Assembly: GCF_000724625.1 (NCBI RefSeq)
Contig: NZ_CP007139.1
Coordinates: 4,526,001-4,590,000, forward strand
Length of the DNA stretch: 64,000 nt
From: Fimbriimonas ginsengisoli Gsoil 348
GTDB lineage: Bacteria; Armatimonadota; Fimbriimonadia; Fimbriimonadales; Fimbriimonadaceae
Reading direction: 5' to 3'
In this document: piece by piece, positions 1 to 64,000 of the stretch
Layout: every line of letters begins with the position of its first letter
Numbering within the stretch: position 1 is the first letter of the stretch
The notes under the pieces: model-generated
What the model saw: only the letters and a program-made list of their open reading frames with translations
What the model was told of the DNA's origin: nothing
Database searches by the model: none
Program-made: the position numbers and the translations under genes

Positions 1-1502
1 GCCAGCGTCCCCTTCGTGCCAAGCACGCCCAGGAGACTCGCGGAATACTCCACCTTGACCTTAACCTGACTGTTCCGGCGAGCCGTGCCCGTCACTTGGA
101 ACGAGTCGTTCAACCGCTCCCCTTCCACCGGCGACGTCACCTTCGGGCGCTGCAGAATGGCGTGGTTGCGAATCGCCGCCGCGTTATTCTGTGGGTCTGT
201 CGTGTACGACTCTCCGTCCTTCGATCTGAGCGAAGCCCGAATCGGCATCGCGAAAAAGTCGTCGTCCTGCCGGATCGTATATTCCGCCACGTATCGCCCC
301 GGAGCCGTCTCCCGCAAGCCAACCCGGTCTCGCCCCGGCCCAAGATCGATCGACCCCTTTCCGCCCGGTTCGCCGACCAAAGTAAAGTGGACGACCTGGC
401 CCGGTTGCGGGTCGTTACCGGCATCCGAGGTAAACGACCGGATCACGTCTGATCGTTGGCCGACGTTGAAGGTCCAACTCTGGTTCGCCGGATTTCCGGC
501 TCTGTCTTCCGCGAAGACCGAAACCTCGTGCTTGCCGGGCGCGAGCGCCGTCGGCGGGCGATAGGCGAAGAACTTGGAAGTCACCGTCGCGTCGGAGGTC
601 ACGTTGCGTCCGTCGAGAAGTATCCGCACCCGGTCCGTCGCGATGCCGCTGCCGCTCCCGTCGTCGAAACTCGCCGTAATGTTCGGCTGAGGACTGCTCG
701 TCCGCGAATTCGGCGTCGGAGAGTTCTCGAGAATCTTCGGAATCTCGGTATCGACGGTCACCGCCGTCGCAGCGTTAATTACCTTCTCTGCGTTTCCCCT
801 CCGCAGCCGGGCAAGCGCCTTGGCCCCGTTTACCGTGAGTGCCGAACTTGGCATCGCGACGGTCGCCTCGTAACGCCCGGGCGAAACCTCCGTCATCGGC
901 ACTTCCTGCGTCACTCCCGGTATTTGAAGCGTGGCCGTTCCCCCGGGCGTCCCTTGCAGCACGTACCGAACGGGCATTCCGGCCCGCAGAAATCCCGTAT
1001 GGTCGGAATCTAGCGACACCACGTCGAGCGCTCCGGGGGTGGGCGGAGCATGGAAATCGTCCGGACGTCCAACTCCCGCATTGTTCGTGAGAATGTTCAC
1101 AGATTGGGCGACGCCATCCCAACGGACGTCAGCCCCAAGCGCCTCACCCATAAATCGCAAGGGCACCAGCGTGCTGCCGCGATACTCCATCGCCGGGACG
1201 TCCAACGTCACCTCGCGCCCGTTCAGGCGGGCAACCCGGTCGCCCAGCCTTAGCTGCAAGTCGATGTCCCCTCTGGTCGCCGTTACGGTGCGGGTCGACG
1301 CCTCGTATCCGACGTAAGCGCCCAACTTCTCCATCACTCCGCGCAACGGAACCATGACCCGGCCGCTGACCTGCTGGGGTCCCACTCCCGGAAAACTGAC
1401 CGGCTGCCCGTTGACGTTAACCGAAATTCCTTGCGCCAGACTCATCGCCGCTAGCGAAATGGCCGCCGAACCGACTGCCCAACGTGTCCTATTAAGTTTC
1501 AT
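1..1502 (-). CDS. Secreted stalk-domain (copper amine oxidase N-terminal-like) protein, partial
   Basis: Reading the minus strand from ATG at 1502 gives an open frame of about 500 codons that runs off the left edge, so the C-terminus is missing. It starts with a signal peptide (MKLNRTRWAVGS, then a small hydrophobic stretch ending SLAQ). Two tandem stalk-type repeats follow at about residues 25-130, with the typical phrases VMVPLRGVMEKLGA and STLVPLRFMGEALGADVRW of the copper amine oxidase N-terminal-like fold. After that come Ig-like segments (about 220-320, containing KHEVSVFAEDRAGNP) that resemble cell-surface adhesive modules. The protein is probably exported and binds the envelope or a polysaccharide. 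No catalytic motif is visible. It diverges from the M14 peptidase across a 121-base gap. Confidence 0.85.
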   Translation of the reverse strand, partial: MKLNRTRWAVGSAAISLAAMSLAQGISVNVNGQPVSFPGVGPQQVSGRVMVPLRGVMEKLGAYVGYEASTRTVTATRGDIDLQLRLGDRVARLNGREVTLDVPAMEYRGSTLVPLRFMGEALGADVRWDGVAQSVNILTNNAGVGRPDDFHAPPTPGALDVVSLDSDHTGFLRAGMPVRYVLQGTPGGTATLQIPGVTQEVPMTEVSPGRYEATVAMPSSALTVNGAKALARLRRGNAEKVINAATAVTVDTEIPKILENSPTPNSRTSSPQPNITASFDDGSGSGIATDRVRILLDGRNVTSDATVTSKFFAYRPPTALAPGKHEVSVFAEDRAGNPANQSWTFNVGQRSDVIRSFTSDAGNDPQPGQVVHFTLVGEPGGKGSIDLGPGRDRVGLRETAPGRYVAEYTIRQDDDFFAMPIRASLRSKDGESYTTDPQNNAAAIRNHAILQRPKVTSPVEGERLNDSFQVTGTARRNSQVKVKVEYSASLLGVLGTKGTL

Positions 1503-1582
1503 TTTAAGTCTCCCAAACACCCGTGCCATCCACGCGCGCGTGCCCTGGGTTTACGACTGTCGCCTTTCAGTTGCAGTTCGGT

Positions 1583-1611
1583 TTGGCAACAAGCGTTCTC
1601 GCCTGTGATAC
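1583..1611 (+). promoter_or_regulatory. Sigma70-type promoter of the M14 peptidase gene
   Basis: TTGGCA at 1583-1588, a 17-base spacer, then TGATAC at 1606-1611. The -10 ends only 12 bases before the ATG at 1624, so the transcript would have a very short leader of about 6 bases and no room for a Shine-Dalgarno site. Confidence 0.5.
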
Positions 1612-1623
1612 GCTCTGCGAACA

Positions 1624-4185
1624 ATGAGAAGGCGACTCGTTCCTGCTCTTCTGGCTCTACTGGCGAGCACCGCCCTTGGTCAAACTCAGTCTCTGGATGT
1701 GGCCTACGGCCAAAAGATCCGCGAATACACGACCGAGCCGTTCTTCCTCACTCCACTCATCGACCATCTACCGGTCAGTAAAACCGTGCCCACGCCGGAG
1801 AAATTCTTCGGCCACGTCACCGGCGCTCCGAACATCCTCACCTACAGCAAACCGCTCGCCGACTACTTGCGAGCACTGGAGAAGGCTTCCCCACGTGTCC
1901 ACGTAATCTCCATGGGGCCTAGCGAGGAAGGGCGCGAGATGGTCGTCGCCCTCATTTCCGACGCCGACAATCTATCCCACCTTTCCGACATCAAGCGAAT
2001 GAACGGCCGTCTCGCCGATCCGCGCGGTCTCCAAGAAGCCGAAGCCCAGGCGCTCTTGAAGCGAACCGTGCCGATGTATTGGCTCACCGGCGCCATGCAC
2101 GCGCCGGAAAGCGGTCCGCCCGAAATGCTGATGGAGCTCGCCTACCGGCTCGCCGTCAGCGAGGAGCCGAACATCAAGACGATCAGAAAAAATTCGATCG
2201 TCATGATCACCCCCGTCCTCGACACCGACGGCCGAGACCGCGCCGTCGACGTTTACCGCTACCGTAAGGCGAACCCGGGAAAGGCTCCGATCCCGCTGGT
2301 CTACTGGGGAAAGTACGTCGCTCACGACGACAACCGGGACGGCATGACGCTTGCCCTCAAAATGTCGAAGGCGCTCACCAAGACCTGGCTCGAGTACCAC
2401 CCGCAGGTGATGCACGACCTCCACGAGTCGGTACCGTTCCTCTACATCTCCACCGGCACCGGCCCGTACAACGCCTGGATCGATCCGATCACCGTCTCCG
2501 AATGGCAGGATCTCGCCTACGAAGAGATCGAACAGCTCACCAAAGCGAACGTCCCCGGCGTTTGGACCCACGGCTTCTTCGACGGCTGGGCCGCTAACTA
2601 TGGCAAGACCGTGGCCGACGGACACAACGCGATCGGCCGCTTCTACGAAACATTCAGCGCCGGCGGCGCGGACACCGGGATCCGCAGCACCGGCAGCGCA
2701 TCGACCCGCGAGTGGTATCGCCCCAACCCGCCCTTCCCTTCCGTCCGCTGGTCGCTGCGAGATAACGTCAACCTTTCCGAGTCCGGCATCCTCGTCGCCC
2801 TGCACAAGGTCGCCAGCGAGAAAGATCGATACCTTCAGAACTTCTATCTGAAGTCGAAGCGCGCCGTCGCCAAGGGTCGAACGGAAGGCCCCGGGGCCTG
2901 GGTCTTCCCCTCCAACGACCCCGCCCGTAAGCGGCAGGCGATGTTGCTCAAGCTGCTCCAGAGCCACGGGATCGAGATTCAGCGGCTAGACGAAGCCGCC
3001 AACCTAGACGGCCAGTCGATCCCCCGCGGGTCTTACGTCGTACGCATGGACCAGCCCTACAGCCGGATGGCCGACATGCTGCTCGACACGCAGTATTACA
3101 AACCGAGCGACCCGCGCTCCTACGACGACACCGGCTGGAGCCTTGGACCGCTCTTCGACGTCAAGACGTGGCGAATCAAAGACCCCGCCATCCTCGATCG
3201 CCAGATGTCGCCCTCTCCCGACATCACGATGATCGAATCCGATGCGCCCCGCCTAACCAAGCCACTGCGCATCGCTCTCGTCCACACGTGGACGAACACC
3301 CAGGACGAGGGATGGGCCCGTCTCGCCCTCGAAGGGATGAAGGTTCCTTACGACTACCTCTCCGTCCACGCGATCCGCGACAACGCCGACCTGAGGGCGA
3401 AGTACGACCTGATCCTGATCCCCCAAACCGGAGGCAGCGCCCAAAGCCTGGTCAACGGAATCCCGAAAGTGGGGGATCCAATCCCGTGGCGCCCGACTCC
3501 CGAATACCCGAACCTCGGCGGACCGGACGCCACCGACGACATTCGCGGCGGCCTCGAGCTTGCGGGAGTGGCCAACCTCCAAAAGTTCGCCCGCGAAGGC
3601 GGCACTCTGGTCTGCGTCGGCAACGCCGCCCGAATGCCAATCGACTACGGTCTCGTCTCCGGTGTCTCGATCACTCCTCCGCAGGCGCTGAACGCCCCCG
3701 GAGGCGTCTACCTTACGACGAAAGAGGACGCCGAGTCGCCCCTGCTGAAAGGGTACGGCGCCAACCTCGCCGGCTACTTCAACATGAACACGATGCCGAT
3801 CCTCTCGACCGGCGGAGGAAGCGGCCAAGGACGTGGCGGCGCTCCTGAGCGCGCAAGCGGACGCGGCTCCCTGACCGATCCCGATGTCATCCAGGGCCGC
3901 CCGCCTTACACTCCCAAAGCCAAGCCCGGCGACGTCCCCGAGAATGACTCCCCCAGGAACCAGGGCGATCGGCCTCGCGTATTGCTGCGTTTCGCCGGCC
4001 GAGACCAAGTAATGGTCAGCGGCATGATCGACCACCCGGAGGAGCTCGCCGGTAAGCCGGCGCTCATCGACTGCCCCACCGGAAAAGGCCACATCGTTCT
4101 GTTCGCGATCAATCCGTTCTGGCGAGGTCAAACGGTTGGCAGTTATCAGCTTGTCCTGAACGCCGCGGAGTGGGTCAAACCGTGA
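1624..4185 (+). CDS. Secreted M14-family zinc carboxypeptidase-like protein
   Basis: 853 residues with a signal peptide (1-19, ending TALGQ). The M14 carboxypeptidase domain covers about residues 60-400: the zinc motif HxxE is H159-A-P-E162, the substrate-side segment PVLDTDGRDR is near 197, and the third ligand is probably H267 in HDLHES. The C-terminal half (about 540-850) looks like a class-I glutamine-amidotransferase-like fold often attached to large M14 proteins in environmental bacteria, plus a Gly/Ser/Arg-rich linker near 735-755. It probably cleaves peptides outside the cytoplasm; the substrate is unknown. The ion-channel gene starts 7 bases after its stop, so they may be co-transcribed. 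Confidence 0.88.
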   Translation: MRRRLVPALLALLASTALGQTQSLDVAYGQKIREYTTEPFFLTPLIDHLPVSKTVPTPEKFFGHVTGAPNILTYSKPLADYLRALEKASPRVHVISMGPSEEGREMVVALISDADNLSHLSDIKRMNGRLADPRGLQEAEAQALLKRTVPMYWLTGAMHAPESGPPEMLMELAYRLAVSEEPNIKTIRKNSIVMITPVLDTDGRDRAVDVYRYRKANPGKAPIPLVYWGKYVAHDDNRDGMTLALKMSKALTKTWLEYHPQVMHDLHESVPFLYISTGTGPYNAWIDPITVSEWQDLAYEEIEQLTKANVPGVWTHGFFDGWAANYGKTVADGHNAIGRFYETFSAGGADTGIRSTGSASTREWYRPNPPFPSVRWSLRDNVNLSESGILVALHKVASEKDRYLQNFYLKSKRAVAKGRTEGPGAWVFPSNDPARKRQAMLLKLLQSHGIEIQRLDEAANLDGQSIPRGSYVVRMDQPYSRMADMLLDTQYYKPSDPRSYDDTGWSLGPLFDVKTWRIKDPAILDRQMSPSPDITMIESDAPRLTKPLRIALVHTWTNTQDEGWARLALEGMKVPYDYLSVHAIRDNADLRAKYDLILIPQTGGSAQSLVNGIPKVGDPIPWRPTPEYPNLGGPDATDDIRGGLELAGVANLQKFAREGGTLVCVGNAARMPIDYGLVSGVSITPPQALNAPGGVYLTTKEDAESPLLKGYGANLAGYFNMNTMPILSTGGGSGQGRGGAPERASGRGSLTDPDVIQGRPPYTPKAKPGDVPENDSPRNQGDRPRVLLRFAGRDQVMVSGMIDHPEELAGKPALIDCPTGKGHIVLFAINPFWRGQTVGSYQLVLNAAEWVKP

Positions 4186-4192
4186 TCCGGAG

Positions 4193-5305
4193 TTGAGCGT
4201 TCTCCTCGTCGTACTTGGGCCAGCCCTCATCGCCCTGGCCCTCTGGGATATTTTTCACACCATGGTGCTCCCCCGCACCCTGGTGTCCAGATTTCGCCTC
4301 ACCCAGCTTTTTTATCGCATCACCTGGCCCCTTGCGTCTTGGCTCGCCCGCCGAATCCCGCCAGGGCGGATTCGCGATTCGTTGCTGGCAAGTTACGGAC
4401 CTCTTTCGCTCATCGCGTTGATTAGCTGGTGGGCGACGGTACTTATCGTCGGCTTTGCGTGCCTCGGCTACGGAGTCGAGTCGATGCAAGGAGTTCCACG
4501 GGGGTTCTTCCAAGAGCTCTATCTCAGCGGAACCACCTTCTTTACCCTCGGTCTCGGGGACGAGAAACCCCAAACCGCCATCACAAGGGTAATCACGTTC
4601 TTAGAAGCAGGTATTGGATTCGGCACTCTTGCCATCGTCATCGGATACCTGCCGGTCCTCTATCAGGCATTCGCCCGTCGAGAGTTGAACATCGTGCTCC
4701 TTGCCTCCCGAGCCGGCTATCCCAGCACCGCGGCCGGGTTGCTCACCCGTTTGGGACGCCACCCCGACGAAAGCCGGCTCCTCGCCGCCCTCTCTACCTA
4801 CGAGCAATGGTGCGCGGAGGTCATGGAGAACCACTCCAGCTATCCCATGCTCGCCCACTACCGGTCCCAACACGAGCGGCAATCCTGGCTCGCATCGCTT
4901 ACGATGCTCTTAGATACATGCGCTGTGCTCCAGGTTGGATTTGAAAACCACCCGGAGTGGCACGGCGCCGTCGAGGATCAAGCCGAGCTGACCTTTGCGA
5001 TGGGTTGCCGAGCGGTCGTAAAACTCACCACTCTTATCCAGCCGCCGGCCCGCGAAGGGTACCCCGACCGCCTTCAGCCGGCGCGGCTGGCCTACCTCGC
5101 AAGGGTTCTTTCCGGTTCCGGATTAGAGCTACGCCACGATCCCGAGTCGGTCTCCCGCCTCAACGAGCTTCGGCAACTCTACGAACCACAAGTATTTTCG
5201 ATCGCCCGCCACCTCTTATTGGACATTCCTCCATTCGTCGTGGAGTCGGAGATGTTCGAGTCCACTACTCCCGAGTCCGCCGTGCGCGATGCTGAGGAGA
5301 CCTAA
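4193..5305 (+). CDS. Two-TM potassium-channel-like membrane protein
   Basis: 370 residues starting at TTG 4193, 7 bases after the M14 stop. Hydrophobic segments lie at about 3-25, 70-92 and 133-158. Between the last two is a pore loop with TLGLGD (118-123), a variant of the TVGYGD potassium selectivity filter. This is the layout of the Ion_trans_2 family. The soluble C-terminus (160-370) has no recognised RCK/TrkA-N motif and is largely helical, so gating is unknown. Gly-Leu-Gly in place of Gly-Tyr-Gly makes strict potassium selectivity uncertain. It heads a run of four plus-strand genes. Confidence 0.8.
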   Translation: MSVLLVVLGPALIALALWDIFHTMVLPRTLVSRFRLTQLFYRITWPLASWLARRIPPGRIRDSLLASYGPLSLIALISWWATVLIVGFACLGYGVESMQGVPRGFFQELYLSGTTFFTLGLGDEKPQTAITRVITFLEAGIGFGTLAIVIGYLPVLYQAFARRELNIVLLASRAGYPSTAAGLLTRLGRHPDESRLLAALSTYEQWCAEVMENHSSYPMLAHYRSQHERQSWLASLTMLLDTCAVLQVGFENHPEWHGAVEDQAELTFAMGCRAVVKLTTLIQPPAREGYPDRLQPARLAYLARVLSGSGLELRHDPESVSRLNELRQLYEPQVFSIARHLLLDIPPFVVESEMFESTTPESAVRDAEET

Positions 5306-5321
5306 CGGGGACGACCTGCGA

Positions 5322-6188
5322 ATGACACGCCCTATCAGCGTCATTCTAAACCCGGCCGCCGGACGAGGCCAAGCCGCAAAGCTAGTGCGGGAACTCGTCG
5401 GCCGCCTCGGCCCGATCCTTGAGACGAGCGGCCCCGGCGATGCCGAGCGTCTGGCAAGGCGGGCCGCGGACGACGGCGGGATCGTCGTAGCCGCCGGGGG
5501 CGATGGCACGGTCGGCGAGGTGGCGGCCGGAATCTATGGCTCCGACGCGACTCTAGCCATATTGCCGGTTGGGACCGGAAACGACTTCGCCCGGACCCTC
5601 GGCGTCGCTTCCCTACCCGTTGCCCTCGCTGCCATCGATCAGAGGACCGCCAAACCAATCGATCTGATCCGGTGGCGGTGTGGCGACGCCGGCGGACTTG
5701 CCATCAACATCGCCGGTTGCGGCTTCGACGCCCTGGTCGCCGAGCGGATCAACAAAGGTTTTCGATACCTTCGCGGAACCTCTGCCTACATCGCCGCCGT
5801 CCTCACCACCCTCCGCTCCTACCGCCCCGCAGCCCTTACGGTGATCGTCGACGGAGAGACGATCGAAACGACCGTCATGCTCTGCGCGGTGGCCAACGCG
5901 AAGTCGTATGGAGGCGGCATGCTCGTCGCCCCAAACGCCGAGGTCGATGACGGCGAGCTTGACCTTGTCGTGGTCGAAGGAATCGGCAAAGTGGAATTCC
6001 TCCGCGCCTTCCCCTCGGTCTTCAAGGGAGCCCACCTCACCCATCCACGCGTCAGATCCATCCGCGGCCGATCGATCTCGATTCATGCCGAGCCACCTTT
6101 ACCCGTCCTCTCCGATGGCGAGTTGGTCGGCGTCACCCCGGCGGAATTCGAGGTGATCCACAACGCATTGAAGGTAGTCGTCCCCTAG
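5322..6188 (+). CDS. Diacylglycerol/lipid kinase family protein (YegS/DagK type)
   Basis: 288 residues from ATG 5322. An in-frame ATG at 5289 would overlap the channel gene; 5322 gives the usual family N-terminus (MTRPISVILNPAAGRG). The DAGK catalytic fold is clear: the glycine-rich NPAAGRG at 10-16, the nucleotide-binding GGDGT at 59-63, and PVGTGNDFAR at 82-91. The C-terminal beta domain includes ANAKSYGGGM and SDGELVG. It should phosphorylate a lipid such as diacylglycerol, undecaprenol or a sphingoid base at the inner membrane face; the actual lipid cannot be told. Confidence 0.92.
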   Translation: MTRPISVILNPAAGRGQAAKLVRELVGRLGPILETSGPGDAERLARRAADDGGIVVAAGGDGTVGEVAAGIYGSDATLAILPVGTGNDFARTLGVASLPVALAAIDQRTAKPIDLIRWRCGDAGGLAINIAGCGFDALVAERINKGFRYLRGTSAYIAAVLTTLRSYRPAALTVIVDGETIETTVMLCAVANAKSYGGGMLVAPNAEVDDGELDLVVVEGIGKVEFLRAFPSVFKGAHLTHPRVRSIRGRSISIHAEPPLPVLSDGELVGVTPAEFEVIHNALKVVVP

Positions 6189-6241
6189 GTCGGAAGAAGT
6201 TCCGCCCCGCGTGGTGGCGTCTATGCGATACTCTTGCCCCA

Positions 6242-7006
6242 GTGACCTCCTTCGATGCCATCCTCCCCGCCGGGGGCATGATCGACGCCGACTTCGCGGC
6301 GCGAGTTGGGACCCCTAATAAGGCGCTCATCGAGCTCGGCGGCCAAACGATCCTCGCCCGAACCCTCGATGCCCTCCGATCGTCCGGCCGAGTCCGGCAG
6401 GCCATCGTCATCGGCACCGAAGAAGTGCTGGCTCACGAGGATGCCGGGAAAGCCGACCAAACCCTTCCCGCCGGTGGTAGCGGCCCCGAAAACATTCTAA
6501 AAGGGCTCAAGTTCCTGACCTCCGGGCCAAATCCTCCGAAAAAGGTGCTCATCGTGACCACCGATCTCCCGTTCATCTCCGGCAAGGTCGTCAACGACTA
6601 CCTCGACCGATGCCCGGACAACCGCGACATTTCCCTTCCGCTCATCACCAAAGCCGAATACCAAGCACGATTCCCGGACTCGACCTCCTCTTTCGTGCCG
6701 CTCAAAGACAATATCTGGACCGCCGGGTGCGCATATGTCATGGATGTAGAGGCGTTTCAACGCGCGCTGCCCCACATCGAGAAGGTCTTCGATAACCGGA
6801 AGAGCAAACTCGGAATGGTGAAACTGCTCGGCCCCGCGTTTCTCGTGAAGTTCCTCACCAAGCAGCTCACCGTCCCCGACATCGAACGGAAAATCCAATC
6901 CATGCTCGGTTGCAGCGGAACCGCGGTCCTAAACTCCCCACCCGAGCTCGCCTTCGATATCGACGCCCTCGACGACTACGAATACGCGCTGGAGCACCTC
7001 AAGTAA
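6242..7006 (+). CDS. NTP-transferase (MobA-like nucleotidyltransferase) family protein
   Basis: 254 residues starting at GTG 6242. The N-terminus DAILPAGGMIDADF followed by KALIELGG matches the Rossmann-like nucleotidyltransferase fold (GT-A), with the metal-binding aspartate in VTTDLPFISG at about residue 103. The family includes MobA, IspD-like and sugar nucleotidyltransferases; the C-terminal half (SKLGMVKLLGPAFLVKFL) resembles uncharacterised MobA-like proteins. The stop overlaps the next start (TAATG), so it is translationally coupled to the MFS transporter. Confidence 0.8.
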   Translation: MTSFDAILPAGGMIDADFAARVGTPNKALIELGGQTILARTLDALRSSGRVRQAIVIGTEEVLAHEDAGKADQTLPAGGSGPENILKGLKFLTSGPNPPKKVLIVTTDLPFISGKVVNDYLDRCPDNRDISLPLITKAEYQARFPDSTSSFVPLKDNIWTAGCAYVMDVEAFQRALPHIEKVFDNRKSKLGMVKLLGPAFLVKFLTKQLTVPDIERKIQSMLGCSGTAVLNSPPELAFDIDALDDYEYALEHLK

Positions 7007-8412
7007 TGTCCCTCAGCTTGCAACCAAAAGATCCGGTCCAAATCGAAGCCGCCGAGATCCCGGCCGTTCCCTCTCCATACGAAACGATCTCGGCCTTTCA
7101 GCACGTGAAGCTGAGCGCGTACTGGTTCGCCACCAACTTTCTGTGGGGCGCGCTCCTCCTCGTGATGCTGCCGGGAGAGGTGCAGACGATGAACCCGGAA
7201 TTCCGAGCCAAAGCGCTCGGATTGCTCACCGGTGTCTCCGCCCTCGTAGCGCTCGTGGTCCCGCTCATCGTAGGCGCTCTCAGCGATCGGTGCGGTTCTC
7301 GATGGGGACGCCGGCGGCCCTACATGGCGACCGGATTGGTTATCAATATCGTGGGTCTGGTTACGATGGCCGCGTCGTATGCCGCATCCGTGCCCACCAA
7401 GGGCGCCACGTCGGTCTGGGACTCGATGTTCCACAACCCCGGCTTCCTTTTCTTCTCGCTCGGCTATCTCATCGTCCAGTTCGGAAACAACGTAGCGAGC
7501 GCCGCCTACATGGGGGTTATCCCCGACGTGGTGCCCCAGGACCAGCGGGGCGTCGCCAGCGGCTACATGGCGCTCATGAGCCAGCTCGGTTCTCTCTTCG
7601 GGGCGATCGGCTGCGGCCTCTTGCTGAAAAGCGCTCCTGAATCGGCGAAGTACGCAACTCTGTCGATCGTTCTCGTCGCCGTGGCATTGGTGACGATCCT
7701 CGGAATGCGAGAGAACCCGCTGCCGTTCAAACCGCAGAAGATTAACTGGGTCCACTACGTCCGCTCGCTCTGGATTGATCCGCGCGCCTATCCCGACTTC
7801 GCCTGGGTCTGGATCACCCGCGCTCTAGTCATGCTCGGCTTCTATGCTGTCGTACCCTTCATCAACTACTACTTGGTCGATGTCATCAACATTTCTCAGA
7901 AGGATGTTGGTGGCAGGGCGGCGATCATCCAGGCGATTATTCTTATCACGTCCACCATCAGCGGCTTCCTAGGCGGAAAGTGGTCCGATAAAGTCGGCCG
8001 CAAAAAGGTCGTCTACGTTGCGAACATGCTGATCGCCGTGATGGCGCTTGCTTTTATCTTCTGCCGAAGCATGCAAGACGTGATCATCGCCGGATCGCTC
8101 TTCGGCCTCGGCTACGGCGCCTACATCTCGGTCGACTACGCCCTCGGCACCGACGTCCTCCCCAGCCGAAAAGACGCCGGGAAAGAGATGGCCGTCTGGC
8201 ACATCGCCATGACCCTACCGCAATCGTTCGCCGCTCCCATCGCCGGCTACCTCATCGAAATCCCCGGCAAAAAAGTTCTCCCTCCGCTTGAGCCAGGCGG
8301 CGAAAACATCGTCCACTACGCCACCGCCGGCTACTCCTACGTCTTCACCCTTTGCGCCGTCTGCTTCGCCTTGGGCGCTCTGCTGCTGAGAAACGTAAGA
8401 GGCGTAAAGTAA
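7006..8412 (+). CDS. SLC45/GPH-like MFS transporter
   Basis: 468 residues. The ATG at 7006 overlaps the previous stop (TAATG); a longer in-frame extension back to 6910 only reads through the upstream gene. About 12 membrane helices are visible. The major facilitator signature GALSDRCGSRWGRRRPYM follows the second helix, and the repeat signature GKWSDKVGRKKV occurs in the second half. The DRxxxRWGRRRP form is typical of SLC45/sucrose-type and GPH sugar symporters, so a sugar or sugar-acid cargo is likely but unproven. Co-expression with a nucleotidyltransferase and lipid kinase suggests an envelope or sugar-related operon (inference). Confidence 0.88.
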   Translation: MSLSLQPKDPVQIEAAEIPAVPSPYETISAFQHVKLSAYWFATNFLWGALLLVMLPGEVQTMNPEFRAKALGLLTGVSALVALVVPLIVGALSDRCGSRWGRRRPYMATGLVINIVGLVTMAASYAASVPTKGATSVWDSMFHNPGFLFFSLGYLIVQFGNNVASAAYMGVIPDVVPQDQRGVASGYMALMSQLGSLFGAIGCGLLLKSAPESAKYATLSIVLVAVALVTILGMRENPLPFKPQKINWVHYVRSLWIDPRAYPDFAWVWITRALVMLGFYAVVPFINYYLVDVINISQKDVGGRAAIIQAIILITSTISGFLGGKWSDKVGRKKVVYVANMLIAVMALAFIFCRSMQDVIIAGSLFGLGYGAYISVDYALGTDVLPSRKDAGKEMAVWHIAMTLPQSFAAPIAGYLIEIPGKKVLPPLEPGGENIVHYATAGYSYVFTLCAVCFALGALLLRNVRGVK

Positions 8413-8689
8413 CCGTCCGGAGCCCCCTCTCCCTCCTTCGGATGTACGTGCCGAACAAGGGAGAGGGGGTTGGGGTGAGGGAGTCCGGAAGGACCGCTGC
8501 TCTCCAAAGCGGCCTCCCCGTTCCCCGTGTACCTTCGGTACACGGCATCGGCGAGGGCGCGGACGCTACGTCCGAAGGACGTGTAGCCGCAGGTTGGCTC
8601 GTACCTGCTCCCGCTGTACCGAAGGTACAGCGGAATCATCGGCGAGGGCGCCGACGCTACGGCCGAACCCTAATCGGCCAAAGTAGAAC
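8413..8689. repeat. Intergenic palindromic repeat cluster
   Basis: No gene is seen here. A hairpin with a 12-bp stem (CCCCCTCTCCCT 8423-8434 with its complement 8458-8469) begins a few bases after the MFS stop and would suit a terminator. Downstream are modules found elsewhere in the window: GGCATCGGCGAGGGCG near 8543, the GTAGCCGCAGGTTGG module near 8584, a short GTACCTTCGGTAC palindrome near 8530, and ATCATCGGCGAGGGCG near 8635. Related copies occur at 20449-20749. Confidence 0.75.
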
Positions 8690-9600
8690 ATGCTCTCACG
8701 ACGCGACCTCTTCGCCGGCGCCGCTTCGCTCGGCCTCTCCGCCGCCGTCGGAACGGTTTTCGCTAACGAAAAAACCGTCCGCAGGTTCGGATTCGCCCAC
8801 TTGACCGACCTCCACATCCAACCGGAGCTCGGCGCGCCCGATGGCGTTGCGATGGCTGTTCGCAAGCTCCTCTCCCTACACCCCCGCCCCGATTTCGTCC
8901 TTACTGGCGGCGACCATGTAATGGATCTGTTAAAAGTGACGCGGGAGCGAGCCGACCTCCAATTCCGGCTTCTGGAAGAAGCCCTGAAACCGCTCGAGAT
9001 GCCGGTCTACTCCGCCGTCGGCAATCACGATGTCTACGGCTGGAGCACCGCCTCTCCGGCAACCGAGTCCGACCCGCTGTACGGCAAGCGGATGTTCGAG
9101 GAACGGTTCGCCAAGGCTCCCCTCCACCGGTCGTTCGACCACAACGGGTGGCACTTCGTGATCCTCGATACAATCCAGCCGCGAAACCGCGACTGGATGC
9201 TGGCGATCGACGACGCTCAGCTCACCTGGCTTAAAGACGACCTCGAGAAGGCGGGCCGCGCCCCCACCGTCGTAATGTCCCATGGCCCCATCCTTACCGC
9301 CTTCATGCAATACACCGCTTCGACCGGAGCCCCAACTCCCGATACCCTCATCACCCACAACGGCCGGGAGGTCCACGAGATTCTCGCCAAGCACAATGTG
9401 AAGGCGGTCCTCCAGGGCCACACCCACGTCCTTGAGGAAATCGACTACTTGGGCATCAAATACATCACCGCCGGCGCCGTGTGCGGCGATTGGTGGAAAG
9501 GTCCGCGCCTCGGCGTCCACCCGGAAGGGTTCACGGTCTGCGATGTCGACGGAGATCGATTCTCCTGGAGATACGTGCCGTACGGCTGGAAGGCAAGGAC

Positions 9601-9604
<4 letters not shown>
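8690..9604 (+). CDS. Exported calcineurin-like metallophosphoesterase
   Basis: 304 residues. The N-terminus [15 protein letters not shown] is a Tat-type signal (SRRDLF), predicting export of a folded metalloprotein. All the metal-binding blocks are present: D40-L-H42, GGDH 73-76, GNHD 111-114, H198 in MSHGP, and GHTH 243-246. It hydrolyses phosphomonoesters or diesters using a dinuclear metal centre; the substrate is unknown. Its 3' end overlaps the convergent yyaL-like gene by 4 bases, so the two genes share terminal sequence and leave no space for a terminator. Confidence 0.9.
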
Positions 9605-11808
<2,204 letters not shown>

Positions 11809-11812
11809 AAAT

Positions 11813-11845
11813 GGACCTGTCTCGATTTGTAATCGAGACAGGACC
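11813..11845. promoter_or_regulatory. Near-perfect palindrome just upstream of the yyaL-like start
   Basis: Two 14-base arms, 11813-11826 and 11832-11845, pair at 13 of 14 positions around a TTGTA centre; the core is TGTCTCGAT-TTGTA-ATCGAGACA. It lies 4 bases before the ATG at 11808. It may be a repressor operator or an RNA hairpin that blocks translation initiation. No regulator gene sits beside it. Confidence 0.55.
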
Positions 11846-12174
11846 ATTATGAGGCGGTCGCTTCGGTCCGGTCACAACGACGAAAGTGGACACGGTCGAA
11901 TGTTTTGCCTCGACTCCCGTCTTCGCTGCCGAACGCAAGATCGCTGAGCTCTTCCATCGCCTCCGCGCAAGGCACGATGCCAACCAGCTTTTGGCGGCGA
12001 TCGTGTTTCGCCCTTTGCGGTTCAGCCACTGATCGACCGGAATTTTTCCAATCTCTGCATCCTTCGCAAGCTACATCCCGATGATCGTCGGCAAGCGCGT
12101 AGCCTCCCGACGGCGCGTTGTTCAAAACCCTTCGGTAGACCTCCATTCGGTCCTGAGATTAACGAGACACAACC
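11846..12174. other. Intergenic region without a supported gene
   Basis: About 330 bases between the yyaL-like palindrome and the BNR protein stop. Short frames exist on both strands (a 47-codon GTG frame on plus, 11886-12029; a 99-codon frame on minus, 11847-12146), but neither has a clear ribosome site or recognisable motif. The plus frame is mildly protein-like (ERKIAELFHRLRARHDANQ) and could be a gene remnant. Confidence 0.5.
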
Positions 12175-14400
12175 CTATGGCACCGGCCCCGACGAACCGA
12201 TGCGAATCCCGTTGCCGAAGCTCGTCACCCAAACCTCTCCTGCCTTGAACGGATTGAAGAACACCCGTTGTGGCTGCCGGAACGGATAGCTGGCGACCTG
12301 GATAAAGCTGGGCGACGCCGACGTGGCGTTTACGCTGTACCACAACCCCTGAACCTCGGTTGTCGCGTAGACCTCCTTCGGATTCTTGGGATTGACGGCA
12401 CAAGAGCCCACCCGATCCAGAACCAAAATCTGCTTCCAACTGACACCCCGGTCGACCGTTTTATACAAACCGCCCCGATTGTTCGCGTTGCCGCCCCAGC
12501 CGCTGTACACCGCTGCATACCAGGTCTTCTGGGTCGCGTCGTTCGGGTCAACGGTAAGGTCGCGCGTCCACCAATGCATGTTCGGGTGAGACCGGTCGAC
12601 CCAGCTCTGTCCACCGTTGGTGCTCACGAAAACGCCCGACGAGTCGGTGAAGTTGCTCGTGCGGTGTCCGGAATACGTCGCCACCAACGTTCCATCCTTC
12701 AAAACCGCGATATTGAAAGCATGCCCTTCCGTGCGGGGCGGCTTCGCCAACTTCGTCCAGGTTGCCGCCGCGCCTTTGGTAACGTCCTGGCAGACGTAAA
12801 CGCCGCCGACCAAGCTGCTGGCTACCGTCGCGAAGAGCCGCTTCGGGTTGGTTAGATCGAGCGCCAAGCCGACGACCACCTTTCCGATCGAACCGACCTT
12901 TGACCAGGTTTTTCCCTTGTCCGGGGAAACCAGCACGTCCCCGGTTCCGTTATTCATCGAGGCATCCGTGAGGTGCGTGCTTTCGTACATGTCGTGGACG
13001 GACGATGTCGCCATATACATCGCGCCGGTCGTCGGATGGACCACAACCTGGTAAGAGGCGTTCAACGTATGGCCCGAATAGTTGAAGCCCCAGGTCTTGC
13101 CGCCGTCCATACTTCGTGCGCCGCGAATATCGGAGAAGGAGCCCCACACGTTGTTCGCGTCGGCCCAAGCGACGTACCAAGCTGCCGTGTTCTCCAGCCC
13201 AACCCCCTGGTACGCCTTCCCCTTCGGCGTCGCAAGGTTCGGCGGGTTCTGGGTTGTCGGGCTCACGTAAGCCTGCTTCCACGACGCCCCGCCGTCCGTG
13301 GTCAAATGGCAAAAGCCAAACCCCGTAAAGGCGACCCGCTTGGCGTCGGTCGGGCACACATCGAACCCGAAGGCAAGCTCGTCGTAACCCCAGTCGCGGT
13401 CACCCCCAGATCCGGCCCAGCCGGTGGTGATTCCCTTATTACCGGCAGTCGTAAGAACGCTTGTCCAGGCCTTTCCTCCGGTCGTCGATTTCAACACCAC
13501 CGGCACACCCGCGTCGCTTCCGCCGCCAAGGTAAACGGTATTGATGTCTCCCCGCGCCATCCCCACGAAGAACGGATGGAGCCCGGCCGCAATGCCGGTT
13601 ACCGACTTCTTCCAACCCGCCGCGCCGCCGTAGTCGAGCGCGTAAACCCCTTTATAGCCATAGTGATCATCCCCCTGGATGCCGCCATAAACGTCGCCGG
13701 CACCCAAGGTAACGACGATCAAGCGCGTAGTGGTCCCCGCCTTCGCCGCGGCGAAGCCGACGATCTGTTCGGTACTAGGAATGCCCGTCACCGCAAGCTT
13801 GGAGAAGGTGGCGCCGTTGGTCGAGACAAACACGCCAAGGTTCGTTCCGACGAAAATTCGGCTTCCGTCGAAGAACGCTCCTGACACCTGCACGCCGTTT
13901 CCGTCCGTACTGGTCGCGATCTTCGCCCAATGCGCGCCTCCGTCTTTGGTGAAATAGAGGTTGGAATAATCCGAGACGAAGAGGCGAGTGGTCGTCGTTG
14001 GATCCGCGAACAAGTACCAGGCATCCGCCCCCGTGGGCTCTACCGGCAGGGGTTTCCAAGTCGCACCCCCGTCGATACTCTTGACCGGCCGCCCGACCTC
14101 GCCGGTCGCATCGATCATAAACTGGATCTTAGGATCGCTCGTGAACTGGACCTTCGGCGAGTTCCGCCCGACTTGAAGCGTGGTAAACGGCACCAGATTC
14201 CAAGCGGTACCCAGAGTCGTCGTCTTGTATTGCCCGCTCATGTCGCACGCCACTGTCAGCTCGTTCGGGCTAAACGGATTGAATGCCGGCGAGAAGAACG
14301 CGCCGCCACCACCCACGCCGACGCTCTTCCAGGTAGCGGGCGCCTGGGAGTAGCTGACACCGGCGCAAAGCGCCAACGAGAGGGCGGTGAACTTCTTCAT
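12175..14400 (-). CDS. Secreted BNR/Asp-box beta-propeller protein
   Basis: 741 residues with a signal peptide (MKKFTALSLALCAGVSYSQA). The body contains at least eight Asp-box repeats of the S-x-D-x-G-x-T-W type, for example SIDGGATWKP, TKDGGAHWAK, TTDGGASWKQ, SMDGGKTWGF, SPDKGKTWSK and STNGGQSWVD, spaced through the chain. Such repeats form the propellers of sialidases, sortilins and GH74 xyloglucanases. The length and lack of a carbohydrate-binding tail fit a GH74-like or photosystem-assembly-like exo-protein, but catalytic acids cannot be assigned by eye. It is probably extracellular. Confidence 0.85.
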   Translation of the reverse strand: MKKFTALSLALCAGVSYSQAPATWKSVGVGGGGAFFSPAFNPFSPNELTVACDMSGQYKTTTLGTAWNLVPFTTLQVGRNSPKVQFTSDPKIQFMIDATGEVGRPVKSIDGGATWKPLPVEPTGADAWYLFADPTTTTRLFVSDYSNLYFTKDGGAHWAKIATSTDGNGVQVSGAFFDGSRIFVGTNLGVFVSTNGATFSKLAVTGIPSTEQIVGFAAAKAGTTTRLIVVTLGAGDVYGGIQGDDHYGYKGVYALDYGGAAGWKKSVTGIAAGLHPFFVGMARGDINTVYLGGGSDAGVPVVLKSTTGGKAWTSVLTTAGNKGITTGWAGSGGDRDWGYDELAFGFDVCPTDAKRVAFTGFGFCHLTTDGGASWKQAYVSPTTQNPPNLATPKGKAYQGVGLENTAAWYVAWADANNVWGSFSDIRGARSMDGGKTWGFNYSGHTLNASYQVVVHPTTGAMYMATSSVHDMYESTHLTDASMNNGTGDVLVSPDKGKTWSKVGSIGKVVVGLALDLTNPKRLFATVASSLVGGVYVCQDVTKGAAATWTKLAKPPRTEGHAFNIAVLKDGTLVATYSGHRTSNFTDSSGVFVSTNGGQSWVDRSHPNMHWWTRDLTVDPNDATQKTWYAAVYSGWGGNANNRGGLYKTVDRGVSWKQILVLDRVGSCAVNPKNPKEVYATTEVQGLWYSVNATSASPSFIQVASYPFRQPQRVFFNPFKAGEVWVTSFGNGIRIGSSGPVP

Positions 14401-14540
14401 ACGAGTTGCAATCAGGAGACCACCAGCGCCATCTCACGGTCAAGTTACTTGGGACCTTCGACGGAACGCCCAATTACCAGGTCGGACGATCAGACGAGCC
14501 GCGCATCCCGTCCCCGTCTCGTAGCGTTTAATACCTTCGG

Positions 14541-15314
14541 ATGGATGAATCTTCCCGTGAATGGCTCGACCTGCCGTTCGAACAATACGGCCCCCGGCCG
14601 GTCGTGGCCAGCCGCCTCGCGAACTTGAGCAAGTTTTGGGCTCGCTTCGCCCTCGCCGCTACCCTACTGATAGGCGGCTATCTGGGAGTTCGGGACGTTG
14701 GCGACCTTCGCCAACTCCAAGTACACGGCAAACAGATCCAGGCGAGGGTTCTCGACATGCACCAGACCACCGGCAAGAACACGGCTTACTGGATTACCTA
14801 CTCGTATGACCTCTCCGGAAAAACCGAGGACTTCCAAGAGGAAGTCGACCGGGAAACGTTTGAGTCGACATCTGATGGGTCCACGATCCTCGTAACCGCC
14901 TTGCCCGCCGACCCTAGCGTTCACCGCCGGGGCTTCGTCGACGAAGATAGGATCGCAAAGGCACGATTTCGCTGGACCGCGGGAACCGTTATCTTGGGCC
15001 TCATCTTCGAGGGCATATTCTTGGCGGTAGCCGACAAGACCCGCAAAGAGATGCGGATCTTGCGCGACTTCTATGCCGGCCCGGGGCGAATCACCGCAAT
15101 GGGCCCTCCAAAAGGCACGAAGGTGAAATGTCAGGACGTCGAATTCATCTATCGGCACCCGAACGGAATCGCCGAAAAAGGAACCGTCAATCTAGAAAGC
15201 TCTCGGGCCGCCAAGTACAAAGTCGACAAGCCAATCATTGCCATGATCGACCCGCAAGCAGGACAGCCCGCGGTCCTCTACGACACCCTAACCATGGCGC
15301 GCCTGGATACGTAG
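14541..15314 (+). CDS. Membrane protein, DUF3592-like
   Basis: 257 residues. Two hydrophobic segments at about 33-52 and 148-167 flank an extracytoplasmic region with the pattern QARVLDMHQT, YWITYSYDLSGK and a conserved-looking RETFES, which resembles DUF3592 proteins. The C-terminal cytoplasmic part (170-257) repeats a similar beta pattern (GRITAM, VEFIYRHPNG). No enzymatic motif is visible. It is divergent from the BNR gene and its stop is 4 bases from the convergent small gene at 15319. Confidence 0.65.
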   Translation: MDESSREWLDLPFEQYGPRPVVASRLANLSKFWARFALAATLLIGGYLGVRDVGDLRQLQVHGKQIQARVLDMHQTTGKNTAYWITYSYDLSGKTEDFQEEVDRETFESTSDGSTILVTALPADPSVHRRGFVDEDRIAKARFRWTAGTVILGLIFEGIFLAVADKTRKEMRILRDFYAGPGRITAMGPPKGTKVKCQDVEFIYRHPNGIAEKGTVNLESSRAAKYKVDKPIIAMIDPQAGQPAVLYDTLTMARLDT

Positions 15315-15318
15315 AGAC

Positions 15319-15501
15319 TCAGCTCTTCCGATCGCCACGATCGCCCTGGCCGGGCTTGGCCGCGTTCTTCGCCTTCTGGTTATTGTCGGAAGCCAGCGAT
15401 TTCCCGACATCCACTTGGTCGGAGGTGAAATGCCCCTTCTCATCTCGTCGAACGTACCGCTTGTCGCCGGGTTTCGGCTGAATCGTCTCTCGCTTGCTCA
15501 T
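15319..15501 (-). CDS. Small basic conserved hypothetical protein
   Basis: 60 residues, highly charged, no membrane segment. The phrases KPGDKRYVRRDEKGHFT and VDVGKSLASD match a short protein family seen in many environmental bacteria, whose function I do not know. AGAGAGA at about 15506-15512 (read on the minus strand) could serve as a ribosome site. Confidence 0.7.
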   Translation of the reverse strand: MSKRETIQPKPGDKRYVRRDEKGHFTSDQVDVGKSLASDNNQKAKNAAKPGQGDRGDRKS

Positions 15502-15616
15502 TTTTCTCTCTCCTTACGGAAAAGGGGCGCAGATCGATGAGACCTGCGCCCGTTGTCGAAAGCATTCCTTTGCGGCGCCAGTCCGTGGCTCGGCCCAGTC
15601 CATGGGCATGGTCGAA

Positions 15617-16219
15617 TTAGGCCGCTGTGACGAACTCTTCCTTACGGTGGGCCAGCATCTGGGCCAGCGCAAGTCGTGCGCGATTCAGGCGGCTCTTCAC
15701 CGTACCGATCGGGATGTTCAGCGACTCCGAGATCTCCTCGTAACTCAGCATCTCGCCGTGGTACATCGTCACGATCGTTCGATACTGCTCGGGAAGCGCG
15801 TCCGTGGCTTCCGAGAGCGACTCGGCCGTCTTCCGGCGAGCCAAAACTTCTAGAGGATCTTCTTCGTCCGAAACGAACTGCCGCTGCAGCTCGCCGTCCG
15901 GAGTATCCAGCGCCTCGTCGAGGCTGGTAGTGGGGCGGCAAGAGAGCCGTTTGCGACTGTCCAGGTAGCAATTGGTGATGATCCGGTACAGCCAAGTGGT
16001 GAAGGCGCTCTGCCCTTTAAATCCATGGATCGAGCGATAGACTCGAAGGAACGCTTCGGCGACGATATCGGCGGCAGCGTCCTGATCTCGCGTCAAGCGG
16101 TAGGCATACTGATAAGCGCGCGCCTGATGCTTGCGGATCAGAGTATCCACGGCTTCGCGATCTCCGCTCGCTCCGCGCTCGACAAGCCATCCGTCTTCGT
16201 TGATCTTGAGTGTTTGCAT
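15617..16219 (-). CDS. ECF-type RNA polymerase sigma factor
   Basis: 200 residues. Region 2 is at about 20-90 (LIRKHQARAYQYAYRLTRDQDAAADIVAEAF, FTTWLYRIITNCYLDSRK). Region 4 is at about 135-190 (LPEQYRTIVTMYHGEMLSYEEISESLNIPIGTVKSRLNRAR), the helix-turn-helix that reads the -35 box. The length fits the RpoE/SigW class. No anti-sigma gene is adjacent: downstream is the small 15319 gene and upstream the divergent TlpA-like gene. A GAAC-N16-CGTC element upstream suggests autoregulation. Confidence 0.93.
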   Translation of the reverse strand: MQTLKINEDGWLVERGASGDREAVDTLIRKHQARAYQYAYRLTRDQDAAADIVAEAFLRVYRSIHGFKGQSAFTTWLYRIITNCYLDSRKRLSCRPTTSLDEALDTPDGELQRQFVSDEEDPLEVLARRKTAESLSEATDALPEQYRTIVTMYHGEMLSYEEISESLNIPIGTVKSRLNRARLALAQMLAHRKEEFVTAA

Positions 16220-16280
16220 TTGGTCTCCCCGTCTTCGATCGGTTCTCCCAAACCGGTCGAATAGCGTTCACACAGATAGG

Positions 16281-16304
16281 GACGATAAATTTCTTGCGAT
16301 GTTC
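16281..16304 (-). promoter_or_regulatory. Candidate ECF-dependent promoter of the sigma-factor gene
   Basis: On the minus strand GAAC (16304-16301), exactly 16 bases, then CGTC (16284-16281), matching the common ECF pattern GAAC-N16-CGTC. It would give a 5' leader of roughly 55 bases before the ATG at 16219. Both motifs are short, so chance is possible. Confidence 0.4.
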
Positions 16305-16470
16305 GGCGCAATTTTCACATAGGTCATTACTAGGCCCCGCCTGCAACTTTGGACCCACAGTCCCAGCTCTCCTGCCTGACCTTGCGTCGGGAACTATTTC
16401 CTGCGCAATCTACGTGTAGTCAGTAGAATATGCGCCGGTGCCGAACGTATGTAGCATCGGAAGAACTCCT

Positions 16471-17598
16471 ATGAAGCTTCGCTATCTTCTGCTGCCCGCC
16501 CTCGCCCTCACCGTCTTTTCGGCCCGCGCCCAGACCCCGGCGCAGTACGTCTACGTCGGCAATTTCGGCGCGAAGCTGGGTGAGAAGGCTCCTTCCTTAT
16601 CCGCAGCGAAGTGGATTAAAGGCTCTCCCGTTTCTCTAACCGCCGGCAAAGTGACGGTCGTCACGTTCTGGGCAAGTTGGTGCCCGTCCTGCAAAGAGAC
16701 TTTCGAGCCGGTCGCCGAGCTGGCCAAGCGTTACAGGGGAAAGGTCAACTTTGCCGGAGTAAGCGTGTATGAGCGAGCCGAAGACGTCAAGAGCGGCGCA
16801 TACATCGGCAAGCTTCAGGCGTTTCTACGGACTTCCGGCAACCCCATGCCGTTTAGCGTCGCGGCCGACGATCAGCAAGGCACCATCGCCTCCGCCTGGA
16901 TTGGCCAATTCATGCAGGACATTCCCAAGGCGTACATCATCGACCGCCAAGGTCGCGTCGCGTGGAGCGGCCATCCCCTCGCTGAGCTCGCCGATGTGCT
17001 GGGAAGCGTGGTAGATGGAACCTACGACGTTGCCAAAGAGGCCCAGAAGCAGCGCGCGCGTTACGTCGTCGAGGGTCAGATCCGCGACGTAATGGTGCCA
17101 ATCAAGGCGCTCAGCGGGCAATCGCCGAAAGAAGCGGTCGCCGCCATCGAACAAGCGATTCAAAAGAATCCGGAGTTAGAAAAGGCGATCGGCCCCGCGA
17201 AGTTTCAGATGCTCCTCCGTACGGACGAGTCCGCAGCCTACCTTTACGCGAAGAAGCTCTCGGAAGGGATCTGCAAAGACTCCCCCACCTCGCTCAACCT
17301 AATCGCCTGGTCGATCTTGGACGATAAGGGAGAGCTCAAAAAGCCCGATCTGGCCACCGCCCTCACCATTGCCAAGCGGGCCGACGAGCTGACGAATCAC
17401 GGCGATGCCTACATTATCGACACCCTTGCGTTGGCGCTCTACAAGACCGGTTCCAAGCAAGAAGCGCTCGATCTCCAAATCAGAGCGGTATCTCTCGCCG
17501 GAGGGATGCCGAATGTTCCTCCCACGATCATGAAGGAGATGCGCGACCGGCTGGCCCTCTATAAGAAGGCCGCCCGATCCATCGCGCCGGTGCCGTAG
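16471..17598 (+). CDS. Exported TlpA/ResA-like redoxin with C-terminal helical repeat region
   Basis: 375 residues from ATG 16471, preceded by GGAAG at a suitable distance; the longer frame from 16438 lacks this. A signal peptide (MKLRYLLLPALALTVFSARA) precedes a thioredoxin fold at about 25-175 with WASWCPSC (CxxC) and the cis-proline region DIPKAYIID. Residues about 220-375 are helical and TPR-like. It probably reduces or exchanges thiols outside the cytoplasm. It is divergent from the sigma factor and nearly abuts (2 bases) the convergent response regulator. Confidence 0.87.
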   Translation: MKLRYLLLPALALTVFSARAQTPAQYVYVGNFGAKLGEKAPSLSAAKWIKGSPVSLTAGKVTVVTFWASWCPSCKETFEPVAELAKRYRGKVNFAGVSVYERAEDVKSGAYIGKLQAFLRTSGNPMPFSVAADDQQGTIASAWIGQFMQDIPKAYIIDRQGRVAWSGHPLAELADVLGSVVDGTYDVAKEAQKQRARYVVEGQIRDVMVPIKALSGQSPKEAVAAIEQAIQKNPELEKAIGPAKFQMLLRTDESAAYLYAKKLSEGICKDSPTSLNLIAWSILDDKGELKKPDLATALTIAKRADELTNHGDAYIIDTLALALYKTGSKQEALDLQIRAVSLAGGMPNVPPTIMKEMRDRLALYKKAARSIAPVP

Positions 17599-17600
17599 GC

Positions 17601-18050
17601 TTAACAGCCGACCAGCTCGTCCACCCCGTCCCGCGTTGCCGGGAGGTGGATCGTCAGCCAATATTCCACCGTACAGCGGAAGATCTTCAGAAACCGGTCG
17701 AAATCCACCGGTTTTTGAATGAAGGAGTTGGCGTGCAGCCGCTGGCATGCCACCCGGTCCGAAACTTCATCCGAGCTGGAGAAAACCACCACCGGCATTG
17801 AGACGTTCTTCTCGTGCCCGCGAATCCAGCGCAAAACGTCCAAGCCGCCGACCTTCGGCAGCTTCAAATCCAAAAGGACGAGCTTTGGCATCTCGCTGCT
17901 AGATTCGCCCAAGCGGTCGATCGCCTCTTGTCCGTCGTGAGCGACCTCAAGGTCGACACCCTCCAGCGAGCGTAACGCCCTGCGCGCCAGCCGTTCGTCG
18001 TCGGGATTATCCTCGACCAACAAAACTCGAAGCTTGCTCACGGTACTCAC
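17601..18050 (-). CDS. Single-domain response regulator (Rcp1/CheY-like)
   Basis: 149 residues, receiver domain only. The acidic pocket is E13-D14, the phospho-acceptor is D61 in LVLLDLKLP, the switch Ser/Thr region is VVFSSSDE, and the conserved lysine is K113 in QKPVDF. The sequence style (VEDNPDDERLARRAL, LPKVGGLDVL) is that of the Rcp1 family, which pairs with hybrid or phytochrome-type kinases. No kinase is adjacent; the nearest is the orphan at 50704. There is no output domain. Confidence 0.92.
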   Translation of the reverse strand: MSTVSKLRVLLVEDNPDDERLARRALRSLEGVDLEVAHDGQEAIDRLGESSSEMPKLVLLDLKLPKVGGLDVLRWIRGHEKNVSMPVVVFSSSDEVSDRVACQRLHANSFIQKPVDFDRFLKIFRCTVEYWLTIHLPATRDGVDELVGC

Positions 18051-18114
18051 CTCAGTATTAGGAGGGCATTTCTGCCTGTTTTAGCAGTGGTCCTCCGCCA
18101 AATAGGTCTTTCGG

Positions 18115-20343
18115 CTACAGCCGAATCGTCAGCCGCCCTTTCGTCTTCGGCTCAGTTACCCCTCGTAAGAATCGCCCGAGGTCGTCGGTGAGCACCAGCC
18201 GGGCTCTTCCCCAATTCGGCGCAACCCGGGTCTTCCCTAGCCCGATGACGCACCGTTTGCCTCCAGGAAGGTTCACCACCGCGAGCGCCGACCCATGGTC
18301 GAGGTCTATCGTCGTGCCATCGTACGTTAGCCGGTTCGCTGTGACCTTAAATCCAACCCGGTCGCAGAGCGTCCTCATCACCGGCGAGCTCTCCGGCGAT
18401 CCCACGAGAAAATGCCCCGCCGGGTCGGTTGTGTCCGTCAGCGGCTCAGCCGTGCCTCCCAGCGACGAAAGCCAGTCGGTGTGCTGCGGGTCGACCACCT
18501 TCTTTAGCGCCTGCAACCCCAGCCCCAGATCCATCGGCGCCTCGTTCGGCTCCATCACCCGAACCGCCTGCCGCCACGGATCGACCGAGACGAGCTCCGG
18601 CTTCCAGCCCGACGGTAGATGAACCGTATCGTTCTTCCCATCCAGAAACACCATCGAGAACGAACGGCGAGCCCCCGACTGCAGCATGACCGTCAACGGC
18701 ATCCGGAACCGCGGCCCGTGCCAGTGAATCTTGAGATCGACCCCCTTACCGGTCCACTTTGCCGTCGCGTCGAAATCCGAGAACCCCGGCCGATGAATCC
18801 AGTCGGCCAGAAACCCCTTCATTTCCGCCTTGTTGGAGCTCCGGCTAAGAACGACTCGCTCGAAATCGGCCCAGTCCCCCGGCTTGCCGCGGGGATGCGT
18901 CCGCACCCACGTGCTCATCGTCTCGATAAGCCACTTTGTTCCCATCCACTGCTGCATCATCTGCAGCACCTTCGCCCCCTTTCCGTAGCCCAGCGAGCTC
19001 CCCACCGGTCCCACGTCCGCGCCACTGGAATTCATCGCCGCCTGCGCGTAGTCCGGCTCCGCGTTCCCATCCGAAACGAAGGCGAGCCTCCGCTCCGCCT
19101 GGTTACCGATCGCAACCTCGCGGTGATAAAGGCCGTCGCAAAAAACCGCGAAGCTCTCGTTCCAAAACGAACCGAGGTAGGTGTTATTGATCAGGCCACC
19201 CCACCACGTGTGGGCCGGCTCGTGGGCGTCCTCGGTTGGCAAGCCGCCGCCGTAGGTGGCATACGTATACGCCTCCAACGCGCCGCCTCCGTAATGCTCG
19301 CTATCCACCGCCCCGTACATCGGGTACGGCGGCGGACAGAAGCTCTTGGCGTAGAACTCGAAGATCGGTAGGTACAGCTCGGTCTGCGCTCGCAACTGCA
19401 CCTCGCTCACCCGCGTACTCCAAGCCGAATACCGCCGCCCGTTCAGCGTCTGCGAGAACGTCTTAAACGGCGCCGCGTCCACGCTGAAGTACACCACGGG
19501 CAGGTCCATCTTGTAGCCGGTCACCAGCTCCGCCCCGGTTTCGTGCTCCAGCGTCTTGATCCCCTGCGCCACCGCCGTCCAACCCTTGGGCGAGTGGATG
19601 AGGATTTGATACGGCGACGGCTGCCGCGCGATCATCGGATACCAGTAGTCGTTGACGAGCGTCGCCTCCGTGCTGGAGATGCTCCCCGCGTAGCTCGGCA
19701 AATTCACGGTGGCGCCGTAGATCACACGGTAGGTTCCGTAGCTCCCTTTCCCCCGTCGCATCGATACCACGCCGCTCGCTTGCCGGAAAGTCACCGGCCT
19801 TCCCCGCTCATCCTCGATCCGCGCCACCTTGTATTGGCTCGACATCCGGAAAAGGATCGCTTGGGGCGCTCCGGGCGCGAACTTTAGCGTGAGGTCGTCG
19901 CGAAGCGCCGCGTGCTTCTTCGGGATATCGAACTTCAAATCGAAGCGATGTCCCAACACGGTCGTCCCCATCGGATCGCTTTCAGGGACGTAGGCGAGCT
20001 TGTTCCCCACTCGCTTCAGCACCGTCTCCCCCACATCCTCGCTGGTGAGCGGAGTCCCGATAACCACGTACCGCGCCCCGCCGTCCGCCGCCGTCAGCTC
20101 TTCCGCATGCCACCCAAACCGCCCCACCTCATACGCCCCGCCCGTCTTGAGCACCCGAAACGGGTTCCGAATCCCTTCGGGCAACGGGGCCAGCAGCTTC
20201 GTCAGCCCCGCCACATCGCGCCGCTTCGCCATGGCATCGATCGCCTGAATCGAAGGCCCGGGGGCGTAGGTGAGGAGGCCGATGACGCAAGGAAGCATAA
20301 GGACGAGTATGGCCCGTAGCAACCCAGCCCGCCACCCGGTCAT
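18115..20343 (-). CDS. M1-family (gluzincin) aminopeptidase-like protein
   Basis: 742 residues with one N-terminal hydrophobic segment (8-27), so exported or membrane-anchored. The zinc site is H374-E-P-A-H378 with the third ligand E396 in NESFA, 18 residues later as in M1 enzymes. The GAMEN-equivalent exopeptidase loop is GGALEA (353-358), weaker than the consensus. The C-terminal about 200 residues have no recognised domain. The start lies 14 bases from the divergent tRNA-Met gene, so promoters must overlap coding DNA; a later start at 20298 (MLPCVIGLL) is possible. Confidence 0.83.
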   Translation of the reverse strand: MTGWRAGLLRAILVLMLPCVIGLLTYAPGPSIQAIDAMAKRRDVAGLTKLLAPLPEGIRNPFRVLKTGGAYEVGRFGWHAEELTAADGGARYVVIGTPLTSEDVGETVLKRVGNKLAYVPESDPMGTTVLGHRFDLKFDIPKKHAALRDDLTLKFAPGAPQAILFRMSSQYKVARIEDERGRPVTFRQASGVVSMRRGKGSYGTYRVIYGATVNLPSYAGSISSTEATLVNDYWYPMIARQPSPYQILIHSPKGWTAVAQGIKTLEHETGAELVTGYKMDLPVVYFSVDAAPFKTFSQTLNGRRYSAWSTRVSEVQLRAQTELYLPIFEFYAKSFCPPPYPMYGAVDSEHYGGGALEAYTYATYGGGLPTEDAHEPAHTWWGGLINNTYLGSFWNESFAVFCDGLYHREVAIGNQAERRLAFVSDGNAEPDYAQAAMNSSGADVGPVGSSLGYGKGAKVLQMMQQWMGTKWLIETMSTWVRTHPRGKPGDWADFERVVLSRSSNKAEMKGFLADWIHRPGFSDFDATAKWTGKGVDLKIHWHGPRFRMPLTVMLQSGARRSFSMVFLDGKNDTVHLPSGWKPELVSVDPWRQAVRVMEPNEAPMDLGLGLQALKKVVDPQHTDWLSSLGGTAEPLTDTTDPAGHFLVGSPESSPVMRTLCDRVGFKVTANRLTYDGTTIDLDHGSALAVVNLPGGKRCVIGLGKTRVAPNWGRARLVLTDDLGRFLRGVTEPKTKGRLTIRL

Positions 20344-20357
20344 AATAAGTCGCGTTC

Positions 20358-20434
20358 GGCGGCGTAGCTCAGTTGGTTAGAGCGAGCGGTTCATACCCGC
20401 TAGGTCACCCGTTCAAGTCGGGTCGCCGCTACCA
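20358..20434 (+). tRNA. tRNA-Met (anticodon CAT)
   Basis: 77 bases with an encoded CCA. The acceptor stem GGCGGCG (20358-20364) pairs with CGCCGCT before A-CCA. The D arm is GCTC-AGTTGGTTA-GAGC, the anticodon arm AGCGG-TTCATAC-CCGCT, and the T arm ACCCG-TTCAAGT-CGGGT. The first pair is G-T and not the C-A mismatch of initiators, so this is elongator Met or the lysidine-modified Ile2 species. CATAAT at 20341-20346 could be its -10, overlapping the start codon of the divergent peptidase gene. Confidence 0.95.
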
Positions 20435-20448
20435 TTTCGTCTCCCCAA

Positions 20449-20680
20449 GTAGCATCGGCTCCCAGCCGATGATCGGAGATCGAAGCTCCAGCCACAGATT
20501 GGCCTCCCCTACGTCCGAAGGACGTGTAGCCGCAGGTTGGCTCGTACCTGCGCGAGAGCCTTCCAAAGATCGCAATGCGAGGACGTATTTGAAACGTCCT
20601 CGCGCAGGTACGAGCCAACCTGCGGCTACAACGCTGCGCGTTAGGTACATCGGATCATCGGCGAGGACGCCGACGCTACA
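20449..20680. repeat. Palindromic repeat cluster with a perfect 31-bp inverted repeat
   Basis: Starts with the GTAGCATCGGCTCCCAGCC hairpin (20449-20470). Arms at 20526-20556 and 20599-20629 are perfect 31-base reverse complements separated by 42 bases, the latter itself holding a GAGGACG / CGTCCTC stem. An ATCATCGGCGAGGACGCC module ends the block (near 20651). No gene is supported here. Confidence 0.8.
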
Positions 20681-20702
20681 GGCAGACTCCCTCACCCCCA
20701 AC

Positions 20703-20749
20703 CCCCTCTCCCTCCTTCGGCACGTACATCCGAAGGAGGGAGAGGGGGC
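20703..20749 (-). terminator. Perfect 19-bp hairpin after the ABC permease gene
   Basis: Arms at 20703-20721 and 20731-20749 are fully complementary around a 9-base loop. It begins 7 bases beyond the permease stop codon at 20757. There is no T tract, so termination would not be of the classical intrinsic kind; it belongs to the same repeat family as 8423-8469. Confidence 0.6.
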
Positions 20750-20756
20750 TCCGGAG

Positions 20757-21983
20757 CTATTCCCTTCGCAATGCTTCGATCGGATCGAGGCGGGCCGCGC
20801 TCATCGCCGGATACAGCCCAAACACCACTCCTATGAACGCGGAGAAGATCGCCGCCGCTATGGCTGCCGGCAGCGGGAACGGCATGGGCAATCCCTCCGG
20901 CGAAGGCTTTTGCATCTGGGCTGAGACCATCGTAATCACCAAACCCAGCGAATAGGCGATCCCCATGCCGATGAGGCCGCCAACTAGCGACAGCGTCGCG
21001 GCTTCCACCACGAACTGCGTCAGGATCGAGGCGCGTTTCGCCCCCAGTGCCTTCCGTAGCCCGATTTCCCGGGTTCGCTCGGTCACGGAGACGAGCATGA
21101 TGTTCATGATGCCGATGCCGCCAACCAGCAGCGACAGCGCCGCGATCGCCGCCAGCACGGCGCCGGCGACGCCGAAGATCTGACCGAAGACGCCCAGGAT
21201 CGACTCGTTCGACTCGACCCGGTAGATGCGCTTGTTGCCGCTCTTCAGCATCATCGCTTCCCACACGTCCTCCATCGCCTTATCGACTTTGACCCCCGGT
21301 TTCGGCCGGGTCATGATCATCATCAGGTTGTCGCCGCCCACCCATTTGTCTTGGGCGGTGGAGAGCGGCGTCATGATGTCGCGCGCATTGGAGTCGCCGA
21401 GGAAGTCGCGCCGCTTCGCGACGCCGATGACCTCCAACGTGATCCCCTTCATGGAGATGTACCGGCCCAGCGAGTGCTTATCCGGAAAGAGGCGGTCCCG
21501 GATCTCGTCGCCGATGACTGCCACGTTGGTCCGGTTCTTCACATCTTCGGCGGTGATGTCCCGCCCCTCGGTCAGCTCCGACCGGTTCATCACGGAGAAG
21601 TTCTGGTCCACCCCGTAGATCTTCGGATTCGTCACCACCAAGTCGCCGTTCGTCACCGGCTGGGCCGCGGCCTGGAAAAGCGGCGTGGCCACGTCCAACG
21701 ACGGAACGCGGTCGGTCAGATATTTCACGTCCGGCATCTTCAGGCCGCCGATCGATTTGCTCTTCTCGGAGTTCGGCCCCCAGTTGTCGAACATCACCAT
21801 GATCGTGTCGGACCCCAGCTTTTCGAACTGGCTCGACATGAACGCCTGGAATCCCGAGGAGATCATGATGATGAGCGTCACGCTCATTACCCCGATGATC
21901 ACGCCCAGCATGGTGAGGAATGCCCGCAGCTTGTGCAGCCGCAGCATATCCAGCGCGACGAAGATGCTTTGGAAGACGCTCAT
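20757..21983 (-). CDS. MacB-like ABC transporter permease
   Basis: 408 residues with the MacB/FtsX topology: one N-terminal helix (about 18-42), a large periplasmic MacB_PCD domain (45-265), then three helices at about 285-310, 335-358 and 375-398. Signature phrases are LRAFLTMLGVIIGV and TEREIGLRKALGA-like (TERTREIGLRKALGA). Unlike E. coli MacB there is no fused ATPase domain, and no ABC ATPase gene lies in this window. Its start overlaps the adaptor stop by 4 bases, so they form an operon. Confidence 0.92.
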   Translation of the reverse strand: MSVFQSIFVALDMLRLHKLRAFLTMLGVIIGVMSVTLIIMISSGFQAFMSSQFEKLGSDTIMVMFDNWGPNSEKSKSIGGLKMPDVKYLTDRVPSLDVATPLFQAAAQPVTNGDLVVTNPKIYGVDQNFSVMNRSELTEGRDITAEDVKNRTNVAVIGDEIRDRLFPDKHSLGRYISMKGITLEVIGVAKRRDFLGDSNARDIMTPLSTAQDKWVGGDNLMMIMTRPKPGVKVDKAMEDVWEAMMLKSGNKRIYRVESNESILGVFGQIFGVAGAVLAAIAALSLLVGGIGIMNIMLVSVTERTREIGLRKALGAKRASILTQFVVEAATLSLVGGLIGMGIAYSLGLVITMVSAQMQKPSPEGLPMPFPLPAAIAAAIFSAFIGVVFGLYPAMSAARLDPIEALRRE

Positions 21984-23632
21984 TGCTCGTCCGGTCCCGC
22001 GGACATAAACCCTTTACGCTGCGGCCCGTTGTATTTCGGCTTCGAGATCTGATCCCCTTCGACCAGGCCCGAAACGATTTCCACCAGCGCGCCGGTCTGG
22101 GCTCCCGTCTTAATCTCGCGCCGCTCAGGCTTCGCGCCCTTCGCCTTCGGGTTCGCCGGCGTGATCTCCACGAAGCTCTTCCGCCCCTCGCGGATGACGT
22201 GGTCGATCGGAACCACCAGCACATTATTCTTTCGAATCACGTCGACCGTACACTTGGCCGACATCCCCGAGCGGAGCTTGGCATCGGCGTCGCGAAGATT
22301 GATCTCGACTTCGTACTTCACCACCGCATCCGCCGAAGCCTGGCCGGTCGCCGGCTCCTTGCTGGCCGGAGCGATCTTGGTAACCACGCCGTGATAGACA
22401 TGGTTCGGAATTGCGTCCACGTCGATATCCGCCGCCATTCCCACCTTCAGCTTCGCCATGTCGATTTCGTTGATGTCCAGCTTCACCTTCATGCTGGATC
22501 GATCCTCGATCTTGACGATGGTGGACCCACTGCTGAACGTGCTAAGGCCGGTGGCAAGTTCTCCGACTTGGAGCAGCTTCTTGGTGACGATTCCCGAGAT
22601 TGGCGCTCGGATCTCCGTCTCGTTGAGCTGACGGTTCGAGTCGCTGAGCACCGAGCGAAGCTGGGCCACCGTCGCCTGGCTTTGGTCTCGCTGCTTCTCC
22701 AGCATCGCCGGATCTTTCAACGCCGCCTTGGCTTTCGCCATCTCGGCGACTGCCGAGAGATACTCTTGGCGCTTCGTCTCCGGCGTGTAAGCATTGGCCT
22801 GGGCGCGCCGCAGCGCCGCCCGAGCCTGCTCGATCGACTCCGTCGCCTTCGACATTTCCGCCCGTTGGGCGCTCTCTAAGTGGGCGAGATTGTCCTTCGC
22901 CGCCTGGAGGCGCACCTTGGCCAGGTCCAGCACGAGCTTGGCCGAGTCCACGACCCTACCCGCCACGTACCCTTTATCGGAGAGGTCGGCTTGCCGACGA
23001 TATTCTTGGTTCGCGTTGTCGTAATTCGCTTGCGCCTCGTCGACGGCGCTCTTTAATTCGTTCCGCTGATTCGGTTGCGCGCTCTGCTGGAGCCGGTCTC
23101 GCTCCGCCATCGCCGTATTAAGTGTGTTTTGGGCTTCCTGAATCGCCGCGCGCATCACCGTCGGCTCGGCCCTCAATTCCAGACTAAGCTGCCGAACCCG
23201 GGCCTGCGCCTGCTCGTAAGCGGCCTGAGCGGTGATCTTCCGTTGTGCGATCTCGATCGCCGTTCTCCCCACCGCGCTCTCCGCGCCCCGAAGCTGGGCG
23301 GCGTCCTGCTCCACCCGAAGCTGGGTTTCCTTCGGATCGATCACGGCGATGAGTTGCCCGGCGGTGACCGAATCCCCTTCGTCCACGAACAGCTTCGCCA
23401 AACGGCCGGTAACCCGCCCCTTCAGCTCGACCACTTTATTCGCGTCGATGGTTCCGGTCTCGACCACCGAGACCACGATATCCCCCTTCTTGACGAGGGT
23501 CGGCTTAGGAAGCGCGGCGTCTGCCGCAAGTGCTGCATTCTGGCTTCGGCCTTTGAGAGCCATCCCACCGATCCCGCAAACAAGTAGCAGAGCGATGGTA
23601 ATAGGAATGATCGGGCGTTTCATACGGCGCAT
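21980..23632 (-). CDS. MacA/HlyD-like periplasmic adaptor protein
   Basis: About 550 residues from ATG 23632 (MRRMKRP; ATG 23623 is equally plausible, and a GTG at 23665 extends further). One N-terminal membrane anchor (IPITIALLLVCGIGGMAL). The lipoyl half-motifs are near residues 45-90 (VVETGTIDANKVVELKGRVTG) and 310-345 (NETEIRAPISGIVTKKLL), with a long coiled-coil hairpin between them (about 95-300), rich in Ala, Gln and Glu. The beta-barrel and membrane-proximal domains follow. It links the permease to an outer-membrane channel; the cargo is unknown. The hairpin is longer than that of typical MacA. Confidence 0.9.
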   Translation of the reverse strand: MRRMKRPIIPITIALLLVCGIGGMALKGRSQNAALAADAALPKPTLVKKGDIVVSVVETGTIDANKVVELKGRVTGRLAKLFVDEGDSVTAGQLIAVIDPKETQLRVEQDAAQLRGAESAVGRTAIEIAQRKITAQAAYEQAQARVRQLSLELRAEPTVMRAAIQEAQNTLNTAMAERDRLQQSAQPNQRNELKSAVDEAQANYDNANQEYRRQADLSDKGYVAGRVVDSAKLVLDLAKVRLQAAKDNLAHLESAQRAEMSKATESIEQARAALRRAQANAYTPETKRQEYLSAVAEMAKAKAALKDPAMLEKQRDQSQATVAQLRSVLSDSNRQLNETEIRAPISGIVTKKLLQVGELATGLSTFSSGSTIVKIEDRSSMKVKLDINEIDMAKLKVGMAADIDVDAIPNHVYHGVVTKIAPASKEPATGQASADAVVKYEVEINLRDADAKLRSGMSAKCTVDVIRKNNVLVVPIDHVIREGRKSFVEITPANPKAKGAKPERREIKTGAQTGALVEIVSGLVEGDQISKPKYNGPQRKGFMSAGPDEQ

Positions 23633-23734
23633 GCAGTATCGCGCGACGACGCCCCGAGGTTGCACTAACCAGCCATTTTGCTCTCAAACCGGCATTCCAC
23701 TAACGCGAATCGCTACCGGAACCACTTCACGCCC

Positions 23735-23850
23735 GATCCCTCCAGACGCGCCGTCTGGCAGGGTCCCACCATCTACTTGCGCAAACTCCCCGATCCTCTT
23801 TGCGTCTTCGCGCCTTTGCGTGACGCTGATCCGGTCAGACGAACCCCCAA
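23735..23850. repeat. Dispersed repeats upstream of the adaptor gene
   Basis: Contains the CCAGACG-CGC-CGTCTGG hairpin (23742-23758), also found at 43730-43754, and a segment at 23796-23824 that recurs at 50192-50221 next to the RAYT-like gene. No gene is seen in the gap. Confidence 0.65.
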
Positions 23851-23869
23851 CGGCTACAACCCCTTAGCG

Positions 23870-24901
23870 TCACCGTTCGATCCAAACCCCGTCGCCATCC
23901 ACCGGCACCTTCGCCGTCTCCGGATAAACCAAATACACGGTGCGGCTGGAATGGAGCCAAGCTCGCTCGAAGTTCTCCCGCTTGTAGGTGTAGCGCACCT
24001 GCGCCCGACGCGCCGGATCGTTGAAGACCGGATCGCCGTCCTTGGTGAACCCGACGAGCACCACCAGGTGCCCCGACCCGCCATCTTGCGCCTCCCCTTT
24101 CGCGATGTTCAACGAGATAGAGCAGATCACCGGCAGACCGGCGTCGATCCACTGCTCGAGGTCGGCGATCGAGCGGAACCGCGTGACGTATGAGCGCATG
24201 CCCGGAAACGAACCCGCGTAAGCCGCATTGAAGGGCCAGTTCCCCGCGCCATCGTAACTCTTGTCCCAAACGCACGCCTCGACCTCCGGAACGTCGCGGT
24301 CCATCTCCGGCCTCTGCAACTGCTTCGCATAGTGAGTCAGCACCATCGAAAGCGACGTCGGACTGCACAAGACCCCACCGTTCGGATAGTTCCCCTGCGC
24401 CCGCTGAGGAACTTCGATCGTCTTGCCCCAAGCTGGAGACGGAGACTTCTCGCTTGCCGCCGGATGGTGGGTGTTCGCGAACGAAAGCGTGAACAGCCGT
24501 AGCTTCGGCAAGCCATCCCCGTTATTCTTCAGCGTCACCCGCACGTCGACGGTGCTCGCCCCTTTCTTGGGCAGAAAAGTGTCGGTGTCGACATTCCCGT
24601 CGTCGTCCTTCTGCCCCTTCACGCTGGTCCGGCGCGCGGCATCGTCCAGCGTCCAAGTGCCGAATGAATACCACTTGGAAGTGAAGCCGTCTCCATGGGA
24701 CCGGATCTGAACCTCCAGCGCCGCCCCCGTTGCCGGTGAAACGTTCCACGACGGCACGACCTCGTTAAACGCGATCTTGGGATCGACCCCGCTGAACTCC
24801 ACCACCGCCTCCCCGCCCTTGGCGGGAAATTTACGGTCGGGGAAAAACGGCACGAGGCGAACGGTAGAGGCGGCCACGGTGAGAAGGAGGAGGGGGAGCA
24901 T
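23870..24901 (-). CDS. C39-like (papain-fold) peptidase, exported
   Basis: 343 residues. A short hydrophobic N-terminus (MLPLLLLTVAAS) is a probable signal peptide. Residues 20-150 are a beta-rich domain of unknown fold. Residues 160-320 form the C39_2 peptidase domain: nucleophile C179 in GVLCSPTSLSM, catalytic H278 in GSGHLVVLVGF, and D295 in NDPARR. The family contains secreted or surface-located cysteine peptidases; the substrate is unknown. It lies upstream of the adaptor-permease pair on the same strand but is separated by a 237-base repeat-filled gap, so co-function is speculative. Confidence 0.85.
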   Translation of the reverse strand: MLPLLLLTVAASTVRLVPFFPDRKFPAKGGEAVVEFSGVDPKIAFNEVVPSWNVSPATGAALEVQIRSHGDGFTSKWYSFGTWTLDDAARRTSVKGQKDDDGNVDTDTFLPKKGASTVDVRVTLKNNGDGLPKLRLFTLSFANTHHPAASEKSPSPAWGKTIEVPQRAQGNYPNGGVLCSPTSLSMVLTHYAKQLQRPEMDRDVPEVEACVWDKSYDGAGNWPFNAAYAGSFPGMRSYVTRFRSIADLEQWIDAGLPVICSISLNIAKGEAQDGGSGHLVVLVGFTKDGDPVFNDPARRAQVRYTYKRENFERAWLHSSRTVYLVYPETAKVPVDGDGVWIER

Positions 24902-24980
24902 AGGCGTTAGGCGTTAGGCGTTAGGCGTTAGGGCACTGCCCTTCTATATCCTAACGCCAAACGCCCCAACGCCCAACGCC
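24902..24980. repeat. Hairpin built from tandem GGCGTTA heptamers
   Basis: Four tandem GGCGTTA units occupy the left arm, then a loop of about 17 bases, then the complementary arm in degenerate form (TAACGCC, AACGCCC). On the minus strand the array follows directly after the mqnD stop codon. Related arrays occur at 30423-30454, 47498-47583 and 51995-52091. Confidence 0.8.
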
Positions 24981-25826
24981 TCAGTCGACAACATCCACCT
25001 GCACCGGTGGCACAATTCCAGCTTCCGTTCCCTTTTGCAGGAAGAGGCGGATCGCCCGGATCCCCTCGTCGCCCATGTCGAGCGTTCGCTCGTTCACGTA
25101 CATTCCCACGAACTCGTCGCTGGTCGGAGTGTCCATTCCCCGGGCGAATTGGAGGGCATAGTCGAGCGCCTTCCCTCGATTGGAAAGACCGGCGTGGATG
25201 CTCTCGCGCATGCAGCGGCTGACTTCCTTCACGGCCCCGTCTCCCAAGTCTTTCCGCACGACGTTGACGCCAAGCGGAAGCGGCAGGCCCGTCTTCGCTT
25301 TCCACCAACGCCCCATGTCGGCGATCAAGGTCATTCCCTCTCGCTCGTACGTAAGCTGCCCCTCGTGGATGATGAGGCCGGCTTCGTACTTCCCTTCTTG
25401 AATCGCGGGGATGATCTCGTCGAACGGAACCACCTCGGTCTTCGGCCGGACCCCGGCCCCGAACTGGTCCTCGAAGTAAAGGTTGAGCGCCAAGAACGCG
25501 GAGGTCATCTTTCCCGGAATCGCGATAACCGTCTCTCGAAGCTCTTCGGGCGAGAGCGCCCGCTTCGCCACGATCATCGGGCCATACTCGTCGCCGAATG
25601 AGCCGCCATGCCGTAGCAACGCGTACTTATCCGACACATGGGCAAAAGCGTGAACCGAGATTGCCGTCGACTCGAGCTTCCCTTCCATCGCCCACTCGTT
25701 TAGCGTCTGGATGTCGCGGAGAATGTGCTCGAAATCGTAATCGGTCTTCACCTCGCCGCTCGCAAGCCCCCAAAACATAAACGCATCGTCCGAATCGGGG
25801 CTGTGGCCCAGCCGAATTTTCAACAT
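24981..25826 (-). CDS. mqnD: 1,4-dihydroxy-6-naphthoate synthase (MqnD)
   Basis: 281 residues, the normal length. The family start LGHSPDSDDAFMFWGL is present, with later blocks KLESTAISVHAFAHVSDKYALL, IAIPGKMTSAFLALNL, EAGLIIHEGQLTY and PLPLGVNVVRK. MqnD converts cyclic de-hypoxanthinylfutalosine to dihydroxynaphthoate in the futalosine pathway to menaquinone, using a periplasmic-binding-protein-like fold in the cytoplasm. No other mqn gene is in the window. Confidence 0.95.
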   Translation of the reverse strand: MLKIRLGHSPDSDDAFMFWGLASGEVKTDYDFEHILRDIQTLNEWAMEGKLESTAISVHAFAHVSDKYALLRHGGSFGDEYGPMIVAKRALSPEELRETVIAIPGKMTSAFLALNLYFEDQFGAGVRPKTEVVPFDEIIPAIQEGKYEAGLIIHEGQLTYEREGMTLIADMGRWWKAKTGLPLPLGVNVVRKDLGDGAVKEVSRCMRESIHAGLSNRGKALDYALQFARGMDTPTSDEFVGMYVNERTLDMGDEGIRAIRLFLQKGTEAGIVPPVQVDVVD

Positions 25827-25837
25827 CGAGTGAAAGT

Positions 25838-26191
25838 TTACCGCAACCGGAATCGTCGCATGAGGCGGCGTACCCGATTGGAGAACGGATCGGCGACGAC
25901 TTTGATCTGCGGCTCGTGTTCCGCGCAGGCTGTCATCCGGTAAAAAACGAACCCGGCGCTCGCTCGGCCTCTCTCTGTCTCCGAAACCCGTTCCACTCGC
26001 ATCGAAGGCTCATTGGAACCTCGCATCATCGGTCCGATTTCCCGGCGGGCGTCTTCGCGCGCCGCCTCCTTCGCCTCCGCTGCGGTTTCCGCTGAAACGT
26101 AACGGGTGGTGTAGAAACCGTACTCCTGTGGCTCATCCCCGATGTCGAGCCGCCAGCCTTCGCTATGGAGAACGATTTTCCACCATGGCAT
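25838..26191 (-). CDS. Hypothetical protein, 117 residues
   Basis: From ATG 26191 (MPWWKIVLHSEGWRLD); longer in-frame extensions run antisense through the nuclease gene and are rejected. The protein begins with a beta-strand-like segment, has an amphipathic acidic-basic helix (SAETAAEAKEAAREDARREI) and ends Arg-rich. No known domain is recognised. It is 12 bases upstream of mqnD on the same strand, so likely co-transcribed, and is divergent from the nuclease gene. Confidence 0.65.
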   Translation of the reverse strand: MPWWKIVLHSEGWRLDIGDEPQEYGFYTTRYVSAETAAEAKEAAREDARREIGPMMRGSNEPSMRVERVSETERGRASAGFVFYRMTACAEHEPQIKVVADPFSNRVRRLMRRFRLR

Positions 26192-26242
26192 GGTTAAGAG
26201 GGCTGACCTGCGTGCGAGGAGCCGTGTTCGCCAAAATAGACT

Positions 26243-27007
26243 GTGGCGCGAAAACCGACGCTTAGCCCGAGCAAAATCACCACTTACCTTGCCTGCCCGG
26301 TCAAGTACCGCTGGACCTACGTGGACGATCGCGGCAAGTGGTACCTGCGCTCCAAAAGCTACTACTCCTTTGGCAGCACGCTCCACCGGGTGCTCGAACG
26401 GTTCCACGACACTGGCGATGCCGGGGTGAACACAACCGAAGAGGTCATGGCCGCCTATGAAGAGAGCTGGATCGACGCCGGATACGCCTCCGCTGAGGAA
26501 CTGGCCGAGGCGTACGGCGAGGGGCGCGAGATCCTCGAGCGTCACGTCCAGCAAGCAACCGCCCAGCCGCGTGAGTCCAAAACGATCTTCGTCGAGCGCC
26601 AGTTTCGTCACGACATGGGCGAGTTCGCGTTGCTGGGCCGCGTCGACCGGGTCGACGAATATCCGGACGGAACGCTCGAGATCGTCGATTACAAATCCGG
26701 ACGCGAATCGGTGGAAGTCGAAGACGTGGCGACCGACATCGCCATGGCCTGCTACCAGCTTCTCCTCCGCCACAAGTTCCCCGGCGTCCCCATCCGCGCC
26801 CGGATCATCGCCTTACGAACCGGCCACTCGGCCGCCGCCTCGATGACCGACGAGGAAGCCGCCGACTTCGAGCAGACGATCCTACAGTTGGGCCGCGAGA
26901 TCCTCTCCGAGGAGTACCACGAGCTAACCCCCGTCTTCAAACCCCTGTGCCTCCACTGCGACTTCCTCCCCCTCTGCCGCAAACACCCAGAATTCGCCGA
27001 ACTCTAA
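26243..27007 (+). CDS. PD-(D/E)XK nuclease with Fe-S cysteine cage (Cas4/AddB C-terminal-like)
   Basis: 254 residues from GTG 26243. H48 (TLHRVLE), D135 (LGRVDRVD) and D149-Y-K151 form the nuclease core. C18 (TYLACPVKY) together with C236, C239 and C245 (CLHCDFLPLC) form the one-plus-three cysteine cage that holds a 4Fe-4S cluster in Cas4 and AddB/RecB-type nucleases. No CRISPR array, cas gene or helicase partner is nearby, so a stand-alone repair exonuclease is more likely than a Cas4. TAGACT immediately precedes the start codon and may be a -10 giving a leaderless mRNA. Confidence 0.88.
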   Translation: MARKPTLSPSKITTYLACPVKYRWTYVDDRGKWYLRSKSYYSFGSTLHRVLERFHDTGDAGVNTTEEVMAAYEESWIDAGYASAEELAEAYGEGREILERHVQQATAQPRESKTIFVERQFRHDMGEFALLGRVDRVDEYPDGTLEIVDYKSGRESVEVEDVATDIAMACYQLLLRHKFPGVPIRARIIALRTGHSAAASMTDEEAADFEQTILQLGREILSEEYHELTPVFKPLCLHCDFLPLCRKHPEFAEL

Positions 27008-27008
27008 C

Positions 27009-27165
27009 GTGGCACTGGCTTCCAGCCCGTGGGTCCCAAGGGCATCCTGCCCTTGGCCGTTTTCTCACGACCATCCTGGTCGTGAGCGTTCATCGGCTAG
27101 GAGCCGATGCTACGTTCACACGACCAGGATGGTCGTGATACACACGGGCTGGAAGCCCGTGCCAC
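27009..27165. repeat. 157-bp nested-palindrome element, copy 1
   Basis: Terminal inverted repeats at 27009-27031 and 27143-27165 match at 22 of 23 positions. Inside are three hairpins: CACGACCATCCTGGTCGTG, a CATCGGCT-AG-GAGCCGATG-like stem and CACGACCAGGATGGTCGTG. It fills the gap between two convergent genes, starting 1 base after the TAA of the nuclease gene and ending 2 bases before the stop of the M16 gene. No ORF. Confidence 0.9.
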
Positions 27166-27167
27166 CG

Positions 27168-28322
27168 CTAACCCGCCGGTAGAACTCTGGTCTTACCTTC
27201 CGTCAACACTCCCAGCGCAATCTCCCGGAGGTCGTCCAACGTGACAACTTGCATCGTCTTCACAAGCGCCTTGGCGTCCCACGGTTCGCCGGTTTTGAGA
27301 CGCCAGTAGGTCCGCAAGAAGGTCCGGCCTTCGAGCGTATCGTCGAAAGTCCCGGCCGGGCCGAAGGCGAACGGGGAAAAGTCGACCCCCCGCAGAAAGA
27401 CTGCCTCCGCCATGCCGCGTGCGCGCTTCAGGTCCGCGTCGGTCCACCCCTTCACGTCTTCGACCAGTGCGGCGCGGAGCGCCTCCGCCTGCTTGTCGAG
27501 ACCGTCGGTGGCAGACGTCTCCAGCAGAATTCGTGATTGCCACCCATCCGGAACCGGATACAGCAGTGCTTCCTGACGGTAGCTCATTCCCAACTGACGC
27601 CGCGCCACGCGGAAGAGGCTGGCCCCCTTGCCACTCCCGAGGGCGATCAGAGCGAGGATTCGGGTCGAGATCGCGGCATCTCCCGCCCCGAAGGTCGGCC
27701 CGGTCAACTCAATCGTCGAAACCCCGCCCGGATTCTTGGCCAGAGGCTTCGGAAGAGCCTCATACTTGCTCGGCTCGGGAAGCCGGGGTGTGATCCACTT
27801 GTCCATCCGACCGCTCCAATTCTCCTCAGCCTCCCCTTCCTTCACCGGGCCTCCGACGCCGAGCGTAATGTTCTCCGGACGGAAGAGCGCATGGTAGAGG
27901 TCCTGAACCTCACTCGGCCGGGGATTTCTCGTCCGCTCATACGGGCGGAGTGCCGCAACCCAGGAAGTCGCTTTGGCGGACGGCAGGATCGCCGGAACCG
28001 TCAGGCGCGAGGACCGACACAGCGCCTCCATCAGGCTCAACCCCTCGCGCAAGTTCGCCGGCGGCACATGAAACGAGATCCGTACGTAGTCGGGTCCGGC
28101 GGAGCACCGGACCGGGTCCCCACCGGTGACAGTGAGAATGTCCCGGCGAGCATAGCCTTCGACCTCCCGCGGGATCGCTTCCACCAAGGCATCGAGAGAA
28201 TCGGCTTGACGGGCCGTCAGGTTCGGAATCCGCGCGATCGCCTGAATCGAAACCTCTCGAGCCCCCGGCTCGACGTTTTCAACCACCAGACCGGCGAACA
28301 GAGCGGCGGCAAACAGAATCAC
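27168..28322 (-). CDS. M16-like peptidase subunit without zinc motif
   Basis: 384 residues with a short N-terminal hydrophobic segment (signal-like MILFAAALFAGLV). Two M16-fold halves can be inferred from LYHALFRPENITLGVGG and the later FRVARRQLGMSYRQEALLYP, the R/Y-containing C-terminal motif of M16B proteins. No HxxEH motif is present, so this is the non-catalytic partner. It overlaps the upstream zinc-site subunit by 4 bases; together they should form a heterodimeric M16B peptidase. Confidence 0.8.
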   Translation of the reverse strand: MILFAAALFAGLVVENVEPGAREVSIQAIARIPNLTARQADSLDALVEAIPREVEGYARRDILTVTGGDPVRCSAGPDYVRISFHVPPANLREGLSLMEALCRSSRLTVPAILPSAKATSWVAALRPYERTRNPRPSEVQDLYHALFRPENITLGVGGPVKEGEAEENWSGRMDKWITPRLPEPSKYEALPKPLAKNPGGVSTIELTGPTFGAGDAAISTRILALIALGSGKGASLFRVARRQLGMSYRQEALLYPVPDGWQSRILLETSATDGLDKQAEALRAALVEDVKGWTDADLKRARGMAEAVFLRGVDFSPFAFGPAGTFDDTLEGRTFLRTYWRLKTGEPWDAKALVKTMQVVTLDDLREIALGVLTEGKTRVLPAG

Positions 28323-29470
28323 CGCTTCACCGCCAATGCTCTGGGCCGCGATGCCCGCCCGGTAAATCCGTTAAACGCTCGCTCGAACTCTGCAAATTGA
28401 AGGGAATCCAAATTTTCCAACATGATCTCCGGCTTCAGATCCCGTTCGCAAACCAGCAGCATCCCCCGAAAAGCGGCGGCCGTTTCCGGCTCGTAAAGCC
28501 GGTTTCGAACCCACCGGGCCGCTAGAATTCGCCCCAGATCGAAGAGGGACGCCGCCTGAGCGTCGTTGATCGCGCTCAAATCCCCGGTCGGAGAGCCGAT
28601 CAGAACGAGCCCCCGATTTCCGGATGGGGTGTAAATCACCTCCAATCCCTCGGCAACGGTCGCGAGCGCCAACGCCGCCGCGAGGGTCGCGGCCGTATCT
28701 GGCGATCGATACCCCGGTACGGAGACCGCCCGAAACTCTCCTGGCGAGGTCCCGAACGCGATCGACTTTGCATCGGCCGCAGCCAGGGGCGCCGGATTGG
28801 ACACTTTGGCCACCGGAAGAAAGGCTAGGGCGTCGGCCACGGCCTTCGTGGCGGCGTCGATGTCGACGTTCCCGCTAACCACGACGGCCAGGTTTCCAGC
28901 CGAAAAAGCTCTCTTTCGAACCGCCTCCAAGATCGCCGGCTTAGTAGCCCGAATCGTGTCGAGATCGCCGAACGGGTCCAGCCCTCTATCGCCGAACGCG
29001 CGTCCCCAAGCCTCGGAAGATGCCTGAGCGGCCGCATCTCGGAGGGCGCGCTCCTGCTCCATGATATCCGCCTCGTGCGCGATCTCTGCCTCGGTGAACC
29101 CGTGCTCCGAGACCAGGTCTCGAAGGGCGCTAATCGCATCTTTCATCCCGGTGGGCGGCAAATTCATCTCGAAAGAAATCGAGTCTCGAAGGGTCCGTGC
29201 GCGGAGGAAGCCTCCCGCCGTTTCCAACCGTCGGTCCAGGTCACCCTTAGCTCCCAGTGCGACCAAGTGCTCCAGCAAGTGCCGCTGGCCGTGCGATTGC
29301 GGCGTCTCTTCCACCCCGCGAGAGCTTACGAACAGATCTACGATCAGTGATTTCGCGTTCGGCGTCCGCTCCACGAGCACGACTACGCCATTCGGAAGCA
29401 AGGTCCGCAACCGTGGCGGTTGCTGGATCTGAACCTGGGAAGCCAGGAGAAAAGCGAGAAGGGGGAGCAT
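28319..29470 (-). CDS. M16-family zinc peptidase, catalytic subunit
   Basis: 383 residues from ATG 29470 (MLPLLAFLLASQ, a signal peptide); the frame further upstream is not coding. The inverted zinc motif HxxEH is H64-L-L-E67-H68 in GQRHLLEHLVALGA, and EIAHEADIMEQERAL near 130-145 supplies the distal Glu. The FRPENITL-like segment here is FSAGNLAVVVSGNVD. It should be exported and cut peptides in the envelope. Translational coupling to the second subunit at 28322 implies a fixed stoichiometry. Confidence 0.87.
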   Translation of the reverse strand: MLPLLAFLLASQVQIQQPPRLRTLLPNGVVVLVERTPNAKSLIVDLFVSSRGVEETPQSHGQRHLLEHLVALGAKGDLDRRLETAGGFLRARTLRDSISFEMNLPPTGMKDAISALRDLVSEHGFTEAEIAHEADIMEQERALRDAAAQASSEAWGRAFGDRGLDPFGDLDTIRATKPAILEAVRKRAFSAGNLAVVVSGNVDIDAATKAVADALAFLPVAKVSNPAPLAAADAKSIAFGTSPGEFRAVSVPGYRSPDTAATLAAALALATVAEGLEVIYTPSGNRGLVLIGSPTGDLSAINDAQAASLFDLGRILAARWVRNRLYEPETAAAFRGMLLVCERDLKPEIMLENLDSLQFAEFERAFNGFTGRASRPRALAVKR

Positions 29471-29610
29471 AGGATTTGAGCCGGGAATCGGTTGAAAACG
29501 ATTGTAGCTTGGAGGTGGGACGTGCCCAAACCGCGAAGTCGTCGTTAACGAAGGCGATTTTGCGCGAAACCGGCGTTGCGCAAGCAATAATCGACTTTCG
29601 AGCGCCAACC

Positions 29611-30285
29611 ATGCTGATCCCGAAGACCGAAAAAGACGACGCTAATCTCCGCCTCGAAGTGGCCCGCGCGAACTGGGCCCTCCCCGCCTCCGGGCTGGTG
29701 ACGATGCATTCCGGCAATGCCAGCGGCTACGACCCGGAAAGCGGGCTCGTCTATATCAAACCCTCGGGAATGGACTATGACCAGATCAAGCCGGGCAACC
29801 TGGCCGTGGTTCGCCTCGAAACCGGCGAGGTCCTCACTCCGGACATCCGCCCAAGCGTAGATCTGGCCCATCACCTCTTCCTCTACAAGAATCTTCCCGA
29901 GGTTCGAGGGATTATCCACACGCACTCCAACTACGCGACCGCCTTCGCGGCCGCCAACAAACCGGTTCCCTGTTGCCTCACCGCCATCTGCGACGAATTC
30001 GGCGGCGAAATCCCTTGCACCCCCTATATCGACAACGAGGGCGAGAATATCGGCCGAGCCATTCTCAAATACCGGCGCGAGCGAACTCCGGCGATTCTCT
30101 TGGGTAATCACGGCGTATTCGCCTGGGGCTCCTCTCCCAAAAACGCGTTAAAGGCGGCCGTAATGGTCGAGGACGTCGCGAGAACGGTTTGGCTCGCCAT
30201 GCAACTCGGCCCAGTCGCCGCCATTCCTCCGGAAGAGGCCGAGAAATGGTACGACCGCTACCAGAACCGGTATGGCCAGGGGTAG
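29611..30285 (+). CDS. Class II aldolase/epimerase, AraD-like (L-ribulose-5-phosphate 4-epimerase family)
   Basis: 224 residues from ATG 29611; a longer frame from 29476 adds a non-homologous prefix. Family blocks: SGNASGYDPESG (phosphate loop), KPSGMDYDQI, D84 in PSVDLAHH, zinc ligands H103 and H105 in IIHTHSNYATAFA, and LLGNHGVFAWG. These fit AraD/SgbE-type epimerases or related fuculose aldolases that bind zinc and a sugar phosphate in the cytoplasm. No arabinose or other sugar operon surrounds it. Confidence 0.87.
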   Translation: MLIPKTEKDDANLRLEVARANWALPASGLVTMHSGNASGYDPESGLVYIKPSGMDYDQIKPGNLAVVRLETGEVLTPDIRPSVDLAHHLFLYKNLPEVRGIIHTHSNYATAFAAANKPVPCCLTAICDEFGGEIPCTPYIDNEGENIGRAILKYRRERTPAILLGNHGVFAWGSSPKNALKAAVMVEDVARTVWLAMQLGPVAAIPPEEAEKWYDRYQNRYGQG

Positions 30286-30288
30286 CGC

Positions 30289-30454
30289 CGCCCGTAGCGT
30301 CGGCGTCCCCGCCGATGATCCCGGAAACGTGACCAGACGCTTTCCCAGCCCGTGGGACAAATAAGACCTGTGTGACCCATGAGTCCCAGACGTCCCATCA
30401 ATAGAGGTAAAGCCTCAGGCTACGAACGCCCCAACGCCCCAACGCCCCAACGCC
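30289..30454. repeat. Intergenic repeats between two convergent genes
   Basis: Holds a GTAGCGTCGGCG-TCCC-CGCCGATGATCC module (near 30296, reverse of the type at 35246) and a one-armed tandem array of four AACGCCCC units (30423-30454) that runs directly into the rsmG stop codon. No gene is seen. Confidence 0.7.
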
Positions 30455-31018
30455 CTAGAGCCCCAACCCCTTCTCCTTAATCTCCGCCCACCGTCTGGGA
30501 TACTTGCGATCCGTCTTGGCGAGTTTCTCATATCGCGGAAAGGCGCGGACGACGTCTGTGCCGGCCAGGGGCCGAGTTACGACGTCGCGGAGTACCAAAC
30601 CGAGCGGTTCCAAGCGCACCGTGTCAAACGGCTCGTTCGGGGTTCGCATGGGAATCACGAACCCGCCAACCGCGCAGGGGGCGGCGGAAACCTCGAGCTG
30701 GGCCGCTAACGGGGCCACCGCGCGGCCGGTGACGATCTCGAACTTTTCGCGATGACCAAATTCCTCGGCTCGCCCCTGAACCACTTCAAGGTTCGAAAGC
30801 GGCTGGGTTCGCAAGAAGCCGAGCATCTTCCCCGAGGAATCGAGCGCGGTCACCTTAAGGTCCGGCCGCGCGCAAGCGAGCGGCCAAGACGGAAACCCCG
30901 GACCGGTTCCAAGGTCGAGCACCTTCGCCCGGACCGGGATAAGGTCTTGGAACAGGATGCTGTCCAAATAGTGGCGTAGCCACGCCTCCTCGGGGGGAAC
31001 GCGCGTCAGGTTCATCAC
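30455..31018 (-). CDS. rsmG: 16S rRNA (guanine-527-N7)-methyltransferase RsmG
   Basis: 187 residues from GTG 31018, the first canonical start. SAM-binding motif VLDLGTGPGFPSWPLA, then DSSGKMLGFLR and VTGRAVAPLAAQLE are typical of RsmG, which methylates G527 of 16S rRNA. The reading frame continues open upstream to about 31190 with family-like residues (GLELTGEQLEAF ahead of VMNLTRV), but it contains no ATG, GTG or TTG there. A GAGGAGG site at 31102-31108 is spaced 8 bases from an ATC at 31093, suggesting a non-canonical start and a 212-residue protein. Confidence 0.9.
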   Translation of the reverse strand: MMNLTRVPPEEAWLRHYLDSILFQDLIPVRAKVLDLGTGPGFPSWPLACARPDLKVTALDSSGKMLGFLRTQPLSNLEVVQGRAEEFGHREKFEIVTGRAVAPLAAQLEVSAAPCAVGGFVIPMRTPNEPFDTVRLEPLGLVLRDVVTRPLAGTDVVRAFPRYEKLAKTDRKYPRRWAEIKEKGLGL

Positions 31019-31127
31019 CGCATTGGCCGCATAGATCGCCTCGTGAAAAGCCGCGAAAGCTTCAAGCTGCTCGCCGGTCAGCTCGAGGCCGATCTTCGCC
31101 GCCTCCTCACGAAGGCGGCCTTGCCAA

Positions 31128-33788
31128 CTACCGTTTTCGACCGCGGTCTCCGTCGCCGTCTTCGTCGCCCCGCCGCGCCGGCTCTGTCACGCTCGCCACA
31201 CCGTCTACGTGGACACTGGTCGCGTACTCTTTGCCGTCGACGGTAAGCACAACTCGATAGTCGCCCGGATCGACTAGCCGCCCCTCGATCCGCCCCGACC
31301 ATTCCACCAAGTTCAAACCGGCGTTCGTACCGCCTGTGTAATCGGTGTAGTTGTTACCCGAGGCATCGCTAATCCGGACCGTGGCGGACTTCGCCGCCTT
31401 TCGCAGATAGTATTGAACCCTCGTCCCGGGCTGGGTATTCGAGGCCATGAAGAGCCGATCGCCCTCCCAAGCCGCTCGGGAAACGCGCCCTAACATCAGG
31501 ACGTTTTGCGGTTTCGCCAGCACGACGTCTTTCGAAAGCGCATCCTTGTCGAGCTGTTCCAAACCGCTCACGTCGAGCGTCCATAGCCCACGGCCGTGGG
31601 TTCCGATGATGAGATCCAATTCGCGAGGGTGCACCTTCAGGTCGTGCACGGCGACAGTCGGGAAATTGCCCTTGAACTTCGTCCAGGTCTTCCCTCGATC
31701 GAGAGAGAATCGGAGCGACTTCTCCGATCCGAGGTACAGCAGATCCGAGTTCTTTTCCCCCTCGGTAATGACGTAAACGTTATCCTCATCCGGAAGGCCA
31801 TTGTTGAGCTTCGTCCAAGTCTTGCCGAAGTCCTCCGAGACGTAAACGTATGGCTTGAAGTCGTTGCCGCGGTGCCCGTCGAATGTCGCGTACACCCGCC
31901 CCTCTTCGTACTTCGAAGCCGTAACCCGCGAGCACCAGGTGTTCCTAGGAAGGTCAGGAACGTTCTTTCCGATTTCGGTCCAAGTGGCCCCGTCATCCTG
32001 CGTCACCTGCACGAGCCCGTCGTCGGTCCCCACGTAGATGAGCCCAGGTTTGGTGGGTGATTCGCTGATCGTCACGATCGTGCAGTGCATCTCCGCGCCG
32101 CTCCGGTCGCTGGTAACTCCCAGCTTGCCCGCGTTTTGCTTCCCCGGATCGTTCGTCGTGAGGTCCGGGGAGATCGGCTTCCAAGCGTCTCCTCGATTGA
32201 TCGTTTTGAAAAGCCGGTTCCCACCTAGATAGAGCGTTCGGGAGTTGTGCGGCGAGATGATGAAGGGGGTGCTCCAGTTGAAGCGGTTCCCCTGACCTCG
32301 CGGTCGAATGCCGCGTTGGCCACCCTTCTCAAGGTCGAATCGCGAGATCGCGCCCCCCTGGCTCTCGGTGTAGATCGTCGACCAATCGTTCGGGTCGGCC
32401 TGACAGTAGAAGCCGTCGCCGCCTCCCACACTTAACGAGTCGTAGAAGGCTACGCCTCCCTTCGTCGTCTGAGTCGGAATCCCCCAGCACCCATTATCTT
32501 GAAGCCCGCCGTAGATCCAATACGGCTTTCGGTAGTCGAACGCCACGGCATAAAACTGGCCGATCGGCAACCCGTTGAGCATCGCCCACGTGGCTCCCTT
32601 GTCCCGAGACTCGAAAACCCCGCCGTCCGTACCCACGAGGAGGTGGTTATGGTCCCTCGGCTCGATCCAGAAGGCGTGAAAGTCGGGGTGCACCTTAACG
32701 TCGGCCGTGTCGAACGTCTTGCCGCCGTCGTCGCTCAAGAAAAGGGAGTCGCCCGGCACGTAAAGCCGCTTTGTATCGACCGGGTCGATTCTCGGAGTGC
32801 TGAAATACCACGGGCGCGGGTTCAGATAGCTGATCCGCTTCCAGCTTTCGCCCCCATCCGTGCTCCAAAAGGTGCCGCCGGCATACTGCTTCACGATCCC
32901 GTTATCGGACGGCCGGTGTGGTTTGTCGTTCTTCTCGGCATCGGCGTCGATCTTGTACTCGACGGTCGCCATCATCACTTTAGGATCGCTGTCGTAGAAG
33001 GTAAATCCGATCCGCCCGAGGAGAGTGCTCGGCAACCCTCGCGAAATCCGCCGCCAATGTTTGCCCGAGTCGGTTGACTTGAACAATCCACAGTTCACTC
33101 CACCGGTGCTGAAATCGTACGCCCAGCGACGGCGCTCCCACATCGATGCGAAGAGCACCTTAGGGTTCCGAGGGTCAAGCTGCACGTCGATCGCACCGGT
33201 GTTCGCATCGCTCGAAAGAACCTGCTGCCAGGTTTTGCCCCCGTCCGTGGTTTTGTAGACACCTCGCTCCGGGTTCGGACCCCACAATCTGCCCAGTGCT
33301 GCAACGTAGACCGTGTTCGGATCGTGGGGATCGAGCGCGATCTTGCCGATGTGCATCGTTTCCTTGAGCCCCATGTTCGCCCAAGTCTTGCCGCCGTCGG
33401 TCGTCTTGTAGACGCCGTCGCCCCACGCGACGGAGTTGCGGCTGGTGTATTCGCCGGTGCCGACCCAGATAACGTTGGGATCGGTTTGGCTCACCGAAAC
33501 TGCCCCGAGCGACACCGAGCTCTCGCTCTGAAAAATCGGCTTGAAGGTGGTCCCGCCATTCTCAGTCCGGAACAGACCGCCCGAGGCCGAGGCCACGAAG
33601 AAGATGCGCGGGTCTTTCTCGTAGACCGAAATCGCGACCACCCGTCCCCCCATATTCACCGGCCCAAGCGAACGCGCTTCAAGCGGGGCGAGGATATCGG
33701 CGACGGATGGGTTAGATGTTTGAGGTGGCGTCTGAGCGACGGTGACGAGGGGAATAAATAGGGCGGCAAGCGCCAACGAAGTCTTCAT
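31128..33788 (-). CDS. Secreted VPS10/sortilin-like propeller protein
   Basis: 886 residues from ATG 33788 (MKTSLALAALFIPLVTVAQT, signal peptide). A large 10-bladed-type beta-propeller carries repeated Asp-boxes (TENGGTTFKP, TTDGGKTWAN, TTDGGKTWQQ, STDSGKHWRR, STDGGESWKR, SRDKGATWAM, DDGATWTE, DFGKTWTK, DRGKTWTK). A FlgD/Ig-like C-terminal segment (NAGLNLVEWSGRIEGR) follows, typical of this secreted family. It binds or degrades an unknown extracellular ligand. TTGACG lies upstream at about 33830. It is divergent from the acyl-CoA dehydrogenase. Confidence 0.88.
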   Translation of the reverse strand: MKTSLALAALFIPLVTVAQTPPQTSNPSVADILAPLEARSLGPVNMGGRVVAISVYEKDPRIFFVASASGGLFRTENGGTTFKPIFQSESSVSLGAVSVSQTDPNVIWVGTGEYTSRNSVAWGDGVYKTTDGGKTWANMGLKETMHIGKIALDPHDPNTVYVAALGRLWGPNPERGVYKTTDGGKTWQQVLSSDANTGAIDVQLDPRNPKVLFASMWERRRWAYDFSTGGVNCGLFKSTDSGKHWRRISRGLPSTLLGRIGFTFYDSDPKVMMATVEYKIDADAEKNDKPHRPSDNGIVKQYAGGTFWSTDGGESWKRISYLNPRPWYFSTPRIDPVDTKRLYVPGDSLFLSDDGGKTFDTADVKVHPDFHAFWIEPRDHNHLLVGTDGGVFESRDKGATWAMLNGLPIGQFYAVAFDYRKPYWIYGGLQDNGCWGIPTQTTKGGVAFYDSLSVGGGDGFYCQADPNDWSTIYTESQGGAISRFDLEKGGQRGIRPRGQGNRFNWSTPFIISPHNSRTLYLGGNRLFKTINRGDAWKPISPDLTTNDPGKQNAGKLGVTSDRSGAEMHCTIVTISESPTKPGLIYVGTDDGLVQVTQDDGATWTEIGKNVPDLPRNTWCSRVTASKYEEGRVYATFDGHRGNDFKPYVYVSEDFGKTWTKLNNGLPDEDNVYVITEGEKNSDLLYLGSEKSLRFSLDRGKTWTKFKGNFPTVAVHDLKVHPRELDLIIGTHGRGLWTLDVSGLEQLDKDALSKDVVLAKPQNVLMLGRVSRAAWEGDRLFMASNTQPGTRVQYYLRKAAKSATVRISDASGNNYTDYTGGTNAGLNLVEWSGRIEGRLVDPGDYRVVLTVDGKEYATSVHVDGVASVTEPARRGDEDGDGDRGRKR

Positions 33789-33933
33789 GAGGATGGGCAT
33801 CGATCCGGGCGAAGTTCGCCCTAACGTACGATACGATATCACGTCAAGCGTGCCGCGCGAATCGGGGTCTCGCGAACAGTTCGTCCCGGCCGTTCGTACC
33901 AAGCCTGGCGCTCCGCCCGGTATCCTGTCCGGC

Positions 33934-35124
33934 ATGGATTTCGCCCTCACCGCCGAGCACGAATTGATTCGCGAGATGGCCTACAAATTTGGCCAACAAG
34001 AGGTCCTTCCAGGCTTGGCCGAGCGTGACCGGGAAGCAAAGAGCGATCGATCGATGCTCGACAAGATGGCCGAGAAGGGGATTCTCGGGATCAGCATCCC
34101 GGAAAAGTATTCGGGTTCCGGCACCGACTACATCGCCCTCGGCATCGCCTGCGAAGAGCTGGAACGGGCCGACACCTCGGCGCGCGTCGTAATGTCGGTG
34201 CACAGCGGGCTGCACAGCATGACGATTCTGCAGTGGGGGACCGAGGAGCAGCGACAGCGGTGGCTCCCTCCGCTGGCGAAGGGAGATAGGGTCGGCGGCT
34301 TTGGCCTCACCGAGCCGAACGCCGGGTCCGACGCAATTAATCTGCGTACCCGCGCTCGCCGCGATGGGGACAGCTACATTCTCAATGGCGAGAAGACCTG
34401 GATTTCGCTGGCGGACTACGCGGACCAATTCCTGGTCGTCGCGAGACTCGAAGAAGAGGGGGATAAGCTGCGGCACGTGGCGTTCATCGTCGACCGAAAG
34501 ACGCCCGGGTTTCATAGCCGCCCGATTCACGGCAAGCTTGGGGTCCGCGCCGGCAATACCGGCCAAATCTTTTTCGAGAACATGCGCATCGATAAAGCCG
34601 ACATGCTGGGCGAGGAAGGAGACGGCTTCAAGGTTGCCATGTCGGCGCTCGACCACGGCCGGTATACGGTCGCTTCCGGCGCAGTCGGCATCATCACCGC
34701 GTGCCTCGACGCGTGCGGCAAATATTGCCACGAGCGAAAGGTCGGGGGCGAGGAGATCGGCCGCAAGCAGCTTGTGCAGCAAATGGTAGCGAACATGGTC
34801 GCGGGCCGAGATATCGGCCGCCTTCTCTACTACCAAGTCGGCTGGATGAAGAACAACGGCCTCCGCCACACCCGCGAGGTTTCGCTGGCGAAGTGGCAAA
34901 ACTGCGCGAACGCCTTCAAGGCCGCCAATGACGCTGTCGAGATCCACGGCGCCTACGGTTACAGTGACGAGTTTCCGGTCGAGCGATACTTCCGAAACTC
35001 CCGCGGCGCGATGATCTACGAAGGCACCCACGAAATCCACACCGTCGTCCAAGCAGAATACGAGCTCGGCTACCGCTCGGATAAGCCGTTAAAGGTGACC
35101 CTGCCGAGCTGGCCTGTGGAATAA
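33934..35124 (+). CDS. Acyl-CoA dehydrogenase
   Basis: 396 residues from ATG 33934 (MDFALTAEHELIREM, the classic family start). The flavin and substrate blocks are FGLTEPNAGSDA and WISLADYADQF. The C-terminal helical domain has DAVEIHGAYGYSDEFPVERYFRNSR. The catalytic base is E363 in MIYEGTHEIH, the position used by short-chain and glutaryl-type enzymes. It oxidises an acyl-CoA at C2-C3, passing electrons to ETF. The chain length cannot be predicted. No other beta-oxidation gene is adjacent. Confidence 0.94.
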   Translation: MDFALTAEHELIREMAYKFGQQEVLPGLAERDREAKSDRSMLDKMAEKGILGISIPEKYSGSGTDYIALGIACEELERADTSARVVMSVHSGLHSMTILQWGTEEQRQRWLPPLAKGDRVGGFGLTEPNAGSDAINLRTRARRDGDSYILNGEKTWISLADYADQFLVVARLEEEGDKLRHVAFIVDRKTPGFHSRPIHGKLGVRAGNTGQIFFENMRIDKADMLGEEGDGFKVAMSALDHGRYTVASGAVGIITACLDACGKYCHERKVGGEEIGRKQLVQQMVANMVAGRDIGRLLYYQVGWMKNNGLRHTREVSLAKWQNCANAFKAANDAVEIHGAYGYSDEFPVERYFRNSRGAMIYEGTHEIHTVVQAEYELGYRSDKPLKVTLPSWPVE

Positions 35125-35273
35125 CTACGCCGCAGGCGTGTAGCCGGCACCTACGTGTGCCGCCCGGCGTACCGAACGTAAGCCTACGCCGCAGGCGTGT
35201 AGCCGGCACCTACGCGTGCCGTCCGGCGTACCGAGCGTAAGCCGGATCATCGGCGAGGACGCCGATGCTACGG
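35125..35273. repeat. Two tandem 59-bp repeats plus a hairpin module
   Basis: Units 35125-35183 and 35184-35242 differ at only a few positions, and each contains CTACGCCGCAGGCGTGTAG. A CGGCGAGGACGCCGATG hairpin follows at about 35249-35265. The first unit begins directly after the TAA of the acyl-CoA dehydrogenase gene. Confidence 0.8.
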
Positions 35274-35342
35274 ACGATAGCCGGGGCGTCCGAAGGCCGA
35301 TATCCACGATTGACACGACCGTGGTAAGTTTAGTTTTCAAAC

Positions 35343-38195
35343 ATGCACACCGCGCGTCTAATAGTGGCTTCGGCCCTACTCGTCCTGCCGGGACTTATCC
35401 TGGCCCAAAAGAAGCCGCTGGACCACAGTGTGTACGATGGCTGGAAGTCGATCCGATCGGCGTCCGTTAGCCACGACGGGAAGTGGGTTCTATTCGTTAT
35501 CGCCCCTCAAGAAGGGGATGCCGTCGCCACCATCCGAAGCGTCGCCGACGGGCACACGATCACGATTCCGCGAGCTTCGCAGATCCAGTTTACGAACGAC
35601 TCGAAGCACGTCGTCGCGCTAGTTATTCCGCCCTTCGCCGACACCCGCAAAGCGCGTCGCGACAAAGTGAAGCCGGAGGACATGCCGAAGAACGCCTTGG
35701 AAATCGTGGACCTCGGGGCCGGCCAAACCAAGACGATCGACCGCGTTACTAACTACCAGTTGGCCGAAGAAGATTCGAATTTTCTGCTCTACAAACCCGA
35801 ACCGCCGAAGGAAGCCGCCAAGCCTCCGACCACGCCTCCGGGCAAGAAAGATGAGGAAGAAGACCAGCGGCGCGGCGGTGGGGCCCGAGCGGGAGGCGCG
35901 CAACGCCCGGCGCCCGCCGCCGGCGGCTCCGCCGCGGGCGCTCCGCCAGCGAAGAAGGCGGGCGACTCGTATGTACTACTCGATCTCGGAACGGGGAAAG
36001 AAGAGACGATCAACGACGTTGCGAGCGCGAGATTCAACAAATTCGGCAACGTGATGGCCTACGCGGTCGCCAGCAAAGACGGCAAGACCGACGGAATCGT
36101 GTTGTACGACCTCCGCACGAAGAAGCGGCAAAACGTCGTCACGGCCCCCGGCAAATACCCCCGTATCGCCCTTTCCGACGACGCTTCTCTGCTTGCTTTT
36201 ACCACCGACAAGGACGATCAAAAGGCGAAGAAGCCGCTTCTCAGCCTCTACCTTTACGATCCTAAGAAGAACGTAACGAAGGCGGTCGGCGCGGACTCCA
36301 TGCCGAAGGATTGGACCTACAACGCCAACGGCGCCATCGACTTTAGCGACAAGAACACCCGCCTCATCTACCGGACCTCGCCCAAGCCGCTCCCCGATCC
36401 CGAAGAGAAGCCGGATGACGAGAAGGTGTCCGTCGACATCTGGAACTGGCAAGACGCGCGCCTGCAGCCGCAGCAACTTTTGATGGCTCAGTCGGAGCGA
36501 GACCGCGGCTACACCGCGATCTACGACATCGCGAGCGGAAAATCGATCCAGGTCGCCGACCGTGATCTACCCTCGGTCACCATCAGCGACAAAGGCGATG
36601 GCCGGTACGGACTCGCCAGCGACGAGCGCCCGTACGAGCGCGAAGGCTCCTGGAACCCCGGGAACGAAGACACTTACGTCATCGACCTGAAAACCGGCGC
36701 GCACACTCAGATCTCCAAACGATTCCGCGGCGGGGCGCAGCTTTCGCCCTCCGGACGGTACGTGGCGATCTACGATGCCGGGCCTAAAGCTTGGTTCGCA
36801 CTGGAGCCGGCCACCGGCAGGCGGGTCAGTCTGAGCAAAGGGATCACATCCCCGCTTGCCGACGAGCTCGACGATCATCCGGACGATCCGGCCCCTTACG
36901 GCCTGATCGGTTGGACGAAAGGGGACAGCCGCGCCATCATCGCCGACCGCTACGACCTTTGGGCTTGCGATCCTTCCGGCCAGGCCGCACCGGTTCGGCT
37001 AACGTCCGGTCGCGAATACACCACCCGTTACCGCCCGGTGAGCCTCGATCCGGATGCGGTGTATCTCGACACCGACGACATGCTTCTGGACGCGTTCAAC
37101 GAAGACACGAAGCAAAACGGATTGGCGAGGCTCCAAAATGGCCACCTGAACAAGATGTTCATGGCCGAGAAAAGCTTCCTCGGCTACCAAAAGGCGAAAA
37201 ACGCCGACACGCTGATCTACACGCGGCAGGACTTCGTGGAGTATCCCGACATTTGGCTTTCGAACACCCGCTTCGAAGCCCCTCAGAAGATTTCGGACGC
37301 TAATCCACAGCAGAAGGAATACAACTGGGGCAAAGCCGAGCTCGTCCGCTGGACCAGCCTGGACGGCATCCCTCTCCAAGGGATCCTGATTAAGCCGGAG
37401 AACTTCGACTACGGTAAGAAGTACCCAATGATCACCTACTTCTACGAGCGGAACAGCGACGAGCTGTACCGCTACAAGGCGCCCGCGCCGAGCGCGAGTA
37501 CGATCAATTGGCCGCTTTTCGCCAGCAACGGGTACTGCATCTTCATCCCGGATATCCCTTACAAGATCGGCTATCCGGGCGAGAGTGCGGTAAACGGCAT
37601 CCTGCCCGGCGTCCAGGCGATCCTGGGCCGCGGCTACATCGATCCGAAGCGAATGGGGATTCAGGGACAAAGCTGGGGCGGCTACCAGGTCGCTTACCTA
37701 GTCACCCGAACGAATATGTTCGCGGCGGCGGAGGCGGGAGCGCCCGTCGGCGATATGTTCTCCGCCTATGGCGGCATTCGATACGGCGCCGGCATCGTTC
37801 GGCAGTTCCAATACGAACACCAGCAGTCGCGCATCGGCGGCACGCCATGGGACGCGACCCTGAAGTACATCGAGAACTCCCCCATTTTCTGGGTGGACAA
37901 AGTCGAAACGCCTCTCATGATCATGTCGAACGACAAGGACGGATCGGTCCCCCACACCCAGGGAATCGAACTGTTCACCGCTCTTCGGCGGCTGAATAAG
38001 CCGTCGTGGCTGGTCGTGTACAACGGAGAGGACCACAACCTGATGGAGCGCAAGAACCGGAAGGACCTCTCGATCCGGCTAAGTCAATTCTTCGATCACT
38101 ACCTAAAGGGCGCGCCGATGCCCGTCTGGATGTCCCAAGGCGTCCCTGCCGTGGACAAGGGGCGTACGATGGGTACGGAGCTAGGCGGCAACTAA
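35343..38195 (+). CDS. Exported S9-family prolyl oligopeptidase-like peptidase
   Basis: 950 residues with a signal peptide (MHTARLIVASALLVLPGLILAQ). The N-terminal beta-propeller (30-690) is interrupted by a low-complexity Pro/Ala/Gly segment near 155-203. The alpha/beta-hydrolase domain has the triad S777 (GQSWGGY), D866 (SNDKDGSVPH) and H898 (GEDHNLM). The family cuts peptides after proline or small residues. TTGACA is found at 35310-35315 but no good -10. The product is larger than usual S9 enzymes. Confidence 0.9.
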   Translation: MHTARLIVASALLVLPGLILAQKKPLDHSVYDGWKSIRSASVSHDGKWVLFVIAPQEGDAVATIRSVADGHTITIPRASQIQFTNDSKHVVALVIPPFADTRKARRDKVKPEDMPKNALEIVDLGAGQTKTIDRVTNYQLAEEDSNFLLYKPEPPKEAAKPPTTPPGKKDEEEDQRRGGGARAGGAQRPAPAAGGSAAGAPPAKKAGDSYVLLDLGTGKEETINDVASARFNKFGNVMAYAVASKDGKTDGIVLYDLRTKKRQNVVTAPGKYPRIALSDDASLLAFTTDKDDQKAKKPLLSLYLYDPKKNVTKAVGADSMPKDWTYNANGAIDFSDKNTRLIYRTSPKPLPDPEEKPDDEKVSVDIWNWQDARLQPQQLLMAQSERDRGYTAIYDIASGKSIQVADRDLPSVTISDKGDGRYGLASDERPYEREGSWNPGNEDTYVIDLKTGAHTQISKRFRGGAQLSPSGRYVAIYDAGPKAWFALEPATGRRVSLSKGITSPLADELDDHPDDPAPYGLIGWTKGDSRAIIADRYDLWACDPSGQAAPVRLTSGREYTTRYRPVSLDPDAVYLDTDDMLLDAFNEDTKQNGLARLQNGHLNKMFMAEKSFLGYQKAKNADTLIYTRQDFVEYPDIWLSNTRFEAPQKISDANPQQKEYNWGKAELVRWTSLDGIPLQGILIKPENFDYGKKYPMITYFYERNSDELYRYKAPAPSASTINWPLFASNGYCIFIPDIPYKIGYPGESAVNGILPGVQAILGRGYIDPKRMGIQGQSWGGYQVAYLVTRTNMFAAAEAGAPVGDMFSAYGGIRYGAGIVRQFQYEHQQSRIGGTPWDATLKYIENSPIFWVDKVETPLMIMSNDKDGSVPHTQGIELFTALRRLNKPSWLVVYNGEDHNLMERKNRKDLSIRLSQFFDHYLKGAPMPVWMSQGVPAVDKGRTMGTELGGN

Positions 38196-38196
38196 C

Positions 38197-38352
38197 GTGG
38201 CACGGGCTTCTAGCCCGTGGGTTCCAAGGGCATCCTGCACTTGGCGTTCTTTCACGACCAAGATGGTCGTGAAGGTTCATCGGCTGGGAGCCGATGCTAC
38301 GTTCGCACGACCAGGATGGTCGTGATACACACGGGCTGGAAGCCCGTGCCAC
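38197..38352. repeat. Nested-palindrome element, copy 2
   Basis: 156 bases, aligning end to end with copy 1 (27009-27165) with a few scattered differences. The terminal repeats are 38197-38219 and 38330-38352. It starts 1 base after the TAA of the S9 gene and ends 9 bases before the trmFO start codon, so trmFO's promoter must lie within or before it. Confidence 0.9.
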
Positions 38353-38361
38353 CATAGGGGC

Positions 38362-39732
38362 ATGATCACAGTCGTTGGCGGAGGGTTCGCGGGGACCGAG
38401 GCGGCCTGGGCGGCGGCGGAGCGCGGGTGTAAGGTGCGCCTCTACGAGATGCGGCCGAAACGGCCGACGGGGGCGCACCAGACCGAGTACCTGGCCGAGC
38501 TCGTTTGCTCCAATTCCTTCAAATCTCGCCTCGCCACCTCCCCGGCGGGGCAGCTAAAGGCGGAGATGGTCGCCCTTGGTTCCCTCGTCATTCCAACCGG
38601 CGAGGAGCACTCCGTTCCTGGCGGAGAAGCACTCTGCGTCGATCGCGACGCCTTCGCTGCGGCGATCACCCGGCGGATTTCCGAACACCCGAATATCGAC
38701 GTGGTTCGGGACGAGTTCTCTCCCGACATGGCCCAGAACGCGCTTGCTCAGGGTCCGCTAATCCTCGCAACCGGTCCCCTGACGAGCCGTCCGCTGGCGG
38801 AGTGGCTGGCTCAGCTCACGGGGCAGCAGCACCTCTACTTTTACGACGCGGTCAGCCCTACCGTCGATGCCTCGACGATCGATACGTCGATTGCTTTCGC
38901 GCAGAGCCGATACGATAAAGGGGGAGACGATTACCTGAACTGCCCCTTCGACAAGGAGCAATACTACGCGTTCGTCGAGGCGCTCAAGACGGCGGAGCGG
39001 GCTCTTCCCCACGGGGTGGCGGCCGAAGACGAGACGTTGGAAAAGATCAAGTACTTTGCCGGCTGTACGCCGATCGAGGCGATCGCGGACGCCGGCGATC
39101 GGTCGCTGGCGTTCGGAAACTTCAAACCGGTCGGACTTAGCGACCCCCGAACCGGCCGCCGTCCCTATGCCGCGATCCAGCTCCGCCCCGAGAATCGCGA
39201 CCGAAGCCTTTACTCGCTCGTGGCGTGCCAAAACCGCCTTAAGTGGGGAGAGCAGAAGCGGGTCTTCCGAATGGTGCCCGGCCTGGAAAACGCCGAGTTC
39301 GTGCGCTTTGGAGTAATCCACCGGAACACGTACATCGAATCCCCCAAGGTGCTCACGCCTTGGCTGGAAATGAACGAAGTTCCCGGTCTGTTCATCGCCG
39401 GCCAGCTCACCGGGGTCGAAGGGTACGTGGAATCGGCGGCGATGGGAATCTACGCAGGGATCTCGGCCGCCCGTCAGGAGCAGGGGCTAGATCCCATCGT
39501 CCCGCCCCGCGCCTCCGCCTATGGGTCTCTCGTCTCTCACCTCCAGGACCAGACCCCGCGCGAGTTCGCGCCGATGAACATCAACTGGGGCCTCTTCCCA
39601 GAGCCGGAGATCGAGACGCGAGACAAGGGAGTGAAGCGAGAAGCGAAACTGAAAGCTGCGCAAGAGAGCTTCTCCGAATGGCGAATCCGACTGGAGAACG
39701 AGCTTGATCAACCCGCCAGCTCCGCCGCCTGA
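38362..39732 (+). CDS. trmFO: tRNA (uracil-54-C5)-methyltransferase, folate/FAD-dependent (TrmFO)
   Basis: 456 residues. The FAD-binding GGGFAGTEAAW is at the N-terminus, followed by LYEMRPKRPTGAHQT and ELVCSNSFKS, all diagnostic for TrmFO. CTPIEA near residue 236 holds the second conserved cysteine, and FIAGQLTGVEGYVESAAMG is the late FAD block. TrmFO uses methylene-tetrahydrofolate and FADH2 to make ribothymidine at position 54 of tRNA. No other tRNA-modification gene is adjacent except the SPOUT methyltransferase 1 kb downstream. Confidence 0.96.
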   Translation: MITVVGGGFAGTEAAWAAAERGCKVRLYEMRPKRPTGAHQTEYLAELVCSNSFKSRLATSPAGQLKAEMVALGSLVIPTGEEHSVPGGEALCVDRDAFAAAITRRISEHPNIDVVRDEFSPDMAQNALAQGPLILATGPLTSRPLAEWLAQLTGQQHLYFYDAVSPTVDASTIDTSIAFAQSRYDKGGDDYLNCPFDKEQYYAFVEALKTAERALPHGVAAEDETLEKIKYFAGCTPIEAIADAGDRSLAFGNFKPVGLSDPRTGRRPYAAIQLRPENRDRSLYSLVACQNRLKWGEQKRVFRMVPGLENAEFVRFGVIHRNTYIESPKVLTPWLEMNEVPGLFIAGQLTGVEGYVESAAMGIYAGISAARQEQGLDPIVPPRASAYGSLVSHLQDQTPREFAPMNINWGLFPEPEIETRDKGVKREAKLKAAQESFSEWRIRLENELDQPASSAA

Positions 39733-39769
39733 ACACTGGGGCAACCCTGTACCCGGCATGTTGCCTCCT

Positions 39770-39961
39770 ATCCCGAAGGGATTTCGTCCGCCAGCGAAGG
39801 GTTGCCCGCTCCTGCGGGCAACCCTGGTCTCCGCCAACCCATGTACCCCAAAGGGGTTGCGTCCGGACTCAACCTCTTCGAGGTAGGAATGGGGTGCGTT
39901 CGCCCACCAGGGTAGCTCGTGCGTCGCAACCCTTCGCTTAGGGACGGAATCCCTTCGGGAT
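39770..39961. repeat. Large inverted-repeat element between trmFO and the DUF2071 gene
   Basis: Arms 39770-39805 and 39926-39961 pair at 32 of 36 positions. Inside is a perfect 11-bp hairpin GGGTTGCCCGC-TCCT-GCGGGCAACCC (about 39799-39824) and an ACCCC-AAA-GGGGT stem. The 340-base gap holds no supported gene; the antisense frame 39487-40080 has no family features. Confidence 0.75.
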
Positions 39962-40072
39962 AGTGAAAGATGGGACCAATCTTCTGACGGGCTCCTTGCC
40001 CTCTCGTTGTAAAGAAGCACAAGACCTATGGAATGAGGTTCCATGACTTGCCCCTTAAGGCGGTGAAAGAGG

Positions 40073-40813
40073 ATGTACACCGAGGCTCAGCTAGGATTGC
40101 GAGAACTACCTTCGCAGCCGCACGTGATGTACCAACGGTGGCGGTCGCTGCTGTTTCTTCACTTCCCTTGCCCGTCTGAAGAAATCGAGCCGCTTCTTCC
40201 ACCGGGGCTAAACATGGACACCTTTCCGGATGAAAGCGGTCGCCCGATGGCGTGGGTCGGGCTCGTGCCCTTTCGGATGGAAGGGGTGCGTCCGAGGTTT
40301 TTGCCGTCGGTGCCGGGGTTGAGCGCGTTCCCGGAGACTAACGTTCGCACTTACGTTCATCGGAACGGCCAAGATCCGGGGGTTTGGTTTTTCTCCCTCG
40401 ACGCGGCAAACCGAATCGCATGCGCCATTGCCCGCCGCTTTTTCGGCTTGCCGTACTTCCACGCAAACATGCAGGTGCTCGAAGAGCGAAACATCCGCCG
40501 ATATGTCAGTAACCGATACTCGGCGCCAAACTCCTTGAGCCGAATAAGTTCGGTCTTAGGGGGTCGATTGCCGGACGCTCAGCCGGGCACCTTGGAGTTC
40601 TTCCTCATCGAGCGATACTTGCTGTACACGGTGCGCCGGGGCCTACTCATGTCCGGGCGGGTTCACCACTCTCCGTATCCACTTCGCGAGGCGAAACTCG
40701 AAGGGATCGACGAGAAGCCGGTCGGTTCGGCGGAAATTCGACCCGAGCCATTTGTTCATGTCATGGGCAGCGACGGGGTCGATGTCAAAATCTATCCACT
40801 AGAGCCGATATGA
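40073..40813 (+). CDS. YqjF-like DUF2071 family protein
   Basis: 246 residues. The pattern MYQRWRSLLFLHFPCPSEEIEPLLPPGL followed by AWVGLVPFRMEGVRP, ETNVRTYV and GVWFFSLDAANRIA is that of DUF2071/YqjF proteins, an acetoacetate-decarboxylase-like beta fold of unknown activity. Its last codons overlap the SPOUT gene start by 4 bases, so the two are coupled. Confidence 0.85.
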   Translation: MYTEAQLGLRELPSQPHVMYQRWRSLLFLHFPCPSEEIEPLLPPGLNMDTFPDESGRPMAWVGLVPFRMEGVRPRFLPSVPGLSAFPETNVRTYVHRNGQDPGVWFFSLDAANRIACAIARRFFGLPYFHANMQVLEERNIRRYVSNRYSAPNSLSRISSVLGGRLPDAQPGTLEFFLIERYLLYTVRRGLLMSGRVHHSPYPLREAKLEGIDEKPVGSAEIRPEPFVHVMGSDGVDVKIYPLEPI

Positions 40814-41430
40814 ATATGATTCGATGGCCCGAAAGGAAGCGGCGAATGGAGGCTGGGCTGGAAGACGCGTGGAAAATGGCGGGGCACGTGCCGGAGGACC
40901 CGGGTCTGCGTGAAACCTTCGAGCAGCTTCCCCGTGCGCCGATTCGCTTGCTGGTGGGCCCGCTTAATAAAGATATCAACCAGGGCGGGTTGCTGCGCAT
41001 CGGCGAGGCGTTCCGTATCGAGCGGATCGACTTCAACCCGGAGCGCGATGGAGCCGTCGACATGTCGGGCCATCGTGGGACGAAGCATCGCCTCAATTGG
41101 CGATGGATCGAGCTGGATCAAGCCCTCGCGGAAGCGATTAAGGACGGATACCACCCGGTAGCGCTCAGCCTTACCGAACGGGCCGTCTCGTTCGACCGGT
41201 TCGATTGGCCGTTCCCACTCGCTTTAGTTGTGGGTGCCGAGCTGGACGGTGTTCCGGTTGAGATCGAAGCGCGGTGCGAAGCGACGGTGGCGATTCCGCT
41301 GTACGGTTTGGTTCAATCGCTCAACGTCGCCTGCGCCACCGGCATCGTTCTGCAGAACGCCGTGTCCCAATACGCCCGCTCGCACCCGGACTTCACCCCC
41401 GCCCGCCGGGCGAGCCAGCGCCTTCTCTAA
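40810..41430 (+). CDS. SPOUT-family RNA 2'-O-methyltransferase (TrmH-like)
   Basis: 206 residues. The three SPOUT motifs are clear: NQGGLLRIGEAF (motif 1, with an Arg equivalent), LVVGAELDGVP (motif 2) and IPLYGLVQSLNVACATGIVL (motif 3, the knotted SAM-binding loop). The N-terminal region lacks an L30e-like substrate domain, so it is closer to TrmH (tRNA Gm18) than to RlmB. The start codon overlaps the DUF2071 stop. Confidence 0.88.
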   Translation: MNMIRWPERKRRMEAGLEDAWKMAGHVPEDPGLRETFEQLPRAPIRLLVGPLNKDINQGGLLRIGEAFRIERIDFNPERDGAVDMSGHRGTKHRLNWRWIELDQALAEAIKDGYHPVALSLTERAVSFDRFDWPFPLALVVGAELDGVPVEIEARCEATVAIPLYGLVQSLNVACATGIVLQNAVSQYARSHPDFTPARRASQRLL

Positions 41431-41518
41431 AGGACCGCCGCTCCCCAGAGCGGCCCTTTCGGGCCAAACGGGCGAGACGCCCAGGGTCCGGGAGGCGGAC
41501 GGGACGCCCTCGCTCCGG

Positions 41519-42007
41519 CTACCCATTTAGGAATTCGCGGATGCCCATGCTGGTCGGTGATCGCTTGACGAGGTCTTTTAGGGTGTCGACCTGTTCCCTG
41601 GTCAGCGGCTTTCGGGGGAATGGCTCGGCGACAATCTTATCGAGGGCTTCGGTTGCCAGCCGGTAAATCTCATGCTCCGCGAGCAGGCTCGCTTTCCGAT
41701 CCTCGCGGCCGGTAAACGCGCCGTAGCCCAGGATGGCAGACAGAGCTAGCGCGCCCAACGCCCCCGGCATCACCGACTTCTGCGTGTCCGCGGGAAGGAA
41801 ACGGGACGCAAGCAGCAAGGCCACCCCACCCTCCAGGAACCACAGCGCAAGCTTGGGATAGATCGAGAGTTGGCCGCGCGCGTGGATCTGCTCCCTGGTG
41901 ATCCGTAACACCGCCGAAGCCGATCGCATCGAGGGCTCGCGAACGCACTGCTCGAACCGCTCCGCGATTTCCTCTACCGGCATTCGGCTCCCGGGCTGTG
42001 CTTTCAC
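41519..42007 (-). CDS. Hypothetical two-TM membrane protein
   Basis: 162 residues from GTG 42007 (an ATG at 41983 is an alternative). An N-terminal helical part (10-50) precedes two hydrophobic segments at about 52-66 and 80-98; the C-terminus is soluble and charged. No family is recognised. It is divergent from glnA with a 277-base intergenic region. Confidence 0.6.
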   Translation of the reverse strand: MKAQPGSRMPVEEIAERFEQCVREPSMRSASAVLRITREQIHARGQLSIYPKLALWFLEGGVALLLASRFLPADTQKSVMPGALGALALSAILGYGAFTGREDRKASLLAEHEIYRLATEALDKIVAEPFPRKPLTREQVDTLKDLVKRSPTSMGIREFLNG

Positions 42008-42284
42008 AACGACGATTCTGCCACGAACGACCGCGACCCAACCCCTTGGGCCACACGCCTAGCGCCCTCTTGCGTCCCCTTTTTCCTAAACGACCGGCGT
42101 GCCCCTTTCCTAACAAGGCGATAACAGGAGATAATGTCCGCAATCGTTCTGCAATGACGCGAGCGGGAACTCATACGGGCGCCGTGGAGCGGAAGCTCCC
42201 GGCGTACCTCGTTTCTCGCGGAGCCGGCCGGGCTGATGCCCGGAGGTCGGCGAGGCCATTGAATATTGAAATTCCGGAGGAAAG
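42008..42284 (+). other. glnA upstream region
   Basis: No gene. A strong ribosome site GGAGGA lies at 42277-42282 before the ATG at 42285. The leader contains several GC-rich inverted segments (for example GGAGCGGAAGCTCC near 42185). No certain promoter or NtrC/GlnR site was found. Confidence 0.6.
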
Positions 42285-43691
42285 ATGACCCCCAAAGAGG
42301 CCGTCAGCTTCGTCACTGAGAACGATGCCGAGATCCTAAGTGTCCGTTTTACGGACCTTATGGGCACCTGGCAGCAGTTCAGCGTCCCCGTCGCCCACTT
42401 CGGCGAAGATAAGTTCGAGGATGGCTATGCCTTTGATGGCTCCAGCATCCGCGGATTCCAGTCGATCAACGAGTCGGACATGCTCCTCATGCCCGATGCA
42501 GATACGCTGTTCATGGACCCGTTTACCGAGGTCCCGACCGCCGTTATCATCTGCGACATCACCGACCCTCTCACCGGCCAGCGCTACGGCAAAGACCCGC
42601 GCTACACCGCCGAGAAGGCCGAGCAGTATCTGAAGTCGACCGGTATCGGCGACACGATTTACATCGGTCCCGAGGCCGAGTTCTTCGTTTTCGACGAGAT
42701 GATGTTCGAGAACGGCACCCAGGGCGCCGGCTACAAGCTCGACAGCCAAGAGGCGTGGTGGAACTCCGGTAAAGAAGGCAACTCCGGCTTCACCGTCAAG
42801 CCGAAAGGCGGCTACTACCCGGCCGCTCCCGTCGACAAGCTTCACGACCTCCGAACCCAGATGGCGCTGCACATGCAGAACATCGGGATCAACGTGGAGA
42901 TGCACCACCACGAGGTGGCGGTCGCCCAGTGTGAGATCGACATGCGGTTCGACACGCTGAAGAAGATGGCGGATCAGTTGATGAAGTACAAGTACGTCGT
43001 CAAGCAGACCGCGTTCCAGAACGGAATGATCGCGACGTTCATGCCGAAGCCGCTCTTCGGAGACAATGGCAGCGGTATGCACTGCCACCAGTCGATCTGG
43101 AAGAACGGCGAGCCGACGTTCTACGACGAAGCGGGCTACGCTGGCCTTAGCGAAACCGCTCGCTGGTACATTGGCGGACTTCTTAAGCACGCGCCGGCTC
43201 TGCTGGCATTCTGCGCGCCGACGACGAACTCGTACCGCCGGTTGGTGCCGGGCTACGAGGCGCCGATCAACCTGATGTACTCCGCGCGGAACCGCTCCGC
43301 GTGCGTCCGCATCCCGATGGTCAGCAAGTCGCCGAAGGCGAAGCGGGTCGAGTTCCGCGCTCCGGACCCGATGGCGAATCCGTACCTGGCGTTCGCCGCC
43401 CTCATGATGGCCGGCATTGACGGTATCCAGAACCGGATCGAGCCGCCGAAGCCGCTCGACAAGGACCTGTACGAGCTGCCTCCGCTCGAGCGAGCCGGCA
43501 TCCAACAGACACCGGGATCACTCCGAGCCACGCTGCACGCTCTGATGGAGGACCAAGAGTTCCTTCTCCGCGGCGACGTGTTCACCAAGGAGCAGATCGA
43601 CAGCTACATCGAGTACAAGCTCGTGAACGAGTGCGACGCGGTCGACCTTCGCCCGCATCCGTACGAGTTCAACCTCTACGCCGACGCGTAA
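42285..43691 (+). CDS. glnA: Glutamine synthetase type I
   Basis: 468 residues, the GSI length. Signature blocks: FDGSSIRGFQSINESDM, GPEAEFFVFD, KGGYYPAAPVD, EMHHHEVAVAQCEID, the ATP-binding KPLFGDNGSGMHCHQSIW and NPYLAFAALMMAG. The sequence DKDLYELPP carries the tyrosine that is adenylylated in the GSI-beta subclass (Tyr397 of E. coli), so control by an adenylyltransferase is possible. It makes glutamine from glutamate, ammonia and ATP. A P-II gene is 7 kb away. Confidence 0.97.
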   Translation: MTPKEAVSFVTENDAEILSVRFTDLMGTWQQFSVPVAHFGEDKFEDGYAFDGSSIRGFQSINESDMLLMPDADTLFMDPFTEVPTAVIICDITDPLTGQRYGKDPRYTAEKAEQYLKSTGIGDTIYIGPEAEFFVFDEMMFENGTQGAGYKLDSQEAWWNSGKEGNSGFTVKPKGGYYPAAPVDKLHDLRTQMALHMQNIGINVEMHHHEVAVAQCEIDMRFDTLKKMADQLMKYKYVVKQTAFQNGMIATFMPKPLFGDNGSGMHCHQSIWKNGEPTFYDEAGYAGLSETARWYIGGLLKHAPALLAFCAPTTNSYRRLVPGYEAPINLMYSARNRSACVRIPMVSKSPKAKRVEFRAPDPMANPYLAFAALMMAGIDGIQNRIEPPKPLDKDLYELPPLERAGIQQTPGSLRATLHALMEDQEFLLRGDVFTKEQIDSYIEYKLVNECDAVDLRPHPYEFNLYADA

Positions 43692-43695
43692 ACCG

Positions 43696-43840
43696 TAGCA
43701 TCGGCTCCCAGCCGATGAACCCGAACGATCCCTCCAGACGCGCCGTCTGGAGGGTCCCGCACTTGCGGGGCTTCCCGTCCGAGAAGCGGATTGCCCGACC
43801 GATGGTCGGGACCCTGCCCGACGGCGCGTCGGGAGGGATC
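43696..43840. repeat. Hairpin module and MITE-like inverted-repeat element after glnA
   Basis: GTAGCATCGGCTCCCAGCC hairpin at 43696-43718, then an element with terminal repeats 43728-43745 and 43823-43840 (17 of 18 matched). The left end holds a perfect 11-bp hairpin CCCTCCAGACG-CGC-CGTCTGGAGGG (43730-43754). No gene. Confidence 0.75.
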
Positions 43841-43915
43841 TCCTTGCCGATAAGGGCACACCTCGCGGCTTACCCCGAGGGTTTCACCTAACTTCCCCGG
43901 CCAAACCGGAGGCCT

Positions 43916-44749
43916 CTATTTCAAACCGGCTCGGCCCAGCAGTTCGAGGAATTGGCGGCGAGTTCGCATGTCCATCGATTGGGCGACGAGCTTCCCATTC
44001 CGGTCATAGATGAAGCTTTTCGGAATACCGTCGACCTGGTAGCGCTCGTTCACCTTCCGCCCCGGATCGAGCAAGACGGGGAAAGGCATCGCCTTCTCCG
44101 CGACGAACGGTTTAACCTTGCTCATCTCTTCATCGGAAATAGCGAGCACGACCAGCCCCTTGTCCTTGAACTTCGTGTAAAGGTCGGCCAGATCCGGCAT
44201 CTCTTTGCGGCACGGCGGACACCAAGTCGCCCAAAAATTCACCAAGACAACCTTGCCCCGCAGCGCGGAGAGACTCCAGGCTTTCCCGTCGAGGTCGTTC
44301 AAGACGAAATCGGCCTTGCGGCGCGCCTTATCGATGGCGTCGGCTTTCGCCACAGCCTGCCTGTATTCCGGCCCTGCCAGCTTTACCGATACGTGTTCGT
44401 ATCGCGAAAGCTGAGCTAGCTGCAAATAGGCGAATCCGTTCTTTGGGTCGGGAGACTCTTTCAAAGAGCCGGCCAGCGTATTCGCCACTTCTTGGAGAGT
44501 ATCGTGGCCGAAATCACCTTCCGTCGAGAGGTTGGCCAAGAGTTGGGCAAGCAAGGTCTTATTCCCACCTGCGGGTAACGCCCGGATCTTGGCCGCCAAC
44601 TCCTTCGTCACACGCCCCCGGTCGGCGTCGGGAACGCTGCGCAGGTGGTTGATGCCATCCTCGATCGCCTTGGTGTCCGGATTCGCCTGTCCAAAGCCAA
44701 CGGCCGCGATAAGAGAAAGGGCCAGCAAGGAAAACCTCATGACGTTCAT
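43916..44749 (-). CDS. Exported TlpA-like thiol-disulfide oxidoreductase
   Basis: 277 residues with a signal peptide (MNVMRFSLLALSLIAAVGFGQ). Residues 25-135 are a helical domain of unknown role. The thioredoxin domain (140-275) has FWATWCPPCRKEMPDL (CxxC) and the cis-proline region VDGIPKSFIYD. It resembles ResA/TlpA proteins that keep periplasmic cysteines reduced, for example in cytochrome c maturation. It is the second such protein in the window and has no cytochrome gene nearby. Confidence 0.9.
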   Translation of the reverse strand: MNVMRFSLLALSLIAAVGFGQANPDTKAIEDGINHLRSVPDADRGRVTKELAAKIRALPAGGNKTLLAQLLANLSTEGDFGHDTLQEVANTLAGSLKESPDPKNGFAYLQLAQLSRYEHVSVKLAGPEYRQAVAKADAIDKARRKADFVLNDLDGKAWSLSALRGKVVLVNFWATWCPPCRKEMPDLADLYTKFKDKGLVVLAISDEEMSKVKPFVAEKAMPFPVLLDPGRKVNERYQVDGIPKSFIYDRNGKLVAQSMDMRTRRQFLELLGRAGLK

Positions 44750-44805
44750 ACGGCAACCTTACCGGCGATCCGCTCGCTTTGACAAGAAAAAATGGAAGAA
44801 CGCCC

Positions 44806-46068
44806 CTAGTCGTCCTTTTTCAGATAAGGCACTCCATCCGAAACCCAGGCCTCCGGCTTTGCCCCCTTAAGATACACATCCAAGAAGTGTCGTAAGCGTC
44901 GGGCGTAGTCGAGCTGGTCGGGGCGGCGGGTGAAGTTGTGGTTTTCGCCGGAGTAGACCAGCAGAACCGCGTTCTTCCCCATCCGCCGTAGCGTTTGGTA
45001 CAGGTACTGCGCCTGGTGCCAATCGACGGCGCCGTCGGCGTCTCCGGCGGCAATCAGAATCGGCGCTGTCCGCTTCGAAGACTGCCAGACCGGCGAATTT
45101 TCGAAATACACCTTCGGATCCTCCCAGAACGGAACCTCCAAGCGCCCCTGCCCGGTCTCCAGCAGTTGCTGGTCGCTGAGACCCGCGTTCCAGTAGAAGC
45201 TGTTGTACATACTCGTCAACTCCGTCAGCGGCGCGCCCGCAACGCCGACGGCAAACGTCTTACTGACCGTGGTAACGAACGCCGTCTGATACCCACCCCA
45301 CGAGTGCCCGATCAAGCCAACCCGCTTCGGGTCGATGCCGACGTTCTTCGCCACCGCTGCCGCCACCGCCGGCTCTAGGCAGTCGACCGCCGACTTGCCG
45401 GGATTCCGGGGAAGGTAGGCGATGTCGGGCTTAAGAACGAAGTATCCGTTCTGCGAGAGCGCCTGCTCGCTATAGGGGTTCCACTCCACCGGCGTCGCAT
45501 AGTTGTGGAGCTCATCACTGAGCCGCTCGTAGATGTACGTCACCATCGGGTAGCTGCGCCCCGGAGTGTAATCGGCCGGATAGATTAACACCCCCTGAAG
45601 CGGCTTACCCCAGCGGCTCTTGTAGGTAATCAGCTCCGACTTACCCCACGCAAAATTCGTCTGCTGAGGGTTCGTCTTGCTCTCCGGCTTGATCGCGCTA
45701 AACGCTGTGTTCGTAAGGAACAGGTTGGGCGACTGGGCGAACGTCCCCATCGTGAAGAGCACCCGATCGGTTCCCTTCGACTTGACGAGCCGGCCGATTC
45801 TGGCATCCTGCTGAATCAGCGACTTCCCTTTCCCGGTAGCGTCGGAAACGTAGAAGCCGCTCGATTTGGTGTCCTTGTCGAGCGCCGAGAAGTAAAGCGG
45901 CTTCGAGATAGAAGCGCCATCCTCGTCGGCCGGGTCGATATCCATGAAGTGGTATTCCACGCGATCTTTTCGGCCCTGGGTGAGCGGAGTCAGAAGCCCC
46001 CGGCCGGCCGGGCGAGCCACACGTCGAAGTCGTCCTGCAGCAAAACCCCCTCGTCGTTCTTGAGCCAT
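44806..46068 (-). pseudogene. S9-family peptidase, C-terminal half (frameshifted gene)
   Basis: This frame holds the alpha/beta-hydrolase half of an S9 peptidase: GHSWGGYQ (Ser nucleophile), AAGDADGAVDWHQ (Asp) and SGENHNFTRRPD (His). The true continuation begins near 46001; the codons from 46001 to 46068 are out of frame with the N-terminal half and look like read-through of the wrong frame (MAQERRGGFAAGRL). Inserting one G into the five-G run read on the minus strand (45997-46001) joins it to the N-terminal half as ARPAGGLLTPLTQGR. It is either a disrupted gene or a sequencing error. Confidence 0.8.
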
Positions 46069-47471
46069 GTCGGGAATCCCGCCGGGCTCTTCTCCGGAAC
46101 GGTGTAGTCGCTCTCCTCATCCTCGAACGATATCTTCTGATCGCCCGTCAAATTCCGTTTCTGGCCGGTGCGGACGTCGTACAGCCACCAGTTACGTCGA
46201 TCGTAATAGGTGAGATAGTGCCCCGTTCGCGAGGGAACGATCGGCCAATGGTGCTTAGTGAGAAGTCGAGATTTCTCGCCCGTACGAGTGTTCACAAGCC
46301 ATGCGTCACGGTAGTCGAAGCCATTCGTTACCGGCGAGAGGTACGGGGTCGGATCGTTGAGAATCGCAAACTGAAAGTCCGGGAGAAGCGTCGCCGACTG
46401 CTCCGCCCCATCCCCGACCATGCGGAACGTATCGTCGTCCAGATGCCAAACACATAGGCTTGTCCGGTTTCGATCGCCGCCCGAGGTGATTTTTTGGCGC
46501 GGCATAACCCGCACGTCGTGAGTGTTCCAAATCTCAACCCCGGCCTTGTCTTCTGGCTTCACCGGAGGCTTCGGCTTCGCCCGCCACTCCTGAACCCCGA
46601 AGGCAACCGCATTACCGTCGTCGCTCACCGCGACCGGGGCGACTTCCGCGATGCGGGAGTTGGCCGGTATCCGCCCTTCGGTTGGAAAGAACCGCAACGT
46701 CGGATGGTTCGCCCGCAGGTCTTTTCCCACCACCAGGCGATACGAAGCCCCTTCGTGCTTGTCGTCGGTGCTGCCGACGAGAAAAGCCAGGACGTCTTGA
46801 TTCTTCGCCCAATCCAGGTTGGCGATGGTGTCCCTACCCCAAGTAAGCGGAGTAAGCGACCTAGCCGCGGGATCCAGGAGCTGAACCCCTTTCTCGCCGG
46901 TGTCGCTCTCCACCACCAGCGCAAGCAGCGTCTCGTCGTGGTTGGCGACGTAGCCGCTCACGTTGCCGACGGATAGAACGCGCCCGTCGCTTAGATCGAC
47001 GACCGTTAAGTCGCTCCCGCCCTCGCTCTTGGATGCCCCCCGGTACCGTTGGGCGACCAAGAACCGGCTTCCCTTAAGGAATTCGTAGCTCCGCACCGAG
47101 TCGATCTGTCTCTCGGCGCCGCTCTCTAGGTTTCGGAGCCCAAGCTTGGTCTCGACCGGCTTCTTTTCCGCCCGCAGCTTTTCGGTCGCCGCCTTCGAAG
47201 GCGTAATCAGATAGCCGCACCATTTCGAGTTATCTGAAAAGCTCGCGGCGACTCCGTTCGGGATAAGAGCCGTCTGAGGACCATCGCTGCTCTTCAAAAC
47301 GAGATTCCCGTCGGCATCGACCCGGCTGATCCCATAGCTGATCCACCGTCCGTCGTCGGAAATCTGAGTTGCGCCGAGCCCTTCCCACTGCCTGTAGTCT
47401 TCGGGCTTCAGCGTCGGCTTGGCTTGAGCACCCGCCAAGGCAACCGCAACGGCCAATGCGATAAGAGGCAT
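45990..47471 (-). pseudogene. S9-family peptidase, N-terminal half (frameshifted gene)
   Basis: 493 residues: signal peptide (MPLIALAVAVALAGAQA), then a beta-propeller domain like that of the 35343 gene (KPTLKPEDYRQWEGLGATQISDDGRW is its N-terminal pattern). It ends at LARPAGGF plus stop at the G-run, where the catalytic half should follow. Corrected, the whole gene would span 44806-47471, close to 890 residues. If the frameshift is real, the product lacks the catalytic triad. Confidence 0.82.
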
Positions 47472-47497
47472 GGCGTGTATTGTACGGTGTTGGAGCG

Positions 47498-47583
47498 GCG
47501 TTATGGCGTTGGGCGTTAGGCGTTAAAAAGGCGTTGGGCGCTAGGATTTCTCCTAACGCCCAACGCCTCAGCGCCTAACGCCT
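47498..47583. repeat. GGCGTTG/A heptamer hairpin between dnaK and the S9 gene
   Basis: The left arm is a run of GGCGTT units (about 47509-47559), the right arm AACGCCCAACGCC..CTAACGCC (about 47560-47583), with a loop near ATTTCT. It begins 5 bases beyond the dnaK stop codon on the minus strand. Confidence 0.75.
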
Positions 47584-47588
47584 TCCCC

Positions 47589-49508
<1,920 letters not shown>

Positions 49509-49606
49509 TTACAATTTCGACTGCAGATGACTTGAGCCCCATAGACTCACGTCGTGCGTGTACAAATATTCTACTCGAAGTAGGGCGCATCCGTTGCAAC
49601 TTCCGC

Positions 49607-49711
49607 GTGGCACGGTGCTTCCAGCCCGTGTGTATCACGACCATCCTGGTCGTGTGAGACCGCCAAGGGCTGGAAGCCCCTGGGACTCACTGGCAAAGAT
49701 GCCAGTGCCAC
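49607..49711. repeat. Nested-palindrome element, shortened variant (copy 3)
   Basis: 105 bases. The ends carry GTGGCACGGTGCTTCCAGCC (49607-49626) and the complement of GTGGCACTGGCATC (49698-49711); CACGACCATCCTGGTCGTG lies inside. Read on the minus strand it begins 1 base after the TAA of the RAYT-like gene, with the same TAACGTGGCAC junction as copies 1 and 2. Its other end faces the dnaK promoter region. Confidence 0.85.
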
Positions 49712-49712
49712 G

Positions 49713-50183
49713 TTACTCGGGCGCGTTCGCAACCCAGAGCGAGTCGTATTGTTCCGGATCTTCCGCTAGCTCGTTGGCCACGGGCGATTCGAAGATTCGC
49801 TCCCAGAACGCCTGGAACTCGTCGTCATCGCGAAGAATGCGGTCGTAGCTCTCGTTGTAAAAGGGTGGGAACCGTTCTTCGGTTCGCTTAATGATGTCGC
49901 GGCCAACCTTCGACTTCACCTTCTCCACAACGTCGCTCAGCTCGTAAGGCACCCCGGTCGGCGCCTCGCGCACCGTGAAGATCAGCTCCGTAACTTCCGG
50001 AAGGACGCACACGATCAGCAGATCCCACCGGCGTCCATCCGGCTTGATCAGGCCGCGCAACAGCATCCGCCGCTCAAACTCGTCGAGCGACCGCCGATGC
50101 TTGAACGTCACGTAGTAGTTGACGTCGTCCGCCCGCCAATGCGGCAGGCGCCCCCGCCAAATACTAAAATTCTGCCAGGCCAT
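49713..50183 (-). CDS. RAYT-like (REP-associated tyrosine transposase) protein with degenerate HUH motif
   Basis: 156 residues. The layout follows the Y1/RAYT family: RLPHWRADDVNYYVTFK at the start, a central strand, ELSDVVEKVKSKVGRDI, then ESYDRILRDDDEF (family YDRIIR, with the putative nucleophile Y113), and the NPVxAGL-like SPVANELAEDPEQYDSLWVA. The segment that should read MPNHVHLL is here VLPEVTELIF (residues 60-69), so both metal-binding histidines are lost. Known RAYTs mobilise REP palindromes; this one is probably inactive for cleavage or has been domesticated to bind palindromes. It sits directly against element copy 3. Confidence 0.75.
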   Translation of the reverse strand: MAWQNFSIWRGRLPHWRADDVNYYVTFKHRRSLDEFERRMLLRGLIKPDGRRWDLLIVCVLPEVTELIFTVREAPTGVPYELSDVVEKVKSKVGRDIIKRTEERFPPFYNESYDRILRDDDEFQAFWERIFESPVANELAEDPEQYDSLWVANAPE

Positions 50184-50259
50184 GGACCGAACCTCTTAGC
50201 GTCTTCGCGCCTTTGCGTGACACTCATCTCCCCTTCACTAGGAGCTAGTCAAATGTCTA

Positions 50260-50601
50260 CTACGACAGCGCCGACGCCCCGCGTTCGCCGGTACGTATGC
50301 GAATCGCGTCGATCACATCGCTGACGAAGATTTTGCCGTCGCCGATCTCGCCCGTCTGGCAGGCGCGGACAACCGCTTCCACCGCTTCCTCGGCCTGCTC
50401 GTCGGTGACGAACACTTCAAGGTGCAGTTTCGGCAGCAGATTCACCGCATAGGTGCTGCCCCGATACTTATCGGTCCGGCCAAGTTGACGGCCGTAGCCG
50501 CGGATCTGCCCGACACTGAGGCCAAAAACGCCGACATCCTCTAGAGACTGCTTTACGTCCTCGAGTTTGTTGACGCGAATATACGCTTCGATGCGCTTCA
50601 T
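50260..50601 (-). CDS. glnB: P-II nitrogen regulatory protein
   Basis: 113 residues from ATG 50601, preceded by GGAG 7 bases away; a GTG at 50613 would add four residues. The T-loop GYGRQLGRTDKYRGSTYAV keeps Y51, the uridylylation site of proteobacterial GlnB, and TGEIGDGKIFV (83-93) is the conserved ATP/2-oxoglutarate C-loop. It senses 2-oxoglutarate and ATP/ADP and controls nitrogen targets such as glutamine synthetase or ammonium channels. No amtB is adjacent. Confidence 0.94.
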   Translation of the reverse strand: MKRIEAYIRVNKLEDVKQSLEDVGVFGLSVGQIRGYGRQLGRTDKYRGSTYAVNLLPKLHLEVFVTDEQAEEAVEAVVRACQTGEIGDGKIFVSDVIDAIRIRTGERGASALS

Positions 50602-50703
50602 AGTTCGCTCCACGGACGGTACCCCGTTCCGCCTCGTTTAAGTTGGCGCTAGGTTAAGAAGACCCAACCTTCTCGCGCCGTTTTCCACCGTCTGCCCGTC
50701 CTG

Positions 50704-51957
50704 ATGAGTGTGAGCCGTCGGTTTGCAATCTGGACGGCCGTCGTGAGTTTCGGCGGCGCGGCGCTCCTCACGGTTTTCGCCGGGCTCGCCCTTCGACACG
50801 ATTCCGACTCCGCCGTCGGATGGGTCTATGCGTTAGCCGCCTCGCTGCTCGCCATCGCCGGAGTGCTGGAACAGACGATCCTCCGCCGGGCCCACGACGA
50901 GATCACGCACCGGCAAAGCCAGGCGGATGTCCTGCAGAGCCAGTTCCAGGAGCAGCGCCGAGCCGTCGACGAGCTTGCCGACGGCCTCGACGTCGCCGTA
51001 TTCATTTGCGACGGCCGCGGCTCCGTCTTATACGCCAATTTACGGGCTCGCCAGCTTTTCCAGTTCGAAGATCCGCTCGGGCGCAGCCTGCTGGCGGTCA
51101 CCCTCTCGTACGACCTCGAGCAGCTCGTCCTCCGGGCGGCAAAGTCGGGCGAAGCCGCTTATGCCGAGCTATCTTTTTCCTATCCCGGTCAGCGGATCGG
51201 CTTAGCCAAAGCATGGATTACCGGGCAGCCGCCCGGCCGGGTTTTTCTGTCGGTGTACGACGTAACCGATCTGCGGCGCTTGGAGACGATTCGAAAAGAC
51301 TTCGTCGCTAACGTCTCGCACGAGCTGCGAACGCCGATGACGATGATTCGCGCGATGGCCGAGACGCTTCAGGATGAAGCGAAGCCGGAGGACGAGTTGG
51401 CCAACCGTTACCTGCCCCGGATCATTGGCGAAATCGATCGGCTGTCGATGATCTCCCACGACCTTCTCCAGCTTTCGAAGGCCGAGTCGAATCCGGTCGA
51501 AAAGCAAACCTGCGACCTGGCCGCCGTCGTTCGCGAGGCAGTGGACCACCTTCATGAGCGTGCCGTCGAAAAGGGGCTCGCCCTCTCCTACGAAGGATTG
51601 CCGCTGCTGGTGGTCCAAGCCGATCCGACCCAGATGAGCCAGATCGCGATAAACCTCGTGGAGAACGCAATCAACTACACCACCGCCGGCTCGGTCGTAG
51701 CATCTGTGCGAGAAGAGCCGGAATTTGCCGTCTTCGAGGTAAAGGACACCGGCCTAGGCATCGCCATCGAACACCACCGCCGCGTTTTCGAGCGCTTCTA
51801 CCGGATCGACAAAGGGCGCAGCCGCACCACCGGCGGCACCGGCCTAGGCCTCAGCATCGTGAAACACATCGCCGAAGCCCACGGCGGCAGCGTCTCCCTA
51901 GACAGCACCCTAAACGAGGGTTCGACGTTTGCGGTGCGGATACCAATCGGGGAATAG
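50704..51957 (+). CDS. Orphan PhoR/WalK-like sensor histidine kinase
   Basis: 417 residues. Two N-terminal membrane helices (9-29 and 38-58), a coiled segment, a PAS-like domain (about 80-190), then the HisKA dimerisation domain with H206 in NVSHELRTPMTM, and a HATPase_c domain with the N box NLVENAINYT, G1 DTGLGI, the F box FERFYRID and G2 GGTGLGLSIV. No response regulator adjoins it; the nearest single-domain regulator is at 17601. It is divergent from the P-II gene across a 102-base gap. Confidence 0.93.
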   Translation: MSVSRRFAIWTAVVSFGGAALLTVFAGLALRHDSDSAVGWVYALAASLLAIAGVLEQTILRRAHDEITHRQSQADVLQSQFQEQRRAVDELADGLDVAVFICDGRGSVLYANLRARQLFQFEDPLGRSLLAVTLSYDLEQLVLRAAKSGEAAYAELSFSYPGQRIGLAKAWITGQPPGRVFLSVYDVTDLRRLETIRKDFVANVSHELRTPMTMIRAMAETLQDEAKPEDELANRYLPRIIGEIDRLSMISHDLLQLSKAESNPVEKQTCDLAAVVREAVDHLHERAVEKGLALSYEGLPLLVVQADPTQMSQIAINLVENAINYTTAGSVVASVREEPEFAVFEVKDTGLGIAIEHHRRVFERFYRIDKGRSRTTGGTGLGLSIVKHIAEAHGGSVSLDSTLNEGSTFAVRIPIGE

Positions 51958-51994
51958 GCGCTCGATATCTGCGAAGGTTCCTGTGGAATGTGGC

Positions 51995-52091
51995 GAGGGC
52001 GTTAAGGCGTTGGGCGTTGGGCGTTGGGCGTTGGGCGTTGGAAAGGAGTCTCGTTGGCAGGACAAAGTTACATTAAGGTTAACGCCCAACA
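51995..52091. repeat. Tandem GGCGTTG heptamers after the histidine kinase
   Basis: Six successive GGCGTT units (with A, AA or G spacers) from about 51999 to 52039 and a short complementary arm TTAACGCCCAAC at 52078-52089, which immediately precedes the complement of the GHL10 stop codon. Confidence 0.75.
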
Positions 52092-53564
52092 TCACCTCAG
52101 CCTCACCACCGTCTGCCCACTCTCGTTGCCGGTTCGGTCGATGGCGGCGATGGCGACGCGGGTTACCGCGCCGGATGGCTGCTTAATCTTGAGGTTGTCG
52201 GCCGATGTAACGCTTGGAGTGCCCCACTTTTCGCCGACCTGAACCGTGATTTGGTAGAAGCGGACGTCGTTATCCCCATCCGGGCGCCACTTCAACGACC
52301 ACTGGTTGTCGCCCATCGACTCGACATCCACCTTCGGGGCGTTAGGCGCCCGGTCGTCGAGCCAAGGCGAGGCCGGTACCAGGGCCGGTTTGGCGTACAG
52401 CCCGTTCATAAGGTGGCTGGTAATGCCGTTGTAGTTCTGCAGGAACGCCTTCATGCTGAAGTGGACGTTGCCGTTGGCGCCTCGCTGGCGGGTTATCGAG
52501 ATCTGGTCGGCGACCTCCTGTGCGGGCCAATTCTTCTCCGACGGACTGGTAAGGCTCGTGTAGTTACCCGGCCAAAGATGCCGACCTTTTTGGTTCTGGG
52601 CAAGCCACCAGTCGAGCAACGCCGGATACGCTTGGGCGGTCTGATGGATCGGCCAGTACAGTTGCGGCGTGAAATAGTCGCACCAACCTTCGGCAAACCA
52701 TCGCCGCGCGTCGGCATAAAGGTCGGCGTACTGATCGACCCCCGCTTTGATCCCCGCGGGGTAGCCGGGGCGATAAATGCCGAACGGGGAAATTCCGAAC
52801 TTCACCCACCGCTTCTCCTGCTTGATGCCCGAGTAAAGGTCCCGAATGAAGTCGTCGACATTCTTCCTTCGCCAATCGTCCCGCGCCAAATGGCCCCCAC
52901 CGGACCGATACCGCCGAAAACTGCGATCGTCCGGAAAATCCATGAGCTTTCCGTCCGGCCCTTTCTCCTTGTAAGGATAGAAGTAGTCGTCGATATGAAC
53001 GCCGTCTACGTCGTACCGCTTCACCACGTCGAGCACGACCTGCAGCGACCGCCTCTGCACCTCCGGCTCCCCCGGGTCCATCCATAGGTAGCTGCCGTAG
53101 CGGCGGACGATCTCCGGGTTCGTCTTGGAGATATGGCTCGCGACGACCGGTCCCTTCTGTGCCGGGTGGAGCGCCCGGTACGGGTTGAACCAGCAATGTA
53201 GCTCCAATCCACGCTTATGCGCCTCCGAGACGGCGAACTCCAGCGGGTCGTAATAGGGGGACGGCGCTTTTCCCTGCTGCCCGGTCAGATACTCGGACCA
53301 CGGCTCGAGTTTCGATTGGTAGAGCGCGTCGGCGGACGGCCGGACTTGAAGGACGATCGCGTTTAAGTTCATCCCCTTCGCGATATCGAGGATCCGAATC
53401 ATCTCGGCCTTCTGCTGCGAAACCGATAGCGTCCGCTTCGAGGGCCAGTCGATGTTATCGACGGTCGCCACCCATGCCGCGCGAAACTCGCGGGGCATCG
53501 GGGGAGGCGTGAGGATTTGGCTGCCCGGACCCGCGAGCATAAGGAGAGGGTAAAGCATGGTCAT
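52092..53564 (-). CDS. GHL10-type secreted glycoside hydrolase (family 10-like, DUF187)
   Basis: 490 residues from ATG 53564 (MTMLYPLLMLAG, signal-like). The GHL10 TIM barrel is at about 25-385: REFRAAWVATVDNIDWPS, NAIVLQVRPSADALY, LHCWFNPYRA, VDGVHIDDYFYPY and GISPFGIYRPGYP are all hallmark blocks. The C-terminal 110 residues form a fibronectin-like or Ig-like domain (KVDVESMGDNQWSLKW, IAAIDRTGNESG). It probably hydrolyses an extracellular polysaccharide such as peptidoglycan or exopolymer; the substrate is not established. Confidence 0.9.
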   Translation of the reverse strand: MTMLYPLLMLAGPGSQILTPPPMPREFRAAWVATVDNIDWPSKRTLSVSQQKAEMIRILDIAKGMNLNAIVLQVRPSADALYQSKLEPWSEYLTGQQGKAPSPYYDPLEFAVSEAHKRGLELHCWFNPYRALHPAQKGPVVASHISKTNPEIVRRYGSYLWMDPGEPEVQRRSLQVVLDVVKRYDVDGVHIDDYFYPYKEKGPDGKLMDFPDDRSFRRYRSGGGHLARDDWRRKNVDDFIRDLYSGIKQEKRWVKFGISPFGIYRPGYPAGIKAGVDQYADLYADARRWFAEGWCDYFTPQLYWPIHQTAQAYPALLDWWLAQNQKGRHLWPGNYTSLTSPSEKNWPAQEVADQISITRQRGANGNVHFSMKAFLQNYNGITSHLMNGLYAKPALVPASPWLDDRAPNAPKVDVESMGDNQWSLKWRPDGDNDVRFYQITVQVGEKWGTPSVTSADNLKIKQPSGAVTRVAIAAIDRTGNESGQTVVRLR

Positions 53565-53648
53565 TGGTGAGGCTCGAACCATTGTATACGTCTAGGTGGA
53601 AGTAAGTGGCACGGCCCTCCGGCGAATACCCTGGAGGTACCATGGGGC

Positions 53649-54179
53649 GTGCCCCACGAGGAAAAAGTCGACGTCGGCGAGTTCACTGTGCACCTTCGGG
53701 ACGTTCTCTTACCCATGGGTTTGAGAGTCGACGACGTAAGGTTCGGCGGAAAAGGACTTCATATCGAACGTTCGCCGCTCGTAATCTCCGCTCCTGAACC
53801 GGGACAGCTCGAAGCGTTCGTGGGCGAAGCTTCCTTGGCGGAATTCTTGAACGCCAAGGCCCCGGCCGGCCTCCGGAAGTTTCAGGTCCGCGCGAAAGAC
53901 GGCAAGCTCTTCGTGGATGCGGTCAAGACCGTACTCGTCGATCTAAAGGCCAGCGCGGTCTGCACGCTCCGGATCGAGGACGGCCGCAAGCTGATGGTCG
54001 ATATCGAATCGGTCGACGTGGCCGGCGCGGGAATCAAAACCCTTCTCCAAAACCAGCTCGACAAGGTCAATCCGATCTTCGATATCGCCGAATTCCCCGT
54101 CGACGCGAGCCTCGATTCCGTAAGAGTGGAAGATGGCGGCGTCCTCCTCTTTGGCCACGTCCGCCCGCCCGCTTCTTAG
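53649..54179 (+). CDS. LmeA-like / DUF2993 phospholipid-binding protein
   Basis: 176 residues from GTG 53649, with GGAGG at 53633-53637. The pattern SLAEFLNAKAPAGLRKFQVRAKDGKLFV and the late SVRVEDGGVLLFGH is typical of DUF2993 proteins, which fold like lipid-transfer beta barrels. There is no signal peptide, so it may be cytoplasmic or the start may be misplaced. It is divergent from GHL10 across 84 bases. Confidence 0.75.
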   Translation: MPHEEKVDVGEFTVHLRDVLLPMGLRVDDVRFGGKGLHIERSPLVISAPEPGQLEAFVGEASLAEFLNAKAPAGLRKFQVRAKDGKLFVDAVKTVLVDLKASAVCTLRIEDGRKLMVDIESVDVAGAGIKTLLQNQLDKVNPIFDIAEFPVDASLDSVRVEDGGVLLFGHVRPPAS

Positions 54180-54360
54180 CATCCGGAGCGAACGCAGGGG
54201 CTCTGGCGAAGTGATCCGCCGATCCACCTTCACGCGTTCCCAGGCGGGCTGCCAGCCGCGAACCGCGGGGCAACGCGACCTAACTACCGCCCAAGGTGAA
54301 TCAAATTAATTCATTGGCCATACTGCGGGATTTCCCAGATCGGGGCAACTTTTGAACCCG

Positions 54361-54389
54361 CTGACAAGTTAGCATCGGTAGACTAGATT
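54361..54389 (+). promoter_or_regulatory. Promoter of the halogenase pair, near-leaderless
   Basis: CTGACA at 54361-54366, a 17-base spacer, TAGATT at 54384-54389. The -10 ends 8 bases before the ATG at 54398, so the transcript would begin at or next to the start codon. Confidence 0.5.
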
Positions 54390-54397
54390 CGCTAGTC

Positions 54398-56113
54398 ATG
54401 GTCGAAGAGGTCCAGAACGAATACGATGTCGCTATTATCGGTGGGGGTCCGGCCGGTGCCACGGCGGGCACGCTTCTAAAGCGATACAACCCCGGCCTTC
54501 GCGTCGCCATCTTCGAGCGCGAGGTCTTCCCTCGCGATCACATCGGCGAGAGTCTGCTTCCACCGATCTCGGCGATCCTCGACGAGATGGGGTGCTGGGA
54601 TAAGGTCGAGTCGGCCAACTTCCCAATCAAGCTCGGCGCCACTTATCGATGGGGGCGTAATCCCGAGCTCTGGGATTTCGACTTCGTACCGGTCGAGCAG
54701 TTTCGGGAGGAGCCCAGGCCGGCCAAGTTTGCCGGACAACGCACCGCGACCTCGTTTCAGGTGGATCGATCCGTGTACGACAAGATCCTGCTGGATCACG
54801 CGGCGGAAATGGGATGCGACGTTCATCAAGCGGCCAAAGTGGCTAAGGTCCACCGCGAAGGGGACCGGGTCACCGCCCTGGAGCTGGAAGGCGGACAATC
54901 CGTAACGGCTCGATACTATATCGACGCCTCCGGAAACAGCGGCATCCTGCGCCGCGCCATGGGCATCGAATGCGCCTATCACCCGGCGTTGCAGAACATC
55001 GCGATCTGGGATTACTGGCAAAACGCCGAGTGGGCGGTCAAGATCGGCGTGGGCGGTACGCGCATCCAAGTGCGCAGCCTGCCCTACGGCTGGATCTGGT
55101 TCATCCCGCTCGGTCCCACCCGCACCAGCATCGGGCTTGTCGTGCCGGTCTCCTACAGTAAGCAATCCGGAAAGAAGCCCGCCGAGCTCTATGCCCAGGC
55201 ACTCCAAGACGAACCCGCCCTCGCCAAGCTTCTCGCCAACGCGAAGTCCGAGGATCTGCTGAAAAGCACTCGCGATTGGTCGTTCTTGGCGGAAAGGAGC
55301 GTCGGGGAGAACTGGTTTCTCATCGGTGAAAGCGCAGGCTTCGCCGATCCGATCCTATCCGCCGGCGTCACCATGGCGCACATCGCCGGCCAGCAAGTCG
55401 CCTATACCGTCAACGAGATCGAGCACCGGGGAGACGCCTCTTGGCTGAAAGAGCAGTTCAGCCTCCGCCAACGCCACCGGATCAATACGCATATCCGCTT
55501 TGGCGACTACTGGTACACCGCTAACTCGCAATTGAAAGAGCTTAAGGAATTCACTACCCAGTTGGCCGAGGCGAGCGGGCTCGAGCTTACGGCCGAGAAA
55601 GCCTGGGATTGGATCGCGCGGGGCGGATTCATCGATGAGGACTTGGCCGTCGGGATCGGCGGATTCGGCCTCGCCTCTCTAAAGGAGTCCCGGCACTATT
55701 TGGCCGACCTCCAGTTCGACTCTCCCCTTGAAAAGAACAACGTCTTTCAGCTCGACCTGGAGGGCGCCGGAACGAAGGACCGGGCCAGCTACCTGGAAGG
55801 CCGCGTCGGCAAGACCAAGTGCTACGTCCGCGGCAATCGCGTCCTTCCCATCCGGGGAGCGTTCGAGCTGCTCGTACAGGTTCTTCAGCATGAGACTCGG
55901 CTCCAGAACATTCTCCAGGCCATCATGGCCGTCGCGCAGCAACGCTCCTCCGACCGTGCGTTCATCCAAAATGTATTGCCTCAGGTGGCCCCTGCTCTAG
56001 AAGGGATGGTTAACGACGGCTGGGTGCGCGCGTCGTACGATCCACGCGAGCCGCTGGCGCAGCTCAATTCAGGCTTTCCCGGCTTTCATCGCCACCAGGA
56101 GAGCGCCAGTTGA
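54398..56113 (+). CDS. Flavin-dependent halogenase-like protein 1
   Basis: 571 residues. FAD-binding GGGPAG at 15-20, FPRDHIGESLLPP at 44-56, and DASGNSGILRR. Two halogenase-defining motifs are present: WxWxIP (232-237, GWIWFIP) and FxxPxxSxG (F315, P318, S321, G323). K78 in FPIKLGA fits the catalytic lysine that carries the haloamine in tryptophan halogenases. The C-terminal 200 residues are unlike single-domain tryptophan halogenases and resemble the longer carrier-protein-type (CmlS/PltA) group. No NRPS, PKS or flavin reductase is in the window. A paralogue follows 22 bases later. Confidence 0.88.
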   Translation: MVEEVQNEYDVAIIGGGPAGATAGTLLKRYNPGLRVAIFEREVFPRDHIGESLLPPISAILDEMGCWDKVESANFPIKLGATYRWGRNPELWDFDFVPVEQFREEPRPAKFAGQRTATSFQVDRSVYDKILLDHAAEMGCDVHQAAKVAKVHREGDRVTALELEGGQSVTARYYIDASGNSGILRRAMGIECAYHPALQNIAIWDYWQNAEWAVKIGVGGTRIQVRSLPYGWIWFIPLGPTRTSIGLVVPVSYSKQSGKKPAELYAQALQDEPALAKLLANAKSEDLLKSTRDWSFLAERSVGENWFLIGESAGFADPILSAGVTMAHIAGQQVAYTVNEIEHRGDASWLKEQFSLRQRHRINTHIRFGDYWYTANSQLKELKEFTTQLAEASGLELTAEKAWDWIARGGFIDEDLAVGIGGFGLASLKESRHYLADLQFDSPLEKNNVFQLDLEGAGTKDRASYLEGRVGKTKCYVRGNRVLPIRGAFELLVQVLQHETRLQNILQAIMAVAQQRSSDRAFIQNVLPQVAPALEGMVNDGWVRASYDPREPLAQLNSGFPGFHRHQESAS

Positions 56114-56135
56114 TCCGAAAGATGGAAATCCGCCA

Positions 56136-57827
56136 ATGAACTACGATGTCGCCATCATTGGAGGCGGTCCCGCCGGGAGCACCGTCGGCTGCCTGCTCAA
56201 GAAGTACAATCCGGCGCTGAAGGTCGCGATCTTGGAGCGGGAAACCTTCCCCCGAGACCACATCGGCGAGAGCCTCCTCCCGCCGATCTCGCCGATCTTG
56301 ATCGAGATGGGGTGCTGGGACAAGGTGGAAGCCGCGAATTTTCCGATCAAGATCGGCGCGACCCTGCGATGGGGCAAAACCCCGGAACTCTGGAATTTCG
56401 AGTTCTTCCCTGCCGACGAGTTCAAGGACGAGCCGCGACCCGCCAAGTTCGAGGGTCAGCGCCGCCTCACCGCATTCCAAGTCGACCGCGCTATCTACGA
56501 CGAGATCCTGCTAAACCACTGCGCCGAACTCGGCTGCGATGTCCGGCAAGGAACGAAGGTCGCCAAAGTGAACCGGGAGGGTGACCGGGTGACCGGGCTG
56601 GAATTGGAGGACGGCGAAGTCGTTACCGCGCGTCATTACGTGGATGCCTCCGGCAATAGCGGCATTCTTCGCCGAGCCATGAACGTCGCTTGCGACTATC
56701 CCTCCACGCTCCGGAACATCGCGATCTGGGACTACTGGCAGAACGCCGACTGGGCGGTCCGCATCGGCGTAGGGGCGACCCGCATTCAGGTTCGCAGCCT
56801 CGGTTACGGGTGGCTGTGGTTCATTCCCCTTGGCCCTACCCGCACCAGTATCGGGCTGGTCATTCCGGCCGAGTACTTCAAATCCTTGGGCAAGAAACCG
56901 CAGGAGGTCTATCGCCAGGCCCTCCAGGAAGAAGAGGCGCTTTCCGCTCTCCTCGCGAATGCCACCAGCGAAGATCGGCTGGAGACGACCCGCGACTGGT
57001 CGTTCCTGGCCGAGCGTCAATCTGGCGAAAACTGGTTCTTGGTGGGCGAGAGCGGTGGCTTTGCCGATCCGATCCTCTCGGCAGGCGTCACGATGGCGCA
57101 GATTGGCGCCCAGCAGTGCGCCTATACCATCTTGGAAATCGACCGGGGCGAGCTAAAGCGAGAGTGGCTGTGTGAGCAATTCGACCGCCGGCAGATCCGC
57201 CGCATCAAAACGCACATTCGCTTCGGCGACTATTGGTATACGGCCAACTCGCAATTCTCCGACCTCAAGGATTTCACCGCGGAGCTGGCGCGCGCGAACG
57301 GCCTCGAACTCTCGCCGGATAAGGCCTGGCAATGGCTGGCGCAAGGGGGCTTCATCGATGAGGACCTCACGGTCGGCGCCGGCGGATTCAACCTTCTCAG
57401 CATTCGGTCCTCCACCGAATTTCTAACCGAGCTCGATGCCGGTTCGCCGCTGGAAGAAAACAACATTCTAAGGCTCGACTTGCAAGGGGCGACCTGGCAG
57501 GATGGCGCGGTTTACCACGAAGGCCGGGTGATAAAGGCCGGCAGCTACACCCGCGATGGCAAGGTGCTGCCGCTCTGGGGCCACTTCGACGTGCTCGTCA
57601 AGCTCCTGCAGCGAGAATCCCGATTGCCGAGCATCGTGCAAATGATGCAACTGATGGCGCAGCAGCGCGCGCACGATCCGGTCGCGATGACGTTCCTCGG
57701 CATGTTGCCCGAGGCGATGGAGGGGATGGTGCGGGACGGATGGATCCGTGCGTCTTACGACCCCAAACTCCCGCGCGCAACGCTAGTCCAACATGGAACC
57801 GGATTTCACCGGAATCGCGACACGTAG
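56136..57827 (+). CDS. Flavin-dependent halogenase-like protein 2
   Basis: 563 residues. The tandem paralogue of the preceding gene, alike along its whole length (DHIGESLLPP, IWDYWQNA, RIQVRSL, SPLEENN are shared). It keeps GGGPAG (9-14), K72, WxWxIP (226-231) and FxxPxxSxG (F309 to G317). The 22-base gap and shared orientation imply one operon. Divergence in the C-terminal domains suggests distinct substrates or a heterodimer; whether both are active cannot be told. Confidence 0.88.
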   Translation: MNYDVAIIGGGPAGSTVGCLLKKYNPALKVAILERETFPRDHIGESLLPPISPILIEMGCWDKVEAANFPIKIGATLRWGKTPELWNFEFFPADEFKDEPRPAKFEGQRRLTAFQVDRAIYDEILLNHCAELGCDVRQGTKVAKVNREGDRVTGLELEDGEVVTARHYVDASGNSGILRRAMNVACDYPSTLRNIAIWDYWQNADWAVRIGVGATRIQVRSLGYGWLWFIPLGPTRTSIGLVIPAEYFKSLGKKPQEVYRQALQEEEALSALLANATSEDRLETTRDWSFLAERQSGENWFLVGESGGFADPILSAGVTMAQIGAQQCAYTILEIDRGELKREWLCEQFDRRQIRRIKTHIRFGDYWYTANSQFSDLKDFTAELARANGLELSPDKAWQWLAQGGFIDEDLTVGAGGFNLLSIRSSTEFLTELDAGSPLEENNILRLDLQGATWQDGAVYHEGRVIKAGSYTRDGKVLPLWGHFDVLVKLLQRESRLPSIVQMMQLMAQQRAHDPVAMTFLGMLPEAMEGMVRDGWIRASYDPKLPRATLVQHGTGFHRNRDT

Positions 57828-57858
57828 GTCGGGCGGAGGCTGATACCCCGCCCCCCTT

Positions 57859-58101
57859 CTACTTGGGCGTGTTGAACTCGATCTTATCGTTCTTGTGCTT
57901 GTTCTGATAGTCCTCGATGGACTTGACCATCGCGGCCCTGTCCGCTTCGGTAGGCCCTTTGTAGGTTGGATCCGCCACTGGATGGCGAGCCGCTTCCTCC
58001 TGAGCCTTTGTCATGGTGCCGGCTTCCGACTTGCTACATCCCGGAGTGGTCAAGGTTCCAACCAACAGCAAGGCGATTAGCAAACTTCTTTCGTTTTTCA
58101 T
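57859..58101 (-). CDS. Small putative lipoprotein
   Basis: 80 residues from ATG 58101 (MKNERSLLIALLLVGTLTTPGC). A hydrophobic stretch precedes a cysteine at 22 in TTPGCSKSE, an imperfect lipobox. The remainder is a short polar region with ADRAAMVKSIEDYQNKHKNDK. No family is known. It overlaps the uncorrected prepilin gene by 4 bases, or lies about 74 bases beyond the corrected prepilin stop. Confidence 0.65.
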   Translation of the reverse strand: MKNERSLLIALLLVGTLTTPGCSKSEAGTMTKAQEEAARHPVADPTYKGPTEADRAAMVKSIEDYQNKHKNDKIEFNTPK

Positions 58102-59063
58102 TGTGAGTCTGATGTCGCGGTCATCGGGGCCCAGCTCCACCGATGTGGAGCTGGACGGATTCGCGGGAGCCGTCTTAGCGGTCGGCATCCCACAGGTTTT
58201 TTGGCCCGGTTGTTGATTGGGTCGGGGTCCGTCGCACGCGGCTGCATCCCCTTGGTGTGGCCGTCGACGAACGAGAAGTTGGCGTTTACGCCACTGGTGA
58301 GGCTTACGCCGCCGTCCGGTCCGGTTGGGAACGGGTTCGTGGTCGCCGCGAGGCCATTGGGAATGTCCTCCGGTCCGAACCACTCATACTGCCCACCGAT
58401 ATCTCCCGGAATTCTGATCTGCAGGAACGCCGCGGAGAACCACTCGCTGATGTTCCCAAATCCGCAGCAGCCGGACTTGTACATCGAGTCGTCGAAAAGA
58501 TCCCCAAGAAGAATCGTGCTTGCCGGCTGCGTCACCTGAGTCTGCGACTTCGAGTGCGGAAGCACGTAGTTGCCGTTATCGTTTTGGTTCATCACGCCGC
58601 CGAGCACACACGGCGCGGAGTCGCTACATCCGGCGGCATAGCCGGCGGAGTTGGCGCTGTGCGTGTAGGCGTTCGGGGCGTACGAGAGCCCGATCGCGTT
58701 CTTGAAGTTGTCCGGCGAGAAGGAGGTGGCCCAGCTCGCGACCGGAGCGTCGTGTCGAGAATCCAGCGGACTTTGGAAGATCGGCAGATTCTTGATGTAG
58801 GGCGCCGTCTTTTGAATCCAGGTTCGGCTAAACGTGCCGGAGTCCGCGTCGTTGCCGTTGACCGGACTGAACATGTCGTCGAAGTCACCCGTGTAGATCA
58901 ACTGACCCAGAGTGATCTGCTTCATGTTCGAGATGTCGGCAGAATTCTTTGCCGCGCGTTTTGCCTGGGCAAAAACCGGGAAAAGAATCGCTGCGAGGAT
59001 GGCGATGATGGCGATGACGACTAATAGTTCAATTAGCGTAAATGCTTTGCTTCTTCGTTTCAT
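58098..59063 (-). CDS. DUF1559-type prepilin (pseudopilin), C-terminus frameshifted
   Basis: About 321 residues from ATG 59063. The class-III prepilin signal KAFTLIELLVVIAIIAILAAIL carries the cleavage site and the glutamate at mature position 5; the body includes the DUF1559 phrases SFVDGHTKGMQPRATDPDP. The last 30 residues are unlike the family: removing one A from the six-A run read on the minus strand (58197-58202) gives AKNLWDADR and a stop at 58175, the usual ending of such proteins. So the true end is probably 58175. It would be processed by a prepilin peptidase and exported by the type II/IV system. Confidence 0.87.
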   Translation of the reverse strand: MKRRSKAFTLIELLVVIAIIAILAAILFPVFAQAKRAAKNSADISNMKQITLGQLIYTGDFDDMFSPVNGNDADSGTFSRTWIQKTAPYIKNLPIFQSPLDSRHDAPVASWATSFSPDNFKNAIGLSYAPNAYTHSANSAGYAAGCSDSAPCVLGGVMNQNDNGNYVLPHSKSQTQVTQPASTILLGDLFDDSMYKSGCCGFGNISEWFSAAFLQIRIPGDIGGQYEWFGPEDIPNGLAATTNPFPTGPDGGVSLTSGVNANFSFVDGHTKGMQPRATDPDPINNRAKKPVGCRPLRRLPRIRPAPHRWSWAPMTATSDSQ

Positions 59064-59121
59064 GATGACCTTCGTTGGATGCACTGGACAGCAAAGTCGC
59101 TGTCGATGAGGCAGGTGTAAA

Positions 59122-60132
59122 TCAAGTGGTTTCCCCTCGAACGAACTCGACCGGCAGGTTCGTTAAGGCGGGTACGGCGTCGCCGGAAAGCAGACGCGAC
59201 AAGATCGAGACCGCGGTCCCTCCGACCTCGCGCCACGGCGCCCGGATCGAGGTTATGTTGAAATCGCGGAATTCGAAACCGTCGAAGCCGATGACGGCGA
59301 CCTCTCCGGGTATCGACATGCCGCGCTCTCGGAGCACGGCACAAGCGGCCCACGCCTGCCAATCGTTCCAACCGACCAACGCGGTTGCCCGGTTGTCCCC
59401 GTCCGTCAGAACCTGCAGATCGCGATCGGTCAGGGGCGAGACGTTGTCAAGGCCCTCGTGAACCGTCACTCGGATTCCGTGCGCGCTCGCCGACTCGACG
59501 AACGCCTCCATCCGAGTAATCGCCGACTGTGCGGTCGCGGCCGTCTGTTTGTATAAAACGTGTCGATGCCCCCGGCTCGCCAGGTGCCGAGCCTGCATCT
59601 GTCCCCCACTCACGTCGTCCGCGGTTACCGACGGCAAAAAGTCGATCGCGTCCACAACCGCCACCGTAGGCACCTTGAGCTCATCGAGCATCGGAACGAT
59701 CGGATCGTCCGCCCGCGCGTGAATGATCAGGCCGTCGATGGCGCGGTCCGAAACCAGATCGAGCAGCTTGTCCGGCTCGCTCCCCGATGTGTGGACGACC
59801 GTGTTCATACCGACCTCGCCGCTCCCTTCGAAGATGCCTCCAAGCAGATCGGCAAAAAACGTTCCGCTTGCCGTGAGACGGCTACGCCCGGAATAGATGC
59901 CAATTCGGTTCGTTCGACCCGTAAGAAGCGACCGGGCCTGCGCGTTAGGCCGGTACCCCAGCTTTTCCGCCGCTTGGATCACGCTCAGTCGGGTTGTGGC
60001 GGAAACGCGGGTGCCAGAGCGGGTACCGTTCAGCACGACGGACACCGTCGACTCGCTCACTCCGATGGAGCGGGCGACGTCCCGGAGCGTCATCGACCGG
60101 CGGCCATTCCAACTGTGGTTGTCGCGCGTCAT
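59122..60132 (-). CDS. LacI-family transcriptional regulator
   Basis: 336 residues from ATG 60132 (an ATG at 60093, starting MTLRDVARS, is the alternative). The helix-turn-helix is TLRDVARSIGVSESTVSVVLNG, the hinge helix region is RPNAQARSLLTGRTNRIG, and the ligand domain follows (about 75-335, including FFADLLGGIFEG, IDGLIIH and VIGFDGFEFRDF). These proteins usually sense a sugar. The nearby palindromes at 60153-60193 are probable operators for autoregulation. No sugar operon adjoins it. Confidence 0.93.
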   Translation of the reverse strand: MTRDNHSWNGRRSMTLRDVARSIGVSESTVSVVLNGTRSGTRVSATTRLSVIQAAEKLGYRPNAQARSLLTGRTNRIGIYSGRSRLTASGTFFADLLGGIFEGSGEVGMNTVVHTSGSEPDKLLDLVSDRAIDGLIIHARADDPIVPMLDELKVPTVAVVDAIDFLPSVTADDVSGGQMQARHLASRGHRHVLYKQTAATAQSAITRMEAFVESASAHGIRVTVHEGLDNVSPLTDRDLQVLTDGDNRATALVGWNDWQAWAACAVLRERGMSIPGEVAVIGFDGFEFRDFNITSIRAPWREVGGTAVSILSRLLSGDAVPALTNLPVEFVRGETT

Positions 60133-60144
60133 TGCTTGTGACGC

Positions 60145-60193
60145 ACTATAAGTTGACTCAACGGTGATTCACACGTGAATCAATGTTGATTCA
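60145..60193. promoter_or_regulatory. LacI-type operators and -10 box of the regulator gene
   Basis: A perfect palindrome TGAATCAA-TG-TTGATTCA at 60176-60193, an overlapping TGATTCA-CACG-TGAATCA (60165-60182), and TTGACTCAA at 60153-60161. TATAGT on the minus strand (60150-60145) is the probable -10, about 12 bases before the ATG, so the operators cover the -35 region. Confidence 0.6.
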
Positions 60194-60310
60194 CCCGGAT
60201 CATGGCTTTCCGCCGCAAAAAAGGGAAGGCGGTCCAACTTTTGGCTCGATTTCCGCCGAGTGGCGCCCTAAAACGAAATCCGCCCGAAGGGTATCCTCTG
60301 AGATTCGATT

Positions 60311-60396
60311 GGGCGAGTGGCGGAATTGGTAGACGCGCTGGGTTTAGGTTCCAGTGTCCAAAAGACGTCAGGGTTCGAGTCCCTGCTCGCCCACCA
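60311..60396 (+). tRNA. tRNA-Leu (anticodon TAG)
   Basis: 86 bases with encoded CCA. Acceptor GGGCGAG pairs with CTCGCCC; D loop with GGTAGACGC; anticodon arm CTGGG-TTTAGGT-TCCAG, giving anticodon TAG (reads CUN). The variable arm is long (TGTCC..GACG-like), as in class-II tRNAs. T arm CAGGG-TTCGAGT-CCCTG. Confidence 0.95.
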
Positions 60397-60416
60397 GGGC
60401 CAATAGAAGCTTCTCG

Positions 60417-60674
60417 CTAACGCGTGCGGCGTTTTCGCCGACGGGAAATGGGGCTTCCCTTTCGCGTCGTATAGCCGGCCCACACGCGGCTCCCCGGCAT
60501 CGCCGGGTCGTTTCGTCCCGGTTCCGAGGGTCTGGGGGCGTCGGCCACGATAGCCGGTCCGGTGCACGAAACCAACATTGCCGAAGCGTGGACCCGCGCG
60601 GCATCGGCCTGAACGGCCGCCATAACAATCAATGGCGCCGCCACTCCGCGAGCCATCCAACAAAACGAATTCAT
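60417..60674 (-). CDS. Possible small exported protein
   Basis: 85 residues from ATG 60674 with a ribosome site GGGAG 5 bases upstream. The N-terminus MNSFCWMARGVAAPLIVMAAVQADA could be a signal peptide; the rest is low in complexity and rich in Arg, Pro and Gly, with no family. It may be only a chance frame. Confidence 0.35.
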   Translation of the reverse strand: MNSFCWMARGVAAPLIVMAAVQADAARVHASAMLVSCTGPAIVADAPRPSEPGRNDPAMPGSRVWAGYTTRKGSPISRRRKRRTR

Positions 60675-61331
60675 CTCACTCCCTATCCCTTTACAGATAA
60701 AACGATCAAATAGCGGTAAATAACCCCTTAATGAATTCCTAACGCTGGACTACCAAGAGGTCACGGCTCGGGCCGGATACCGTCGCCTACACCAAACATT
60801 CCTTTTCGTTGCATATCAACAAAAGAAATCTCAATAACGTGCCCTTCAAGGCTCCGACTACGAGACAACTTGCCTGATCTAATGTACAACATCAGCCGAT
60901 TCCTGCCTAGGATCGACTAGCTCCTTTTTTGTGAGTTTCCGCATAAGAACGCACCCCTAACACTTTCCTTTGCGTCAGTTAACGTCTTTGTTTCCACTTC
61001 AATAGAATCTATATAAGCTCTCGCATCACGCCCAGAAGCGGTATACGTGCGACCCCTCCGGCGGGATGCGGTCGAATCCACGCGAAGCAGGCGAACTCAG
61101 ATGCAAGAAGCATGCGTCCTCTCCCTGCACGAAAGTCGATTTGCCGGGCTTGCCGCAATTACATGGACCATCCGGAACCTCCTCCGCAGATTCAACGTAA
61201 CCCAGCGGTAAGGTGGACGCGTGTGCGCGAGGTTCGCTCGCGTTTCATTCCCCGCAGGTGAACATTTCGTTTCCCGTCACGTCACTTCCCCCCAACGATA
61301 CGACCGCCTACCGGCCCCACCCAAATCACCC
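60675..61331. other. Long intergenic region upstream of pilB
   Basis: About 650 bases with no supported gene. The part 60700-61020 is markedly AT-richer than the rest of the window and may be a promoter or a horizontally acquired remnant. No riboswitch or sigma54 site was confirmed. The pilB reading frame could start earlier, at 61221, but MSLDLSLSQ at 61332 fits the family better. Confidence 0.5.
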
Positions 61332-62912
61332 ATGAGTCTCGACCTTTCCCTCAGCCAAACCGCCTCCGTCCCCCGGGAGCCTGCTCCCATGGTCGACGGG
61401 TACGAGTTTGTCGACCTGAACCTGGTAAAGCCGGATCCGGACGCCATCGCCCTGGCGCCCGGCGACTTCGCCATGAAGAACAAGGTGCTGCCGCTCGGGT
61501 TCGACGGAGAGTCTCTGGTCGTGGCGATGGGCTCGCCGCAATCGCTCGGCTCCGTCGACGATCTCGGCATCCTTCTTCAGCGTCCCGTCACCCCGGTCCT
61601 CGCCGACGCCAATCTGATCGACAACAAGATCCAGGAATTCTTCCTCGAAAAGATCCTGAGCGGACTGGCTACCAGCGACGAGGCGGGAGCGGCGGAGGTC
61701 GACGAATCCACCGATCTCGCCGACCTCTTGCGAATGGCCGACGATTCGGCCGTCGTCAAGATGGTAAACGCCATCTTCGCGCAGGCGGCCCGAGACGGAG
61801 CGAGCGACATCCACATCGAACCGTACGAGCGGGAAGTTAAGATTCGTTACCGAATCGACGGCATGCTCCACGACATGATGCGCCCGCCTAAGCGGATGCA
61901 CGCCGCGCTTATCTCCCGACTTAAGATCCTCGGCGAACTGAACATCGCGGAGCGCCGGCTCCCGCAAGACGGCCGCATCAAAATCACCGTCGGCGCCCGG
62001 CAAATCGACATCCGGCTTTCCATCGTCCCCGCCGTCTTCGGCGAGCGCGCCGTCATGCGGTTGCTGGATAAAGGAACCGCCCTCCTCGGCCTGGAAGAGC
62101 TCGGCATGGGAGCCGACGTTCTCACCAAATTCCGAAAGATCATCTCGCTGCCCCACGGCATCGTTTTGGCGACCGGCCCCACCGGTTCCGGTAAGTCGAC
62201 GTCGCTGTACGCCTCGCTGCAAGAGATCTGGTCTCCCGCCACTAACATCCTCACCATCGAGGACCCGGTCGAGTATCAGGTACCCGGCATCAGCCAAATC
62301 CAAGTTCGCCCGAACATCGGTCTCACATTTGCTAGCGGCCTTCGCTCCTTCTTGCGGCAAGACCCGGACGTAATCATGGTCGGCGAAATCCGTGACCACG
62401 AGACGGCCGAGATCGCCATCCATGCGTCGCTCACCGGCCACCTCGTCTTCTCCACCCTCCACACGAACGACGCCGCCGGCGCGGTAACCCGTCTGCTCGA
62501 CATGGGCGTCGAACCGTACCTCGTCGCTTCTTCCCTCGTCGGCGTCGTCGCCCAACGGCTCGTTCGCCGGGTTTGCTCGAACTGCTCCGAGCCTGCCGCC
62601 CACAAGCCGGACCTGCTCGCCGCCATCGGCCTGACCGGCCACGAGCCGAACGCCAACTTCCGCCGCGGACGGGGATGCGAAAAGTGCCAGGGCACCGGCT
62701 ACAAGGGCCGGCAGGGGCTCTACGAGCTCCTCGTCGTAGACGAAACGATCAAGCGAATGACGATCGACCGGGCTTCCTCGAGCGCCATGAAGGCGCACGC
62801 GATCGAAACCCAGGAAATGCGAACCCTTCTCGGTGACGGCCGCTTAATGGTTCTCAACGGCAAAACCACTCCCGAAGAAGTCCTCCGCGTCTCGCAACGA
62901 GAAGACTTCTGA
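61332..62912 (+). CDS. pilB: Type IV pilus / type II secretion assembly ATPase (PilB/GspE)
   Basis: 526 residues from ATG 61332. An N-terminal MshEN-like domain (30-115) precedes the secretion ATPase core: ASDIHIEPYE, GPTGSGKST (Walker A), the Asp box region LTIEDPVEYQ, Walker B VIMVGEIRDHETAEIA and the His box SLTGHLVFSTLHTNDA. The tetra-cysteine zinc motif is CSNC ... CEKC. It powers polymerisation of the pilus or pseudopilus from prepilins such as the DUF1559 protein upstream. The pilC gene follows. Confidence 0.96.
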   Translation: MSLDLSLSQTASVPREPAPMVDGYEFVDLNLVKPDPDAIALAPGDFAMKNKVLPLGFDGESLVVAMGSPQSLGSVDDLGILLQRPVTPVLADANLIDNKIQEFFLEKILSGLATSDEAGAAEVDESTDLADLLRMADDSAVVKMVNAIFAQAARDGASDIHIEPYEREVKIRYRIDGMLHDMMRPPKRMHAALISRLKILGELNIAERRLPQDGRIKITVGARQIDIRLSIVPAVFGERAVMRLLDKGTALLGLEELGMGADVLTKFRKIISLPHGIVLATGPTGSGKSTSLYASLQEIWSPATNILTIEDPVEYQVPGISQIQVRPNIGLTFASGLRSFLRQDPDVIMVGEIRDHETAEIAIHASLTGHLVFSTLHTNDAAGAVTRLLDMGVEPYLVASSLVGVVAQRLVRRVCSNCSEPAAHKPDLLAAIGLTGHEPNANFRRGRGCEKCQGTGYKGRQGLYELLVVDETIKRMTIDRASSSAMKAHAIETQEMRTLLGDGRLMVLNGKTTPEEVLRVSQREDF

Positions 62913-62913
62913 C

Positions 62914-63010
62914 ATTGCTTGATTGCTTGATTGCTCGATTGCTAGATTCAACTTATTAATCGAGCAATCAAGCAATCGAGCAATCAAGCAATCCAACAAT
63001 CAAGCAATCG
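62914..63010. repeat. Octamer-built hairpin between pilB and pilC
   Basis: The left arm is tandem TTGCTTGA/TTGCTCGA units, the right arm (about 62960-63008) the complementary CAATCAAG/CAATCGAG units, around a loop near CAACTTATT. It starts 1 base after the pilB TGA and ends just before the pilC ATG at 63013, so it separates two operon genes. Confidence 0.85.
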
Positions 63011-63012
63011 AA

Positions 63013-64000
63013 ATGACCACTTTCTCCTATGTCGCCCTCGAACCCTCCGGTCAAAAGAAGACCGGGTTCGTTGACGCCTCCAGCCGAGAGGCGGCTATTC
63101 AGACCGTTTCCGCCACCGGCCGGTTCGTGCTCGACATCAAGGAGGAAGGGACCCGCACCAAGACGACTTCCGCCGCAAAGCACGAAGTCGCCAAGCGCAA
63201 GGGCAAAGTCTCCCGAGGCGATCTCGCCCTCTTCACCCGCCGCCTTGCCGACCTATCGGAAGCCGGCCTTCCTTTGGACCGGGTCCTCCAAGTCGTCTCC
63301 GAGCAGTCGGAGAGCATCACCCTCACCGAGGTCGCGGAAAACGCTTTAGACGAGGTCCGGGGCGGAAAGCCGGTGTCCGACGCCCTCGCCGCCTATCCCA
63401 AGCTCTTCCCTTCCGTCTTCACCCAAACCCTGAAAGCCGGTGAGGCCAGCGGCCAGTTTCCCGACGTCACCTCGCGCCTCGCCAACTTCCAAGAGAACGA
63501 GGTTGCCCGCCGAAGTCAGATCACCTCCGCGCTCGTGTATCCCGGCATCCTCGCCAGCACCGCCGTCTTCGTGGTGGTATTCCTGCTCACTTTCGTCGTT
63601 CCCCGCCTTTCGGGCGTCTTCAAGGGACTCGGAAACGACCTCCCGGCCAGCACCAAGCTTCTGCTCGCGATGACCGCGTTCATCACCCAGCAGTGGTATT
63701 TCATCATCGGCGGAATCGTGGCGGCGGTCGTGCTGTACAAGGCATGGGCCGGCACGGAAAGCGGCCGGTATCAACGCGACGCCCTGATCATGCGGATGCC
63801 TGCCGTCGGCCCCGTGATCCGCAAGGCGACCGTCTCGCGGTTTTCCCGCGTTCTGGCGACCCTCGTATTCGGTGGCGTACCGATCCTCCAGGCGCTCAAC
63901 ATCGCCGGATTAGCCTCCGGAAACCGGGTTTTCCAGCGAAGCGCCGAGGAAGTGGAAGCCGAAGTCCGCGAAGGCGTGTCAATTGCGCAAGCTATGCGAG
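63013..64000 (+). CDS. pilC: Type II secretion / pilus inner-membrane platform protein (PilC/GspF), partial
   Basis: 329 residues are visible, running off the right edge. The N-terminal region (1-70) includes FSYVALEPSGQKKTGFVDA, a family pattern. The T2SSF repeat follows (LALFTRRLADLSEAGLPLDRVL, GKPVSDALAAYPKLFPSVF, AGEASGQFPDVTSRLANFQEN), with a TM helix at about 178-198, then the start of the second repeat (PAVGPVIRKATVSRFSRVLATL). It anchors PilB at the membrane. Confidence 0.95.
   Translation, partial: MTTFSYVALEPSGQKKTGFVDASSREAAIQTVSATGRFVLDIKEEGTRTKTTSAAKHEVAKRKGKVSRGDLALFTRRLADLSEAGLPLDRVLQVVSEQSESITLTEVAENALDEVRGGKPVSDALAAYPKLFPSVFTQTLKAGEASGQFPDVTSRLANFQENEVARRSQITSALVYPGILASTAVFVVVFLLTFVVPRLSGVFKGLGNDLPASTKLLLAMTAFITQQWYFIIGGIVAAVVLYKAWAGTESGRYQRDALIMRMPAVGPVIRKATVSRFSRVLATLVFGGVPILQALNIAGLASGNRVFQRSAEEVEAEVREGVSIAQAMR

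Follow-up and report, generated by a model that had tools for sequence, protein, structure and literature searches.

A new family of REP-type composite hairpin elements beside host stop codons in Fimbriimonas ginsengisoli, and an adjoining RAYT-like gene without catalytic motifs

Introduction

The closest described systems are the GTAG-tagged REPs, including GTGG-footed variants, which two reports (PMC3733652; PMC6006769) present as an unpaired GT[A/G]G foot with a hairpin, arranged in inverted pairs, and located mostly in tandem or convergent gaps, close behind stop codons. The first of these reports further places copies shortly downstream of genes and in the convergent gaps of other REP-rich genomes, and describes GTAG ends that often give TAG stops in other species (PMC3733652). 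REPINs and BIMEs (PMC3116915) are non-autonomous and consist of an inverted REP pair around an intervening stretch. Regarding the enzyme, a Marinomonas RAYT studied in vitro was shown to select its cleavage site under guidance from the foot, and exchanging GTAG for GTGG permitted cleavage at CC (PMC8266576).

The repeat described here, from Fimbriimonas ginsengisoli Gsoil 348, measures 105-157 bp and is composed of several covarying hairpins that carry GT[A/G]G feet; it is a repeat of the REP/REPIN type and constitutes a new family of a known kind. With the GTAG-tagged REPs it shares the unpaired foot, the hairpin, the inverted pairs, the preference for tandem and convergent gaps close behind stops, and GTAG ends that give TAG stops. 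Unlike the published examples, as far as those reports describe them, it occurs in another genome, and its composites, 105 and 157 bp long, combine GTGG with GTAG feet, a separation drawn from their description. Like REPINs and BIMEs it is a non-autonomous, inverted REP pair around an intervening stretch, but its interior is built of further hairpins, and no excision event has been seen. In all likelihood the element is a non-autonomous REP composite of the REPIN/BIME type, moved by a RAYT and placed next to a stop codon that belongs to the host, with a preference for an A-(A/C)-C flank.

The element and its three copies in the window

The window, a stretch of 64,000 nucleotides of the F. ginsengisoli chromosome (NZ_CP007139.1, positions 4,526,001 to 4,590,000), contains three exact matches to TAACGTGGCAC, at 27005-27015 (+), 38193-38203 (+), and 49705-49715 (-), while 0.56 matches with up to one mismatch are expected from shuffled sequence. 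The TAA within each match is the stop codon of an open, intact reading frame, and the three genes are unrelated, so that the observation from which this work started, a TAA-C-GTGGCAC junction at the stops of three unrelated genes, is borne out. The GTGG following TAAC represents the first bases of the element. The full-length copy that the sequence-only reading had placed at 38193-38352 is genuine, but the element proper excludes the TAA and covers 38197-38352, or 156 bp; copy 3 is a shorter variant of 105 bp rather than a full-length copy (Table 1). The left edge of copy 1 lies 1 nt past the TAA, and its right foot lies 2 nt past the TAG of a gene on the opposite strand.

Table 1. Positions, in the window, of the element copies, the genes around them, and the hairpins of copy 2
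Feature	Position	Strand	Description
Copy 1	27009..27165	+	157-bp element between two convergent genes
Copy 2	38197..38352	+	156-bp composite hairpin element, GTGGCAC...GTGCCAC
Copy 3	49607..49711	-	105-bp shorter variant, 1 nt past the TAA of the RAYT-like gene
TAA stop of the S9 peptidase gene	38193..38195	+	Host sequence, outside the element; orthologues share the end residue without the element
PD-(D/E)XK nuclease gene, upstream of copy 1	26243..27007	+	PF12705, E 1.8e-37
S9 peptidase gene, upstream of copy 2	35343..38195	+	PF00326, E 1.3e-24
trmFO gene, downstream of copy 2	38362..39732	+	NF003739 and TIGR00137, over cut-off
RAYT-derived gene without HUH and Tyr, at copy 3	49713..50183	-	Single-copy core gene of the family
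Hairpin 1 of copy 2	38201..38219	+	97.0% of cells paired; one pair shows double changes; preceded by the GTGG foot, 38197-38200
Hairpin 2 of copy 2	38224..38244	+	97.4% paired; A-U to G-C in 8 of 29 copies at one pair
Hairpin 3 of copy 2	38253..38271	+	89.4% paired
Hairpin 4 of copy 2	38278..38296	-	97.0% paired; internal REP with GTAG foot, 38297-38300, on the minus strand
Hairpin 5 of copy 2	38306..38324	-	99.0% paired
Hairpin 6 of copy 2	38330..38348	-	96.1% paired; minus-strand GTGG foot, 38349-38352

The architecture of the element was analyzed in an alignment of 29 oriented copies (164 columns, 87% mean identity), from which L025 was left out as truncated and which omits long places without an assigned locus. 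Across the six local hairpins 96.2% of cells are paired, and changes on both sides of a pair occur in 22 cells, compared with a mean of 6.3 in shuffles. These double-changed cells are located in hairpins 1, 2, 3, and 6, and the stems include G-U variants; the number of pairs showing a change on both sides is not outstanding, being 5 against 3.8 in shuffles, with 117 of 500 shuffles reaching 5. Pairing of the whole element as one terminal inverted repeat found no support, its covariation being equal to that of shuffles and one of its pairs being broken in 23 of the 29 copies. Several hairpins carry GGA-like loops, for which a CsrA-type reading is only a thought.

Spread of the family and a RAYT transposon with the same tips

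When copy 2 was used as a query, about 40 long places were recovered in the organism's own genome, a single 5.23-Mb contig. A loose pattern consisting of GTGGCA and a hairpin matched 261 times in the same genome, compared with 3 times for the reversed control. Among 19 other genomes of the genus this pattern yielded 0 to 6 matches (0 to 4 for their own controls), while a few more distant genomes of the order gave 25, 59, and 74, indicating that expansion of the repeat has been patchy. Sister GTAG hairpins also stand alone in the genome. For counts of individual feet, a sample of 1.264 Mb of the 5.23 Mb was used, consisting of three genome stretches together with the window, in which genes were called by a small home-made codon-usage script trained on 27 window frames. 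The sample contains 116 feet with a good stem, 70 of them GTGG and 46 GTAG; the left foot of copy 1 is missing from this number because its stem failed the matching rule. The feet fall into 78 clusters, 25 of which are intergenic with outward feet at both ends, while 48 consist of a single foot.

A unit of 739 bp elsewhere in the genome (2235582-2236320) carries GTGG feet at both ends, inverted towards each other, and encodes a RAYT in which both the HxH motif (VMPNHVHAIV) and the Tyr are intact. Its last 47-48 bp are mostly 87-94% identical to the elements, and 26 bp at its other end mostly 92-96%, with both matches reaching the tip. The unit thus resembles a REPtron, or RAYT transposon, in having a RAYT between inverted GTGG REPs; unlike the usual REPtron, it sits in frame inside an alcohol dehydrogenase frame. 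At this place (L046:889-2568, minus strand) the resulting single open frame encodes 559 residues with the domains ADH_N, Y1_Tnp, and ADH_zinc_N. The 105-157 bp elements are very probably derivatives of the RAYT transposon that arose by internal deletion and would be moved in trans.

We infer both transposition by the RAYT of 2235704-2236069 and selection behind the crowding of copies at stops. Specifically, an active RAYT, for which this HUH protein is the candidate, would recognize the foot and hairpin on single-stranded DNA and move the element in trans, and the element would join behind a short flank similar to A-(A/C)-C. Copies landing in genes or promoters would mostly be lost, and survivors would gather between genes, chiefly behind stops and between convergent genes. 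A TAAC beside a copy would then consist of a host TAA and a C that suits the flank preference. The candidate for the cognate RAYT rests on one locus, at which the RAYT is flanked by REPs of the element type, with both ends matched.

Placement among genes

The 78 clusters are distributed over 39 tandem, 27 convergent, and 6 divergent gaps, with the remaining 6 inside called genes, while the intergenic regions of the sample comprise 494 tandem, 157 convergent, and 177 divergent gaps. Clusters are therefore commoner behind genes and between convergent genes, and rarer between divergent genes. Twelve of the 25 two-ended elements have a stop no more than 5 nt away, and none is that close to a start. 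When elements were placed at random in these gaps, a mean of 8.7 came to lie near a stop, and 12 or more did so in 33 of 2000 simulations, which suggests that most of the crowding on the stop side is enforced by short gaps, leaving a small excess.

This distribution, together with the covarying stems and their G-U variants, is also what might be observed if the hairpins were retained beside stops by a function in RNA, such as protection of the mRNA 3' end, attenuation, or termination, and not by a bias of insertion. Such an explanation is nevertheless unlikely, as the genes are retained in relatives of the same genus that lack the elements, random placement within a given gap is exceeded only slightly, and a search of window positions 26900-50400 matched no Rfam family at gathering thresholds.

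TAA frequency and the flank preference

A second explanation, proposed by the sequence-only reading, is that the element specifically targets TAA stops. In its favor are the three-of-three junction in the window and the finding that TAA is the stop at 17 of the 29 feet located 0-5 nt past a stop, compared with 298 of 964 called genes (31%; p 0.0018). This tilt is not produced by the window, since 14 of 25 such feet carry TAA when the window is excluded (p 0.008). However, 38 of 65 outermost GTGG feet, like 21 of 39 outermost GTAG feet, have no called stop in the 8 nt before them, and those adjacent to stops follow TAG and TGA as well. Moreover, TAAC stands directly before only 7 of the 116 feet, and before 5 of 107 outside the window, 2 of these 5 being at no called stop. 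The enrichment check over genomic copies thus confirms a mild excess of TAA but no TAA rule, and the three-of-three junction does not extend to the genome.

What the feet do display is a preference in the bases preceding them. Among the outermost feet, position -1 is C in 62 of 104, position -2 is A or C in 88 of 104, and position -3 is A in 49 of 104. The 59 outermost feet with no stop in the preceding 8 nt follow the same trend (C at -1 in 37, A or C at -2 in 49, A at -3 in 27), demonstrating that the flank preference is not a mere by-product of stop codons. Since A-A-C is satisfied by TAA followed by C, but not by TAG or TGA followed by C, the TAA tilt fits a short A-(A/C)-C flank preference, which accounts for it. 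Two of the three positions recur at 26 feet from four related genomes, with C at -1 in 18 of 26 and A at -3 in 16 of 26, while A or C at -2 is found in only 9 of 26. None of these 26 feet lies 0-5 nt past a called stop, although this is weak evidence because the codon table of F. ginsengisoli was used for the related genomes. Taken together, these data make specific targeting of TAA very unlikely; the striking junction is ordinary REP biology, and it yields a testable rule for the target flank.

Ownership of the stop codon

The sequence-only reading had proposed, alternatively, that the end of the element itself supplies the stop codon, such that insertion would define where genes end. In the GTGG copies the TAA lies outside the element. 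Comparison of gene ends across 19 nuclease loci and 15 peptidase loci revealed that orthologues without the element end at the same residue: nuclease orthologues with TGA in G016 and G017, and S9 peptidase orthologues with TAG in G017 and G014 and with TAA in G013, where a C follows the TAA although the element is absent. The remaining loci either extend beyond the last aligned residue by up to 16 residues or are unreadable to the end. At copy 3, orthologues of the RAYT-like gene terminate at about the same position and use various stops. The best proteins of the same genus for the flanked genes are about 48-73% identical, and among these relatives no empty site was seen at the level of bases. 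Agreement of the end residue in the absence of the element means that the stop belongs to the gene at copies 1 and 2; the TAA there is the host's own, and the element neither carries nor defines a stop. Accordingly, both observations named beforehand as telling against the two proposals have been made, namely feet away from stops and orthologues with the same end lacking the element, one of them (G013) with TAA.

Supply of a stop by the element does occur in one form, as the sister GTAG feet provide a TAG stop in 8 of 46 cases, in likeness to what the report on other species describes (PMC3733652). Four of these eight genes were compared with orthologues of the same genus, and three comparisons were informative. 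The end of gene 473922 (473922-475445) differs by at most one residue from that of 18 of 19 loci, and the locus that departs is a distant hit. Gene 2140474 extends about one residue beyond four close orthologues, nine other loci (39-41%) being paralogue-like and not counted. Compared with each of 11 loci, gene 2190241 (2190241-2191554) stops at the matching residue or extends one further. The fourth, gene 684362, is uninformative because its own protein runs about 95 residues past the orthologue alignment. In all three informative genes, then, the protein ends within about a residue of orthologues that lack the element, which suggests that GTAG insertions swapped stop for stop at nearly the same codon. 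The proposal of stop supply consequently survives for the GTAG feet, but with ends shifted by no more than about a residue, and as an account of the GTGG junctions, with insertion defining gene ends, it is hardly credible. In the genes tested, repeats at stops, even those that supply the stop, have left protein ends in place. As a separate observation, 8 GTAG feet share the single offset of -4, compared with 7 across all six offsets after stops.

The RAYT-like gene beside copy 3

The gene adjoining copy 3 encodes a protein with the predicted fold of a RAYT, or IS200 transposase. Its structural model (mean pLDDT 86.3) has as its best match the E. coli TnpA-REP structure (PDB 4er8; E 7.9e-07, Z 14.3, rmsd 3.1 over 138 residues). 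While the predicted fold is that of the E. coli protein, the HUH and Y115 positions are not conserved; in the alignment VTE stands opposite HMH, and Arg129 opposite the Tyr (Y115 by the printed numbering). That copy 3 and this gene represent a REPtron that spread the family, as the 1-nt distance between a REP and a gene with this fold might suggest, was dropped as next to impossible, given that the protein lacks HxH and Tyr, that the REP lies on one side of the gene only in the genome of F. ginsengisoli and not on both, and that the gene is near-universal in the family (40 of 41 genomes, nearly always once; all of the 36 good genomes), most of its carriers lacking the repeat. Copy 3 is best seen as one more insertion on the stop side of a gene.

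A scan of named genomes recovered 80 loci, comprising 57 close relatives and 23 distant loci from many phyla (L236-L258). The close relatives are nearly all labelled Armatimonadota or Fimbriimonadia; L185, labelled an archaeon, is probably a misbinned contig. The HxH motif is missing in 56 of 56 close relatives in which that region is present, and the Tyr of the YI..NP motif in all 56 that include its column, while both are present in 23 of 23 distant loci. Within the 5-kb flanks of the 57 loci, P-II was found at 30, a histidine kinase at 27, and dnaK at 13, counts that are limited by contig ends. A phmmer search with one distant RAYT as the query gave no useful match.

These findings can be read as the domestication of a RAYT in an ancestor of the Fimbriimonadia-like Armatimonadota, a reading whose prospects we judge to be evenly balanced. 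On it, the catalytic motifs were lost and the hairpin-binding fold was kept, and the gene passed into vertical inheritance as a core gene in single copy, frequently near P-II and dnaK, with a product that would bind nucleic-acid hairpins for the host in genomes with REPs and in those without them. Hairpin binding by the window protein is itself a guess, prompted by the modelled fold. Work on domestication has reportedly been carried out by Bertels and colleagues (2017). A literature search covering few subscription papers returned no paper on a RAYT without HUH or on REPs in Fimbriimonas. If domestication did take place, a transposase-derived, family-wide protein without catalytic residues would be a clean bacterial case of recruitment into a non-catalytic role. 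At this locus, a conserved RAYT without catalytic motifs is both more interesting and more novel than the TAA junction.

Other repeats in the window

A 42-nt direct repeat with 90% identity occurs at 23790-23831 and 50187-50228, the latter immediately upstream of the RAYT-like gene. A further family of hairpin repeats (CTACGTCCGAAGGACGTGTAGCC...) is present at 8416-8608 and 20509-20755, with two inverted copies of 60 nt and two direct copies of 43 nt. Two tandem units of 59 nt, 95% identical, lie at 35125-35242, and at 54398-57827 there are two adjoining paralogous genes of 571 and 563 residues, stretches of whose DNA are about 72-76% identical.

Follow-up and report, generated by a model that had tools for sequence, protein, structure and literature searches.

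A family-wide, probably non-catalytic RAYT/TnpA_REP-derived protein of Fimbriimonadaceae, often encoded next to glnB

The locus

The window, the whole stretch of DNA analysed here, comprises 64,000 nucleotides and covers positions 4,526,001-4,590,000 of a complete 5.23-Mb genome. It contains a minus-strand gene for a 156-residue protein related to the REP-associated transposases (RAYTs) and termed here the dead RAYT, for the loss of catalytic residues described below. The features of the locus are as follows.

47589..49487, minus strand: dnaK (HSP70), downstream of the dead RAYT gene (PF00012, E=1e-253)
49607..49711, no strand assigned: 105-bp composite REP element with GTGG heads and four hairpins, not judged a functional part of the gene
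49713..50183, minus strand: probably non-catalytic RAYT/TnpA_REP-derived protein, 156 aa, a single-copy, family-wide orthologue (NF047646, hhalign, 4er8, distribution and dN/dS)
50260..50613, minus strand: glnB (nitrogen regulatory protein P-II), 76 bp upstream of the dead RAYT gene (PF00543, E=1.6e-24)
50704..51957, plus strand: PhoR-like sensor histidine kinase, divergent from glnB (HisKA and HATPase_c; synteny cluster c1)

The real start of glnB is probably at 50601. A 42-bp repeat containing GCGTCTTCGCGCCTTTGCGTGA occurs twice in the window (23790-23831 and 50187-50228, 90% identical), and its second copy sits between glnB and the dead RAYT gene. An Rfam search of the window returned one tRNA only.

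Homology and predicted fold

The gene had been described as RAYT-like in a preliminary description made from the sequence, and this assignment is borne out. The NCBIfam model REP_Tyr_transpos (NF047646) matches residues 24-147 with E=1.2e-7 (31.7 bits, under the curated threshold of 80), and the same model matches 40 of 50 members of the dead family. A Pfam search of the protein gave neither a Y1_Tnp match nor a credible match to any other Pfam family; the profile search proposed in the preliminary description succeeded with NF047646 and not with the Pfam model. Profile-profile alignment by hhalign of the dead family with ten intact RAYTs gave E=2.3e-28 over 139 columns. An AlphaFold2 model built from 50 orthologues (pLDDT 88.7) has as its top structural match 4er8, the E. 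coli TnpA_REP in complex with a REP hairpin (Foldseek E=2e-6, Z 13.5, 138 residues), and other Y1 transposases rank after it with Z of about 10. The hmmsearch of the dead-family profile against PDB sequences yielded nothing above chance, and the link to 4er8 runs through structure and through the intact-RAYT profile. The second-best fold class for the model is that of Thg1 and Thg1-like tRNA guanylyltransferases (Z up to 9.1), which are also palm/RRM-like, but no sequence support for this relationship was found.

The protein is therefore a true RAYT/TnpA_REP homologue (class 2 TnpA_Y1), with full-length homology and the same predicted fold. It has the N-terminus PHW...TYfvTFR of nearby intact RAYTs, and the beta-4 segment ESYDRIxRD is a further feature in common with RAYT/TnpA_REP. 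The IS200/IS605 TnpA proteins (Y1 of IS608 and ISDra2) belong to the same HUH/Y1 fold class (Z about 9-10); unlike them, the dead RAYT lacks the catalytic residues and occupies a fixed locus, with no mobile element seen around it.

Lost catalytic residues and conserved regions

Catalytic positions were compared in an alignment of 53 non-redundant dead and 49 intact sequences. The positions and regions that bear on function are listed below, all on the minus strand.

49797..49799: former catalytic tyrosine position (E. coli Y115), now R129, with the Y---NP signature lost (alignment to 4er8)
49827..49862: conserved beta-4 region F-[YF]-x-E-S-[YF]-D-R-I-x-R-D, residues 108-119 (family alignment)
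49986..49994: former HUH triplet, now V64-T65-E66 and in the family any-[T/S]-[E/D] (53 dead vs 49 intact rows)
50130..50144: PHWRA motif before beta-1, residues 14-18, invariant in 50 members

The segment MPDHMHLL of intact relatives aligns to LPEVTELI, which is free of histidine, as the preliminary description had noted. The first histidine of the HUH motif is present in 49/49 intact and 0/53 dead rows and the second in 48/49 and 1/53, respectively; no dead row has both, while intact rows read histidine, hydrophobic residue, histidine (H-[L/V/I/F/Y/M]-H). The preliminary description had missed that the catalytic tyrosine is gone as well (0/53 dead vs 47/49 intact); the window protein reads R129...SP. 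By this alignment, the active-site residues for single-stranded DNA hairpin cleavage and strand transfer are absent from the dead RAYT.

The old HUH strand has not been left to vary freely. The first-histidine position is variable in dead rows (1.5 bits), but the middle (U) position, hydrophobic in intact RAYTs, is Thr in 49 and Ser in 4 of the 53 dead rows, and the second-histidine position is now Glu or Asp in 48 of them. The strand thus holds a new conserved state and is not simply drifting. Within the dead family H29 (50097-50099) and T65 (49989-49991), the latter replacing the hydrophobic U residue, hardly vary, which hints at a new function on the side of the old active site.

Conservation is highest elsewhere. 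Sixteen columns are invariant among 50 divergent members, and information per residue reaches 3.9 bits in the PHWRA linker, 3.7 bits in beta-4 (FYxESYDRIxRD) and 3.5 bits in beta-1, compared with 2.3 bits in the helix that formerly carried the tyrosine. Contacts to the guide tetranucleotide in E. coli TnpA_REP come from beta-1, from the area around beta-4 and from the C-terminal tail; Q95, residue 100 and R104 are named among the contacting residues (PMC8266576). The best-conserved regions of the dead family (PHWR linker, beta-1 and beta-4) thus correspond to guide-contact regions of TnpA_REP. In the alignment to 4er8, residue 100 (E in the 4er8 chain) corresponds to D114, which is more than 90% conserved, and R104 corresponds to the invariant R118. 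Q95 aligns to Y109 and is not kept in the dead family (Y/F/G), and the conserved W94 of TnpA_REP is replaced by Phe. Judged from sequence, the features for binding are mostly retained and those for cutting are all gone.

One alternative possibility is that the fold was reused for other chemistry, for example with the near-invariant T65, E66 and H29 and the invariant H15. The new T-[E/D] pair on the old active-site strand and the near invariance of H29 and T65 are what such an enzyme would offer. However, the sequence shows no obvious second invariant nucleophile or metal cluster and conservation peaks in the binding regions rather than in the old pocket, and we regard a new enzymatic activity as improbable.

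Distribution, origin and selection

The gene is present in 80 of 85 Fimbriimonadaceae genomes, nearly always as one copy and of the dead type. The five genomes without it are 68-89% complete assemblies, and every genome that is at least 90% complete has it, as do two genomes of only 1.5 Mb (L224, L225). Low copy number and vertical inheritance are traits it shares with RAYTs. Matches in the phylum outside this family are weaker, and those that were read have an intact HUH, with one HVQ. A scan of the genomes of 84,980 species returned 56 loci, whose record titles are Armatimonadota or unspecific with the single exception of Methanoregulaceae. That exception is a contig filed as a Methanoregulaceae archaeon (JADZEW010000024.1, L140) with a dead RAYT at 65% identity; since it resembles a Fimbriimonadaceae genome (G030), the bin is probably contaminated.

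In the tree, a single long branch supported at 100/100 separates the dead clade from the other sequences, indicating that this clade has one origin. The dN/dS ratio of close pairs is 0.018-0.185. In 28 of 70 well-assembled family genomes the gene is kept where no Y1_Tnp is detectable; some RAYTs recognised by NF047646 may escape the Pfam model.

The 105-bp element and intact RAYTs

The preliminary description had placed a 105-base palindromic element one base beyond the stop codon and had raised the possibility that the protein binds palindromes. The element itself is there, exactly 105 bp long; it reads GTGGCAC...GTGCCAC, one base separates its end from the TAA stop (49713-49715), and it folds far better than shuffled sequences (z=-6.0). 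The count of palindromes confirms that it is a repeat. In the window's genome, at least 41 near-full-length copies were scored among about 120 candidates, and at least 115 GTGG-hairpin modules (GTGGCAYGGGCTTCCAGCCC) were found, compared with 0 in the control. Thirty aligned copies have sharp ends, from GTGGCA[C/T] to CCAGTGCCAC, and four hairpins each. The head, which in most copies is GTGG instead of GTAG or CGTC, is unusual, but in one tested system a substrate changed to GTGG was still cleaved, at CC or CA (PMC8266576). The element resembles REP, BIME and REPIN sequences as a multicopy, interspersed hairpin repeat with inverted pairs and with an intact RAYT that has a module on both sides. 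It differs from them in its GTGG head, its composite of four hairpins and its restriction to one species among the 41 genomes searched. Longer composite relatives lie at 27004-27166 and 38192-38357 of the window, with GTAG-headed hairpins (GTAGCATCGGC) nested inside, and the GTGG and GTAG hairpin families thus form mosaics.

A partnership of gene and element is rejected: the gene is family-wide, whereas just 1 of the 41 genomes searched has the element, which is absent from 40 related genomes at E<=0.001. Orthologues of the gene have no such element at their stop. Intact RAYTs with REP flanks lie elsewhere in the window's genome. The one at 2,235,689-2,236,000 has an element-end module on either side, in inverted orientation (36 nt, 100% and 89% identity), and a second, at 1,982,590 (L041), lies between inverted GTAGCGTCGGCG GTAG hairpins. 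Inverted REPs on both sides constitute the REPtron layout described for RAYTs (PMC2817692). The dead RAYT gene has no inverted flanking REPs in the window's genome, only one element on one side, and is not tied to a repeat family. The mobiliser of the 105-bp element is likely the intact RAYT at 2.236 Mb. Because the element is confined to one genome and a REPtron with an intact RAYT exists elsewhere, the copy beside the dead gene is best explained by a single chance insertion into an intergenic gap of 225 bp.

Intact RAYTs were also found embedded in frame within host ORFs (L232, L216, L217, L218), and their flanking REPs are read as peptides (GTGFQP, HGLEARAT, GRTGVSPV). In the window's genome, one splits a zinc-type alcohol dehydrogenase ORF (L232, 2234000-2238000). 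Another interrupts an ORF for a Type ISP restriction enzyme; L218 seems to be related to that ORF, with the insert at another point, and L217 resembles a DNA methylase. ORFs of 500-1085 aa contain several further RAYTs. This looks like frame-preserving insertion, which is known for palindromic elements in Rickettsia.

These observations bear on a further alternative, that the dead RAYT is a dominant-negative protein which occupies REP hairpins and restrains active RAYTs. Its homologous fold and largely retained guide-contact region would suit such a role, active RAYTs or Y1 transposases also occur in most family genomes, and a REP element abuts the gene in the window's genome. However, the 105-bp element family is limited to one species, and the gene persists in the 28 of 70 well-assembled genomes without a detectable Y1_Tnp, including two of 1.5 Mb (G152, G153). 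Four genomes (G006, G016, G021, G022) have no match to either RAYT model at the thresholds used. A role only in restraining REPs is thus unlikely.

Linkage to glnB and dnaK

The window carries the full gene order, with the histidine kinase divergent from glnB and with glnB, the dead RAYT gene and dnaK following one another. Among the 56 other loci, glnB is the immediate same-strand upstream neighbour in 22, at a distance of no more than 110 bp, and lies 0.6-1.0 kb upstream on the same strand in 9 more; dnaK lies downstream on the same strand in 13. In 8 of the 22 close loci, glnB overlaps the dead RAYT gene, by 1 base in four and by 4 bases in four. Overlaps of 1 or 4 bases are the usual sign of translational coupling. 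At other loci one or both neighbours are lost while the dead RAYT gene stays. From this neighbour pattern across loci, we infer an ancestral locus of glnB, dead RAYT gene and dnaK, the gene having been captured between the other two in the ancestor. The PhoR-like histidine kinase would also belong to this ancestral arrangement. In about 25 of 57 loci the gene shows no operon linkage with glnB, and the tie to P-II may therefore be only ancestral.

The flanks of orthologues show no conserved hairpin just upstream or downstream (mean folding z of -0.7 and -0.8 in 57 and 56 loci), so that no target for the dead RAYT was found there. A few strong single hairpins in these flanks may be terminators.

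It is also conceivable that the protein has lost nucleic-acid binding and serves as a protein-protein adaptor, for instance as a P-II receptor or a DnaK partner. The operon or overlap with glnB and the position of dnaK downstream point in this direction, but the gene is kept where both neighbours are gone, and its best-conserved residues are those common to DNA-binding relatives. Such an adaptor seems quite unlikely.

A proposed domesticated hairpin-binding regulator

A decaying pseudogene whose ORF was kept by chance would accord with the broadest superfamily survey consulted, which filtered out members without HuH and Y as probably non-functional (PMC6006769), but retention in 80/85 genomes, a single clade on a branch supported at 100/100, the low dN/dS and the 16 invariant columns exclude it.

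The reading that we favour, with a rough probability of 0.55, is that the dead RAYT is a non-catalytic, domesticated hairpin-binding regulator linked to P-II. On this view, the ancestor of the Fimbriimonadaceae captured a RAYT/TnpA_REP transposase in a single event and turned it into a non-catalytic host protein. The HUH/Y1 fold would have been retained together with the face that in TnpA_REP reads a tetranucleotide beside a folded, single-stranded hairpin. Since the two metal-binding histidines, the tyrosine nucleophile and the NP signature are lost, the protein should bind and not cut. It would act as a structure- and sequence-specific regulator that binds single-strand hairpins of DNA or RNA, and binding of palindromes is plausible. 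The tie to P-II is suggested by the operon structure; the protein would be made together with P-II, and the regulator would thus be tied to the nitrogen or energy state. Domestication, which the preliminary description had raised, is strongly supported by family-wide single-copy retention, purifying selection, one origin, lost catalytic positions and largely kept guide-contact regions. That the whole family employs this dead, hairpin-reading transposase for P-II-coupled, global regulation of RNA or single-stranded DNA is a tentative and rather doubtful extension.

RAYTs have been called domesticated transposases and, to our knowledge, those studied keep their nuclease. No paper on a catalytically dead, selected RAYT was found in the openly accessible literature searched. 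The dead clade shows that a RAYT without HuH and Y can become fixed and strongly selected throughout an entire bacterial family, whether or not the genome also has active Y1 transposases. Nature would here have cleanly separated the binding of hairpins from their cutting, and the clade offers a defined gene with which to ask how a RAYT can serve its host. If the extension to a P-II-coupled global regulator is true, the logic of the dead RAYT would resemble that of a nuclease-dead CRISPR effector which serves only to bind.
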